Source: a virus. Taken from it: a stretch of DNA of 44,942 nt. Of the stretch, positions 1 to 44,942 are shown one piece after another. The position numbers were made by a program, and so were the translations under genes. The stretch is from IMG/VR virus record IMGVR_UViG_3300046517_001637, positions 1-44,942 of that record; one strand, 5' to 3'. The notes below the pieces were generated by a model that made no database searches, was not told the origin of the DNA, and worked only from the letters and a program-made list of their open reading frames with translations. Numbering within the stretch: position 1 is the stretch's first letter; every line of letters begins with the position of its first letter.

Positions 1-120
1 GGCCCCATGGCGGCCCCGCTGCCCCCCCCCTGGGGCACCCGTCAGAAAATCTGGTTCCATCTCGGCGGCTGACGGCCCCAGCCCGCCCCCCTTTTCCCCC
101 TCACCCGGCGATATTTTTTT
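1..120. repeat. Left copy of 120-bp exact terminal direct repeat
   Basis: These 120 bases are identical to 44823-44942, including the run of nine C and the run of T. Exact end-to-end identity of this length is what an assembler leaves when it opens a circular or circularly permuted genome. It could also be a short genuine terminal repeat. The stretch is non-coding and lies upstream of the gene starting at 134. Confidence 0.95.
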
Positions 121-133
121 TTGGAGCCCCGGC

Positions 134-508
134 ATGCGGCCACAACTCTTGCGAGCCCCCGTCGCCTCGCTTGCATTTATTTATATGTGCGCGAGCGCGA
201 GCCCGTCGCTGGCGGCGAGCGATGCGTTTGCGGTTGGCGGTGCGACGGTGAGCCTGGCGGTGACGGGGACGACGGGCCGGGTTCAGGTTCAGCCCTCGGC
301 GGCGAACCCGAACCTGCGGATTTACAACGCCGGCACGGTTGCGGTGTTTTTGGCCTGTGGCGACGTAACCATCGTCGCGACCCTTGCCGGCAGCATGCCG
401 GTAGCGCCTGGGACGGTTGAGGTGATTGAGTGCCCGCAGCCGTATGTAGCGGGGATCAGCGGGGGCACGGCGGCGACGGTTTACCTGACGCCGGGCAACG
501 GGCTGTAG
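134..508 (+). CDS. Small putative exported protein, function unknown
   Basis: The 124-aa product is not recognised. Its N-terminus has an arginine followed by a hydrophobic stretch ending in a small-residue segment around residues 20-28, which looks like a cleavable signal peptide. The rest is rich in Val, Thr, Gly and Ala, as in a beta-sandwich, with two cysteines (in ACGDV and IECPQ) that could pair after export. GGAG at 123-126 is spaced seven bases from the ATG. It is the first gene after the non-coding closure region and is followed after four bases by an arabinofuranosidase/LamG-like gene. It may be a virion decoration protein or, given the signal, an envelope or secreted protein. Confidence 0.75.
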   Translation: MRPQLLRAPVASLAFIYMCASASPSLAASDAFAVGGATVSLAVTGTTGRVQVQPSAANPNLRIYNAGTVAVFLACGDVTIVATLAGSMPVAPGTVEVIECPQPYVAGISGGTAATVYLTPGNGL

Positions 509-512
509 AGCC

Positions 513-1397
513 ATGCGCTGGGCATTACCGGCGGCGGTATTGGCGGCGGTAACGCTGTCGAGTGCGTCGGCTTACGTGCGGGGTGGCCCGGGGGTGATGC
601 CGCACGGGCACCACCGGTTGAAGTTGCCGGTATTGCCCCCGTTGGATGGGTTGGTGGGGGCGGCGTCCTCGGGGGCGTATGGGTTTCGGCTGTTGCGGAC
701 TGGGGCGCCGAGCGGGGTGCGGCTCCGCCGGGCGAGCGACAACGCTGAGCTTGACATAGGCTTCACGGCGACCGGCGACATGGACGCGGCGCTGGCAGGG
801 AGCCACTGCGCGGCCACCAGCTGTTTTGTGCGGAGTTGGTACGACCAGAGCGGCAACGGGCGGCACCTGGGCAATGCGACGGCGGCGGGTCAGCCGCAGC
901 TGATATTCAATTGCCAGAACACGCAGCCGTGCATGGAGGTTGTGGGGGCGGGTCAGGGCTTGCCGAGCGCGGCGAATTTCACGCCGGCGACGGGGGTAAT
1001 GAGTCTCTCCGTGGTAGCGGACCGGAATGGGGGGACGGCGCAGTGCATATTGCTGCGGATGAACGGGAGTTCCAACCAGCTGACGACGGCGAGCGGGGCG
1101 GCCAATGCGTGGTGGTGGGTTGGCGGCACCAGCGGGACCTTGGTACCGGCGCCGCTTGATGGGGCGTGGCATGCGTTTGCGGGGACGCTGAACGGGGCGT
1201 CGTCTTACGCGTATGTAGATGGGGTTGCCACGACGGGGAGTGCGACGGGGAGTGTGGTGGCGGGGTTGGTTTCGAACGCGGGTCCGGCGACGGGGAGTTG
1301 TCGGCAGGCGGAGGCGGTATTTTGGGATAATTACGCGCTGTCGCCGACGGAGCGTGCGGCGCTAGTGACGAACCAGCGCAATTACTGGGGGTTTTGA
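513..1397 (+). CDS. Arabinofuranosidase-B/LamG-like carbohydrate-binding protein with signal peptide
   Basis: A 294-aa protein. Residues about 2-20 form a hydrophobic signal-like segment. From about residue 45 it carries features of the alpha-L-arabinofuranosidase B catalytic or concanavalin-like fold: GAYGFRLLR, VRLRRASDNAELDIGF, SWYDQSGNGRHL and a late DGVATTG strand pair. Such domains in phages usually bind or trim host surface glycans. Several cysteines (SHCAATSC, FNCQNTQPC, GSCRQ) fit disulphides formed outside the cytoplasm. The stop codon overlaps the next ATG (TGATG). Family-level assignment is by motif only; whether it is catalytic or purely binding cannot be said. Confidence 0.75.
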   Translation: MRWALPAAVLAAVTLSSASAYVRGGPGVMPHGHHRLKLPVLPPLDGLVGAASSGAYGFRLLRTGAPSGVRLRRASDNAELDIGFTATGDMDAALAGSHCAATSCFVRSWYDQSGNGRHLGNATAAGQPQLIFNCQNTQPCMEVVGAGQGLPSAANFTPATGVMSLSVVADRNGGTAQCILLRMNGSSNQLTTASGAANAWWWVGGTSGTLVPAPLDGAWHAFAGTLNGASSYAYVDGVATTGSATGSVVAGLVSNAGPATGSCRQAEAVFWDNYALSPTERAALVTNQRNYWGF

Positions 1398-3397
1398 TGC
1401 GCTGCTGGCGCACGGCCCTGGCCGCGGCGGGTTTGGTGCTGCTGCGGGCGGACATGTACCCGGACGCCTCGAACGCGGTTATGCCGGCGGCGTCGGTGAA
1501 TTTGGGTGCGGCGGCCTCGCTCTCGGCCTTTGGCGGGCGGTGCGACGGGGTTGCGGACGACACGGCGGCGTTTCTTGCGGCTAGCGTGTGGATGATGGGG
1601 GCGGCTCAGCGGGTGGTACGGTTGCCGGCGGGCGTGTGTACCACGAGCGCGACGATCGGCTGGGGTGACGGTCGTCAGACCAGCACCGCGCTGAGCGCGG
1701 GGGCGTCTGGGTCGAGCCTATCGGTGGGCAGTTGCGCTGGGGTTGTGGCGGGCGACGCGGTTGCGGTGCGGCGCGACGATGGGAGTTTGTATCGCGGCAC
1801 GACCGGGGGCTGCGCCGGGGCGGCGTTGGCGGTGAGCCCGGCCTGGTCCGGCACGGCGGCGAGCGCGGGAGCCTTGGTCTACACGGGGCGGATTTCATCG
1901 AGTAACGGCGGCGGGTTTTTGGGGCAGGGGGCGGCGCAGGACCAGGATGCGAGCGGCGCGGGGGCGGTAACGACGATCCGTTACACCGGGCCGGCCGCCG
2001 CGAGCGCAGCTACGGTCGGGGTGACGGCGGCGGGCTCGCGCACAATTGTTCTGGACAGCGCCGCGGGGATCGCCATGGGCACGCCGCTTCAGGCGGTGCT
2101 TGACAATGGCGACACGTTTTGGACGAGCGCGCGGCTGACGCCTGCGGGCACCACTCTATATATAGAGAACGAGGTGCCGGCGGGGCGCAGCATTCCGGCC
2201 GGCGCGAGCATCCTGATCGCGAGCAACCCGGTGGTGCGGGTATCGGGGCCGATCGTCGACCCGGTCCTGACGGGCATTCACATCGACGCGGGGAACCTGG
2301 CGGCGATCGGGCTGGAGCTGGTGCACGTGATCCAGGGGCGCGGCACGGGCGGGCCGGGCGGGGTGAGCGTGGCGAACCACACCGGCATCGGGGGGTATTT
2401 TCGCACGTGGCCGGCGCCGTTTGGCAATTACAGCGGCAGCGTCAATGGGGAGTATGAGTTTTCCGCGCTGAAACCAGCCAACAACCGGGCGATTGGGTTG
2501 TGGCTGTTGGGCCCGGCGTTGAACAACATGGCGTATAGCCGCAACCGCTTTCACGGCGGCACGCTGATGATGGGCGGGCACGACGCGGCGGCGGCGGCGC
2601 TGAGAGTGGAGCACGCCGACAACAACGTGTTTCTGAAGCCCTTCACTTACTATAGCAGCGGGTACTTCACGCCGGGCAATCTGGGGGCGGGGCTGTACCG
2701 GCAGGCCAGTATTGATGGCGGCAACTTTCCGGTCGAGAACACGTATTACGGGGCCGCGTTTCTGGGCGGGGTCACCGACGCGCCGGCGACGGGGGTGTCG
2801 CTGGGCGCCGATTTGTTTCTGCAATATGGCACGGGCGATGGGGAGCCGCTGCCGGGGCGCACCAGCGGGCCGGGGCTCTCGACCGCCGGGTCCTTGTTCA
2901 ACCTGAAGGATTTGTCGTTTGTCAGCGGGGTATCGAGCCCGGCGACGCTGAATTTCCGCGACCCGTCGGGGACCTACATCTGGGGCCTGGGGCGTGGCGG
3001 GCCGAGTGCCAACGGGTTATCGGTGGAAAGCCTGAGCGACGTTGGGTTTTACGTCGGCGCGGGTGCTATTGGCGGCGGCGGTCTGGCGCTGGCGATCGAT
3101 TTCAAGCGGCATTTGCGGGCCAGCGGCCCCGCCCCGGCGCTGACCGCGTGCGGCACGTCCCCGGGCGTGGTTGGCAGCGACGTGGCCGGCACGGTGACGA
3201 TGGGGACATCCTCGCCGGCGGGGTGTGTCATCACCTTTGCCCAGCCTTATGTGGCGGCGCCGATCTGCAATGTGAGTTGGCGGGGCAATTTGGCGGCGAT
3301 GGGGTACACCACAGCGCCGGCATCGCTGACCTTGACGCAGACGCCGACCAGTTCGAACAAGGTGGATTACGCTTGCTGGGCGCAGGCGGGCGGGTGA
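1397..3397 (+). CDS. Pectate-lyase-fold spike/depolymerase-like protein with signal-like N-terminus
   Basis: A 666-aa protein starting at the ATG that overlaps the previous stop; a TTG one codon earlier is less likely. After a hydrophobic N-terminus (TALAAAGLVLL) comes the typical start of a pectate-lyase-3 right-handed beta-helix, FGGRCDGVADDTAAFLAA, then long Gly/Asn/Val-rich repeats. The last ~85 residues (from LTACGTSPGVV to ACWAQ) form a Cys-containing beta domain that I have seen C-terminal to such helices. Beta-helix proteins are the usual phage tailspikes and polysaccharide depolymerases. The signal-like start is unusual for a structural spike and is shared with its neighbours. Confidence 0.75.
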   Translation: MRCWRTALAAAGLVLLRADMYPDASNAVMPAASVNLGAAASLSAFGGRCDGVADDTAAFLAASVWMMGAAQRVVRLPAGVCTTSATIGWGDGRQTSTALSAGASGSSLSVGSCAGVVAGDAVAVRRDDGSLYRGTTGGCAGAALAVSPAWSGTAASAGALVYTGRISSSNGGGFLGQGAAQDQDASGAGAVTTIRYTGPAAASAATVGVTAAGSRTIVLDSAAGIAMGTPLQAVLDNGDTFWTSARLTPAGTTLYIENEVPAGRSIPAGASILIASNPVVRVSGPIVDPVLTGIHIDAGNLAAIGLELVHVIQGRGTGGPGGVSVANHTGIGGYFRTWPAPFGNYSGSVNGEYEFSALKPANNRAIGLWLLGPALNNMAYSRNRFHGGTLMMGGHDAAAAALRVEHADNNVFLKPFTYYSSGYFTPGNLGAGLYRQASIDGGNFPVENTYYGAAFLGGVTDAPATGVSLGADLFLQYGTGDGEPLPGRTSGPGLSTAGSLFNLKDLSFVSGVSSPATLNFRDPSGTYIWGLGRGGPSANGLSVESLSDVGFYVGAGAIGGGGLALAIDFKRHLRASGPAPALTACGTSPGVVGSDVAGTVTMGTSSPAGCVITFAQPYVAAPICNVSWRGNLAAMGYTTAPASLTLTQTPTSSNKVDYACWAQAGG

Positions 3398-3398
3398 G

Positions 3399-3638
3399 TT
3401 GTCGGGTCTGGCGCTGGTGGCGGGGGTGGTGCTGGTAGTGCTGCACCGGGCGGATGGCGGTGAGGTGGCGGTGGTGCCGGGCCACGTGACCAATCTGCAC
3501 AGCGCAGCCGCCCCGCAGAACAAGGTGGTGGTGGGTGCGGCGCGCTGCGTCTTGGGGCTGGACGACGGCAAGTATCTGAGCGTGTTGGAGGCGTGCGGCG
3601 AGGTGCGGCGGCTATTGGAAGAGGCGGCGGGGCGGTGA
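3399..3638 (+). CDS. Small membrane-anchored or exported protein
   Basis: A 79-aa protein. The likely start is the TTG at 3399, one base after the preceding stop, because the reading begins directly with a hydrophobic segment (LALVAGVVLVVL, residues 4-15). The remainder is soluble, with two cysteines in ARCVLGL and LEACGEV and a pattern of the form VVPGHVTNLHS...TTRCVL...GKYLSVLEAC that I have met in other alphaproteobacterial phages without a known role. It is the fourth gene in a row with an N-terminal export-type segment. Its stop overlaps the GTG of the large terminase gene (GTGA). Confidence 0.65.
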   Translation: MSGLALVAGVVLVVLHRADGGEVAVVPGHVTNLHSAAAPQNKVVVGAARCVLGLDDGKYLSVLEACGEVRRLLEEAAGR

Positions 3639-4930
3639 GCGCGGGCCAGATCCAGTTACCGGCAAAGCTGGTGCCGGTGTTTAGTGGCGAAGCCTTGTAC
3701 CGCGGTGCCTATGGCGGGCGCGGCAGTGCCAAATCGCGCAGTTTTGCCAAGATGGCGGCGGTGCACGGGTTGCGCTGCGCGATGGCGCGCGAGAGCGGTG
3801 TCATTGTCTGTGGTCGAGAATTTCAAAACTCGCTTGACGAGTCATCCATGGCGGAAGTCAAGCAGGCGATCGAGTCGGAGCCCTGGCTGGCGGCGAATTA
3901 CGAGATTGGCGAGAAGTACATCCGCACCCGCGACGGGCGGATCGATTTCAGCTTTGTGGGGCTCAGGCGAAATATCGAGTCGGTGAAATCGACTGCCAGA
4001 ATACGGCTTTTGTGGGTCGACGAGGCGGAGCCGGTGAGCGAAGTTGCCTGGATGAAGGCGATCCCGACGGTGCGCGAGGAGAACGCCGAGATTTGGGTGA
4101 CGTGGAACCCGGAGAGAAGGGCCAGTGCCACCAACAAGCGGTTCCGCGAGAACCCGCCTGACAATTCCCAGATCGTCGAGGTGAACTGGCGCGACAACCC
4201 GTGGTTTCCGGGGGTGTTGGAGCAGATCCGGGCGGAGGACGAGGAGAAGCGGCCGGAGCAGTACCCTCACATTTGGGAGGGTGACTATGCGACGGCGCAC
4301 GCCGGGGCGTATTACGCGGCGGCGCTGTCGGAAGCGGCGCGCGAGGGGCGGATCGGGCACGTGACCAGGGACCCGCTGATGGCGGTGCGGGCGTATGTCG
4401 ACATTGGCGGCACGGGGGCGCGGAGCGATGCTTACAGCTGCTGGATCTGTCAGTTTGTCGGGCGCGAGATCCGGGTGTTGGATTACGAGGAGGCGGTGGG
4501 GCAGCCGCTGAGTTTTCATGTGGACTGGTTGCGGGAGCGGGGGTGGGGCAAGGCGCAGGTGTTTTTGCCGCATGACGGGGCGACGCACGACCGGGTATTC
4601 GACGTGTCGTTCGAGAGCGCGTTTCGCTCCGCGGGGTTCAATGTGGAAGTGATCCCCAACCAGGGGCGGGGGGCGGCACGGGCGCGCATCGAGGCGGCGC
4701 GGCGGATGTTTCCCTCCGTGTGGTTCAACGCGGAGACGACGGAGCCGGGGCGGGACGCCTTGGGGTGGTATCACGAGCGGCGCAGCGAGGATGTGCGCGA
4801 CGTGGGGCTGGGTCCCGAGCACGACTGGTCGTCGCACAGCGCGGACGCGTTTGGCTTGATGTGCGTCGCGTACGAGACGCCGGCGGGGCGGCCGGTAAAG
4901 ATGAAGTACCCGGCGCTGGGGCTGGTGTGA
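3635..4930 (+). CDS. terL: Terminase large subunit
   Basis: DNA-packaging motor of 431 aa from the GTG at 3635; the reading frame is open 14 codons further upstream but those overlap the previous gene. Walker A GGRGSAKS is at residues 27-34 and Walker B LLWVDEAE at about 125-131, with the catalytic acid E130. The nuclease half has the expected acidic residues: D256 in VDIGGTG and D404 in SHSADAFG. Length and motif order fit the PBSX/Sf6-type large terminases. The small subunit is not adjacent: it lies at 44178-44705, separated by the closure region and four carbohydrate/export-type genes. Confidence 0.95.
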   Translation: MSAGQIQLPAKLVPVFSGEALYRGAYGGRGSAKSRSFAKMAAVHGLRCAMARESGVIVCGREFQNSLDESSMAEVKQAIESEPWLAANYEIGEKYIRTRDGRIDFSFVGLRRNIESVKSTARIRLLWVDEAEPVSEVAWMKAIPTVREENAEIWVTWNPERRASATNKRFRENPPDNSQIVEVNWRDNPWFPGVLEQIRAEDEEKRPEQYPHIWEGDYATAHAGAYYAAALSEAAREGRIGHVTRDPLMAVRAYVDIGGTGARSDAYSCWICQFVGREIRVLDYEEAVGQPLSFHVDWLRERGWGKAQVFLPHDGATHDRVFDVSFESAFRSAGFNVEVIPNQGRGAARARIEAARRMFPSVWFNAETTEPGRDALGWYHERRSEDVRDVGLGPEHDWSSHSADAFGLMCVAYETPAGRPVKMKYPALGLV

Positions 4931-5109
4931 GCCTTCGCGAGCTGTTGGACGGCGTGGGGCTGGACGACGCGGCGTGCCGGTTTGCGGTGCTGGGGGCCTT
5001 GGGCCTCTTTGCCCTGGTGGTGCTGTTTTTTGTCGGGCTGTCGCAGAATTGGTGGCCGACGCACTGCCCGGGAGGGGTGCTGCGGTGGTGGTGGCAGGGG
5101 CGGTGCTGA
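4927..5109 (+). CDS. Small single-helix membrane protein
   Basis: A 60-aa product read from a GTG that overlaps the terL stop (GTGTGAG). An amphipathic N-terminus (LRELLDGVGLDDAACRF) is followed by one clear transmembrane helix at about residues 22-38 and a Trp-rich, basic C-terminal tail (VLRWWWQGRC). Together with the next small membrane gene it could be a holin or holin-antiholin pair, but no endolysin is adjacent. Family not recognised. Confidence 0.6.
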   Translation: MSLRELLDGVGLDDAACRFAVLGALGLFALVVLFFVGLSQNWWPTHCPGGVLRWWWQGRC

Positions 5110-5122
5110 AGGTGGGTGTGCA

Positions 5123-5293
5123 ATGACCGCAGGCATCTGGTTCTGGATCTTGTACGTGGTGTGTCTCGTCTTCAGCGGCGGCTGGTACTGGCGCAACCAG
5201 GCGACATTGCAGCCCTACGGGCCCTTCAGCCTGATTTTCTTTGTGCTGATCGGGTTGTTGGGGTGGGGGGTGTTCGGGGCGCCGATAAGATAA
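5123..5293 (+). CDS. Two-helix small membrane protein (holin candidate)
   Basis: A 56-aa protein with two predicted transmembrane helices, about residues 5-22 (IWFWILYVVCLVF) and 34-52 (FSLIFFVLIGLLGWGVFG), joined by a short polar loop rich in Trp, Arg and Asn. A GAAGGTGG ribosome-binding sequence lies about eight bases before the ATG. Similar tiny two-helix proteins occur beside terminase genes in alphaproteobacterial phages. Holin is the obvious guess from size and topology, but nothing in the sequence proves it. Confidence 0.7.
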   Translation: MTAGIWFWILYVVCLVFSGGWYWRNQATLQPYGPFSLIFFVLIGLLGWGVFGAPIR

Positions 5294-5304
5294 GGGGAGA
5301 ACTG

Positions 5305-5634
5305 ATGTCCGATTACGGGATGATGCAGGAGCGGGTGCGGGTGGCGGCTGGCCGGATTGCGCCGCAATACGTCGACGTGCCGGCGATTTACCCCGCCGCG
5401 GGGCCGCCGGTGGCGGTGGGCTCGGTGCTGCAGTGCACCCAGGGCAACTGGTTCGGGGTGCCGACCTCCTATGCCTATCAGTGGAAGCGCGACGCGGTAA
5501 ATGTCGGCACCAATGCGGCGACCTACACGCTGGTGGCGGGTGACAGCACGCACAGCATTACCTGCGTCGTGTCGGCGACCAACGCCAACGGCACGACGGC
5601 GGCGCCGGCGAGCAATGCGATTGCGGTGCCTTGA
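5305..5634 (+). CDS. Ig-like domain protein, putative capsid decoration
   Basis: A 109-aa protein from an ATG preceded by AGGGGAGA. Residues about 25-109 form one bacterial Ig-like domain of the cell-adhesion/phage type: VGSVLQCTQGNW, then SYAYQWKRD, then ATYTLVAGD and ITCVVSATN, with the two core cysteines and the core Trp in place. In phages such domains usually decorate capsids or fibres and bind glycans weakly. Its place between terL and the portal, next to head genes, fits a head decoration protein, but a fibre accessory role is possible. Confidence 0.75.
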   Translation: MSDYGMMQERVRVAAGRIAPQYVDVPAIYPAAGPPVAVGSVLQCTQGNWFGVPTSYAYQWKRDAVNVGTNAATYTLVAGDSTHSITCVVSATNANGTTAAPASNAIAVP

Positions 5635-5649
5635 GGTGAGGGAGAGACC

Positions 5650-5886
5650 ATGAGCAGCAGTGACGCGCGGATGTTTGCCGACCTGGTGGCGCGGGTGGCA
5701 AAGCTTGAGACGCGTGCGGGCGACACGGAGAGCGAGGTCCACGAGCTTGCCGAGCGGGTGTTTGGCAAGGATCTGGCCGACGAGTTGTACGGGCCGCAGA
5801 TGGACCACAGCATGGACCGGGCCGATCGGGCGGCGCTTCTAAAGCGGGCGATCCCGGGGCGGCCGACCGGGCCCAGGGCGGCGTGA
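5650..5886 (+). CDS. Small coiled-coil protein
   Basis: The 78-aa product is mostly helical. Residues about 8-40 show heptad spacing (FADLVARVAKLETRAGDTESEVHEL, in pieces), as in short coiled-coil phage proteins; the C-terminus is basic and Pro/Gly-rich. GGGAGAG stands six bases before the ATG. It lies in the head operon between the Ig-like protein and a 58-aa basic gene. Function unknown; structural or assembly-accessory from context. Confidence 0.65.
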   Translation: MSSSDARMFADLVARVAKLETRAGDTESEVHELAERVFGKDLADELYGPQMDHSMDRADRAALLKRAIPGRPTGPRAA

Positions 5887-5887
5887 C

Positions 5888-6064
5888 ATGCCGAAACTGA
5901 CCCCATCCGGCAAAAAGACGGCGGTGGCGGATGTCGAGGGCAAGCTGGCGGGGCGCTACGGCAAGGGCGACCCCAGGGTCTACGCGACGCTTAATAAAAT
6001 TGGGCTGATGCAAGGCTCACGCGTGACGGCAAAGGGGCGAAAAGCCGCCCGGGGCAAAAGGTAG
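5888..6064 (+). CDS. 58-aa basic protein of unknown function
   Basis: A short reading frame in the gap before the portal. The product begins MPKLTPSGKKTAV, is strongly basic (many Lys and Arg, ending GRKAARGKR) and has a central YGKGDPRVYATLNKIG segment that looks like a small folded unit. It starts one base after the preceding stop and ends three bases before the portal ATG, so it fills the gap exactly. Family not recognised; it may bind DNA or assist head assembly. Confidence 0.6.
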   Translation: MPKLTPSGKKTAVADVEGKLAGRYGKGDPRVYATLNKIGLMQGSRVTAKGRKAARGKR

Positions 6065-6067
6065 ACC

Positions 6068-8479
6068 ATGTTCGGCAGCTACGGCGCCGACCGGCCGGCC
6101 CCGGTTCTGCAGGGGCTCGAGCTCGACGACCTGGAAGAGGACAACGTCAAGCAGATCATCCAGCAGGAGCTCGACTCAGCCTTGGGCCAGGACGGCGGCA
6201 CGCTGGCTTCGGAGCGGCTGGCGGCGCTGAAGTATTACGAGGGGGAGCCGTTCGGCAACGAGGTCGAGGGGCGCTCTCAGGTGGTGATGCGAAGCGTGTT
6301 GGAGGCGGTCGAGTGGGTATTGCCGGCGCTGATACGGATTTTCACCGCCAGCGACCAGATCTGCGTGGTCGAGCCGCCGCTGCCGGGGACGGAAGGGCGG
6401 GCAAAGCAGGCGACCGATTACCTCAACCACATTTTCTACCGGGACAATGACGGGTTTTTGATCCTGCACGATTGGTTCAAGGACGCGCTGTTGGAGAAAT
6501 TGGGCTGGGTCAAATACTGGTGGGACACGCAGCGGACGACGGAGACGCAGAGCTACACCGGCCTCACCCGCGAGCAGTACGACGCCCTCAAGGGGACGGA
6601 CCCGGACGTCGAGGTGGTGCGGGAGCGGTCATACCCGCAGGAGGCGGACAGCTTTAATCTCGACCGGCCTTTTGTGCCGCCGCCACCGCTTCCTGGGCCG
6701 CCCGCAGGTATGCCGAGTGTGTCGGGTACGCCGGGTCGGCCATTTCCTCCGGCGGGAGGTCCGATCGGCTCAGCGCCAATGCCAGGACCGCCGCCGCCGC
6801 CAGGGCCGCCTGCGCCTTCTCCAGGTGCCGCGCTGCCGTCATTACCGCCTCCGCCGGTTGAGCTGTGGGATTGTACCCTGCGGGTCACCCGCACCAACGG
6901 CCGCGCCCGCATCGAAAACGTGCCGCCCGAGGAGGTGCTGGTGTCGCGGCGCGCCAAGCGCGGCGACGTGCCGTTTCTGGCGCACCGCCGGCGCTGGACC
7001 AAGAGCGATCTCTTACAGCTAGGCTACGACGAGGAGTGCCTCGACCTCGTGCCGATGGACGACTCGATGGAGTGGAACCAGGAGCGGGTCGAGCGGCACA
7101 AGGAGGACGACGACTTTCCGCCCTACGAGCGGCGGGACGGCAACCGCGAGATCTGGGTCGAGGAGAACTACTGCTATTTGGGCCTGGAGGGCAAGCAGAC
7201 CACCGAACTCTACCGGGTGACGACCGCCGGCAAGGGGTTGGTGATCCTGACCAAGGATGGAGAAGCCGACATCGAGTGCGTGCCGGAGGTGCCGTTTGTG
7301 AGCATCTGCCCGGTGCCGATGAGCCACAAGCTGGTCGGCATGTCTCTCGCCGACCTGACGATGGACCTGCAGCTGATCAAGAGCACGTTGATCCGGCAGA
7401 TGCTGGACAACGCGTGGCTGTCCAACTGGCCGCGGATCGAGGTCGGCGACGACAGCGTCAACGAGAACACCTACGACGACCTTCTGACGCTGCGCCCGGG
7501 CGGCATCGTCCGCACCAAGCGGCTGGGCGGGATCAATGCCTTGATGATCCCCTACACGGCGGACAAGACGTTTCCGCTGGTGGAGTATCTCGACCAGACG
7601 CAGGAGGTGCGCACCGGCGTCGCGCGGCACAACCAGGGGATCAACCCGGACGATCTGAACAAGACCGCCACCGGGGTGTCGCTGCTGCAGCAGGCGGCGG
7701 CGCAGCGGGTGGAGCTGTTTGCCCGGATCTTCGCCCACGGGGTGGAGCAGCTGCTGCGCGGGGTGATGGGGCTGGTGCGGCGGCACCAGCAGCAGGAGCG
7801 CATCATCCGGGTGACCGGCGGCTGGCTCGAGGTCGACCCCCGGCAGTGGCGCGAGGAGATGCCGGTGACGGTGTCGGTGGGGCTGGGCACCGGCAACCGC
7901 GACCAGATGCTGCAGCACCTGATGCAGATCGTGCAGCTGCAGGGTCAGATCGTGATGCAGCAGGGCGGGCCGTCGGGGCCGCTGGTCTACCCGCACAACG
8001 TGTACGACGCGCTAAAGGCGTTGCAGGAGAATGCGGGGTTTAAGAGTTCGTTCTTTACCGACCCGTCGCAGCCGCCGCCGCCGGGGGCGGGGCCGCCGCA
8101 GGGTAAACCGCCTGACCCGGCGATGATGAAAGCCCAGGCGGCAATCCAGGCGGCGCAGATGAAGGCGCAGGCCGACGCGCAGGCGATGCAGCAGAAGGCG
8201 CAATTGGAGGTGCAGCTGCAGCAGTCGAAAGCGCAGATGGAGGCGCAGCTGGCGCAGCAGAAATCGCAGCATGAGATGGCGATCGAGCAGACCCGGGCCG
8301 AGCACCAGATGGAGATGGAGCGGCAGAAATCGATCCACGACATCGCGATCGAGCGCTCCCGTGCCGAGGCGGACGCGGCGGCGAAGATGCGCGAGATCGA
8401 GCTGAAATACGCCGCCGGGGCGTACAACGGCGGCGGCGGCCAGGCGCCGCAGGCGCCTAACGGGGCGGCGGGGGTCTGA
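6068..8479 (+). CDS. Portal protein
   Basis: An 803-aa protein forming the head vertex through which DNA passes. The first ~190 residues and the part from about 270 to 660 match the podovirus-type portal pattern: a start rich in QQELDSALGQD, SQVVMRSVLEAVEWVLP, then YLNHIFYRDNDGF, SKLVG-type segments and NQGINPDDLNKTATGVS. Residues about 198-265 are an unusual Pro/Gly-rich insertion. Residues about 682-790 are a long Gln/Ala/Glu/Met coiled coil. It follows terL and precedes scaffold and capsid genes, the standard order. AAAAGG lies seven bases before the ATG. Confidence 0.92.
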   Translation: MFGSYGADRPAPVLQGLELDDLEEDNVKQIIQQELDSALGQDGGTLASERLAALKYYEGEPFGNEVEGRSQVVMRSVLEAVEWVLPALIRIFTASDQICVVEPPLPGTEGRAKQATDYLNHIFYRDNDGFLILHDWFKDALLEKLGWVKYWWDTQRTTETQSYTGLTREQYDALKGTDPDVEVVRERSYPQEADSFNLDRPFVPPPPLPGPPAGMPSVSGTPGRPFPPAGGPIGSAPMPGPPPPPGPPAPSPGAALPSLPPPPVELWDCTLRVTRTNGRARIENVPPEEVLVSRRAKRGDVPFLAHRRRWTKSDLLQLGYDEECLDLVPMDDSMEWNQERVERHKEDDDFPPYERRDGNREIWVEENYCYLGLEGKQTTELYRVTTAGKGLVILTKDGEADIECVPEVPFVSICPVPMSHKLVGMSLADLTMDLQLIKSTLIRQMLDNAWLSNWPRIEVGDDSVNENTYDDLLTLRPGGIVRTKRLGGINALMIPYTADKTFPLVEYLDQTQEVRTGVARHNQGINPDDLNKTATGVSLLQQAAAQRVELFARIFAHGVEQLLRGVMGLVRRHQQQERIIRVTGGWLEVDPRQWREEMPVTVSVGLGTGNRDQMLQHLMQIVQLQGQIVMQQGGPSGPLVYPHNVYDALKALQENAGFKSSFFTDPSQPPPPGAGPPQGKPPDPAMMKAQAAIQAAQMKAQADAQAMQQKAQLEVQLQQSKAQMEAQLAQQKSQHEMAIEQTRAEHQMEMERQKSIHDIAIERSRAEADAAAKMREIELKYAAGAYNGGGGQAPQAPNGAAGV

Positions 8480-8691
8480 TGAAACCGCTCAAGGATGTCG
8501 GCCCCGGCTTTGCGGCGTTCTTGCGCCGCGAGAGGTCCTGTGAGGCCACCGGTTGCCATTGGCAATGGTTCGACGACCCGCCCGGGTCGGACCGAGATCA
8601 TTACGTCTGGTGCGTCGGGTGTGGGTCGGCGTTTCCATGGCGCGACACCTATTATCTGCGGCGCATATATGAATTAGAGGCTAGGGTCTGA
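8479..8691 (+). CDS. Small Cys-containing protein, possible zinc ribbon
   Basis: A 70-aa protein whose ATG overlaps the portal stop (TGATG). Residues 20-55 carry two cysteine-containing clusters (SCEATGCHW and WCVGCGSAF) with nearby His and Trp, a spacing compatible with a small zinc-binding knuckle. Highly polar and aromatic. No named family recognised. Its place in the head operon suggests a morphogenesis accessory or a small host-directed protein. Confidence 0.65.
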   Translation: MKPLKDVGPGFAAFLRRERSCEATGCHWQWFDDPPGSDRDHYVWCVGCGSAFPWRDTYYLRRIYELEARV

Positions 8692-8694
8692 CCC

Positions 8695-10023
8695 GTGGCG
8701 GTGCTCGACTGGCTGCAGCAGCTGCTGGGCGGCGGCCAGTACGGCGACCCGAGCGTGCCGGCGATGTCGCCCGAGCCGCTGGAGGGCACGCTGCGCACCG
8801 GCGGGGCGCTCGGCCAGGCTGGGCTGCCGGCGGACGGGGCGCAGGGCTACACCGGCGACGTGCTGCAGCATTTGAAGGACGTGATCAGCGGCAAGGTCGC
8901 TTACGAGGGCGTGCTGGGTCCGGGGTATCAGGGCGACAACCGGGCGCTGGATATCGCGGGCGGATTGGTCGGGGCGATCAAGCCGCGGGCTCCTGGCGGC
9001 ATCGCGGCGCCTATGATCGGTAAGGGCACCGAGACACCGCTGTTCGATCTGTCGCGGCTCACCGAGCGGCCGGACATGCCGCAAACGCCGATTGAGCGGA
9101 TGCCGCCGCCGGCCAAGGGCATTCCCGATTGGCTACAGGCCCAGGTCAACGACCCGGCGATGCGGGAGCAGTACAAACAGGTGCTGCAGCTTGGCCGGGA
9201 GACGGCAGGCGACACCGCCGCGCTTGGCTGGTGGAACACCATGCCGTTGCGCGAGCAGACGATTGGACATTTTGGCGATGCGGCCGGCGATGCGGCCTGG
9301 CGCTCCGACATGAACATGCTGTCGGCGACATCGCCCCGGAGTGCCTTCCCTGCCAATATCCGGCAGGCATCCTACTTTGCCAACCTGCTGGCGGAGGGGC
9401 GCCCGCTGCCAGAGTTGGTTAAAAAGTACAGCGAAAAGAACCCGAACGCCTTCAACCTGGTCCCGGTCGAGTCGGCGCCAAAAGGCTATGCCAATTTCCC
9501 GCTGCACATCCAAAACATCCAGAACCTGCTGCAACCGGATCGCGTGACGCTCGGCAATGCATATCCGCTGACCAACCCGAAACCGGCGACCATGGCGCAA
9601 AACCTTGTTGGCAATTGGGGCCAGCCGACCATCGACGTGCGCGACCTGAAGGCGATGGGGTTGACCGACAAAAGCGGCAAGGCGCTGCAATCGGTCGATC
9701 CGGCATCGACCTACGGCTACATCGAAAGCACCTTTCACCAGCCTCTGGCGCGTGAATTGGGCCTCGACCCGGCCCAGATGCAGTCTGCGACGTGGTTGGG
9801 TGTGCCTGAGTATTTCCAGGGGTTTGACAAATCCGGCCTGACGCCTGCGCTCGGCACGCTGGAAGACAGCATCCGCAGAACGGGTAAGGCGTTAGGCCTG
9901 ACGCCCGAGCAGGTACTCAGGCGCGGTTGGTTCGGCAAGGAGTTCAAGCTGCTATCAGGCGGCGGCCTTGGCGTCGGGCTGCTCGGCAATGGCGTAGACG
10001 ACGACGAGCGTTCCATCCAGTGA
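8695..10023 (+). CDS. Unrecognised 442-aa protein of the head operon with an ATSPRSxxxxNxR motif
   Basis: Starts at GTG 8695, three bases after the previous gene. Residues about 1-150 are low-complexity and Gly/Pro-rich. The core at about 150-430 has conserved-looking blocks: LGWWNTMPLREQ, MLSATSPRSAFPANIRQA, NPKPATMAQNLVGNW and TIDVRDLKAMG. This block order resembles an uncharacterised phage family (I think of DUF7178-type proteins) suspected of an enzyme-like fold, but I cannot confirm it. It lies between portal and scaffold and is probably virion-associated. Its last 69 bases overlap a convergent gene. Confidence 0.75.
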   Translation: MAVLDWLQQLLGGGQYGDPSVPAMSPEPLEGTLRTGGALGQAGLPADGAQGYTGDVLQHLKDVISGKVAYEGVLGPGYQGDNRALDIAGGLVGAIKPRAPGGIAAPMIGKGTETPLFDLSRLTERPDMPQTPIERMPPPAKGIPDWLQAQVNDPAMREQYKQVLQLGRETAGDTAALGWWNTMPLREQTIGHFGDAAGDAAWRSDMNMLSATSPRSAFPANIRQASYFANLLAEGRPLPELVKKYSEKNPNAFNLVPVESAPKGYANFPLHIQNIQNLLQPDRVTLGNAYPLTNPKPATMAQNLVGNWGQPTIDVRDLKAMGLTDKSGKALQSVDPASTYGYIESTFHQPLARELGLDPAQMQSATWLGVPEYFQGFDKSGLTPALGTLEDSIRRTGKALGLTPEQVLRRGWFGKEFKLLSGGGLGVGLLGNGVDDDERSIQ

Positions 10024-10194
10024 ATAGCGGGATTGTTCCTTTGCCGCGCCGGCATCGATCATCGCGAGAGCATCGTTCCAAGGGACTTCGTCGGTGTTCA
10101 TGACAGCCTCGTCCCACGCCTGCGGCGGCTTATCGGACCTGATAAACCACGCATCGGTGTTTTCTAGCCGTATCAAGAGGTTATCCTGGGCCAT
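9955..10194 (-). CDS. Isolated leftward 79-aa protein (moron candidate)
   Basis: The only gene on the minus strand inside the rightward head operon. It begins MAQDNLLIRLENTDAW and has an ordinary soluble composition with well-placed Trp, Asp and Asn (VPWNDALAMIDAGA, LVVVYAIAEQ), unlike an antisense shadow. It fills the 210-base gap between the 442-aa gene and the one at 10234, overlapping the former tail-to-tail by 69 bases. Its start and the rightward ATG at 10234 are 39 bases apart and divergent, leaving room for a tiny promoter. No strong ribosome site is visible. It may be a lysogeny-expressed cargo gene. Confidence 0.6.
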   Translation of the reverse strand: MAQDNLLIRLENTDAWFIRSDKPPQAWDEAVMNTDEVPWNDALAMIDAGAAKEQSRYSLDGTLVVVYAIAEQPDAKAAA

Positions 10195-10233
10195 GCGGCG
10201 GTCTTTCGCTGGGAACGTAGTCTTATAGCACAC

Positions 10234-10545
10234 ATGGTCACCGGCCGCCTGGCGCGCCTCGTCGCATGGTGCCGCGAGGTGCCCGCGCCCCCCTGGGCTT
10301 CGCCCTACCCGGTACCCGAGGACAAGGGCCAGATCGGCGTCGCGGCGCAGGCGTTGCTCGACGACCCGGTGCTGCACCTGGCGCTCGACCGGGTGCAGGA
10401 GAAGCTGGTGGCGACCTGGCTCGCGACCGCGCCGGGGGAGCGTCAGGCGCGCGAGGCGGCGTATCGGTTGCATTGGGCGGCGGAGCAGTTTCGGAGCGAG
10501 CTTAGGATCATGATCGCCAACGCCAGCGTCGCGGGGCGGCAGTAA
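10234..10545 (+). CDS. Small helical head-region protein, function unknown
   Basis: A 103-aa protein, largely helical after about residue 35 (QALLDDPVLHLALDRVQEKL, EAAYRLHWAAEQFRSEL). This pattern, a short helical hairpin of about 60 residues between portal and scaffold genes, recurs in podovirus head operons without a proven role. The ATG follows the short divergent gap from the leftward gene ending at 10194; the ribosome site is weak. Confidence 0.65.
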   Translation: MVTGRLARLVAWCREVPAPPWASPYPVPEDKGQIGVAAQALLDDPVLHLALDRVQEKLVATWLATAPGERQAREAAYRLHWAAEQFRSELRIMIANASVAGRQ

Positions 10546-10546
10546 C

Positions 10547-10774
10547 ATGTCGGCGCGAATTGTCGAGTTCTCGGGGGTGTCGAACAATATCCCGGCCGCG
10601 CTCCGTGCCGCTGCGGATCGCATAGAGAGCGGCGAATATCCCGATCTGCAGTTCGTCGCGGCAGTTTTTGTCGACAGATCGGCGGCGTTCACGGCGTTCA
10701 GTTGGGGTGAGTGCTCGACGCTCGAAGCGATCGGCGCCTTGGCGCGTGCCGTCAGGTGCGACTTGGTCGAGTGA
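10547..10774 (+). CDS. 75-aa protein of unknown function
   Basis: Small soluble protein starting one base after the preceding stop. It shows a mixed alpha/beta pattern: a helix (IPAALRAAADRIESG) followed by beta-like LQFVAAVFVDRS and FTAFSWGECSTLEAIGALARAV. The stop is two bases before the next ATG. No family recognised. The gene order suggests an accessory gene of the head operon. Confidence 0.6.
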   Translation: MSARIVEFSGVSNNIPAALRAAADRIESGEYPDLQFVAAVFVDRSAAFTAFSWGECSTLEAIGALARAVRCDLVE

Positions 10775-10775
10775 C

Positions 10776-10970
10776 ATGAACATCGACGGCCTGACCAACA
10801 AAGAGCTGCTGCTGCGGGCGCTTCGGCAGCTGATCGACGAGGCGGAGCGGGGCGACTTCGAGGACGGGCTCTACAGCTGTTTTCACCCGCAGCAGACGAT
10901 CGAGGCGGCCCACGCCGCGATTCTGGAAGTGGACCGGCCTAAAAAGCGACGAATCCCGAACGTGAGATGA
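10776..10970 (+). CDS. 64-aa acidic/basic helical protein
   Basis: Begins MNIDGLTNKELLLRALRQL and is mainly helical (LIDEAERGDFEDG, TIEAAHAAILEV), ending in a basic tail (KKRRIPNVR). The ATG lies within two bases of the previous stop and the gene ends four bases before the scaffold gene. Unrecognised; similar helical micro-proteins are common just upstream of scaffold genes. Confidence 0.6.
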   Translation: MNIDGLTNKELLLRALRQLIDEAERGDFEDGLYSCFHPQQTIEAAHAAILEVDRPKKRRIPNVR

Positions 10971-10974
10971 ATCC

Positions 10975-12033
10975 ATGAGTGACACCGGCCAAGCCGGCGG
11001 CAACGCCGCCGCGCCGACCGAGCTATCGGAAGCCCAGGTCGTCGCAGGCATCGAGGGCCTGCTTGACGACACCCCGCGGCGCCAGCCGCAGAGACAGCCG
11101 CAGCGCGCGTCCGACGTGCCTGCGGAGACGGAGCAGCCGGGGTCAGACCCGGTGCCTGGACCGGAGGACCCGGCCCCCAGTGAGCCTGAGGAGGAGGAGC
11201 AACCCGAACCCGGCGACGGCGAGGAGCCCGTAGAGCCGGACCATCAGATTGAGCCGCCCCAATCGTGGCCGACTGCCGATAAGGAAGTGTTCGCGCAACT
11301 CCCACCCGAAGCCCAGGCGGTCATCGCCCGGCGGGAGAGTGAGCGGGACAAGGCCTTTTCGCAGAAGGCGCAGGAGATTGCCGAGCACCGCAAGGCACTG
11401 GAAGCAACTTTCTCGGAAATACAGTCTGAGCGTCAATCTTACGCGCAAAACCTGCAGCAGCTGTTGTTTGTTGCCGCCCCCGAAGCAGAGAAATTTGCCC
11501 AGGTGGACTGGCAGCGGCTGGCATCGGAGCAGCCTGCCGAATACGTCCGGCTGACCGCGGAGCGCGATGCGCTGCGCGCCCGGGTGGGCACCGTCCAGCA
11601 GGAGATCCAGCGGGTCAATGCCCAGGCGGCCCAGCACCAGGCACAGCAGTTTGCCATGGTGCGGCAGGCCGAGCAGCAGCGCCTCGTCGAGGCGATGCCC
11701 GATTTCGGCGACGCCGAGAAAGGGCCGAAGCTCGCCGGGGACATGCGTCAGTGGCTGCAGAAGCAGGGGTTCAGCGACCAGGAGATCGGCCAGGTCATCG
11801 ACCACCGAGTGATCCTGGTGGCGGCCAAGGCGATGCAGGCCGACCGGGCCGCCAGTGCCCGGCAGGCGGCTGACGCGAAGCGCAACACCGCTGCACCCAC
11901 CGTGCAGCCGCCCGGTGCCGCAAGGCAGCGCGGCGACACGCAGGTGGCGCAGCGGCGACAGCAGAAGATGGCGGCACTCAGACGGTCGGGATCGGAGAAA
12001 GACGCGATCTCGCTCCTGATGGATTACCTCTAA
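10975..12033 (+). CDS. Capsid scaffolding protein
   Basis: A 352-aa protein. The N-terminal third is acidic and Pro/Glu-rich (EPEEEEQPEPGDGEE). The middle (about 120-260) is a Gln/Ala/Glu-rich coiled coil (KAFSQKAQEIAEHRKALEAT). The C-terminus is basic and ends in KDAISLLMDYL, like the capsid-binding helix of scaffolds. Composition, length and position directly before the major capsid gene are those of podovirus scaffolding proteins, which shape the procapsid and leave before DNA is packaged. Confidence 0.85.
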   Translation: MSDTGQAGGNAAAPTELSEAQVVAGIEGLLDDTPRRQPQRQPQRASDVPAETEQPGSDPVPGPEDPAPSEPEEEEQPEPGDGEEPVEPDHQIEPPQSWPTADKEVFAQLPPEAQAVIARRESERDKAFSQKAQEIAEHRKALEATFSEIQSERQSYAQNLQQLLFVAAPEAEKFAQVDWQRLASEQPAEYVRLTAERDALRARVGTVQQEIQRVNAQAAQHQAQQFAMVRQAEQQRLVEAMPDFGDAEKGPKLAGDMRQWLQKQGFSDQEIGQVIDHRVILVAAKAMQADRAASARQAADAKRNTAAPTVQPPGAARQRGDTQVAQRRQQKMAALRRSGSEKDAISLLMDYL

Positions 12034-12066
12034 ATGCCCTAAAGACTCGCTTGGGCAACGGTCCCC

Positions 12067-12088
12067 GCCAGCGTCGGACGACGCCGGC
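12067..12088. promoter_or_regulatory. Inverted repeat upstream of the capsid gene
   Basis: In the 80-base gap between scaffold and capsid genes, GCCAGCGTCG and CGACGCCGGC form an imperfect ten-base inverted repeat (one mismatch) around a two-base centre. No T-run follows, so it is not an obvious terminator. It could be an RNA processing or stabilising hairpin for the capsid message, or a protein-binding site. Confidence 0.35.
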
Positions 12089-12113
12089 ATCCCTCTGATG
12101 GAGCCCCCCTCAA

Positions 12114-13073
12114 ATGGCAATTATCACCGGTACTGCGACGACATTCTCGGGCTCGCCCGGCATGCAGGGCCTGCGCGAAGACCTCTCGGATATGATCTAT
12201 CTGCTCAGTCCGAGCGACACCCCCTTTACCAGCAATGTCGGCCGCGGCACGGCCGATGCGGTCCTGCACGAATGGCAGACCGATAGTCTCGCCGCCGCCA
12301 ACGTCAACAACGCCCAGTTCCAGGGCGACGACATCGCGACGTTCAGCGCTGCGAGCGTCACCGCGCGGCTGGGCAACCGCACCCAGATCAGCCGCAAGGA
12401 AGTCATCATCAGTGGCACCTTGGACGCGGTGAACAAGGCGGGGCGGCGCACCGAACTCGCCTACCAGCTAACGAAGCGCGCCAAGGAACTGAAGATCGAC
12501 ATCGAGTCGATCCTCTTGGCCAACCAGGCCAAGGTGACGGGTGCCGCCGCCACCGCGCCGAAATGCGCCAGCGTGCTCAGCTGGCTCAAGACCAACATCG
12601 ACGCGGTCGGCGCCGGCCCCACTGTCGGGGACGGCACCGAGGTGCGGACTGACGGCGGGCAGCGGGCCTTTACCGAGGCGCAACTCAAGAACGTGATGAA
12701 GCAGGTCTACACCAACAGCTCGGAAGACCTCGACGTCGTCATGGTGGGCGCCAGCAACAAGCAGGTGGCATCGACCTTTACCGGCAACGCCACCAAGATG
12801 GTCGACGTGATGGAGAAGCAGCTGGTGGCGACCGTCGACGTTTATGTCGGCGATTTCCACACCGTCCGCGTCATCCCCAACCGCTTTATGCGGACCCGCG
12901 ATGCGCTGGTGCTGAACTGGTCCTACTGGTCGGTCGACTGGCTGCGGCCGATCCGGCAGGTGGAACTGGCGAAAACCGGCGACGCCGAGAAGCGGATGCT
13001 GCTCGGCGAGTACACGCTAGCGGCCAAGAACGAGGCTAGCTCTGGGGGCGTGTTCGACCTGACCGTGCCGTAA
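12114..13073 (+). CDS. Major capsid protein, SU10 type (DUF5309)
   Basis: A 319-aa shell protein. The start (GLREDLSDMIYLLSPSDTPF then TSNVGRG), the segment LGNRTQISRKEVIISGT and the later MVGASNKQVASTF and WSYWSVDWLRPIRQVELAKTGD (in part) are typical of the SU10/DUF5309 branch of HK97-fold capsid proteins. The length is normal for the family. GGAG stands about ten bases before the ATG. The gene is followed after 14 bases by a strong terminator and preceded by a hairpin, which fits independent control of the most abundant late product. Confidence 0.92.
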   Translation: MAIITGTATTFSGSPGMQGLREDLSDMIYLLSPSDTPFTSNVGRGTADAVLHEWQTDSLAAANVNNAQFQGDDIATFSAASVTARLGNRTQISRKEVIISGTLDAVNKAGRRTELAYQLTKRAKELKIDIESILLANQAKVTGAAATAPKCASVLSWLKTNIDAVGAGPTVGDGTEVRTDGGQRAFTEAQLKNVMKQVYTNSSEDLDVVMVGASNKQVASTFTGNATKMVDVMEKQLVATVDVYVGDFHTVRVIPNRFMRTRDALVLNWSYWSVDWLRPIRQVELAKTGDAEKRMLLGEYTLAAKNEASSGGVFDLTVP

Positions 13074-13087
13074 CAGGCGTCTTTGGG

Positions 13088-13126
13088 GCGGCCCTCCACC
13101 TGGCCGGGAGGGCCGCTTTTCTTTTT
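13088..13126 (+). terminator. Intrinsic terminator after the capsid gene
   Basis: A perfect ten-base stem (GCGGCCCTCC, 13088-13097, with GGAGGGCCGC, 13107-13116) and nine-base loop are followed directly by TTTTCTTTTTC. This is the strongest rho-independent terminator of the late region. It lies between the capsid and neck genes, so it would lower downstream transcription relative to capsid unless read-through is allowed. Confidence 0.9.
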
Positions 13127-13139
13127 CTCGGAAGAGGCG

Positions 13140-13457
13140 ATGACCGAATACCTGCTCGACCGTTACCCGGACGGCACCTATGAGACGTTCGAGTACGACG
13201 ACGACACCGGCAACATCACGGTGCGCCGCTGGGCGGATGTGCAGCCGGTGATCGACACTAACAAATCCTACCACCTCGACGGTGACGGTAAAGGTAAGGA
13301 CATGTGGTTGGCGGCCCGCATCCCGGACAACGTCGCGCTTCTCTGGAAGCAGCTGTATGGCGTGGACGCGTGGAAGGCGGAGCACTGGCCGGCGGTAAAG
13401 CGGCTGCTCGAAGACCCCGATTGGCGCCACCTGCGTCCCACCTCGTTCCGCCTGTAG
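13140..13457 (+). CDS. Conserved neck/head-completion-region protein, function unknown
   Basis: A 105-aa protein starting at the ATG after GAAGAGG; the frame is open upstream but runs through the terminator. Recognisable pattern: DVQPVIDTNKSYHLDGDG, then DMWLAARIPDNVALLWKQ, then a conserved C-terminus RLLEDPDWRHLRPTSFRL. Proteins with this layout follow the capsid gene in many podoviruses and carry no established name. A role in head completion or as a small virion protein is inferred from position only. Confidence 0.75.
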   Translation: MTEYLLDRYPDGTYETFEYDDDTGNITVRRWADVQPVIDTNKSYHLDGDGKGKDMWLAARIPDNVALLWKQLYGVDAWKAEHWPAVKRLLEDPDWRHLRPTSFRL

Positions 13458-13460
13458 CCG

Positions 13461-14612
13461 ATGCCGCTCGACAACTACTGGTCGCTCCAGGCCAGCGTGC
13501 TCGGTTGGCTCGCCCGCCCGGGCGACCCGCTGGTGGTGCCCGCCGTTCCCGACATGATCCGGCTGTTCGAGGCCGAGGCCGGCCGGCGGCTGCGGGTCGC
13601 GGGGGGCGAGCGCCAGGTCACGCTGACCACGACGCCGGGCACCTCGCGGGTGATCCTGCCGGCGGATTTTGCCGAGTTGCGGCAACTGTCGATCGGCGGC
13701 AGCCGGCTCTTTTACCAGCCGCCGGAAGCGGTGCCGCAAACCAGTGGGCAGCCGACCACCTACTCGTTGAGCGGCCCCTTGGCGTCGAACGCGCTGGGTT
13801 ACCGTCTGGCGCGGCTCGACCCGCAGCCGGACGCCGAGTATGAGTTGACCGTGCTCTATTTGTGCGGTGTGCCGCCGCTCGGCGACGCGGCGCCGGTCAA
13901 CTGGCTCCTGGCGACGGCGCCCGACTGCTACCTGTTCGGGGCGCTGGCCGAGGCCGAGGCCTATATCGGCCACGACGAGCGCATCCCCCTGTGGCTGCAG
14001 CGCCGGGAGGCGGCCTTTGCCTCGATCGAGATGGCCGACCGCAAGGCGCGCTGGCCCGGCGGCGGCCTGCAGATCCGGGTCGACGGCATTACTTCGCTGG
14101 GCGGCGGCGGCGGCACGAGCAGCGGCGGCGGCGGCAGCGGAACACCACCGCCGGGTGGCGGTGACGGGGGCGCCGTGACGGTCAGCGAGCAAGCGCCGGC
14201 GTCGCCGCAGAACGGCGATCTGTGGTTCGACCTCGTCTCCGCGCAGACGTTCTGCTGGATCGATGATTTCAGTTCGGCCCAGTGGGTGCCGGTGATCAAC
14301 CAGGCCACCGGGTCGGGAGCGCCGGCGCCCGGGATCACGGTGCTGGCACCGATCTCCGGCGGCACCGCGACGCTGCCCCTGGTCGGGCGGTATTACGTCA
14401 ACAACGCTGCCGTGCTGGCATCGCTGACCATCCGGTTGCCGCTCGGGTCGGCTGGCGACCAGGTCGAAGTCGGCTTCGCCCACCCGGTTACCGTGCTCAT
14501 CGTGCAGGACGTATCCGGTCTGCCGGTGGTGGGCGCGCCGACCAATGCCTACGGCCCGGGCGCGGCGCTGCAGTTTCAATACATCGGCGGCGTTTGGATT
14601 TATTGGAAATAA
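13461..14612 (+). CDS. Head-tail adaptor protein fused to a fibre-type C-terminal domain
   Basis: 383 aa. Residues about 1-210 match the SU10-type adaptor pattern: an N-terminal helix (SLQASVLGWLAR), VPDMIRLFEAEAGRRLR, then VILPADFAELRQL and a helical C-terminal part. This ring sits under the portal. Residues about 212-238 are a Gly/Ser/Pro linker. Residues 239-383 form a beta-rich domain beginning with the fibre-associated motif SPQNGDLWFD, a Trp-rich turn and SAQWVPVINQ. Usual adaptors lack this tail, so it may anchor fibres or spikes. The stop overlaps the next ATG (TAATG). Confidence 0.8.
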   Translation: MPLDNYWSLQASVLGWLARPGDPLVVPAVPDMIRLFEAEAGRRLRVAGGERQVTLTTTPGTSRVILPADFAELRQLSIGGSRLFYQPPEAVPQTSGQPTTYSLSGPLASNALGYRLARLDPQPDAEYELTVLYLCGVPPLGDAAPVNWLLATAPDCYLFGALAEAEAYIGHDERIPLWLQRREAAFASIEMADRKARWPGGGLQIRVDGITSLGGGGGTSSGGGGSGTPPPGGGDGGAVTVSEQAPASPQNGDLWFDLVSAQTFCWIDDFSSAQWVPVINQATGSGAPAPGITVLAPISGGTATLPLVGRYYVNNAAVLASLTIRLPLGSAGDQVEVGFAHPVTVLIVQDVSGLPVVGAPTNAYGPGAALQFQYIGGVWIYWK

Positions 14613-17410
14613 TGATCACCAATTTCCCCGACGCCCCCGCCGTCGGCCAAGTGTTCGCCCGCACCGGCGGCGGTCCGGCCTGGCAATTCGACGGCACCAA
14701 GTGGGCTGCCGCCAGCGCGCTCGGCGGCACCGTTCCGACCTTCGACGCCTTCCCCGGCGTGGTCGGCGACGGCGCCCACGACGACACCGTCGGCATGCAG
14801 GCGGCGATCGATGCCTGCGCGGGCGGAACGATCGCGGGCACCCCGGGCAAAAACTACCTGATCACCGCGCCGCTCTACCTGCCGAGCCGCACCCGCTGCA
14901 TCGGGCAGGGCGCGCAGATCTCGTTCCCGGTCGATACCACTGCCCTGCCTACGATCCGAGGGATGTTCGTTGTCGGGCTCAAGGGTCCGAACAACGGCAT
15001 CTCCGATGGCGACGAACTGAAGGCGGTCGACGTCGAGATCAGCGGCTGGCGGTTTTTCTCACCCACCGGTGGCAAGGGCCAGGCGGCGATCATCGCGCAG
15101 CCCGGCTCCGAGCGGGTGATGATCCGCCACAATCATTTCGAGTCCGACTATTTCATGTATCTCGGCGCGCCGGCACCGCCGGTGTTTACCGCGATCTTTC
15201 TGTCGAAAAAGCGGCTGCGCGATATCGTCATCGACAGCAACAGCTTCTACAAGATGGGGCGGTTTATCCTGGTGCGCGGCTCCGAGACGCAGACCGGGAC
15301 GCCGTACTATTACGACGTGAAAGGCCCGACCAGCGTCACCGAGGTGGTGCCGGGCAGCGCCGGCCCCGCAGCCGCGGGCACGACCTATTTCATGGTGCCG
15401 ACCACGCCGGCCGACGGCACCACGATCTCGCCGCTGGCGCGGATGCTGCCGCCGCATAACTGGCGGTGGGGCGTCGTCATTGTCCACACCGGGCACCCGT
15501 TCGACTCCTATCGGCTGTACAGCGCCGCCGAGGGCGGCAACGACATGGCGTTCAACGGCGTCGACCGGGTCACCATCGACGCCCATATCGGGGCGTTGCC
15601 GACTGACCCCGACTGGGTGACGCGGTTCTTTGTCTGGGACCCCGACGTCGACCCGGCGGACGACCTCAACGGCCTGACGATCACCAACAACCGCGGCAAC
15701 CACACCGCCGCCGGCCCGATTGCCCTGTTCTGCCAGATCCAGGCCGGGCGCAAGGGCGCGGTGCCGGAAGTCGACGGGTTGCGCAACGTCGTCATCGACA
15801 ACAACCGGTTGGCGTTCAATTACCTGCCGGGCGGCAACATCGCGAACATCGCGTTTGACAGCGACGAAGACCCGGCGCTCACCAACTTCGCGCTGTGGAG
15901 CGAAGATTTCAGCAACGCCGGGTGGACCAAGACCAACCTCACGGCGGCGGCCGGGTACTGGGGACCGCGCTACGACACGACGAGGCCGGCGGCGTCCCGC
16001 CTCTCCGAGAGCGCGGCGGCCGGGGCGCACGGCGTCTCGGAACCGGTTACCCTGTCCAATGCGACCAATCCCTGGACCGCCAGTATCTTCCTGCAGGCCG
16101 GCACCCGCAGCACGGCGCGGCTGACCTGGCAGACCCTTGCCGGCGTCGGCGGCTATGTCGATGTCGACCTGGTTCTTGGCACGATCGTCGGCAGCGGCGC
16201 GGTCGGCGGCGGCGCGGTCAACTTTTCCGGCGTCATCCCCTATGGCGACGGCTGGTGGCGGGTCTATCTCGACTGCAACATCCTGTCGACCTCGGCGATC
16301 TTCGCCTTGAACCTGACCAACGGCACCGGGGTGACCTCGTATGCCGGGGCGCCGACCAACTACCTGCAGGCTTTCGGACTGCAAGTCGAGCAGCAGGCGT
16401 CGGTCGGCAACCGCTTCTTTTTTCGGAACTGCACGCCCAGCTCGTACAAGCCGACGCACGACCAGCCGGCCCTGGAAATCAGCACCGCGGTCATCGCCAT
16501 CAACGGCACGGTCGGGTTTGCCTGCACCAACAACATCATCGCTGCCTCGGTCGGGCAAGGCATCCACATCGAGGACGGCTCCTCCAACGGGGTGATCGCC
16601 CACAACCACATCAGTGAATGCACCTTCGGCATGCAGCTGATGGATTGCCACAACATCGCTGTCGTCGACAACACGGTCACCCGGTTCTACAAGCAGGGGA
16701 TCACGCTCCGCGGCGGAGCACCGACGACGCACAATTACGGCTCGACCCAGTGGGTCGATTTTCAGGGCTCGATCAGCGGCACGACGCTGACCGTCACCTC
16801 GATCAACAACTACCCCACCGCCAACCTGCTGGCGAACAGCGCCGGTATCTACAAAAACCTGGTGAGTTACGGTTCGTACACCGGCGACGTGCGCCCTGGC
16901 ACGCGTATCCTCTCTCAGACGGGCGGCACCGCCGGCAGCACCGGCACCTACACGGTCTCCAAGTCGCAGACCGTGACGCTGCCGACGCCGCTGGGCAAGA
17001 CCACGCTGTCGGCCGGGTTCGGTGGCCAGACCGACAACCTGGTGGTGACCGGCAACGTGCTCGATGCCGTCTCCTTCCCCTCCGTTCAGGCCGGGTACTG
17101 GATCGAGGCGACCTACGACCCGTTTATCGCGGTGATCGACAATCCGCCGACGCTCGGCCTGCCGACGGCCGGCACGGCGGCGGCCGATGTCTATACCAGC
17201 GCCGACTACGACTTCCGGCCTTTGTTATCGACCGACCGGTACTCGCGCCCGATTGCCGTTGCCAATCTCGGCACCGCGAGCGCGGCAAAAGCCGGGCAGC
17301 GCCGCACCGTCAACGACGCCGCGGCACCGACCTATCGCGGCACGGTGACGGCGGGCGGGGCAAATGTCGTCTCGGCGCTCTGCACCGGCTCGGCATGGTT
17401 GACGGAATGA
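14612..17410 (+). CDS. Tailspike-like protein with beta-helix and inserted sandwich domain
   Basis: A 932-aa protein from the ATG overlapping the adaptor stop; the frame is open further upstream but there it runs inside the adaptor gene. The N-terminus (NFPDAPAVGQVF, then WQFDGTKWAAA) is the virion-attachment motif seen in neighbouring tail proteins. Next comes a pectate-lyase-like start (VVGDGAHDDTVGMQAAIDAC) and beta-helix turns rich in ITNNRGN and VIDNN. Residues about 423-613 are an inserted sandwich-like domain (SEDFSNAGWTKTN...). Helix turns (IAHNHISEC, VVDNTV) then resume. Probably a receptor-binding polysaccharide depolymerase; the active site is not identifiable by eye. Confidence 0.85.
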   Translation: MITNFPDAPAVGQVFARTGGGPAWQFDGTKWAAASALGGTVPTFDAFPGVVGDGAHDDTVGMQAAIDACAGGTIAGTPGKNYLITAPLYLPSRTRCIGQGAQISFPVDTTALPTIRGMFVVGLKGPNNGISDGDELKAVDVEISGWRFFSPTGGKGQAAIIAQPGSERVMIRHNHFESDYFMYLGAPAPPVFTAIFLSKKRLRDIVIDSNSFYKMGRFILVRGSETQTGTPYYYDVKGPTSVTEVVPGSAGPAAAGTTYFMVPTTPADGTTISPLARMLPPHNWRWGVVIVHTGHPFDSYRLYSAAEGGNDMAFNGVDRVTIDAHIGALPTDPDWVTRFFVWDPDVDPADDLNGLTITNNRGNHTAAGPIALFCQIQAGRKGAVPEVDGLRNVVIDNNRLAFNYLPGGNIANIAFDSDEDPALTNFALWSEDFSNAGWTKTNLTAAAGYWGPRYDTTRPAASRLSESAAAGAHGVSEPVTLSNATNPWTASIFLQAGTRSTARLTWQTLAGVGGYVDVDLVLGTIVGSGAVGGGAVNFSGVIPYGDGWWRVYLDCNILSTSAIFALNLTNGTGVTSYAGAPTNYLQAFGLQVEQQASVGNRFFFRNCTPSSYKPTHDQPALEISTAVIAINGTVGFACTNNIIAASVGQGIHIEDGSSNGVIAHNHISECTFGMQLMDCHNIAVVDNTVTRFYKQGITLRGGAPTTHNYGSTQWVDFQGSISGTTLTVTSINNYPTANLLANSAGIYKNLVSYGSYTGDVRPGTRILSQTGGTAGSTGTYTVSKSQTVTLPTPLGKTTLSAGFGGQTDNLVVTGNVLDAVSFPSVQAGYWIEATYDPFIAVIDNPPTLGLPTAGTAAADVYTSADYDFRPLLSTDRYSRPIAVANLGTASAAKAGQRRTVNDAAAPTYRGTVTAGGANVVSALCTGSAWLTE

Positions 17411-19023
17411 CCATCGCGCCGTGGCCCGAGTGGCTGCCCGACCAAGCCGATTTCGGTTCGCCGGGCAGTCCCACCATCAAGAACGTCATCCCGCTGACGG
17501 CAAAGTCTTATGGCCCGATGCTGTCGGCCGTGCCGGCCAGCGTGAACGCGCTGGACGAACAATGCCAGGGCTCCTACAGCGTCAAGGCGGCGGACGGCTC
17601 GGTCTGGGTCTATGCCGGCGACCGCACCACGCTCTACGCCATGCCGCCCTCCGCGCCGCCTACCATCGGCGACATCAGCCGCACCGCCGGCGGGCCTTAC
17701 GCCACCTTGCCGCCATTGTCCGGCGGGTTCTGGGACATGACCTCGTTCGGGTCGAGGGTCATCGCCACCAACGGCGTCGACCCGGTGCAGACGGTGATGA
17801 TCGGCGGCCCGAATTTCGAGGCTCTGCAGCCGGGCGACCCCGGTGACCCGATCGGCCCGCCGATCGTGCCGCCGACCCCAGCCGCGCCGCTGGCCCGGTT
17901 CTGCGCAACGGTCAAAGACTTTGTTTTCCTGGCCGACACCACCGACGACAGCGCCGGCCGCGTCCCCTACCGGGTGTGGTGGTCTGCCTTGGGCGACCCG
18001 ACCAACTGGCCGACCCCGGGCAGTACCGAGGCGCAGCAGCTGCAGAGCGACTACCAGGACCTGCAGCAGACTGACCTCGGCAACATCACCGGCTTGGTCA
18101 GCGGCTTTGCCCAAGCGGCGGACGTGGCGATCTTCTGCGAGCGCGGCATCTACGTCGCGAACTACGCCGGCCCGCCGGTGCTGTTCGCCTTCCGGGTGGC
18201 GCAGGGGGCCAGCGGCACGGTGGCGCCCCTGTCGATCGTCCAGGCCCACGCGCGCGACCAGACAGGCGCGCTGCGCCCGGCGGCGTATTATCTGGGCGAG
18301 GACGGGTTCTGCGCGTTCGATGGCAGCACAAGCTTTCCGATCGGCGCGCAGAAATTCGACCGCGAGTTTTTCCGGCTGCTCGACCCGCAATACCTGCGCC
18401 TGGTGCAGGGCGCCGTCGACCCGCGAAGCCGTGCCGTGCTGTGGGCGTTCAGCGCCACCGGCAGCGGCGGGCTCTACAACCGCCTCCTTGTCTACAACTG
18501 GGAACTGAGCCGCGCCTCGCTGATCGAACTGGAGCCGACCGCGTCGATCGAGTGGCTCACCACCAGCATGTACGGCAACAGCTACACCCTCGATCAGCTC
18601 GACCCGTTCGGCGACCTGGAGACCATCCTGCCGTCGTTCGACGACCCGTACTGGGTCGGGCAGTCGGGTAGCCGCCTGACGTTTTTCGATGCCGCCCACA
18701 CCTTGGCTTTCGGCGGCGGACCGGCCATGGCCCCGACCCTGGAGACCGGCGAGATGCAGCCCAACGACGGGCGGCGTGCCTGGGTGCAGCTGACCCGGCC
18801 GCTCAACGACGGCGGCGCGGCGACGATCCGGGTCGGGCACCGGGAGCGACCCGGGGACCCGGTGAGTTGGGAAGGGGCGGTGCCGGTCAACGAGATCGGC
18901 GAATGCCCGCAACGCTGCACCGGGCGCTATCTGCGGTTTGTCATGCAGATGCCGGCGGGGCAGGTTTTCCGCCACCTGCAGGGCCTGGATCTCCAGATCA
19001 AGCCGGAAGGGAGCCTGCGCTGA
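17407..19023 (+). CDS. Tail nozzle/stopper-like virion protein
   Basis: 538 aa from an ATG overlapping the previous stop (ATGA). Conserved-looking blocks are LPDQADFGSPG, KNVIPLTAKSYGPM, YRVWWSALGDPTNWPTPGS, QSDYQDLQQTD, CERGIYVANYAGPP and YYLGEDGFCAFDG. This pattern belongs to a large beta-propeller-like podovirus family, the tail nozzle or stopper, which sits below the adaptor. Position after adaptor and tailspike fits. The nozzle name is by analogy with SU10-like phages. Confidence 0.8.
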   Translation: MTIAPWPEWLPDQADFGSPGSPTIKNVIPLTAKSYGPMLSAVPASVNALDEQCQGSYSVKAADGSVWVYAGDRTTLYAMPPSAPPTIGDISRTAGGPYATLPPLSGGFWDMTSFGSRVIATNGVDPVQTVMIGGPNFEALQPGDPGDPIGPPIVPPTPAAPLARFCATVKDFVFLADTTDDSAGRVPYRVWWSALGDPTNWPTPGSTEAQQLQSDYQDLQQTDLGNITGLVSGFAQAADVAIFCERGIYVANYAGPPVLFAFRVAQGASGTVAPLSIVQAHARDQTGALRPAAYYLGEDGFCAFDGSTSFPIGAQKFDREFFRLLDPQYLRLVQGAVDPRSRAVLWAFSATGSGGLYNRLLVYNWELSRASLIELEPTASIEWLTTSMYGNSYTLDQLDPFGDLETILPSFDDPYWVGQSGSRLTFFDAAHTLAFGGGPAMAPTLETGEMQPNDGRRAWVQLTRPLNDGGAATIRVGHRERPGDPVSWEGAVPVNEIGECPQRCTGRYLRFVMQMPAGQVFRHLQGLDLQIKPEGSLR

Positions 19024-19322
19024 TGGCCGCGCACAGCCCAGTGACGCCGGTCATCCAGTTTGTCCCGCCGGAGCAGCCGCTTGGGGTATGGCCGAACTGG
19101 CTGCGGCAGATTGCGCAAGCGATCAACACGCTGGGCGCCTGGGCCAACCAGCCGGTGCTGCTGCCGCTGACCTTCGAGCAGCTGCCGCCGGCGCCGCCGG
19201 CCGGGACATTGGGCTTCATCACCGACGGCAGCGCCGTGGTGGGCGCACCGGCCGGCGGCGGCGGGTCGACGCCGTCGGTGGTGTGGTTCAACGGCACCGA
19301 CTGGAAGGTTCTCGGAACGTGA
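19023..19322 (+). CDS. Small tail protein with fibre-associated motif
   Basis: A 99-aa protein; its ATG overlaps the previous stop (TGATG). A helix (WPNWLRQIAQAINTLGAWA) is followed by PLTFEQLPPAPPAGTLGF, ITDGSAVVG, a Gly linker and VVWFNGTDWKVLG. The last motif is the short Trp-containing hairpin often found in fibre and tail attachment proteins, and related forms occur in the tailspike N-terminus and the adaptor C-terminus here. Probably a small tail or fibre-attachment protein. Confidence 0.7.
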   Translation: MAAHSPVTPVIQFVPPEQPLGVWPNWLRQIAQAINTLGAWANQPVLLPLTFEQLPPAPPAGTLGFITDGSAVVGAPAGGGGSTPSVVWFNGTDWKVLGT

Positions 19323-19780
19323 CGCTGACAGTATGGGAGGCCGGGAGCGAGGTGACGCCTCATCCCGGCAAAGCAACGGTGCGCTTGCCGCCCTTGGAAG
19401 AACTCGTCGAGCGATGGTTTGCCGTCGCCCCGCTGCTCAAGAAGGCGACCGACCGTACCCGCTGCTATGAGCCGATCGACCTGTTGCGCATGGCGATGGC
19501 TGGTCAGGCCGCGATCTGGCTGTGCGAGAGCGATGGCGGCATCGACGCCGCGCTGGCGACGACGCTGCAGGTGTATCCGCGGCGCCGGGTGCTCGAGGTG
19601 ATGTTCGGCGGCGGGTCCAACATGCGGGCGTGGCTCAAGCCGGCGATCGAGACGCTCGACGCGCACGCGCGGCAACTCGGCTGCAATCAGATCGCGTGTG
19701 CCGGCCGCGCCGGCTGGGCCCGCGCCTGGGGTGGGCGCCTGACCGGCGACGTGATCATCGCCCGCGACGTGGAAGGATAG
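19319..19780 (+). CDS. GNAT-like small internal virion protein (T7 gp13-like context)
   Basis: A 153-aa protein from a GTG overlapping the preceding stop. Pattern: PPLEELVERWFAVAPLL, then AIWLCESDGGIDAALATTL, YPRRRVLEVMFGGG, LDAHARQLGCNQIACAGRAGW and a C-terminal strand. This is the layout of acetyltransferase-fold proteins found in podovirus tail operons (compare the DUF2833/T7 gp13 group). Enzymatic activity is doubtful; a role in virion assembly is inferred from family and position before the internal proteins. Confidence 0.65.
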   Translation: MTLTVWEAGSEVTPHPGKATVRLPPLEELVERWFAVAPLLKKATDRTRCYEPIDLLRMAMAGQAAIWLCESDGGIDAALATTLQVYPRRRVLEVMFGGGSNMRAWLKPAIETLDAHARQLGCNQIACAGRAGWARAWGGRLTGDVIIARDVEG

Positions 19781-19785
19781 CGCCA

Positions 19786-21612
19786 GTGTCAAAGGGTTCG
19801 AGCCCGGCCGGCAGCACCACCCAGACCAGCGTCAACCCGACGCAGCAAGCGCAGCTGCCGTTCCTGCAGACCGGCTGGAACAACGCGCAGAACCTCTATG
19901 CCAACAACCCGATGTCGTACTACCCGGGCCAGACGCTGGCGGATTTCCGGCCGCCGAATGCGTTTGTCGGCGACGCGTACAACCAGATGTACAATGCCGG
20001 GCAGGGGTTGAACGCGTTTCTGCCGGGCTACAACGCCGCCTACAGCAGCGCGATCGGCGGCGGCATGGGCGGCGCGGCCTCGCCGGCCTATCCGTACTAT
20101 CAGCAATACGCTGCCGGGCAGTCCGGGCCCCAGCAATACTACCGTAGCGTCGGCGACCTCTCGACCAACGCCGGCAATCTGTACGCCGGCAACATTGCCG
20201 GTTATGCGGGCCAGGCCGGCGCCAACAGCAACGTCGGACTCGATACACTCGGTCGCACGGCAGCCGGCGAAGGCACCGGCATGGAGGAATTGGCCAGGAC
20301 GGCCAGCGGCTACTACCTCAACAGCAACCCGTACGTCGACAAGATGTACCAAACGGCGGCGGCGCCGGTTACCCAGAACTACCAGACCGCGGTGGCGCCG
20401 CAATTGGATTACGGGTTTGAGAACGCCGGACGGTACGGCGGCGGCGGTGCGTATCGCGGTGCCACCAGCAACGCCCAGCAGAACCTCGGCCGCACGCTGG
20501 GCGATCTCTCCAGCAACATCTACGGGCAGAACTACGCCCGCGAGCGGCAGGCGCAGGACACCGCGGCATCGCAGTACACCCAGCTCGGGACCCAGGCTGC
20601 GGGCCAATACGGCACCCTTACCAACCAGGGGCTCGACCTCGCGATCCGCGGCAACATGGCGGCCGGCCAGACCTACGACCAGGCGCTGCGCACCGCATTG
20701 ACCGCGGCGCAAGCGGATGCCGCGGCGCAGCAAGCCGGCGTCAGCGGATTGGAGCGCGGCTTCAACACCGGCAATGCGGCGGAGATGGCGGCGCTCGGGT
20801 TGTTCCCGCAAGTCGCCGCGGCGCAGATGGCGCCGGCCAACGCGACCCTGCAGGCCGGGCAGGGGCTCTCCTCGATAGACCAGACGTACCGGGCCTTCGA
20901 GCAGGCCCAGATGGACGACGCGGCCAAGCGGTTCTACGGGGTGCAAAGCGCGCCCTATACCACGCTCGACGCCTTTATGAAGAACATCGGCAGCCCGACC
21001 GCGGGCAGTGGCACGGTGAGTAACCCGTATTTCAGCAATCCCGTAGCGAACGCGCTGGGTGCCGCGACCGGGGCGACCGGGATTGCGAAGAACCTCGGCA
21101 AGCTGGGGGGGGGCGGAGCCGGATCGGCGGCAGCGGATGTGTACGGGGGAGATTTTGGCGGGACCGTGGCTGCCGGTTTGCCGGCGATAACCGGCGCGAG
21201 CGAGGTCGGCACAGCCGGCGCGAGCGGCCTGGCCTCGCTACTGCCCGCCGCTGCCGCCTGGATCATCTGCACCGAGCTGATGCGCCAAGGTCGCCTGCCG
21301 AAACGCCACTGGGCAGCCGGGGTGCGGGCGTTCGACGCCTACCCGGAAATTGCCAAGCGCGGCTATTACCTCTGGGCGATCCCCAGCGTCCGTCATCTCC
21401 GCCGACAGCCCGACAGCCTCTACTCGCGCACGCTCGCCGCTGCGTTCCGCTGGCGGGCCGAGGACATCGCTGCCCGAGCCGGCGTCAAGGGCGCCCGCAA
21501 GCTATGGCGCGGCCGCGCCGTTACCGCGGCGTTGGTGCTGCCGTGCCTCGCGCTCGGAGCACTGGCCGGCAAACAGGACTGGCGGGCCGTTTACCGAGAG
21601 ACCACTGCATGA
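19786..21612 (+). CDS. Internal/ejection virion protein with C-terminal membrane segment
   Basis: 608 aa from the GTG at 19786, preceded by GGAAGGA. The N-terminal ~400 residues are Gln/Ala/Tyr/Gly-rich with repeated YAG, QQYY and QNYA patterns, typical of extended virion proteins. The C-terminal ~120 residues start AAWIICTELMRQGRLPKRHW and include a hydrophobic helix (AALVLPCLALGALAG). This C-terminal block recurs in rhizobial podoviruses. It probably leaves the particle during DNA ejection or lines the tail; no enzymatic motif is seen. Confidence 0.65.
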   Translation: MSKGSSPAGSTTQTSVNPTQQAQLPFLQTGWNNAQNLYANNPMSYYPGQTLADFRPPNAFVGDAYNQMYNAGQGLNAFLPGYNAAYSSAIGGGMGGAASPAYPYYQQYAAGQSGPQQYYRSVGDLSTNAGNLYAGNIAGYAGQAGANSNVGLDTLGRTAAGEGTGMEELARTASGYYLNSNPYVDKMYQTAAAPVTQNYQTAVAPQLDYGFENAGRYGGGGAYRGATSNAQQNLGRTLGDLSSNIYGQNYARERQAQDTAASQYTQLGTQAAGQYGTLTNQGLDLAIRGNMAAGQTYDQALRTALTAAQADAAAQQAGVSGLERGFNTGNAAEMAALGLFPQVAAAQMAPANATLQAGQGLSSIDQTYRAFEQAQMDDAAKRFYGVQSAPYTTLDAFMKNIGSPTAGSGTVSNPYFSNPVANALGAATGATGIAKNLGKLGGGGAGSAAADVYGGDFGGTVAAGLPAITGASEVGTAGASGLASLLPAAAAWIICTELMRQGRLPKRHWAAGVRAFDAYPEIAKRGYYLWAIPSVRHLRRQPDSLYSRTLAAAFRWRAEDIAARAGVKGARKLWRGRAVTAALVLPCLALGALAGKQDWRAVYRETTA

Positions 21613-23153
21613 CCGACATCAACACCTGGTCGCCGACCGACGCCAGCAACAACGACGCGCCGCCGGCCGGCTGGCCGGAGGGTATGCTTCCCAGCGGCGT
21701 CAACGATGCCGCCCGCGCCATGATGGGCGGATTGCGTCGCTGGTACGAGCGGGTCAACTGGGCGGTCGTCACCGGCGGCACCGCCAACGCGCTGAGCCTG
21801 GCGTATCCCGTGCCCTCCGCCGTGCTCGACGGCGACGTGTATTTGTTCGTGCCGGAGATGCCCAACACCGGGTCGACCACGATCGACGTCAACGGCCTCG
21901 GCCCCTTACCGATCTACCAGGGCGAGGCCGAGCTGCGCGGCGGCGAGCTACAGAAATATGTGCCGGTCCTGATTGCCTACAGCCAGTTTACCGGCCGCTT
22001 CCAGCTGATCCACGCGCCGGTCGAATTGCCGCTGATCGGCAGCCTCGGGGTGCCTAACGCCCAGACCCTGACCTATACGACGGGCGCCCCGACCACGCTC
22101 GCGGTGGGCGACCGCTTCACCTTTTACCCGCTGGTCGCGACCAATACCGGGCCGACGACGCTCAACGTGCAGGGGCTCGGGGTCTACCACGTCCTGGCCG
22201 GTGGGCTGGAATGCGCCGGCGGCGAATTGAAGCAATACGTCGTCATCGACGTGGTCTGGGACGGCACGCAGTTTCAGCTGGTCGGCGGCGTTCCTGCGGG
22301 GACCTATCTGCCGGTGGCAGGCGGCGTCGTGAACGGCACGATCTCGGCCATCGAATACGATATCAGCGGCACCAGGTTTGCTCTGCGCAACGGCGACTCC
22401 AATCAGCTGTTCGACGGCGACGGCGGCGAGTCGATCACGATGTACGGCGCGGCTGGCGGCAACATCAACTACTACGACGCCGACCAGCACCAGATCAGGC
22501 TGAACAACGCCAGCACCCTCATCGCCACCATCAGTGCGTCGGGGCTCGGGGTCACCGGCCAAGTTACCGGCACGTCGATGTCGTCGCCGACGATCACCGC
22601 GACCGGTGTCATGAACGCCGCGTCGATCCAGGTCGGTGGCATCACTTTCGTGCTCCAGAGCGGCACGCAACGGGCAATCCACGATACCGGCGGCACACCA
22701 AATTTTACGATGTATACTTCAGGAGAAAACTACTACCAGAACCAGAGCCACAGTTTTCAGAAACGCGGCGGCGGTGCTCCGACCTATGCGTTGTTCGATG
22801 GGTCAGGCGTTTACAACGCCGCCAACAGCGCGGCGTGGACCATCACCAGCGACGTGTCGCTCAAGGAAAACATCGAACCTTACAGCCGCGGCCTGGCGGC
22901 GCTCCTGCAGTTGCAGCCGGTCAGCTATCGCTTCGCCGCCGGGACGCCGCTCGCGGACGAAGCCGGCACGACTCGCTACGGGTTGGTGGCGCAGGATGTC
23001 GAGACCGTGGTGCCGGAGATGGTGGGTGAAACGACGCTCGGCGAGGAGCGGGTTTCGACTCTGGATGTGGGAAACCTTTTTTGGATCTTAACCAACGCGG
23101 TTAAGGAGCTGGCCGCTCGCGTCTCACAGCTCGAAGGAGAAAGTGATGTCTGA
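21609..23153 (+). CDS. Tail fibre with C-terminal S74 self-cleaving chaperone domain
   Basis: 514 aa from an ATG overlapping the previous stop. Two or three beta-rich repeats (TTIDVNGLGPLPI, PTTLNVQGLGVYHV) lead to a shaft of TGQVTGTSMSSPTITATGV-type repeats. The C-terminal ~100 residues are a Peptidase_S74 domain: SDVSLKEN (expected Ser-Lys dyad S414/K419), LLQLQPVSYRF and YGLVAQDVETVVPEMV. Such domains trimerise the fibre, then cut themselves off N-terminal to the Ser. This is a receptor-binding fibre. Confidence 0.9.
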   Translation: MTDINTWSPTDASNNDAPPAGWPEGMLPSGVNDAARAMMGGLRRWYERVNWAVVTGGTANALSLAYPVPSAVLDGDVYLFVPEMPNTGSTTIDVNGLGPLPIYQGEAELRGGELQKYVPVLIAYSQFTGRFQLIHAPVELPLIGSLGVPNAQTLTYTTGAPTTLAVGDRFTFYPLVATNTGPTTLNVQGLGVYHVLAGGLECAGGELKQYVVIDVVWDGTQFQLVGGVPAGTYLPVAGGVVNGTISAIEYDISGTRFALRNGDSNQLFDGDGGESITMYGAAGGNINYYDADQHQIRLNNASTLIATISASGLGVTGQVTGTSMSSPTITATGVMNAASIQVGGITFVLQSGTQRAIHDTGGTPNFTMYTSGENYYQNQSHSFQKRGGGAPTYALFDGSGVYNAANSAAWTITSDVSLKENIEPYSRGLAALLQLQPVSYRFAAGTPLADEAGTTRYGLVAQDVETVVPEMVGETTLGEERVSTLDVGNLFWILTNAVKELAARVSQLEGESDV

Positions 23154-23364
23154 TTTTGGTGCCGTCTGGGAATACGCCATCCAGCTAGAGAACGCGATGC
23201 CGGAAGCCGCTCTGGCGAAGCTCGAAGACATCCGCCCGCCGACGCTCGGCCCGACCCGGAAGCAGCGGGAGGAGGCAGCCAAAGCGGCGGCGCATCCGGC
23301 TCCGGCGGCGGCGCAGACTCCGGCGGCGCATCCGACTCCGGCGGCGGCCCCTGAGAAAAAGTAA
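23146..23364 (+). CDS. Small protein with Ala/Pro repeat tail
   Basis: A 72-aa protein overlapping the fibre gene end by eight bases; AAGGAG lies upstream of the ATG (a GTG one codon earlier is possible). The N-terminal half is ordinary and helical (FGAVWEYAIQLENAMPEA). The C-terminal half is low-complexity Ala/Pro with a near repeat (HPAPAAAQTPAA, HPTPAAAPEKK). Unrecognised. The placement suggests a linker or small virion component. Confidence 0.6.
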   Translation: MSDFGAVWEYAIQLENAMPEAALAKLEDIRPPTLGPTRKQREEAAKAAAHPAPAAAQTPAAHPTPAAAPEKK

Positions 23365-23392
23365 GGGGTTCTACGTATAAGGAACAATACCG

Positions 23393-26308
23393 ATGGCTGG
23401 CCTTCTGGACCTGTTCGGCGGCGGCGGCAGCGACCCTTACGACATCTATGGCGACCTGTTCACCGACCAGCAAAAGCAGGCCATGCGCGACCAGCAGCAG
23501 GGTCAGGGGCTGTTGCGGATGGCGGCGGCGCTGGGCCAGGCGGCGATGCCCTCGCGTCTCCCGGTGCCGCTCGGCGCTGTTCTGGGCTCGGCCGCCGGCG
23601 CGCTCGGCACCGGCCAGGACGCGCAGATGGAGCAGATGCTGAAGGCGGCGCAGACGGCGGAAGCGGTGCGGCAATCCCGCCAGAAACGCGCCCTGCAGGA
23701 TCAGATTTCGCCGATCCTGCTGCGGCTTATCGAGCAGCAAAAGGGGCTTCCTGCGGGCAGCCTGGGCACCGGCGCGCCAACCGCCCCTCCTGGTGCTCCC
23801 GGAGCAGCCGCGGCTCCAGGTGCGCCCCCGCCGCCCGCTGCAGTGGCACCCGGACCCTTTGACCTTGGGGGATTGGGCGTCAGTCCGGCGGCGGCTGGCG
23901 GAACAGGGGCTCTGCCGCTCGATTTGGGCGGCACGACAAGCGGGGCGCCAATCCCGCTCGATGCGCCTGCGGCGTCGACGGCTGGGGAGCCGCGGGTAAC
24001 GGGTAAAGGAATAATGCCGCGCGGTGGGCTTGTTACGCCAGAAGACTACGAAAGATACTTAGGTATAGCGCCCGGATCAGGCGGCGGCGTTCAACGGCAG
24101 TCCGCACTGACTGAGGTGCCCTCCGGGCTGGGTCCGCTTGCCGCTCCCGCTGCTGCCGGACCGGACCAGCTGGTCGGCCAGGCCCCGAGCCAGCTGCAGG
24201 GGCTCCTGTCGGCGGCCTACGGAGGGAGCGGCGCAAACGGCCCGCCCCCTTTCTCGCCGGCGTCCCTCAGTGGTGGCAGGGGTTCACCGGGTACGGGTGA
24301 CCTGCTCGACACCGTCATCGCTCCGCTAGAAAGCGGCAACCGCAACATCATGCAGCAGCTTGGCGGGCCGTCGACGGCCGGCGGGTTCTATCAGATCACT
24401 GACCCGACCTGGCGCGACACGGCGTCCAAGGCCGGCGTCGACCTGGGGAAATACCCGACCGCGATCTCGGCGCCGAGGGACGCGCAGAAACAGGTCGCGC
24501 AGCAGCTGCTCGACACGCGCGGCGTACAACCTTGGGCAGACTTCAACCCGGCCGTTGCCAACGCCGTTGGCTATCGGCGCGGCGAGCCGGCCGGCGGCGG
24601 CACGTCGGCATTAGCCGGTTTGCTCAACCCGTCTTCCGGTGGCAACGACACACCTTTCCTTCAATTGGCTAGCCACGTCAATTATGGCGGGACCGGCGCG
24701 CTGGGCAATCCGAGGGATGCGGGATGGTATCAAAGCAATATCGTCCCGGTGACCGCTCCCGGCGGTGCTACGTTTAACGTACACAAGGCTGCCGCACCTG
24801 ACTTTGCCGCCTTTCTGCAAGACTTGAGCGGCCTTGGATATAGGATCGACCCCAAAGCATCCAGTAGCTACAACCTCCGCAACATACGCGGCGGTAGCCA
24901 ACTGTCCGAGCACGCCTACGGCACCGCGATCGACGTAAACTCCAACGCCAATTTGTACACGCGGGACGGGCGCAAGGTAACGGACCTGCCGCCAGAAGTC
25001 GGCGAGTTGGCTGCGAAGCACAACCTCGAATGGGGCGGCAACTGGAAAGACCCCATCGACACGATGCACTTCCAGTGGCAAGGCCCGGGCGGGCAGGTGG
25101 CAGACGCTGCGCCCGGGGGTCAGGATACCGTCATCCCGTCTGGCCGCGGCGTCCCCGCCAGCGCGCTGCAGCGCGTGGCCGATACCGGTGGCGGGAGCCC
25201 GTTTGCAACCCCGCCGGGTGCGGGGGCGGCGCTGGCGACCCCACCGGGCGGCGGGATGATCCCCGGCATCGGCATGACGCCGCAGGGGTTGGCGGCGCTC
25301 AACGCGCTGACCGAGATGGGCGGGTTGGGGGAGCCGTTCAAGTCGCTGCTGGAGACCTACTACAAATCGCCGGAATATCTGCAGCAAAGTGCTGGCGCGA
25401 CGGCGCGCGGTACGAAGGCCGTCGAACTCCAGTTCGATCCCCTGATCGAAGGGGCTAAAACCGCATCCCGCCTGCAACAGGAGCAAATCTATCGGCCGGC
25501 ACTGGAAGCAGCCATCGAGAAAGCGAAGAACGACCCATTGGCCGACCGGGCAGAAAACCAGGCGCGGATCGATCGCTATACCAAAGCGCTGGAGCAGTTG
25601 GGCACTGCTCAGACCACTACAACCAAGGTCACGGTATCCGTTGGGGGCCAACCACGAGAGATCACGGTAACCAACGACCAGGCGCGAAACCTAGCGGCGG
25701 GGAAAGGCATCCCGGAATTAGGCATTCCGCCTGGGGCTGCCGCCACGATGGGCACGCCGGCTTTTACCGAAACCGAGAAGGCAATCGGCGCGAGTGCTGC
25801 GAAAGCGTTCGGCGAGCAGCGTGATGCGGCACAGGCCGCCGCGCAGCAGATCAAGATCAATAACGAATCATTGCGACTGCTCGACAGCGGGCTTTATGCC
25901 GGGTGGGACGCCAATCTGGCGTTAGGCATGGCGCGGGTGTTTGGGGTCGGCGGAAAAGACACCGCCGAAAAGGTGCAGAACACGCAGCTATTTATAATTC
26001 AGCGCATGCAGCAGGCGGCAGAAGCGGTCAGGGCGCAACCCGGGTCGGCATCGGATAAAGACGTGGCTTTTGCCAATAAAATGTCAGTCGGCGATATCAC
26101 GCTTGAACCGAGCACCATCCGACAGGGGATGGAGATCTACAACCGGTTCTACCTGGAGAAAATCCGCGAGCACAACAAAAACGCCGCCCAGATCTCGCCG
26201 GGCGTCACCGCAGGTATTCGCCAAACCGTCGACGAGCCGCCCGCCTACGAGCGGAGCCAGGGCAACACGCCCGGCGGCAACCGGTGGACCCGTCCGCCAG
26301 GCCAATAA
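23393..26308 (+). CDS. Large virion protein with lysozyme-like and M15 peptidase domains
   Basis: 971 aa; ATG after ATAAGGA. Residues 1-120 are helical and internal-protein-like; about 120-300 is Pro/Gly/Ala linker. About 303-400 is a transglycosylase/lysozyme-like domain with E313 (APLESGN) and GGFYQITDPTWRD. About 425-565 is an M15 D-Ala-D-Ala carboxypeptidase/endopeptidase-like domain with zinc motif SEHAYGTAIDVN (H507, D514) and MHFQW (H559). The rest is helical. Together it would cut both glycan and peptide in peptidoglycan during DNA entry. It is the only cell-wall enzyme recognised in the genome. Confidence 0.85.
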   Translation: MAGLLDLFGGGGSDPYDIYGDLFTDQQKQAMRDQQQGQGLLRMAAALGQAAMPSRLPVPLGAVLGSAAGALGTGQDAQMEQMLKAAQTAEAVRQSRQKRALQDQISPILLRLIEQQKGLPAGSLGTGAPTAPPGAPGAAAAPGAPPPPAAVAPGPFDLGGLGVSPAAAGGTGALPLDLGGTTSGAPIPLDAPAASTAGEPRVTGKGIMPRGGLVTPEDYERYLGIAPGSGGGVQRQSALTEVPSGLGPLAAPAAAGPDQLVGQAPSQLQGLLSAAYGGSGANGPPPFSPASLSGGRGSPGTGDLLDTVIAPLESGNRNIMQQLGGPSTAGGFYQITDPTWRDTASKAGVDLGKYPTAISAPRDAQKQVAQQLLDTRGVQPWADFNPAVANAVGYRRGEPAGGGTSALAGLLNPSSGGNDTPFLQLASHVNYGGTGALGNPRDAGWYQSNIVPVTAPGGATFNVHKAAAPDFAAFLQDLSGLGYRIDPKASSSYNLRNIRGGSQLSEHAYGTAIDVNSNANLYTRDGRKVTDLPPEVGELAAKHNLEWGGNWKDPIDTMHFQWQGPGGQVADAAPGGQDTVIPSGRGVPASALQRVADTGGGSPFATPPGAGAALATPPGGGMIPGIGMTPQGLAALNALTEMGGLGEPFKSLLETYYKSPEYLQQSAGATARGTKAVELQFDPLIEGAKTASRLQQEQIYRPALEAAIEKAKNDPLADRAENQARIDRYTKALEQLGTAQTTTTKVTVSVGGQPREITVTNDQARNLAAGKGIPELGIPPGAAATMGTPAFTETEKAIGASAAKAFGEQRDAAQAAAQQIKINNESLRLLDSGLYAGWDANLALGMARVFGVGGKDTAEKVQNTQLFIIQRMQQAAEAVRAQPGSASDKDVAFANKMSVGDITLEPSTIRQGMEIYNRFYLEKIREHNKNAAQISPGVTAGIRQTVDEPPAYERSQGNTPGGNRWTRPPGQ

Positions 26309-26320
26309 GGAACCCACCCA

Positions 26321-27775
26321 GTGGCAGATATGGAGCCGACCACCACGGTCATCGTCAACGGTCGAGAGGTGCCGGTCCCAGGCAATTTCTACAGCCTGTC
26401 GGCCGATGACCAGAACCAGATCGTCGATCGCACCGCTATCATTCACGGCGTCGGGAAGCAGCCGGCCTATTCGGGATCGATACTGCCGATATCGAGGGAC
26501 ACGGCTGGGAACACCCGGTTTGACCCCAGCGCAGGATTGCCGGCCACGATCGTCAGGTCGCTTTATGACGCCTTCAAATTGCCCGGCGACGTGGCGACCG
26601 GTCAACAGCCCGCGCTTGACCCGGTTACCGGCAGAACCGCCCCTGGCCTGGTCGATCGTTCGATAAACCTGGCGGCAACGATCAGCCCGACCAGTCCGGC
26701 CAATATCGCGGGCAGGCCCTCGATGCTGCAGCCGCCCACCGCGCCCGAATTAAAGGCCGCAGGAGGCGCCGGGTTCGACGCCGCTCGCGCCACCGGGTTG
26801 GAGGTGCAGGGGGGCGCAGTCGGCAACATGGCGGCAGGCGCTCGCCAGCAACTGGAGGCTGACGGCTTTATCCAGCCGATCGCCCCCAAAACCCACGCTT
26901 TGGTGGACGCGCTGCAGCCGCCCGCACCGGGCGCGACCATGAACATTGCCGGCCTCCAGGCCGCGCGGCAGCGGTTCATGGAACTGGCGATCGGCAACGA
27001 CAAGCAGGAAGCCGACGCCGCGGGGCAGATGGTCCGGCAAATCGACGGCATGCTGGAGAACCTGACCCCCGCGCAAACCGCAGGAGGCACGGCAAGTGCC
27101 CAGGAAGTTTCCGGCATGCTCGCGACGGCGCGCGGCAATTATGGCGCCGGGCAGCGCAGCAATGTGATCAGCGGCGACCTCGACCGCGCCTCCACCGGCA
27201 TTTTGGAGCGAGCCGACGCGCAAGCCGCCGCGACCAACTCAGGCAAAAACTTCGACAACGCGCTGCGGCAGCGGGTCAATGCGTTTCTGAAAGAGCCGAG
27301 CAACCTGTTAGGCTTCTCGGATGCTGAGATCGCCATGCTGGAACGGGTGCGCGACGGCAGCGCCACCCAGAATCAGCTTCGTAGTCTCGGCAACCTGTTT
27401 GGCGGCGGCGGCGGGCTCGGCAGGCTGGCGGCGGGCACGACCGGTGGCGCTAGCGGGTTATTGACCGGGCTTCTGGCAGGGATTGATCCGGTGACGGCAA
27501 CCGCCGCCGGCACCGTCATCCCGCCGGCAGTGGGGGCGCTGTCGAAAGCGTTGGAGAATATCCTGGCGCGCCGCAGCGTGGGCGCGGTTGACGAGGCGTT
27601 GCGTAGTCGGTCGCCCCTGTATCAGAACCGTGCGGGGATGCAGCAACCGGCGCTCGACCTGACTGCCCGTGACACGGCAATTTTGCGCTCGTTGCTGCCG
27701 GGGCTGTTGATGCCGCAGCCAACGCCAACGGGTGTCGCGCCCACCACGAGCCGCCTACCGCCAGGGTTCATCTAG
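26321..27775 (+). CDS. Putative internal/ejection virion protein
   Basis: 484 aa from the GTG after AATAAGGA. The first ~35 residues form a beta hairpin (TTTVIVNGREVPVPGNF). The remainder is mostly Ala/Gln-rich helix with moderately conserved segments (NIAGLQAARQRFMELAIG, LERADAQAAATNSGKNF, LLGFSDAEIAMLERV) and two hydrophobic stretches at about 375-400. Composition and position directly after the bifunctional lysin protein fit a T7 gp15/16-like internal protein. No catalytic motif seen. Confidence 0.65.
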   Translation: MADMEPTTTVIVNGREVPVPGNFYSLSADDQNQIVDRTAIIHGVGKQPAYSGSILPISRDTAGNTRFDPSAGLPATIVRSLYDAFKLPGDVATGQQPALDPVTGRTAPGLVDRSINLAATISPTSPANIAGRPSMLQPPTAPELKAAGGAGFDAARATGLEVQGGAVGNMAAGARQQLEADGFIQPIAPKTHALVDALQPPAPGATMNIAGLQAARQRFMELAIGNDKQEADAAGQMVRQIDGMLENLTPAQTAGGTASAQEVSGMLATARGNYGAGQRSNVISGDLDRASTGILERADAQAAATNSGKNFDNALRQRVNAFLKEPSNLLGFSDAEIAMLERVRDGSATQNQLRSLGNLFGGGGGLGRLAAGTTGGASGLLTGLLAGIDPVTATAAGTVIPPAVGALSKALENILARRSVGAVDEALRSRSPLYQNRAGMQQPALDLTARDTAILRSLLPGLLMPQPTPTGVAPTTSRLPPGFI

Positions 27776-27778
27776 GAG

Positions 27779-27940
27779 TCAGGAGTCACTGCAACCAGCT
27801 TTGATCCACCCGGCAAAAACCATCACCAAAAGACATAAGCCAATGGCGACGTTGCCTGAGAATAGGGCTGTGAAACCGGCGAGCAGGCAGATTAGCCCAA
27901 TGATCATCATCCCGACCACATGCTCACGAGCCGCCTGCAT
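27779..27940 (-). CDS. Antisense two-helix membrane micro-protein
   Basis: A 53-aa reading frame on the minus strand that exactly fills the ~200-base gap between two rightward genes. The product begins MQAAREHVVG and has two hydrophobic helices, about 10-27 (MMIIGLICLLAGFTALF) and 31-45 (VAIGLCLLVMVFAGW), then a short KAGCSDS tail. That periodicity is unlikely as antisense noise. No good ribosome site is visible. Possible roles are holin, superinfection exclusion or other lysogeny-expressed membrane protein. The competing rightward reading (27843-27962) is short and looks random. Confidence 0.5.
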   Translation of the reverse strand: MQAAREHVVGMMIIGLICLLAGFTALFSGNVAIGLCLLVMVFAGWIKAGCSDS

Positions 27941-27977
27941 GTCCACGCAAATAGATGGTTAACAGAGGAGAAGTACA

Positions 27978-28376
27978 ATGGCAGGAACCATTACGGTAAG
28001 ACCGGGCGAGATCATCACGGTGGTCGGAATGCCCGAAGACCCGAACGCTCCGCGTCCATCACACCCGATCATGCTGCCCGGCATGCCGGGTTGGGGAACG
28101 GCGCCGGGCGCCCGCCCGTCGCACCCGATTGCGTTGCCCGGCGACCCCTGGTGGGGCGGCGGCGGGTCGGTCGACCCCGGCTACTCGCCGCCATGGGCGC
28201 AGGTTCCGGTCGATCCCGGCTACGGCGTGCCAATCGAACCGCCAATCGAGCCGCCGCCGACCCAGCCACCGGTCGACAGCGGCAACTGGACCTGGGCCTG
28301 GAGCCCGCAGCTGGGTCGCTGGGTGTGGGTCAAGGTGCCGGGCGAAGGCGAAGCCGGGCCAAAGACGACTCCCTAA
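27978..28376 (+). CDS. Proline-rich repeat protein
   Basis: 132 aa; ATG after AGAGGAGAAG. A short beta N-terminus (TITVRPGEIITVVGM) is followed by repeats of the type RPSHPIMLPG / RPSHPIALPGDP, then VDPGY units, IEPPIEPPP and a Trp-rich end (WTWAWSPQLGRWVWVKVPG). Very similar layouts, with PDNALP- or PDQGLP-type repeats and a Trp-rich end, are widespread in rhizobial phages; function unknown. Likely a surface-exposed or extended virion component. Confidence 0.7.
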   Translation: MAGTITVRPGEIITVVGMPEDPNAPRPSHPIMLPGMPGWGTAPGARPSHPIALPGDPWWGGGGSVDPGYSPPWAQVPVDPGYGVPIEPPIEPPPTQPPVDSGNWTWAWSPQLGRWVWVKVPGEGEAGPKTTP

Positions 28377-28387
28377 ACCGAGCCGAC

Positions 28388-28414
28388 AAAAAGGCCCCGC
28401 GCGGCGGCGGGGCC
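28388..28414 (-). terminator. Leftward intrinsic terminator
   Basis: GGCCCCGC (28393-28400) pairs with GCGGGGCC (28407-28414) in a perfect eight-base stem with a six-base loop. On the minus strand the stem is followed by five T (28392-28388), so it stops leftward transcription. On the plus strand no T-run follows. It stands between two rightward late genes, about 2 kb beyond the last leftward gene of the RecT operon. Confidence 0.65.
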
Positions 28415-28499
28415 CAGTCGTCGGTGTTTGAAGCTCCCTTCAAGTCTGACGACGCCGCCAGCGGCCGAGAGCACCGACCAGTTTACAGGAGAGGAATCA

Positions 28500-30404
28500 A
28501 TGGCGCGATCAGACGAGAGAGCAAAGCCGCCGCCCAGCGGTGGCAACACAGATCCAGCAATCGCCGCACTCGAGGAGCGCGTCACGGCGCTGGAGAGTGG
28601 ACAGACGGCGCTCAACACGCGGCTCACCACCGCCGAGTCCGCGATCGACGCGCTGGAAGATCGCGTCGCAGCTTTGGAGGGCGCCGCAGTCGAGCCCCCC
28701 CCTATCATCGAGCCGCCGATTGAGCCGCCGCCGGTCATCACCGGCACGCTATCGGCGGCGGTGGCGTTCGCCGATCGGACCGTCACCTTTGCGATGTCGG
28801 ACGGCGTTGACCTGGGGAATTACACCGCCCCGACCGCCGGCTTTACCCAAGGCTGCGTGCGGGTCGGGAACGACACGCTGCCGAATTTCTTTGTCGACTT
28901 CCGGCTGGACGCCGAGGGCGGGCGGGCCGAGGTGGTGTTCTGGAACGGCGAGTGCGCCGGCGACGTGCCGAGCGGGTTCACCAACGACCTTCCCGGCTAC
29001 ACCGCGACAATTGTAGATGCGGACGGCAACACGATCCACACCGAGAGGGTGCCGCACCACTACTGGGGCTCGCGCTGGCGCTGGCAGTCGGCGCCGCGCC
29101 TTCTGGTCCGCAACGCGGCCGAGGTGTTCGCCGAGGGCTTCCTGCCGGCGATGTCCCAAAAAGCTGCGCGGATTGAGGGCTACTCCGGCATCATCGTGCC
29201 GCAGCCGCCCGGGCCGCAGGGCACCTACACGACCTTTATGGCAGCACAGGGCGACTACAAGCTGGGCCTTGTGTTGATGGTGGACACCGGCGGCGAGCGC
29301 AACGAAATCGGTCTGGTCACGGAGTGGCAGGCCGACTGGCTATTGCGCGATACCGAGTCCTCGCTCCACACGCTGCTGCAGCAGGCCGAGATGTGCGCCG
29401 GCGACTGGGGCTGGTTTATTCCGGACCAGGTAACCGGCGCGCCGGTCGACTACAAAGCCGACGACGCGCACTACCGGATGCACGAATATCAGAACGGGTA
29501 CGACGGCTACTGGATCAAGTTCGGCAACCGCAACGGCTGGGACATCCACGAGGCCGACTCGCACATTCCGAGTATCTTCTACCTGCCGTGGGCGCTGACC
29601 GAAGACCCCTACCTGATCGAGGCGCAGCAGTACCTGGTGCAGTACGGCACCGGCTGGACGATCTACCAGCGCGAAACCGTCTACACGGCAGTCCCCGGCA
29701 CCCGCGTCATCGGCTCGTACACCGGCGAGCAGCGCACGCTCGGCTGGGGTATCCGCAACCTGGCGGCCTGCTGGCGCATGACCCCCGCGACTGCGCCGAA
29801 ATGGCTGCTGCCGCAGTCCTACTACGAAGCCCTGGCGGCAGATTATTCGGCGTTGTTCGACACGCTCTACGTCAAGAGCAACAAGCCGCGCCACGCCGTC
29901 TTTCACACGATCAGCGACGACCCCTACTTCCAAGCCTTCGAGCAGTCTTACGCGATCATGGGGTTGGCGCTGGCCGATCTCGTCCAGATGCCGACCGGCA
30001 GCTATCCGAGCTGGAAGCAGCACCTCGACTTCTTTTTCGGCTTTATGGAGGGCATCACCAGCGCCACCAGCGGCTGGAACCGACAGTGCCCGCAGCCGCA
30101 CGACGTGCTGGCGGAAGACCTCGACAAGCTCCCCTCACCATCGTGGGGCAGCGCCTGGGCGGGCTGGCAGCACATCTTCCAGACCGGCACCTTCCCCAAT
30201 GCAGCCTCACCGGGCAACCAGCAGGGCGGCAGCATGGGGAACTGCTCGCAGATCACCGCCGCCTGCGCCGTCGCAAAACAGCGCGGCGTGCCAGCGGCGA
30301 CCGACGCCCTGGCGTGGATGGACTACTTCGTCGACTACAACTACCCAAACAACAGCGACGCCAGCATGGGGATCAATTTTTACGCGAAGTGCGGTTTCTC
30401 ATAA
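28500..30404 (+). CDS. Coiled-coil-anchored putative fibre/glycan-active virion protein
   Basis: 634 aa from the ATG after CAGGAGAGGAA. Residues about 20-61 are a clean trimer-type coiled coil (IAALEERVTALESGQ, AIDALEDRVAALEG). Residues 65-80 are a Pro-rich linker. Residues about 85-195 form a beta domain. From about 200 to the end it is a large helical, Trp/Tyr-rich domain (DIHEADSHIPSIFYLPWAL, LGWGIRNLAACWR, YPSWKQHLDFFFGFM) reminiscent of alpha/alpha-toroid glycosidases or lyases, though I see no assured active site. Probably a receptor-binding fibre. It ends overlapping a leftward gene by 25 bases. Confidence 0.65.
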   Translation: MARSDERAKPPPSGGNTDPAIAALEERVTALESGQTALNTRLTTAESAIDALEDRVAALEGAAVEPPPIIEPPIEPPPVITGTLSAAVAFADRTVTFAMSDGVDLGNYTAPTAGFTQGCVRVGNDTLPNFFVDFRLDAEGGRAEVVFWNGECAGDVPSGFTNDLPGYTATIVDADGNTIHTERVPHHYWGSRWRWQSAPRLLVRNAAEVFAEGFLPAMSQKAARIEGYSGIIVPQPPGPQGTYTTFMAAQGDYKLGLVLMVDTGGERNEIGLVTEWQADWLLRDTESSLHTLLQQAEMCAGDWGWFIPDQVTGAPVDYKADDAHYRMHEYQNGYDGYWIKFGNRNGWDIHEADSHIPSIFYLPWALTEDPYLIEAQQYLVQYGTGWTIYQRETVYTAVPGTRVIGSYTGEQRTLGWGIRNLAACWRMTPATAPKWLLPQSYYEALAADYSALFDTLYVKSNKPRHAVFHTISDDPYFQAFEQSYAIMGLALADLVQMPTGSYPSWKQHLDFFFGFMEGITSATSGWNRQCPQPHDVLAEDLDKLPSPSWGSAWAGWQHIFQTGTFPNAASPGNQQGGSMGNCSQITAACAVAKQRGVPAATDALAWMDYFVDYNYPNNSDASMGINFYAKCGFS

Positions 30405-30550
30405 CCGGGTGGAAACGGTACGAACACCAGCGTCACGAGGTCGTCGAACTCGCGCGAGAACACGACGCGGTAAAGCCAGCCGCCAGGAACCTCCAGCCGA
30501 TAGGTCATGGCGGGTCCCGCGTCATCGTCGTCGACGACCTCCCAAGCCAT
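30380..30550 (-). CDS. 56-aa protein at the end of the leftward operon
   Basis: Starts MAWEVVDDDDAGPAMTYRLE and continues with a beta-rich pattern (VPGGWLYRVVFSREFDDLV, LVFVPFPPGY). The ATG is four bases past the RecT stop. Its 3' end overlaps the late 634-aa gene convergently by 25 bases. Ordinary composition supports a real gene. Family not recognised. Confidence 0.65.
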   Translation of the reverse strand: MAWEVVDDDDAGPAMTYRLEVPGGWLYRVVFSREFDDLVTLVFVPFPPGYEKPHFA

Positions 30551-30554
30551 GGGC

Positions 30555-32147
30555 TTAAGCCGGCAGCTTAGCCCACTGCTCGGCGATGATCCGCTCCATC
30601 TCACCGAGATCGGCCGCCGTCAGCGATCCCGGCGCGCGGGCCTGCTCGAGCGTGCGCTCGTTGGCGCCGAGCAGATCGGCAAGCTCGTTGGAGGACTGGC
30701 AGCGCCGCACCTTGGGCCCGAACAGCGCCAGCGCCCAGGTGCGGTAATCCTCTTTGTTGCGGTTTTTCGGCACGACGATCTCAAGCTCGGGCCGCATCAT
30801 CGAGGACACGTGAAATGGCGGCGGCTCGGTCGGCGGCATGCGGTGGTGGTCGACCTCGTCCAAACCAAAGGGGTCGCCGTCGCCTGCCGGCGTCGCGTGG
30901 GCGGCCTGTTCTTCGGCTGGTGCCTCTGGGGGCGGCGGTGTTTCCTGCTGCTCCTGCGGCTGCGCTTGCCGCGGCACACGCCTTGAAGGGGACCCCCGAC
31001 CCGGCTTTTCTGGGGGGGAGATTGCCGGGTCAGGGGCAGTCTGCTGTCGCTGGTCCGTGGGGGCGACAACAGGCTTTGGTTTCCGCTCCTCATAGGCGCG
31101 GGTCAGCTCGACCGCGAGATCGCCAAACCCGGCGGCGGCGAGAAATTCGATCGCGGGCTGGTTCGATTCCCACCAGCCGTCGAGCCGCTGGGCACCGAGC
31201 CGGGCCGCTTCATCGAGGCAGATGCGCATCGCCTCGGCCGCGGCGCCAGCGCTGGCGTAGATGTTCTCGACGCCGTCCAGATCCACCATCGCGAACTCGG
31301 GGCCGGTCGGCGGCTCGGTGCGGCCGATGTGATAATGCTCGCGCTGCGGTTCCGGCTGGCGAGCCATGCCGGGGCCGAGATCCGGCCCGATTTCCACTTC
31401 CTCGTCGTCGCGGTCGAGCACTCGGCGCAATTCCGAGGAGAACGGAGCTTGTTTTGCCGCCCTTCTGAGGGCGGTTTTTTTGGCGGCTTCCCAGTAGAAA
31501 CTGCTCCACATCAGGCTGTTCTTGGCGCGCGACACGTTGCGGGCGGCCTCGATCATGCTGCGGTCGAGTACATCGCGGATCACCTCGCCGTTGCGCAGGC
31601 GGATGATGGCATAGGCCCCGATCACCTGGCCGCGCGGCACGCCGAGCGGCGGCGGCTCATGCTCGATGTGCGCGTTATCCCCGAGCCGATAAGCAAAATG
31701 GTCTTTTTCGAATACCGCCTCGGCAACCGCGCTGACAACCTCGCCTGATTTGCGCATGCGCTCGCGCAGCCCGGCAACCATTGGCATATATGTAGCTACG
31801 TCCATCTTACGAACGTGGTCGATGCCGGTCTGCGGGTCGCGCGTCTTGACGTCGCTGCGGAAAACCACCAGCGCCGCCTGCCGTCCATCGGGGATCAACC
31901 CATCGACCGCGCACCGCATCGCCGCATTGAACAGCGAGCGCCGATCGGCATAGAGCAATTCCGGATTGGTGCTGACGGCGGTGACGAGAACCCGTTTAAA
32001 CCGCTCGACCGGGATGTCGGCCGGCAGCGCATCGCGCAAGTTCGGCGTGTAGTCGTCGAGGTCCTGGCGAAACCGCTCGGCCAGGTTCTGCCGCGGCGCC
32101 GGTTGCGCGGGCGCCTGCTGCTGCGGCCGGTCCATGCTCTGTGCCAC
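30555..32147 (-). CDS. recT: RecT-family single-strand annealing protein with long C-terminal extension
   Basis: 530 aa from a GTG with GGGGAGAA about eight bases upstream; longer upstream readings overlap the previous gene and look random. Residues about 20-270 carry the RecT core: VPVERFKRVLVTAVSTNPELL-type start, RRSLFNAAMRCAVDGLIPDGRQAAL in part, MVAGLRERMRKSGEV and WSSFYWEAAKKTALRR. RecT anneals complementary single strands in phage recombination. Usual length is 260-350 aa; here about 180 further residues include a Pro/Gln-rich linker and a terminal helical domain (ELADLLGANERTLEQARAPG). No RecE or YqaJ exonuclease gene is recognised nearby. Confidence 0.85.
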   Translation of the reverse strand: MAQSMDRPQQQAPAQPAPRQNLAERFRQDLDDYTPNLRDALPADIPVERFKRVLVTAVSTNPELLYADRRSLFNAAMRCAVDGLIPDGRQAALVVFRSDVKTRDPQTGIDHVRKMDVATYMPMVAGLRERMRKSGEVVSAVAEAVFEKDHFAYRLGDNAHIEHEPPPLGVPRGQVIGAYAIIRLRNGEVIRDVLDRSMIEAARNVSRAKNSLMWSSFYWEAAKKTALRRAAKQAPFSSELRRVLDRDDEEVEIGPDLGPGMARQPEPQREHYHIGRTEPPTGPEFAMVDLDGVENIYASAGAAAEAMRICLDEAARLGAQRLDGWWESNQPAIEFLAAAGFGDLAVELTRAYEERKPKPVVAPTDQRQQTAPDPAISPPEKPGRGSPSRRVPRQAQPQEQQETPPPPEAPAEEQAAHATPAGDGDPFGLDEVDHHRMPPTEPPPFHVSSMMRPELEIVVPKNRNKEDYRTWALALFGPKVRRCQSSNELADLLGANERTLEQARAPGSLTAADLGEMERIIAEQWAKLPA

Positions 32148-32218
32148 GTTACTTTTCTCCCCTTGATTCGAGGTGTTTCGCCAACTCGATCGCCTGCCCG
32201 CGGCCGGGCCGCCAGCTG

Positions 32219-32554
32219 TCAACCATCGACTTCGCGCAGCTGCTGCAACTCCTGCAGGCGTGATCGGAGCCAAGGAATATGCGTGTCCCGCCGGTAGCAG
32301 CCGCACGATTTGATCTCACCGCTGCGCAGGCGGGTGCCGCGCACCCGGTGGAGGCTGCCGCAATCGCACTGGCAGAGCCATTCGGCGTTGTTGTTGGCGC
32401 TCTCAGCCGTCGGCACGCGGGACAGCACCACCAACCGGTGGAAGCGTAGTCCGAGTAGGTTGATGGCGTCCTTGCGGGGTGCCCGCCTGTAGCCGAGCGC
32501 CGCTGCGCGTACCCGCTTTTCGCGGATCGCCCCGATCTGCTTAGCGTCGGACAC
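32219..32554 (-). CDS. Cys-rich zinc-ribbon-like phage protein
   Basis: 111 aa from the GTG at 32554, overlapping the upstream gene by 14 bases. The middle has a motif common in phage small proteins: LLGLRFHRLVVLSR, then WLCQCDCGSLHRVRGTRLRSG and IKSCGCYRRD. The CxC..C and SCGC cysteines should bind one zinc. The family is usually considered DNA- or nuclease-associated but has no firm function. It lies directly before recT. Confidence 0.8.
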   Translation of the reverse strand: MSDAKQIGAIREKRVRAAALGYRRAPRKDAINLLGLRFHRLVVLSRVPTAESANNNAEWLCQCDCGSLHRVRGTRLRSGEIKSCGCYRRDTHIPWLRSRLQELQQLREVDG

Positions 32555-33515
32555 TGACCCCCCCCTCTTCGACCCAGGCGCGCACGCCATCCATCACGAC
32601 GCCGTTCTCGACAGCAGCGACGCCGAGATCGCGCAGCTCGTGCTCGGTGATGTCGTTGACCAATTTTTCGACCTGCGAGCGGCGGGGCGATTTCAGAATG
32701 CCGCGCAGGCGTTTGTTAAAATCCTCGACGACGAACTGGATTACCCGGCGCCTGGTCGTCTGCCCAAGCTGCGAGCGGGTCGGCTCATGTCGCACCGCCG
32801 CGGCGCGCCGCGCCAGCTGCTCGGCCTGGTCCCGGGCGCGCACCGCCTCGAGCTCGGCTGTGGGATCGGTTCTGCCTTCCTTCGCCTTGGCTTCAGCAGC
32901 GGCCCTGGCGGCCTCGGCCTCGGCTTCGCGCTGGCGTGCTTCCTCGGCCAGCCGCCGCCGCTGGCCCGCGACAATGGCGCGCTGCTGGTCATCCCATGCC
33001 GTCAGCATCCGGCTAAGCCCGTCGCGCCCTGACGTGCCGCCGATCGCCATCGTCAGCTTTAGCTTCAGCGCGTCGTAACTGTGGTTGATCCGCGCCGTCG
33101 CATCTCGATAGGGCTTCGTCCTGGCCAAGCGAGTCTTATCGAGCTCGTCATGTAGCTCTTTCATCTGGCGGGTGAGATCAATGACCTTGCCGGCGGATTC
33201 CTCATCGACAATGACGCTGCGCGCCGCGACCGCCAGTAACTGGTCGGCGCGGGCGCGGGAAGGGGCGAGCTCCTCGTCGAGCGCCTCGGCGAGCGGTGGA
33301 CGGTTATGATGCCGATCCGGCACAAGCCCCCTCAGCGCGCTGATTGCTCGGATTTGATCCTCCGACCCCTCGGGCCAATGAATGATGGCATGCGCGATGT
33401 CGGTCGCCGACATGCCGGCATATTCGTCGAGATCCGGCAGTGCCTCGGCTTCGGCGAGCAGCTGGTTGATCACCGGAACGCTCCCATCAAGAAAGCGGTA
33501 CCGGCGACGGCGCAT
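32541..33515 (-). CDS. Coiled-coil protein of the recombination operon
   Basis: 324 aa. A short N-terminal region is followed by about 220 residues of charged helix (VIDLTRQMKELHDELDKTRL, RRRLAEEARQREAEAEAARA) and a small C-terminal domain (EKLVNDITEHELRDLGVAAV, VRAWVEEGGVSV). The pattern of two helices around DELDKTRLARTKPYRDA is a family often found next to phage RecT or Sak annealing proteins; biochemical role unknown. It overlaps the membrane gene upstream by 46 bases. A GTG about 12 codons into the frame is an alternative start. Confidence 0.75.
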   Translation of the reverse strand: MRRRRYRFLDGSVPVINQLLAEAEALPDLDEYAGMSATDIAHAIIHWPEGSEDQIRAISALRGLVPDRHHNRPPLAEALDEELAPSRARADQLLAVAARSVIVDEESAGKVIDLTRQMKELHDELDKTRLARTKPYRDATARINHSYDALKLKLTMAIGGTSGRDGLSRMLTAWDDQQRAIVAGQRRRLAEEARQREAEAEAARAAAEAKAKEGRTDPTAELEAVRARDQAEQLARRAAAVRHEPTRSQLGQTTRRRVIQFVVEDFNKRLRGILKSPRRSQVEKLVNDITEHELRDLGVAAVENGVVMDGVRAWVEEGGVSVRR

Positions 33516-33697
33516 GCCCAGGCACTCAGCAGGAATGACATGCGTGCCATATGGACGATGTCGCGCTGCACGTCGGCGACCATGCCGACCAGCCGGATCA
33601 GGTCGAGCAACGGATGCAATCCCAACGGCAGATTTCGGTGCGGCTCGGCCTTATCCGGCGCCGGCACCGGCTTGCGCCAGGGCGAGGGCATTTTCAT
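33470..33697 (-). CDS. Small single-helix membrane protein of the early operon
   Basis: 75 aa; N-terminal half basic and Pro-rich. A transmembrane helix lies at the C-terminal end (about residues 53-72, MSFLLSAWACAVAGTAFLMG). Starts four bases inside the end of the upstream gene and runs 46 bases into the downstream coiled-coil gene, so translation is probably coupled. Function unknown. Confidence 0.6.
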   Translation of the reverse strand: MKMPSPWRKPVPAPDKAEPHRNLPLGLHPLLDLIRLVGMVADVQRDIVHMARMSFLLSAWACAVAGTAFLMGAFR

Positions 33698-34089
33698 AGG
33701 AGCGCGTTCTCCCGTTCGAAATCCGGCACCGGCAGATCGGCCGCGGCGATCCGGCGGCGCGGCTTCAGCACGGGGTCGTCGGGGTTCTGCCGCTCGGCCC
33801 AGCGCAGCGAGTCGAGCCGCCAGCGGTATTCTGCCTCGCTGCAGGGCGCCGCATAGCGCCAGTGCGTCGGCGGGTGAGCCGGGCGCGGGTCAGTCATCGA
33901 GAACAGCCGATCGGCGAGCTGCTCGGGCGGCACCTCGACGCCGGCGATGTCGGCGCGCGGGTATAGCGAGAGGCGGCCGCGGTCGAGCCGGTTGTCGGGC
34001 TCGCCCGGCTCGTGGTCGCAGAACCATAGCCGCGCCGGCACGAGCGGCCCGTAGCGCGCCAGCCGCAGGACGAAATGATGCGCGATCAT
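33694..34089 (-). CDS. 131-aa soluble protein of the early operon
   Basis: Begins MIAHHFVLRLARYGPLVPARL; the ATG overlaps the preceding stop (ATGA), and a longer upstream reading would overlap the gene before. Mixed alpha/beta with notable segments WFCDHEPGEPDN, LSLYPRADIAGVEV, PTHWRYAAPCSEAEYRWRLD and a C-terminal PDFERENALL. Similar HHxxL...CDHEPGEPDN proteins occur in other alphaproteobacterial phages, but I know no function. Confidence 0.65.
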   Translation of the reverse strand: MIAHHFVLRLARYGPLVPARLWFCDHEPGEPDNRLDRGRLSLYPRADIAGVEVPPEQLADRLFSMTDPRPAHPPTHWRYAAPCSEAEYRWRLDSLRWAERQNPDDPVLKPRRRIAAADLPVPDFERENALL

Positions 34090-34391
34090 CGCCGCCCCTT
34101 CGCCGCAATCAGCCCGTCGACCAGCCGCCCCTGGAAATCGCCCGCCATTCCCTTTCCCTCGATCAGCGCGAGGACCCGGCCGCCGGGCTTGGCGCGTACG
34201 ATCTGCCACGTCTGCACGACGGTCGCCTCGCCATCGGTCGCATCGCGCCACGGGCAGATGATCACCGCATCGGTGCCGCCTGCAGGGGCAACGAGGTGAT
34301 ACATGCCGGTGACTTCCGGCTCGCCGCGCTCGATCAGCATCGTTCGCGCCAAGTTGCCTGCGCCGCGCACCAGCGCATGCAGATCGGTCAC
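34086..34391 (-). CDS. 101-aa protein of the early operon
   Basis: Start taken at the GTG overlapping the stop of the 48-aa gene (GTGA); an upstream ATG in the same frame would overlap two genes. The product begins MTDLHALVRGAGNLARTMLI and has a beta-rich middle (MYHLVAPAGGTDAVIICPW, VQTWQIVRAKPGGRVLALIE) and a short helical end. Family not recognised; soluble, probably cytoplasmic. Confidence 0.6.
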   Translation of the reverse strand: MTDLHALVRGAGNLARTMLIERGEPEVTGMYHLVAPAGGTDAVIICPWRDATDGEATVVQTWQIVRAKPGGRVLALIEGKGMAGDFQGRLVDGLIAAKGRR

Positions 34392-34534
34392 AGCTGCATC
34401 CGTTTCTGGACTAGGTATCTTTCGAGGCCATGCCACCGCAGCACGCGCAGCGCTTCCTTTAGTGCCTCTTCCAATCTCTCGGTTCGCTGCTTTTCGAACG
34501 CGAGTTGTAAATACAGCCGGTCTTCGTCTGTCAT
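34388..34534 (-). CDS. 48-aa helical micro-protein
   Basis: Chained by four-base overlaps on both sides: its ATG overlaps the stop of the HIRAN gene and its stop overlaps the next GTG. The product MTDEDRLYLQLAFEKQRTER followed by LEEALKEALRVLRW is a highly charged amphipathic helix. The perfect fit in the translational chain is the main support. Function unknown. Confidence 0.6.
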   Translation of the reverse strand: MTDEDRLYLQLAFEKQRTERLEEALKEALRVLRWHGLERYLVQKRMQL

Positions 34535-34875
34535 AGCTGGGGCTCGCCGCCGAGGTAGATTCTGAGCTTGGCTTCGGTCTTGATGTAGCCACTGTGGGTC
34601 ACCTGCGCCGGCGCCTCGACGATCGCGGTGACCACGCTGCCGCGGTCGATCGCCACCGCCACCGGCATATTGGCCTGCCGCGGTATGTAGCCGACCTGCA
34701 AGCCGCGGTACTGGCAGGCAACCGCGTAGGCGTCGTGCTGATTGGCGGCTTCGCGGATCAGCTGCACGGTATCGCCCGGTTTCATCGCCGCAATTGCCGC
34801 GATCGCCCTGTCACCGCGCCAGCGCGTGCCGACGATCACGGTCGGGATCTCGGCGGTTTCGAGCAGTGTCGGCAT
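34531..34875 (-). CDS. Stand-alone HIRAN-domain protein
   Basis: 114 aa, nearly all one HIRAN domain (residues about 12-108): VIVGTRWRGD, MKPGDTVQLIREAANQHDAY, AVACQYRGLQVGYIPRQANM and a C-terminal strand pair. HIRAN domains recognise 3' DNA ends or stalled forks; in bacteria they occur alone or fused to helicases and nucleases. Within the RecT operon it may act in recombination or repair. The partner enzyme is not obvious in the neighbourhood. Confidence 0.85.
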   Translation of the reverse strand: MPTLLETAEIPTVIVGTRWRGDRAIAAIAAMKPGDTVQLIREAANQHDAYAVACQYRGLQVGYIPRQANMPVAVAIDRGSVVTAIVEAPAQVTHSGYIKTEAKLRIYLGGEPQL

Positions 34876-34878
34876 CCC

Positions 34879-35028
34879 CTATTCCCCCTTCTGTAAGTCC
34901 TGCCAAACATCGATCAATCGCCGCGCTCGCAACCGGGCCCGCCGGTCCAGTTCGGCTTGCTCCACTGGCGCGGTGCGGTGCAATTCGCGCAGGCGCTCGG
35001 CAATCGCCCGGTAGTCGTCGGCGATCAC
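34879..35028 (-). CDS. 49-aa helical protein
   Basis: Read from the GTG that overlaps the stop of the upstream membrane gene (GTGA). The product begins MIADDYRAIAERLRELHRTA and is almost entirely charged helix (EQAELDRRARLRARRLIDVW). It ends three bases before the HIRAN gene. Supported by position in the overlapping gene chain and by helix-like charge spacing; no known family. Confidence 0.55.
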   Translation of the reverse strand: MIADDYRAIAERLRELHRTAPVEQAELDRRARLRARRLIDVWQDLQKGE

Positions 35029-35162
35029 CGCAGGCTCTCCAGCAGCACCCAGCCGAGGAAGGCGAAGATCCCCAGCTCGACGCCGAGCGCCAGCCACCAC
35101 AGCCAGGTTCGTCGTTCGTAGACGGGCAGCAGCGTCAGCCAGGCGGGCGGCACGCGGTTCAC
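35025..35162 (-). CDS. 45-aa single-helix membrane protein
   Basis: GTG overlaps the stop of the 134-aa gene and its own stop overlaps the GTG of the next gene. The product starts MNRVPPAWLTLLPVYERRTW and has a transmembrane helix at about 21-42 (LWWLALGVELGIFAFLGWVL). The tight coupling on both sides supports a real gene. Possible small membrane effector; function unknown. Confidence 0.6.
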   Translation of the reverse strand: MNRVPPAWLTLLPVYERRTWLWWLALGVELGIFAFLGWVLLESLR

Positions 35163-35563
35163 GCGGGCGTCTCCAGGAGGCGCAGATGCACCGCCCGCAG
35201 CGCGGCGAGCTCGCGCTCCTCGGCTTCCGTGTTGGCCAGGATCTGGCCCAGCGTCGCGATGATGCCGCGGCGCCGCCGGATTTCGGCCTCAAGCACCTTC
35301 AGCGCATCGTCGCGTGCGATCTGGACCGGGTCGGGAAAGACGTCCTCCCAAACCACCGGCGGCGGCTGGTAATCGGGCTCCTCGTGCCAACCCCGGACGA
35401 CCAGCACCGGGCGCATCTCGTCTGTGGCACCGCAGCGGATGACGTCCCAGCAGCACCAGCCGGCACCTTCGGCAATCATCGCTCGGATGATCGGAGCGGC
35501 GCACGTCTTGACGCTGACCCCGGCGGGGACCCACTCGACGACGCGGTAGGCGGCGGCGGTCAT
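35159..35563 (-). CDS. 134-aa early protein of unknown function
   Basis: Begins MTAAAYRVVEWVPAGVSVKT. The first half is beta-rich with paired cysteines (GAGWCCWDVIRCG) and a conserved-looking RPVLVVRGWHEEPDY. The second half is a coiled coil (DDALKVLEAEIRRRRGIIAT, LAALRAVHLRLLE). Its ATG overlaps the preceding gene end. No family recognised. Confidence 0.65.
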   Translation of the reverse strand: MTAAAYRVVEWVPAGVSVKTCAAPIIRAMIAEGAGWCCWDVIRCGATDEMRPVLVVRGWHEEPDYQPPPVVWEDVFPDPVQIARDDALKVLEAEIRRRRGIIATLGQILANTEAEERELAALRAVHLRLLETPA

Positions 35564-35799
35564 TGCGCGGCTTCCTCGTCGGCAAGGGTGACGAGCCTGC
35601 GGACGGCGGCACAGTGCAGGCTCAAGATCTCTGCTCGCAGGCTGCGGGTCGCGTCGGCGTTGTCGGTGCGATGACCGGCGACCCAGGTGGCGGTGAGGTC
35701 GGCCAACACGGCGGCCTGCACTTGCGGGGCTTTGCAGGAGAGCAGGCGGCCGACATAGCGAGCCGTGAGCTCGGCCTCGCGCAGCACCTCGTCACTCAT
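35560..35799 (-). CDS. First gene of the leftward RecT operon, 79-aa helical protein
   Basis: Begins MSDEVLREAELTARYVGRLL and is all-helical (KAPQVQAAVLADLTATWVAG, LRAEILSLHCAAVRRLVTL). GGAGG is five bases from the ATG. It is the first leftward gene after attP, so the RecT operon promoter must lie in or beyond the attP region (35800-36000). Function unknown. Confidence 0.65.
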   Translation of the reverse strand: MSDEVLREAELTARYVGRLLSCKAPQVQAAVLADLTATWVAGHRTDNADATRSLRAEILSLHCAAVRRLVTLADEEAAQ

Positions 35800-35833
35800 G
35801 GCCGCCTCCGGAACAAAGCTGAAACGCCAAAAT

Positions 35834-35864
35834 CTGGTGACGTTTTTGGTGGCGTTTGGTGGCA
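35834..35864 (+). promoter_or_regulatory. Left arm-type integrase repeats
   Basis: Three near-identical nine-base units in direct orientation: CTGGTGACG (35834-35842), TTGGTGGCG (35846-35854) and TTGGTGGCA (35856-35864). Start-to-start distances of 12 and 10 bases place them roughly on one face of the helix. Related units lie right of the core at 36045-36065. This is the arrangement expected for integrase arm sites. Confidence 0.65.
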
Positions 35865-35894
35865 GAAAAGCCCCGAATCGGCCGTTTTCCGTTC

Positions 35895-35924
35895 TTGCAA
35901 TGGCCTCCGCAAAATGCCTATAAG
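35895..35924 (+). promoter_or_regulatory. Sigma70-like promoter ahead of the tRNA half
   Basis: TTGCAA (35895-35900), an 18-base spacer and TATAAG (35919-35924) point rightward. The tRNA-like 5' end begins 19 bases past the -10 box, suitable for a short leader. If integration exchanges the 5' half of the host tRNA gene, this element would drive the reconstituted tRNA. Confidence 0.5.
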
Positions 35925-35943
35925 CCCTTGACCGGCAACGGTT

Positions 35944-35982
35944 CGGGGCGTAGCGCAGCCCGGTAGCGCGCCTGCTTTGGGA
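35944..35982 (+). other. attP: attP core: 5' half of a tRNA-Pro(UGG) gene
   Basis: These 39 bases read as tRNA-Pro from position 1 to the anticodon loop: acceptor strand CGGGGCG, TA, D arm with stem GCGC and loop AGCCCGGTA, G, anticodon 5' stem CCTGC and loop TTTGGGA with anticodon TGG at 35978-35980. After 35982 the match stops: the 3' anticodon strand, T arm and acceptor 3' strand are absent. The position between the integrase gene and the leftward operon, with flanking repeats, makes it the likely attachment core, with crossover in or before the anticodon loop. Confidence 0.8.
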
Positions 35983-36009
35983 ACACCTGACCCACCTCGG
36001 CTAAGCCAT

Positions 36010-36300
36010 TTATTTATCACGGGTCCCGCCCTCCGAAACGAGACTTGGTGGCACTTTGGGTGACATTAAGTCAGGCAGGAGTTCTAAAGCTTCAGCGGCT
36101 TGCGCTGCTTTTCTTAGGTGCTCATGACAGCTATGGAAAACGAACCGCGATTGCCCGTTCGGCTTTACGAATAAGGCCATCGGCTGGTTGCGTTCCGGTC
36201 CCTGCTTCCGCAGCTTAGCCGTTTCGCACAGCCAATACTGGCAGGCCTCGCCGGCAGCCCTGATGCCTTTGAGGTCTTCTTCGTGTATCGACCACTCCAT
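36010..36300 (-). CDS. 96-aa protein downstream of integrase
   Basis: Begins MEWSIHEEDLKGIRAAGEAC; a GTG three codons earlier overlaps the integrase stop and is an alternative. It has a helical start, LFVKPNGQSRFVFHSCHEHL in the middle and a Pro-rich end whose codons run through the right attP arm repeats. GGGAGGG lies nine bases before the ATG. Its composition looks real; function unknown. After integration it would stay with the integrase side of the prophage. Confidence 0.65.
   Translation of the reverse strand: MEWSIHEEDLKGIRAAGEACQYWLCETAKLRKQGPERNQPMALFVKPNGQSRFVFHSCHEHLRKAAQAAEALELLPDLMSPKVPPSLVSEGGTRDK
36045..36065 (+). promoter_or_regulatory. Right arm-type integrase repeats
   Basis: TTGGTGGCA (36045-36053) is identical to the unit at 35856-35864, and TGGGTGACA (36057-36065) matches the consensus YTGGTGRCR at eight of nine positions. 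The start-to-start distance is 12 bases, as on the left arm. They lie about 60-80 bases right of the tRNA half. Confidence 0.55.
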
Positions 36301-36305
36301 CCTCT

Positions 36306-37460
36306 TCACCCTCCCGGCTTTGCGACTGGCCGCAGAACGGCCCACTGTCGGGTTGCTGCCTCCATCGCGGCGCGCACCTGGCTCGTGTCGGAATTGGCAT
36401 AGCGCGCCGTCGTCGCGATGTCGGCGTGCCCGAGCATTTCCTTCACGACGTTGAGGTTGCCGCAGGCCGCGAGCGTCCGCGTCGCCGCGGTGTGGCGCAG
36501 GTCGTGGAAGCGCAACCCGGGCAGCCCGATTACGTCGCGTGCGCGCATCCAGTCCTTGCGCCAGCCGTCATGGGTGAAGGGGTAGCGGGCGCCCTTTACC
36601 TGCATGACCCCTTGATGCGGGTCGTGGCGATTACGCCCGCAAATGTACGTAAATACGATCTCGCGATGGCGCCCCTGCTCGCGCGCCAAGAGCTGCGCCA
36701 GGGCGTCGGTCAGCGGCAGCACCAGCAGCTTGCCGCCCGGCCGCCTGCTCTTCACCCGGAACGTGATCGCGCGGCCCTGCCAGTCGATCTGGTCCCAGCG
36801 TAGCCCGATCGCGTTCTCTAGCCGCACGCCGCTGATCAGCGCGAACTCGATGAGTGGCCAGTAATCCGGCCGCAGCGCCTGGAACAGATCGGTTTCCTTG
36901 GCAGCGGACAGAATCGTCTGCGCCTTGTCGGGCTCGGGCAGCATGACCCGGCGCCAGTCGATTTCCGGCACCAGGGCGCGCCAGTGGCGGGCGGCGATGA
37001 TGACTGAGCGCAACAGCCCGATCTCGCGATTGATCGAGGCGTTGGCGCGGTCGCGCAGCTCGACCCGGCCGGTCTCGGGGTTGCGCGCGCGGCGCACCCG
37101 GCGGCGGGCGACGTAGTCTTCGAGGTCGCGGGTGCCGAGACGGTCGAGCGCGGTCTCGGCACCGAGCTCGGCGATCAGCGTCTGACTGTGTCGCCGGATG
37201 TCGCCGGCGCTTCGGACGTGCGCGCCGCGGGTTTCCCAATAGCGCCCGAGCGCTTCGCTGAGCGTGATCTGCGCCCTGGCCGCGCCGCCGGGCGTGCTTC
37301 GACCAGCCTTGGCGGCGGCGAAGATAGCGGCGGCTTCGGCTTCGGCGCCGTCGCGGGTGTCCGCGCCAAGGCGGTCGCGAAATCGACGACCTCGGACCTG
37401 GAAATTGCAATACCAGCCGTCCCGGCCGGGCCGCTCGAGGATAAGGGATGGTCGCCGCAA
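36306..37460 (-). CDS. int: Tyrosine-recombinase integrase
   Basis: 384 aa from a TTG with AGGAG eight bases upstream; no ATG or GTG is available earlier in the frame. Short N-terminal beta domain (GWYCNFQVRGRRFRDRLG), SAM-like core-binding domain (about 65-165) and catalytic domain with the full set: R213 (SGVRLENA), H319 and R322 (RFHDLRHTA), H345 (LGHAD) and nucleophile Y354 (ARYANS). It recombines attP with the host tRNA-Pro. Its first 286 bases overlap the upstream HTH gene in another frame. Confidence 0.95.
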   Translation of the reverse strand: MRRPSLILERPGRDGWYCNFQVRGRRFRDRLGADTRDGAEAEAAAIFAAAKAGRSTPGGAARAQITLSEALGRYWETRGAHVRSAGDIRRHSQTLIAELGAETALDRLGTRDLEDYVARRRVRRARNPETGRVELRDRANASINREIGLLRSVIIAARHWRALVPEIDWRRVMLPEPDKAQTILSAAKETDLFQALRPDYWPLIEFALISGVRLENAIGLRWDQIDWQGRAITFRVKSRRPGGKLLVLPLTDALAQLLAREQGRHREIVFTYICGRNRHDPHQGVMQVKGARYPFTHDGWRKDWMRARDVIGLPGLRFHDLRHTAATRTLAACGNLNVVKEMLGHADIATTARYANSDTSQVRAAMEAATRQWAVLRPVAKPGG

Positions 37461-37693
37461 GGTCCGCGCTCCTGCTGGGTGAGGTAATGGGCGAGATCGG
37501 AGGGTTTGAATTTGCGCCGGCTGCCGACCAGCACATAGCGCAGTCGGCCCGCCTCGATCTCCTGGGTCAGCGTCTCGCTGGTGATGCCAAACGCGCGACA
37601 GACCTCGGTTTGCGGGATCAGGAGGCGGCCTTGCGCCAGCTCCACGATCCGCTCCCAGAGGTCAGGGTCGATGCTGGCTGTGGGGGCAGCCAT
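37175..37693 (-). CDS. Xis-like helix-turn-helix protein overlapping int
   Basis: 172 aa from the ATG after AAAGGA. Residues about 8-72 are a MerR/excisionase-type winged helix: LWERIVELAQGRLLIPQTEV, CRAFGITSETLTQEIEAGRL, then YVLVGSRRKFKPSDLAHYL. The next ~97 residues are Pro/Ala/Ser-rich and come from the overlap with int, so they may carry no structure. Probable directionality factor or regulator of int. The long overlap is unusual; a -1 frameshift product joining HTH and integrase is possible, but no slippery heptamer is visible. Confidence 0.75.
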   Translation of the reverse strand: MAAPTASIDPDLWERIVELAQGRLLIPQTEVCRAFGITSETLTQEIEAGRLRYVLVGSRRKFKPSDLAHYLTQQERGPCGDHPLSSSGPAGTAGIAISRSEVVDFATALARTPATAPKPKPPLSSPPPRLVEARPAARPGRRSRSAKRSGAIGKPAARTSEAPATSGDTVRR

Positions 37694-37734
37694 TGGGTTA
37701 ATCCTTTACCGGCGTATCCTCGCCATCCTAGCCA

Positions 37735-37746
37735 TGAAAATTTTCA
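37735..37746. promoter_or_regulatory. Operator-like palindrome TGAAAATTTTCA upstream of xis-int
   Basis: A perfect 12-base palindrome in the 127-base divergent gap between the HTH gene and the gene at 37821. The identical 12-mer lies at the centre of the palindrome before the cro-like gene (38566-38577), so one repressor probably binds both regions. Confidence 0.7.
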
Positions 37747-37762
37747 GCCTCAAGGGGGCACT

Positions 37763-37774
37763 TGAAATTTTTCA
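37763..37774. promoter_or_regulatory. Second operator-like site TGAAATTTTTCA
   Basis: Differs from the perfect palindrome at one position and lies 28 bases (centre to centre) from it. The same variant, with G as first base, occurs at 38528-38539 in the repressor/cro region. Confidence 0.6.
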
Positions 37775-37815
37775 GAGGGCGCGTTTTGATGGGGCGGGGG
37801 ATCTAGAGGGCGCGT
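37774..37815 (+). repeat. Pair of 11-bp direct repeats AGAGGGCGCGT
   Basis: Exact copies at 37774-37784 and 37805-37815, 31 bases apart (about three helical turns). The second copy ends five bases before the ATG at 37821 and also supplies its ribosome site. Possibly a binding site for the neighbouring HTH/Xis protein. Confidence 0.45.
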
Positions 37816-37820
37816 AAACG

Positions 37821-38033
37821 ATGCCATCGGAATCCAAAAAACTGCCGCCGCTCGAATTCGAGACGATTGATAAAGCCCCGGTAAAACCAGGAGAAAAGTT
37901 CGGTTGGTGCGTGATCGCTCCTGGCGGCGATCATCCCTACGCCATCGCCCACTGGAACGGCGAGGGCTGGTTCGGCACCGATGGATTGCCCAGAGAACCG
38001 GAGATCTACCGGTTGTTGCCGCCGCGCGATTAA
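37821..38033 (+). CDS. 70-aa protein divergent from xis-int
   Basis: Begins MPSESKKLPPLEFETIDKAP; the middle GEKFGWCVIAPGGDHPYAIA then HWNGEGWFGTDG reads as a small beta-rich fold with several Trp, and the end is EIYRLLPPRD. AGAGGG lies ten bases before the ATG. The last four bases overlap the convergent repressor gene. Alone on the plus strand in the immunity region, it may be lysogeny-expressed. No function assigned. Confidence 0.65.
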   Translation: MPSESKKLPPLEFETIDKAPVKPGEKFGWCVIAPGGDHPYAIAHWNGEGWFGTDGLPREPEIYRLLPPRD

Positions 38034-38461
38034 CCCTCCCGGGGCTTTATCGCGGAAAGGACGGCACTCACCAGATTGGGGATGTCGTCAGTAGACGGGT
38101 GAGTCGGCGATAAGGCGACATAAAGATGGGAGGCTAAGGTAGAAACCATCGCCAATTTGACAAGCTCTTCTGACCTATCTGGCTGTCCCACTGTCCCGGC
38201 GGCAATGAAAAGCATGGGGTCTTTTTGGGCGGCATCAGCCAAAGCCAGTATCTGCTCAATGCTGCGGCCGTTTCTTTTGGCTTCTGTGCAATGACTGCTG
38301 GGGTCAACCCCGGCCCGTTTGTAGAGCGCGTTTATCGAGATGCCAAGATTTTCGGCGCAAGCGGATACGAATTCTTTATAGGCTTGATCATTCCAGCGAC
38401 GAACGCGGTTCACCTTAGCCGCCGGCGGTGGATCGCTCGGGACAGTGCTGCTTGTTTTCAT
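38030..38461 (-). CDS. Phage repressor-like HTH protein
   Basis: 143 aa from the ATG at 38461 (a TTG two codons earlier is possible). A low-complexity start is followed by a helix-turn-helix of the CI-like type: EFVSACAENLGISINALYKR, AGVDPSSHCTEAKRNG and IEQILALADAAQKDP. The C-terminal half is helical and probably oligomerises; there is no LexA-type peptidase signature. Divergent to the Cro-like gene with three operator-like sites between them, it is the most likely lysogeny repressor. Confidence 0.75.
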   Translation of the reverse strand: MKTSSTVPSDPPPAAKVNRVRRWNDQAYKEFVSACAENLGISINALYKRAGVDPSSHCTEAKRNGRSIEQILALADAAQKDPMLFIAAGTVGQPDRSEELVKLAMVSTLASHLYVALSPTHPSTDDIPNLVSAVLSAIKPREG

Positions 38462-38476
38462 GACCAACTCGCTGCC

Positions 38477-38488
38477 GCAAAATTTTCC
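38477..38488. promoter_or_regulatory. Degenerate operator-like site near the repressor start
   Basis: GCAAAATTTTCC keeps the AAAATTTTC core of the shared palindrome with altered flanks. It is 16 bases upstream of the repressor ATG, a place suited to autoregulation. Confidence 0.4.
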
Positions 38489-38527
38489 GGCTGCTGACGC
38501 AGAATATATTCCATGCGGCCCGTTTTG

Positions 38528-38539
38528 GGAAATTTTTCA
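38528..38539. promoter_or_regulatory. Middle operator-like site
   Basis: GGAAATTTTTCA matches the variant site at 37763-37774 at 11 of 12 positions. It lies in the centre of the repressor/cro gap, just right of an AT-rich TATATT box (38505-38510) that could be a -10 element. Confidence 0.5.
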
Positions 38540-38562
38540 CACAGGCGCAAGAGGGCTTGTCG

Positions 38563-38580
38563 TGATGAAAATTTTCATCA
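38563..38580. promoter_or_regulatory. 18-bp perfect palindrome before the cro-like gene
   Basis: TGATGAAAATTTTCATCA is a perfect 18-base palindrome ending 12 bases before the ATG at 38593. Its central 12 bases are identical to the site before xis-int. A protein bound here would block transcription of the rightward early operon. Confidence 0.8.
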
Positions 38581-38592
38581 AAACTGCCCGCC

Positions 38593-38871
38593 ATGGCGAT
38601 CAGCATCGAGCACCTACTCACGCTCGCAAGGGCCTATAGCGAGGCGACCGGCGTTGCATTGACCGGGGTCGGCCAGCGTGCCTGTGGAAACAATCGGGTC
38701 TTCACCCGCTTAGCCGAAGGGCGCGGGGCCAACGTGCTGACTATGGAGCGCGCCGCCCAGTGGTTCGTCGCCAATTGGCCGGAAGATGCCGCCTGGCCCG
38801 CCGCTATTCCGGGTGGGCCGATGATCACCCCACCGCCGCTGCGGGAGCCCGCCAAAAGCACCGCCGCTTAG
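38593..38871 (+). CDS. Cro-like HTH regulator
   Basis: 92 aa. Pattern: ISIEHLLTLARAYSEATGVA, LTGVGQRACGNNRVFTRLAE and MERAAQWFVANWPEDAAWPA. This combination of a short HTH, where the recognition helix meets a G(N/D)NR/K turn, and the AAQWFSDNWPE-type second half is a small regulator family common as Cro in alphaproteobacterial prophages. First gene of the rightward early operon, directly behind the 18-base palindrome. The ribosome site is weak. Confidence 0.75.
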   Translation: MAISIEHLLTLARAYSEATGVALTGVGQRACGNNRVFTRLAEGRGANVLTMERAAQWFVANWPEDAAWPAAIPGGPMITPPPLREPAKSTAA

Positions 38872-38900
38872 AATCAATTCTACTGAGGGGGAAGCCCCAA

Positions 38901-39467
38901 ATGGCTCAGTCGCTATCGGCCGCCGCCGAAGCTCCCATCTCCAACAGCGCCGCCCGCGCCGAGACGATCCGCAATGCGGTGCAGCAATTGGCCCAGTACG
39001 ACGCCCAAGTCAAACGACTGCGCGGGGAGATCAATGAGTTCAAAGCAAAGACCATAAAAGGCGAGTTGGGATTCAAGCTCGCCGATTGGAACGCGGTCTA
39101 CCGGGTGTCGCAGCTCGAGATCGAAGACCGCGACACGCTCCTCGAAACCATCCGCGAGGGCTTTGCCGCCCTCCATATCGGCAGCGTCGTGGACTGGGTG
39201 GCGGCGTTGGAAACTGCGCAGCGCCGCAACGGCGCCGCAGCGCCTGACGAAGCGGCCCGCACCGCCGGCCGCCAGGACGGGCTCGGCGGCGTCATCGATC
39301 ACGCCGAGCGCTGGCCGCAGGGGGAACCGGGGCACGCCGACTACATGCTGGGGCTGAATGACGGCGAAGCCGAGCGCGCGCGGGTGATGGCGATGGGGCT
39401 CGGGGCGCCGAAGCGTAGCCGGGGCCGGCCGCGCAAGCCGAAACCGGAGGCCGGCGCGCAGGCATAA
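38901..39467 (+). CDS. AT-hook-tailed protein of the early operon
   Basis: 188 aa; ATG after GAGGGGGAAG. Residues about 15-70 are helical (AVQQLAQYDAQVKRLRGEIN, FKAKTIKGELGFKLADWNAV) with a further helical segment to about 105. The C-terminus contains RSRGRPRKPKPE, which is an AT-hook-type minor-groove binding motif (core GRP). Probably a DNA-binding accessory of replication or recombination; the core family is seen in rhizobial phages without a name. Confidence 0.7.
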   Translation: MAQSLSAAAEAPISNSAARAETIRNAVQQLAQYDAQVKRLRGEINEFKAKTIKGELGFKLADWNAVYRVSQLEIEDRDTLLETIREGFAALHIGSVVDWVAALETAQRRNGAAAPDEAARTAGRQDGLGGVIDHAERWPQGEPGHADYMLGLNDGEAERARVMAMGLGAPKRSRGRPRKPKPEAGAQA

Positions 39468-39476
39468 GCCCGCGCC

Positions 39477-40154
39477 ATGAAGGCACTGGCGCTCGATCCC
39501 GGCGGCCTGTGCGGTTTCGCCACCGGCGAGCTCGGCGCGGACCCGCGCTGGGGCACGCACCGCACGCCGCGCAATGTGTCGACCGGCGAGGCGCTGTCGT
39601 CCTTCGCCGGCTGGCTGCGCGAGCTGCTCCTCGAGGAGCGGCCGGACCTGGTGTGCTTCGAGTCGCCCTTCATCCCGATGCTCGGCGCGGAAATCCCCCG
39701 CAACGCCGCCACCGTGCGCCGGCTGCACAGCTATGCCGGGATGATCGAGGCGGTGTGCTGGCGCCTCAAGATCAAGGTCTACGAGGCCAGGCCGAGCGAG
39801 ATCTGCCGGCACTTTACGGGTCGCGGCTCGTGGGGCGGGCGGGAGAAGAAAAAAGCCGCCACGGTGCGCACCTGTCTCGCCTTCGGCTGGGATGTCGCCG
39901 GCGCGGTCGATGCCGCCGATGCGCTGAGCTTGTGGGCCTATGCCGAGGCGGTGCTGGACCCCGTCGCCGCCGCCCAGCGGCGCGCCCGCCTCGGGCTCGA
40001 GCTCGCCCTCCACCCCGAAAGCGATGACGCCGCGCGAAGGGGAATCACGCGGCGCCGATCACGCTTGGCAGACCACCGGCGCAAGGGGAATGCAGCCAAT
40101 GGCAGAAAATCAAATACGGCGACAACCGGCCAATTGCAACTCGCCGCCGGCTGA
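39477..40154 (+). CDS. RuvC-like Holliday junction resolvase
   Basis: 225 aa with the RNase H-like resolvase pattern: ALDPGGLCGFA (D7), DLVCFESPF (E62), then KIKVYEARPSEICRHFTG and AGAVDAADALSLWAYA (D145, D148) as the final acidic pair. Expected to cleave branched DNA in replication and recombination before packaging. The basic C-terminal ~50 residues (RRGITRRRSRLADHRRKGN) overlap the next gene and may contact DNA. Confidence 0.85.
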   Translation: MKALALDPGGLCGFATGELGADPRWGTHRTPRNVSTGEALSSFAGWLRELLLEERPDLVCFESPFIPMLGAEIPRNAATVRRLHSYAGMIEAVCWRLKIKVYEARPSEICRHFTGRGSWGGREKKKAATVRTCLAFGWDVAGAVDAADALSLWAYAEAVLDPVAAAQRRARLGLELALHPESDDAARRGITRRRSRLADHRRKGNAANGRKSNTATTGQLQLAAG

Positions 40155-40293
40155 TTTCCGCCTGGTCGAAATCGAGGTAGCGCGCGGGCCGAAATCCGAG
40201 GCGCTGGTGCATGTCAGCGTGCCGGTGCGCCGCGTGCTGGCGCGGACGCTGTCGCGCTTCCGCGACCGAATCGAGAACGGCGAGGTGGCATGA
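40099..40293 (+). CDS. 64-aa protein overlapping the resolvase end
   Basis: Start chosen at ATG 40099 because AAGGGGA lies nine bases upstream; ATGs at 40090 and 40024 are alternatives in the same frame. The product begins MAENQIRRQPANCNSPPADF and continues with a beta strand (FRLVEIEVARG) and a helix (VPVRRVLARTLSRFRDRIE). Overlaps the resolvase by 56 bases and the next ATG by four. Function unknown. Confidence 0.6.
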   Translation: MAENQIRRQPANCNSPPADFRLVEIEVARGPKSEALVHVSVPVRRVLARTLSRFRDRIENGEVA

Positions 40294-40538
40294 CCGCCTG
40301 GGAAAGCCCCGGCGCGGCGGCGGCGCACGCGCTGCACGAGCGGCTCGAGCTCGACGAGGACACCGCCAAGACCGCGGTCGACATCGTGTTCGAGAACTTG
40401 GTCGACCCCGACCGCGACATGCTGCAGGCCGGCGCCGCCGAGATGGCGCCCTCCCTGCCCAAGGGGGGAGGGCGTGGCTACGGGCGTGACCTCGCCGCCC
40501 TCGTCTGGCGCGCCATGCTGCAGCGGGCGCGGCCATGA
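40290..40538 (+). CDS. 82-aa helical early protein
   Basis: ATG overlaps the previous stop (ATGA). Mostly helical with a polar, flexible middle: GAAAAHALHERLELDEDTAK, TAVDIVFENLVDPDRDML and DLAALVWRAMLQRAR. Ends overlapping the next ATG. Ordinary composition and tight coupling support it; no known family. Confidence 0.65.
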   Translation: MTAWESPGAAAAHALHERLELDEDTAKTAVDIVFENLVDPDRDMLQAGAAEMAPSLPKGGGRGYGRDLAALVWRAMLQRARP

Positions 40539-40741
40539 GCCGCCGCCGCAGCTACCAATACACCGAGGCCGAGATCGCGCACTTCGCGGAATTTCGCGAA
40601 CAGCGCGCCGAGCTGACCCCGCGCGAATGCAACCACCGCGAGGTCTGCTGGGTAACGACGGGGCCGCCGGCGATCAGCCCGTCGGGGCACTGCCTCGGCT
40701 GCAATGGTATTCCGCGAATGCACTGGCGGCACGCGCGATGA
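40535..40741 (+). CDS. 68-aa Cys/His-containing protein
   Basis: Begins MSRRRSYQYTEAEIAHFAEF. The second half contains cysteines at ECNHREVCW and HCLGCNG with several His, compatible with a zinc-binding knuckle. Overlaps neighbours by four bases on both sides. Possibly nucleic-acid binding; function unknown. Confidence 0.65.
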   Translation: MSRRRSYQYTEAEIAHFAEFREQRAELTPRECNHREVCWVTTGPPAISPSGHCLGCNGIPRMHWRHAR

Positions 40742-41319
40742 TGATCGATCTCGAGGCCGAATACCTCGCCGCGCTCAGCGATACCTCGCCCCTGCAGCGG
40801 CGCGAATTGCTCCGCGCCGGCGTGCCGCAGCACGCGATCGACCTGGCGGGCCCAGCCTATGCCCGGGTGCGCCCGGTGGGCCGGCTGCTGTTCGAGCCAA
40901 ATCCCGACAGCGAGCTCGGCGCCTTCATCCTGCCAGTGCGCGCCGACTACCCCGACACCCCGGAAAGCCCCGACCCCGAAGCGGCGGTGGGCGGCGGCGA
41001 CATCCTCGACCTGGTGGCGTTCGAGCCGGAGCTCGGCGCCCGTTGGCTGCTGCGCACCGGTAACGCCGAATGGCTTGGGTCCTGCCCGCCGCAATACCTC
41101 GACCCGCCGCCCGTGGCGCTCTACCGCTCGCCAATCGACTGGCTGCGCGCCGGCTGCCAGGGGCTGGTGTGCCTGGTGCGGGCCCCGTTCGAGATCCTGC
41201 GCTTCCTGGCGCGCTTCACCGCCATTATCGTCGATGACCTGACCCACGCCGCCGAGCTCGAGGTGCTGCTCCGCCACCCGTTCCTGTCACCCACCATTCT
41301 TGTCCGGGGGAGTTCATAA
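40738..41319 (+). CDS. Conserved 193-aa protein upstream of the replication ATPase
   Basis: Start at the ATG overlapping the preceding stop (a second ATG follows directly). Recognisable flow: LLRAGVPQHAIDLAGPAYAR, VRPVGRLLFEPNPDSE, FILPVRADYPDTP, DILDLVAFEPELGARWLLRT and PPPVALYRSPIDWLRAGCQG. This layout recurs upstream of RepA-type ATPases in alphaproteobacterial prophages; I recall no function, though a primase-like or toprim-associated role is sometimes proposed. Ends directly before the ATPase gene. Confidence 0.7.
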   Translation: MMIDLEAEYLAALSDTSPLQRRELLRAGVPQHAIDLAGPAYARVRPVGRLLFEPNPDSELGAFILPVRADYPDTPESPDPEAAVGGGDILDLVAFEPELGARWLLRTGNAEWLGSCPPQYLDPPPVALYRSPIDWLRAGCQGLVCLVRAPFEILRFLARFTAIIVDDLTHAAELEVLLRHPFLSPTILVRGSS

Positions 41320-42570
41320 ATGGTCGACATCCACTCCGACGGCCGCCCAATCCGCAGCCTGTTCGAAAACGATATCATCGAGCTCGAACGCGCCCGCGAG
41401 GCCAAACGCCAGCGGCTCGCCGCCGCCAACCCAATCAAAAGCTTCGCCGCCGGGGCGCGGCTCTTCGATATCGTCGCAATAACACCTCGGGAATGGCTGA
41501 TGGGAACCAGCTTCTGCCGTCAGTTCGTGTCCTCCATGATCGGCCAAGGTGGCGCCGGCAAAACCGCCGTGCGATACGCCCAATACCTGGCGCTGGCGAC
41601 GGGGCGCCCAATCACCGGCGAGCACGTGCATTGCCGAAGCCGCGTGCTCCTCCTGTGCTACGAGGACGACCTCACCGAAATGCTGCGGCGGTTCGGGGCG
41701 CTGATGCTGCGCCACGGCATCACCGCCGAGGAGATCGGCGACTGGCTCCACCTCGCCGTCATGCCGCCAGGAGTCACCTTGTTGCGCACCGAACGCGGCG
41801 CCCAGGTCCCCGGTATCCTCGACCAGGCGCTGCGCGACAAAATCGAGGAGCTGCAACCCGACCTCGTCGCCATCGATCCCTTCGCCCGCGCGCACGGCCT
41901 CGACAACGAGAACAACAACGCCGGCATGGCCACCGCAATGGGACTGCTCTCAAGCATCGCCTGCGAATGCAATATCGCCATCGACCTCTGCCACCACACC
42001 CACAAAGGGTCCGCCGAAGCCGGCGACGCAGGCCGTAGCCGTGGCGCTTCCGCCAATATCGACGCACAGCGCCTTGCCCGCACTCTCACCGTGATGTCAG
42101 CCGACGAAGCCGCCCGCTTCGGAGTGCCGGAGGGCGAGAGGCGGCATTACGTGCGCGTGGACGACGGCAAGGTGAATTTGGCCCCCGCGGGCGAGGCTAT
42201 GTGGTTCCACCTGGTGGGCGTGCCGCTGGGCAATGGCACCCCCCAGTACCCAAACGGCGACACCGTCCAGGCCGCCGTGCGATGGCACCCACCAAATGTC
42301 TGGGACGGCCCGCTCGCCAGTTTCGCCGCCATCTATGACGAGATCGATGCCGGCTTCGACGGCCGGCGGTACAGCGCCAGCAATGCATCCAAAGACCGTG
42401 CCGCATACAAGGTCGTCCAGCGCCACCTCGACCGCACCGACGCCCAAGCCCGCCAGATCATCAACAACTGGGTCCGCGACGGCGTGCTGCGGGTCGAGGA
42501 ATACGACGATCCCAAGCGCCGGCAAAAGCTGCCGGGGCTCTTCGGCAACCCCGCCAAACGGCCAGGCTAG
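41320..42570 (+). CDS. RepA/AAA_25-type ATPase, replicative helicase candidate
   Basis: 416 aa; GGGGGAG nine bases before the ATG. RecA-like core with Walker A GQGGAGKT (residues 75-82), LLCYEDD (about 111-117), Walker B DLVAIDPFAR (D186) and the HHTHKG sensor segment (about 221-226) followed by GASANIDAQRLARTL. These are the features of hexameric RepA-like helicases (AAA_25). The C-terminal ~90 residues look like a winged-helix DNA-binding domain (RDAQARQIINNWVRDGVLRV-like). It is the only replication enzyme recognised, so host polymerase is presumably recruited. Confidence 0.85.
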   Translation: MVDIHSDGRPIRSLFENDIIELERAREAKRQRLAAANPIKSFAAGARLFDIVAITPREWLMGTSFCRQFVSSMIGQGGAGKTAVRYAQYLALATGRPITGEHVHCRSRVLLLCYEDDLTEMLRRFGALMLRHGITAEEIGDWLHLAVMPPGVTLLRTERGAQVPGILDQALRDKIEELQPDLVAIDPFARAHGLDNENNNAGMATAMGLLSSIACECNIAIDLCHHTHKGSAEAGDAGRSRGASANIDAQRLARTLTVMSADEAARFGVPEGERRHYVRVDDGKVNLAPAGEAMWFHLVGVPLGNGTPQYPNGDTVQAAVRWHPPNVWDGPLASFAAIYDEIDAGFDGRRYSASNASKDRAAYKVVQRHLDRTDAQARQIINNWVRDGVLRVEEYDDPKRRQKLPGLFGNPAKRPG

Positions 42571-42660
42571 TGCAACCCTTAATATGCCCAAACGGGGGCA
42601 TTTCATTCGTGCCTCATCCGTGCAAGAGGCTGCCCGCACGAACGCCGGAATCCCCTAAGT
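42571..42660. other. Structured non-coding stretch after the ATPase gene, origin candidate
   Basis: Contains a hairpin ATGCCC/GGGCAT (42584-42601) and a perfect inverted repeat TTCGTGC (42606-42612) with GCACGAA (42636-42642), plus a further CGTGC between them. Short repeats of this kind beside a RepA-type gene can be initiator sites. A 24-codon ATG frame at 42584-42658 has no ribosome site and is not called. Confidence 0.35.
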
Positions 42661-42668
42661 AAAAAAGC

Positions 42669-42698
42669 ATTCGGGCAGAAGCGCCCGAATAGCTTTTT
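42669..42698. terminator. Terminator ending the rightward early operon
   Basis: ATTCGGGC (42669-42676) pairs with GCCCGAAT (42683-42690) in a perfect eight-base stem, loop AGAAGC, followed by AGCTTTTT. A-run and GC on the 5' side (AAAAAAGC) make it plausible in both directions. It separates the replication genes from the DUF6362-terS group. Confidence 0.85.
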
Positions 42699-42704
42699 CC
42701 CATT

Positions 42705-42716
42705 AGGAGGTGATCC
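42705..42716 (+). promoter_or_regulatory. Orphan extended Shine-Dalgarno: complement of the 16S rRNA 3' end
   Basis: AGGAGGTGATCC is a 12-base perfect complement of the conserved bacterial 16S tail (GGATCACCTCCT). No ATG, GTG or TTG start of a plausible gene lies within 15 bases downstream, so it does not serve a normal start. It follows the terminator by seven bases. On the minus strand the same bases reproduce the anti-Shine-Dalgarno itself. Confidence 0.6.
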
Positions 42717-42825
42717 GGTAACGCCGCCGCGCGCAGTTCGGAGAACTCAACCTAAGCGAGCAGACCTGCGGCCTACGATGAACCCACCAAACGCGCGCGC
42801 CCGCGCGGCAATCGGAGGCGGAATA

Positions 42826-43299
42826 ATGCTTGACACCAATGCCCTCAATTTGCAGCGTGATCGGCAACGCTTGCCAGACCAACCCTGGACCGCCCCACAA
42901 CTCCGAGACCGCCTCGCCGAAGCCGCCCACACCCTGCGCAGACTGCCATGGCCCAAACACGGAAAACCCCAGCCCGAGCGCGCCCTGTGGCCAGACGTCG
43001 CCCACGACTGGATGGCCTACGGATGGCAAGCAGCCCGCCTCCAGCGCATCCCGCCTACCGCACAGGAAGTCTCCCGCATGGACGAGGTACTCGCGTGGCT
43101 GCTCTGGCTTACCCGCGACCAGCGCCTCATCCTCTGGGGACGCGCAAACCACTGGGCCTGGGCCAAACTGGTCCAGCTCGATGACCTCGAACGCAACGGC
43201 AACGGCCGCCGCGAACGCCAACTGCGGCAGATCCTCGGCGACGCCGAAGCCCGAATCCTGGCCAAGCTCAATGGCACGCCCGGACGCATCGTGGTGTGA
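42826..43299 (+). CDS. DUF6362-family protein
   Basis: 157 aa from the ATG with GGAGGCGG seven bases upstream; an earlier ATG at 42778 lacks a site. Pattern: APQLRDRLAEAAHTLRRLPW, ALWPDVAHDWMAYGWQAARL, SRMDEVLAWLLWLTRDQRLI and LWGRANHWAWAKLVQLDDLE. This agrees with DUF6362, a helical family in phages of alphaproteobacteria whose second half resembles a small HTH that might read DNA. Possibly a late-gene activator or packaging accessory, since it leads the group ending in terS. Confidence 0.8.
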   Translation: MLDTNALNLQRDRQRLPDQPWTAPQLRDRLAEAAHTLRRLPWPKHGKPQPERALWPDVAHDWMAYGWQAARLQRIPPTAQEVSRMDEVLAWLLWLTRDQRLILWGRANHWAWAKLVQLDDLERNGNGRRERQLRQILGDAEARILAKLNGTPGRIVV

Positions 43300-43303
43300 C
43301 ACT

Positions 43304-43603
43304 TTGAGCGACATCGCGGCAAACTGGGGTGTCACCAACCCGCGCATTGCCCGGCACGGTGACGGGTGGCAACCTATCGACACCGCGCCACGTGACAGCA
43401 CGGTGATCCTGACATGGGTGCCACGCAACGGCCCGATGATCGCATACTGGGGCCGCTCCAACGCACTCAATCGACCAGCCTGGATCGGTGGTCACTGCCG
43501 GGTCGATCACATCGATCAGCCGACGCACTGGATGCCATTGCCGGACCCGCCGGCAGCGAAAGTGACACAACTGTCCCATATCGTGTCGGAGCGTGAGGCA
43601 TGA
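43304..43603 (+). CDS. DUF551-like protein
   Basis: About 99 aa; the start is uncertain (TTG 43304, or GTG 43330). The region from residue 20 has the DUF551 signature: GDGWQPIDTAPRDSTVILTW, a beta core with AYWGRSNALNRPAWIGG and the closing HWMPLPDPP. DUF551 proteins are small, widespread in phages and of unknown function. The stop overlaps the next ATG. Confidence 0.75.
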   Translation: MSDIAANWGVTNPRIARHGDGWQPIDTAPRDSTVILTWVPRNGPMIAYWGRSNALNRPAWIGGHCRVDHIDQPTHWMPLPDPPAAKVTQLSHIVSEREA

Positions 43604-43752
43604 CTGACGACGCGCCGAATGCCTGCCTGCAAGGCGACGATGCTGCCGTGAGGGACAACGACGCCGGCCGCGACCACGTCCCGTCTCCAGACTGCTGGTG
43701 TCACCCCGACGAAGTCGAACCCGGAGTGTTTGTCCACCGCGAGGCGCGGTAG
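43600..43752 (+). CDS. 50-aa DCWCxP protein
   Basis: Starts at ATG overlapping the DUF551-like gene stop. Acidic N-terminus (MTDDAPNACLQGDDAAVRDN), then PSPDCWCHPDEVEPGVFVHR. The CWC...P...V(I)xHx ending is a very common tiny phage protein pattern without known function, probably metal-binding. The TAG stop overlaps the next GTG. Confidence 0.65.
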   Translation: MTDDAPNACLQGDDAAVRDNDAGRDHVPSPDCWCHPDEVEPGVFVHREAR

Positions 43753-43949
43753 TGACGGACGTGATCACCTTTCGCCGGGTGAGTTTGTATGAACGGTTGT
43801 CGATGCTCATCCCCTCCGTTCGTCGCGCTAAGCATGCGAGGATGGAAGCTGCAATCGCCGCCCTTGTCCATAATCCCGAGTTGCCTTGTGTTGTCGAAGG
43901 GTACTTCATCCCAAACGGATACGGCAGCGCAGTGGCAGTGACACAATGA
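43752..43949 (+). CDS. 65-aa helical protein
   Basis: GTG overlaps the preceding TAG (TAGTG). The product begins MTDVITFRRVSLYERLSMLI and continues PSVRRAKHARMEAAIAALVH and a short beta end. Stop overlaps the next ATG within a 17-base repeat that recurs at 44110-44126. Unrecognised. Confidence 0.6.
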   Translation: MTDVITFRRVSLYERLSMLIPSVRRAKHARMEAAIAALVHNPELPCVVEGYFIPNGYGSAVAVTQ

Positions 43950-44125
43950 CCCGCGACGACTTGCTGGAAGAGTTGCGCGCAGTGGCACAGGAAGCAAAAC
44001 ACGAGTCGGCCGAATCTCACCGCACTGCCATGAACTCGTACGGCGCCGGATATGATGCCGGGTTCTTCGCCGGTATCGAAAGAGCTACCGGCTTATTGTT
44101 GGACTGCGAGGCAGTGACACAATGA
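43946..44125 (+). CDS. 59-aa protein with central Gly/Tyr turn
   Basis: Begins MTRDDLLEELRAVAQEAKHE; a helix, a Gly/Tyr-rich turn (SYGAGYDAGFFAGIERATG) and a short end CEAVTQ. The YxAGYDAGFxxG segment is frequent in tiny phage proteins and may dimerise helices. Overlaps neighbours by four bases on each side. Confidence 0.6.
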   Translation: MTRDDLLEELRAVAQEAKHESAESHRTAMNSYGAGYDAGFFAGIERATGLLLDCEAVTQ

Positions 44126-44178
44126 CGCGCGATAAGTTTAAGGACCTCTTCAAGCGCAAGGGCCGCGGCGGGCGCTGA
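44122..44178 (+). CDS. 18-aa basic peptide in the translational chain
   Basis: Reads MTRDKFKDLFKRKGRGGR. Its ATG overlaps the upstream stop (ATGA) and its TGA overlaps the terS ATG (TGATG), so ribosomes could pass directly through it. The first four residues and the 17 bases around its start repeat those of the 59-aa gene. It may be a remnant of a duplicated gene kept as a coupling leader for terS. Confidence 0.4.
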   Translation: MTRDKFKDLFKRKGRGGR

Positions 44179-44705
44179 TGTCACTGCAACAGCCCGCTGC
44201 CCCACGCAGGCGCGGCGGACGCAACGGCTCCGAAAAGGTCTACACCGAGGAACTCGCCGAAGAGATACTCGACAGGCTGGCCGCCGGTGAGAGCCTCGCT
44301 GCCATATGCTCCGATCCCGCTCTCCCATCCGAAAAGACCGTCAGATACTGGGCTATCGACGAGAATGGGCCCCCGGGTTTCGCGACGAGGTACGCTCGCG
44401 CGCGGTCTGTCGGTTACGAGCGGTTGGCTGACGAGGTGATCGCGATCGGTGACACCGAGTGCATCGGGCCTGACGGTTTCGTTGACAATGGCGCGGTGCA
44501 GCGTGCCAGGTTGATGTCTGACAATCGCAAGTGGCTGCTCTCCAAGCTGCTGCCGAAGCAATTCGGCGACAAGGTGACGCAGGAGCTGGTCGGCGATCCG
44601 AACGCGCCGATCGTGACGCGCATCGAGCTGGTGCCGGTAGCGCCGCTGACGCGGCTGCCGAAGCGTCGCGACGATGGGGGAAGCGATGATGGATCGATTG
44701 GGTGA
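44178..44705 (+). CDS. terS: Terminase small subunit, Sf6-like
   Basis: 175 aa. After a basic, flexible start (PRRRGGRNGSEK) comes the HTH typical of Sf6-type small terminases: YTEELAEEILDRLAAGESLA, AICSDPALPSEKTVRYW, then FATRYARARSVGYERLADEV and a middle oligomerisation region (RARLMSDNRKWLLSKLLPKQ). It recognises the packaging site and hands DNA to TerL. On the circle, the gene is about 3.75 kb upstream of terL, with the closure region and four other genes between. Confidence 0.88.
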   Translation: MSLQQPAAPRRRGGRNGSEKVYTEELAEEILDRLAAGESLAAICSDPALPSEKTVRYWAIDENGPPGFATRYARARSVGYERLADEVIAIGDTECIGPDGFVDNGAVQRARLMSDNRKWLLSKLLPKQFGDKVTQELVGDPNAPIVTRIELVPVAPLTRLPKRRDDGGSDDGSIG

Positions 44706-44822
44706 TCGCCTCGTAACCCATTGATATCAGCTGACGTGTTGTCGGATGGGATATCCGCTTCCTCGCGCGTACATAAGATAAACAGAGTCGCCGCCGCGCC
44801 TTGTCGGAGGGCTGATGCCCCT
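44706..44822. other. Non-coding region after terS, packaging-site candidate
   Basis: No gene. Contains palindromes TGATATCA (44722-44729) and GGATATCC (44749-44756), i.e. two GATATC units 27 bases apart, an inverted CGGAT/ATCCG around the second, and AT-rich ACATAAGATAAACA. With the first 133 bases of the window it forms a ~250-base gap on the circle, next to terS, where cos or pac sites and a late promoter are expected. No promoter is confident. Confidence 0.4.
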
Positions 44823-44942
44823 GGCCCCATGGCGGCCCCGCTGCCCCCCCCCTGGGGCACCCGTCAGAAAATCTGGTTCCATCTCGGCGGCTGACGGCCC
44901 CAGCCCGCCCCCCTTTTCCCCCTCACCCGGCGATATTTTTTT
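44823..44942. repeat. Right copy of 120-bp exact terminal direct repeat
   Basis: Identical to 1-120. It joins the end of the contig to its start and makes the terS-to-134 interval continuous. It includes C9, C6 and T-run homopolymers and the hairpin GCCCCA/TGGGGC. Confidence 0.95.

Follow-up and report, generated by a model that had tools for sequence, protein, structure and literature searches.

Three consecutive genes (A, B and C) of an uncultured phage, represented by a viral DNA window of 44,942 nucleotides, encode proteins that, as far as this can be read from sequence, very probably are exported from the infected host cell, are stabilised by disulfides and do not enter the virus directly. 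The A-B-C cassette recurs in dozens of related phages and an earlier description was not found: literature on exported tail fibres and phage PEP-CTERM proteins, with subscription papers outside our coverage, contained nothing on it. Spikes and decoration proteins of tailed phages are taken to be cytoplasmic products. Three unrelated virion-type families with export signals and disulfide-type cysteine pairs suggest that phages divert components of the virion into the secretion machinery of their host, and this raises the questions whether phages remodel the glycans surrounding an infected cell before lysis or whether some virions are finished outside the cytoplasm. We assume, as a reasonably probable reading, that A-B-C is an accessory phage cassette whose virion-type products were diverted into secretion and act on glycans.

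The genome is circular with a size of 44.8 kb, as the exact 120-bp terminal repeat of the record closes the map. On the closed circle exactly four consecutive genes are flanked by the terminase subunits, as originally predicted, and all of them are encoded on the plus strand like their neighbours. The left flank is terS, the small subunit (44178..44705; PF20901 Sf6_terminase, 2e-30; PHROG 1482), and the right flank is terL, the large subunit (431 aa, 3635..4930; PF04466, 5e-22), whose start was corrected to GTG 3635 on the basis of homologues that begin at MxxGQI/RIxLP. Gene A (124 aa, 134..508) starts at ATG 134 behind a GGAG ribosome site and is followed by gene B (294 aa, 513..1397) and gene C (666 aa, 1397..3397), with the corrected start ATG 1397 of C overlapping the stop of B. 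The small protein D is encoded at 3429..3638 in an ORF open from 3399, most likely starting at GTG 3429.

Export signals were counted with an n-h-c rule that had been set beforehand. The signal peptides of A (MRPQLLRAPVASLAFIYMCASASPSLA followed by AS; residues 1 to ~27, 134..214, cleavage at 22 or ~27-28) and B (MRWALPAAVLAAVTLSSASA followed by Y; 513..572) passed this rule. The export segment of C (MRCWRTALAAAGLVLLRA, 1397..1450), which runs directly into DMYPDAS, failed the strict rule due to an Arg at -2 to the cleavage site, and an export-type segment at this place is kept in the relatives of C. It is followed by the conserved mature N-terminus DMYPDASNAVMPAASVNLG (1451..1507; DMYxDxSNAKLPxAxxNLG), which includes the DMYPDASNA motif. 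Among homologues 20/22 B and 16/23 A sequences passed the rule, and an N-terminal hydrophobic segment is present in 20/20 close A homologues. For C, a DNA search with the motif alone, which is blind to signals, recovered 49 ORFs, 48 of them with a hydrophobic signal immediately 5' of the motif. The pass rates of control genes from the same phages were 1/90 for portal, 1/25 for MCP, 0/26 for scaffold, 6/143 for terL and 8% for other genes. The mature parts are conserved while the signals diverge or switch type: the signal block of A is gap-rich and divergent in the alignment, with relatives ending it in A-x-A or AQ, and the signals of B relatives are Sec-like or twin-arginine-like (RRxFL). Good A-x-A cleavage sites are found in most homologues. 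A hydrophobic, signal-like start had been proposed for all four products, which holds for A and B by the rule and for C by way of its relatives, but not for D. Export of D was ruled out, as it has neither a basic n-region nor a cleavage site; its hydrophobic residues 4-15 precede an internal start column with Met in 5/9 homologues (M-V/I-V-LHR), and two homologues (L114 and L115) lack the hydrophobic segment entirely. D contains two invariant cysteines and is located downstream of terL in some relatives.

The paired cysteines, which had been taken as a sign of an oxidising compartment, are real and far beyond chance. The mature window proteins contain two (A; C75 and C100), six (B; positions 99, 104, 134, 140, 178 and 263) and eight (C) cysteines. 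Exactly two are present in 20/20 close A homologues, and in three relatives the second one shifts its position with the pair being retained. All six are identical in 15/15 exported B homologues, and the C family has an even mature count in 46/47 sequences, with consecutive pairing shorter than the alternative pairing in 46/46. Other signal-bearing genes of these contigs show an even-to-odd ratio of 37:2 and signal-less genes one of 208:253, while control virion proteins have neither export signal nor cysteine pairing. For comparison, 53 of 55 mature periplasmic proteins of an alphaproteobacterium have an even cysteine count (PMC3608174). The combination of signal and cysteine parity is a simple test for such proteins among uncharacterised phage genes. 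It also bears on the reading that A, B and C are ordinary spikes assembled in the cytoplasm, with hydrophobic N-termini that arise by chance or from wrong start codons. Ala/Val/Leu-rich starts do arise from high-GC DNA and all three families have virion-type relatives, but the portal, scaffold and MCP genes of these phages almost never carry a signal, which rules out chance hydrophobic starts; together with the motif search (48/49), the cysteine parity (46/47) and a hydrophobic block with cleavage site that is kept despite sequence turnover, this makes the reading very improbable. Export of A, B and C is strongly supported by these sequence comparisons.

The mature part of A is predicted to form a jelly-roll or beta-sandwich domain of ~97 aa (AF2 pLDDT ~97 across most of it), for which weak cupin-like matches were the only ones among solved structures. 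In the viral library A gave 66 matches at E<=0.001, mostly to small phage proteins of unknown function. A profile search (E 1e-4 to 1e-12) connected the domain to a family of post-MCP head-module proteins (~102 aa) from alphaproteobacterial prophages and P22-like phages. These proteins have no convincing signal, are nearly free of cysteines and mostly adjoin the MCP gene in several phage types, whereas A has a signal and lies between terS and terL in the A-B-C cassette. A signal-bearing homologue (L120) is also located directly after the major capsid gene.

That one product would be arabinofuranosidase/LamG-like was borne out for B, which matches PF09206 (2e-9) and, weakly, Laminin_G_3 (0.0014). 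The PF09206 match covers only profile residues ~48-124. With the solved enzymes, B aligns only over their residues 16-90, and the GH54 catalytic part with its catalytic residues lies unaligned outside the detected homology. In relatives the domain is present singly or in tandem, with up to three copies, and a search of plasmids did not find it. Relatives of B are annotated as minor tail or virion structural proteins, and Synechococcus phage S-CBS4 gp059 as well as minor tail proteins of Gordonia and Arthrobacter phages resemble B over the whole domain including the AYxxR...YDQSGN segment. However, S-CBS4 gp059 has no signal and only 1/6 of the cysteines, in contrast to the signal and six fixed cysteines of exported B.

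The pectate-lyase-fold spike of the original prediction is only partly recovered in C, as PF12708 (pectate-lyase-like) is matched by 7/22 relatives but not by window C itself, which gave weak matches to tail and EPS-depolymerase PHROGs (1e-4 and 0.08). The motif positions D1, M2, D5, N8 and A9 are invariant across 47 sequences. C relatives have in common with phage tailspikes and depolymerases of the PF12708, P22-tailspike type a pectate-lyase-like N-terminal module and a body that varies behind a conserved N-terminus; C differs from them by its export signal, disulfide-type cysteine pairs and accessory position. Only ~20 residues separate the signal from the putative beta-helix/spike module, which leaves no room for a normal particle-binding domain. 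An AF2 model of C built with 22 relatives (mean pLDDT 40) was unusable past residue ~90; solved structural relatives of C were not found. A protein scan of IMG/VR gave no match for C although the DNA motif search did recover relatives, its N-terminus had no match among 50,697 isolate phages, and the motif was absent from 397 genomes of one bacterial order.

The order A-B-C is kept in 36 IMG/VR contigs, where the cassette is found at several genomic sites: besides the terS-terL interval it also follows terL or portal or, in a siphophage, lies within the tail region. The interval between the two terminase genes is thus ruled out as a defining feature. The cassette is absent from many relatives and stays within late gene blocks wherever it moves. 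In the main rival reading, A, B and C would be exported, folded with disulfides and attached to cytoplasm-assembled particles only when lysis mixes the compartments, with A forming the base that binds the capsid and B and C serving as adhesins of the head or tail. The A relatives directly after the major capsid gene, both signal-less and signal-bearing (L120), the virion-type A and B homologues of other phages together with the annotations of the B family, and the place of the cassette within the late structural operon, in one copy (L110) beside tape-measure and tail-fibre genes, are all in line with such virion parts. The missing space for a particle-binding domain in C, the accessory nature of the cassette in a genome with a separate S74 tail fibre, the PEP-CTERM-type neighbour in relatives and an exported spike outside the virion genes of Burkholderia phage Bm1 argue against it, and we consider this rival a serious but rather unlikely one.

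It is less likely still that the N-termini are uncleaved signal anchors and that the cassette changes the cell surface in lysogens. The phage does encode a tyrosine integrase (PF00589), and the LLRA/DMY class of C, to which the window protein belongs, carries a signal that is short and poorly suited for cleavage. However, most homologues have good cleavage sites, the cassette is confined to late gene blocks, and a scan of part of the terS-A gap (44700-44942, including the 120-bp repeat copy next to A), limited to the sigma-70 consensus for promoters, revealed no promoter- or terminator-like site, which speaks against expression in lysogens.

Under the preferred reading of a re-routed, glycan-directed cassette, the late operon would yield A, B and C, which Sec (probably Tat in some relatives) would carry across the inner membrane, followed by cleavage and periplasmic folding with sequential local disulfides. 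The proteins might then act on envelope or extracellular polysaccharide, either in the periplasm or outside after release, with C acting as a beta-helix of tailspike type, B binding glycans in a lectin- or arabinofuranosidase-like manner and A accompanying them as a small jelly-roll protein that stems from a head-gene family. Gene order, signals, cysteine pairing and family relations are given by sequence comparison, from which we infer actual export with cleavage, the glycan target, the timing and the benefit. The latter would likely be a clearing or masking of surface glycan in the vicinity of the infected cell, which would keep the progeny from being caught on debris and neighbouring cells, or an exclusion of competing phages. 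The core of the original proposal, exported carbohydrate-directed proteins instead of ordinary spikes, is strongly supported for A, B and C, whose signals and cysteine parity extend across dozens of phages, but does not include D; a glycan-modifying or receptor-masking role seems feasible.

Phage-encoded proteins that are exported and unneeded for the particle are known from lysogens, where those of the Bor and Lom type are small outer-membrane proteins or lipoproteins. A-B-C is unlike these, as it consists of virion-type lectin and spike proteins in a late operon. An analogue of C is the exported, spike-like CDS_0099 of Bm1, which has a signal peptide, 10 mature cysteines in five close pairs and a C-terminal 'LPxCN...FCNG' domain in common with C (52.8% identity). 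It lacks the DMYQDASNA motif and is encoded far from the virion genes, among small genes that occupy the far end of this virulent myophage genome; Bm1 was not among the matches listed in the collection searches with A and B.

The neighbours of the cassette in relatives also look exported. PEP-CTERM-type proteins were detected at 9e-4, just under the cutoff. Another neighbour, for which no solved structural relatives were found, has a twin-arginine N-terminus and a sub-threshold match to WbsX.

The first and last 120 bases of the window are identical (1-120 and 44823-44942), so the map closes and the record looks complete. This exact repeat falls within the gap between terS and A and could be either a genuine terminus or an overlap from assembly. 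Both terminases (terS, 44178-44705, + strand; terL, 3635-4930 after start correction, + strand) were recognised by Pfam and PHROGs and flank four consecutive genes on the closed circle. These genes, A (134-508), B (513-1397), C (1397-3397) and D (3429-3638, with a probable start), all lie on the + strand and are tightly packed: four bases separate the stop of A from the start of B, and stop and start overlap at both the B/C and the D/terL junctions.

All four products had been proposed to start with a hydrophobic, signal-like segment, which holds for three of them. The jelly-roll-type A and the arabinofuranosidase/LamG-like B carry clear n-h-c signals, and the tailspike-like C starts with MRCWRTALAAAGLVLLRA, followed by DMYPDASNA. 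D also has a hydrophobic stretch, but a basic residue before it and a cleavage site are both absent. Throughout the A, B and C families the hydrophobic N-terminus and the basic start are kept, usually with an A-x-A cleavage site, despite sequence turnover. The 20 close homologues of A share 49-66% whole-protein identity with the window protein, and their mature part (following the predicted signal) is well conserved, unlike the gap-rich signal block. For B the type of signal varies between phages, with some Sec-like and others twin-arginine-like (RRRSFLxG, KRRAFLLG). A conservative hand-made signal rule, set before counting as a stand-in for SignalP, was passed by 20/22 B and 16/23 A proteins, and among the controls by 1/90 portal, 0/26 scaffold, 1/25 major capsid and 6/143 terL proteins and by 8% of other genes. 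It rejected the LLRA|DMY class of C, including C of the window.

C was also analyzed using a degenerate nucleotide pattern encoding D-M-Y-x-D-[A/G]-x-N-A. This pattern puts no constraint on the upstream sequence and matched 53 stretches in IMG/VR. As 48 of 49 distinct ORFs have both a start codon and a hydrophobic segment immediately before the motif, the D-M-Y-x-D motif is likely the mature N-terminus of C; the sole exception (contig L204) looks like a chance match. Five motif positions, several of them required by the search pattern itself, are invariant in 47 complete C sequences including the window. The C N-terminus had zero matches in 50,697 isolate phages, and none of 397 genomes from a single bacterial order contained the motif.

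Even cysteine numbers are preferred by periplasmic proteins (PMC3608174; see also PMC7678975) and were found in 53/55 mature periplasmic proteins of the alphaproteobacterium Novosphingobium (PMC3608174). The predicted cysteine pairing is borne out in all three families. Mature C proteins have 4-14 cysteines with an even count in 46/47, although their bodies differ (binomial 3e-13 if independent; 24/25 after clustering bodies at 40% identity), and in 46/46 the spans are shorter when neighbours are paired (1-2, 3-4 etc.) than with the alternative pairing. A has exactly two cysteines in all 20 close homologues; in L019, L099 and L103 the second is relocated and the pair retained. The same six cysteines occur in 15/15 homologues of B; the signal-less relative gp059 of Synechococcus phage S-CBS4 has one of the six. 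When B is aligned with solved arabinofuranosidases, C99/C104 fall on their FCANTTC segment. Among the other signal-bearing genes of these contigs, 37 have an even and 2 an odd count, a figure that includes some A-, B- and C-type genes of later-fetched contigs and is not fully independent; among signal-less genes the ratio is 208 to 253. Judged by these comparisons, A, B and C are very probably exported.

Signal-less relatives of A (L117, L118, L119) start where mature exported A starts. Thirty further relatives in bacterial genomes (10/385 genomes of a class sample, 24/299 of an order sample) are mostly about 102 residues long, almost cysteine-free and have no convincing signal; in 5/6 contexts read they follow a gene that reads as capsid-like from its sequence. 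Therefore, A apparently derives from a head-module family. In two P22-like phages an A homologue directly follows the capsid gene (L120, 6557-6910; L119, 6908-7192), one with a signal peptide and the other without. B relatives are annotated as minor tail or virion structural protein, and C resembles tailspikes. Thus, export signals and cysteine pairs are common to three unrelated virion-type families within a single operon, from which we infer their probable convergent re-routing to export.

Scans of IMG/VR for relatives returned 80 loci for terL, 4 for B and 35 for the A profile. The order A-B-C is kept in 36 distinct contigs (our count from gene maps, loci of one contig merged). The homologues are not independent, and relatives were found partly via the same genes. 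The expected synteny, export-type genes between terS and terL, applies to about half of the 36 contigs; the remainder carry the cassette elsewhere, between terL/D and portal (L090, L107, L108, L114) or between portal and scaffold (L086, L091; A recognised, B in some cases only). It also occurs in other phage types, adjoining a tape-measure gene in L110 (phrog_8462, 5e-27) and a portal of another type in L116 (PF04860, 1e-63). The nearest terL prophages are mostly alphaproteobacterial, with identities of 70% and below.

The fold classes of A, B and C suggest that, once outside, these proteins may act on envelope or extracellular glycans. A and B have virion-type homologues and the cassette sits in the late operon, which would fit attachment of the three proteins to particles at lysis, a serious rival that we consider less likely. 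We favour a non-virion role, because C lacks the space that a particle-binding domain would need, the cassette is accessory and a separate S74 tail fibre is present in the window phage. In addition, the isolate Burkholderia phage Bm1 has a gene for an exported spike-like protein at a distance of 30 kb from its tail genes. This protein, CDS_0099 (1001 aa, annotated hypothetical; PP183292.1, 60058-63063; L288, 3154-6159), lies in a small-gene region outside the virion gene block and has a predicted signal peptide and ten cysteines as five close pairs. A keyword search of the Bm1 paper returned no mention of this gene, and searches of the open-access literature found no earlier account of a cassette of exported spikes. 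The separate fold classes are already known; their joint export is new.

The neighbouring genes point towards a role at the cell surface. A protein with a signal and the C-terminal sequence VPEPA(S/G)LLLLGG...WRRRF is located before A in L090 (6261-6932), L108 (2286-3149; PEP-CTERM match 9e-4, just below cutoff) and L114 (1804-2625), and L086 (1531-2328) has a similar tail, TEPGSLWLFGG...GWWRNRRR; these PEP-CTERM-type proteins suggest hosts with an exosortase system. Eight contigs encode relatives of a protein whose N-terminus is of the twin-arginine type and whose match to WbsX (4e-4) is sub-threshold, a conserved phage family of about 390 residues with conserved Cys near the exported cassette (L019, 5832-7022; L112, 8078-9253; L009, 4936-6123; L100, 12641-13816; L290-L297).

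A second exported fibre-like group (L019, 4312-5832; L216, 2344-3864; L248, 3-1064; L208, 9125-11044) has QQVPNPMSxDAANAxLPxARNNLELG after the signal, with NAxLPxARxNL as common motif, which L247 carries in tandem repeat. D is part of the terL neighbourhood and not of the cassette. This small protein with a conserved LHRxDGGEVxVNPxxV and two invariant Cys accompanies terL (homologues in L003, L012, L084, L090, L107, L114); it had no Pfam match and resembles FlbD-like domains by eye. Finally, terL carries an in-frame insertion of about 240 residues at a site corresponding to residue 412/413 of the window protein in L012 (4537-6555) and L018 (4141-6153), and apparently insertions nearer the N-terminus in L096 (6873-8960) and L099 (6486-9371), which are probable inteins at two sites.
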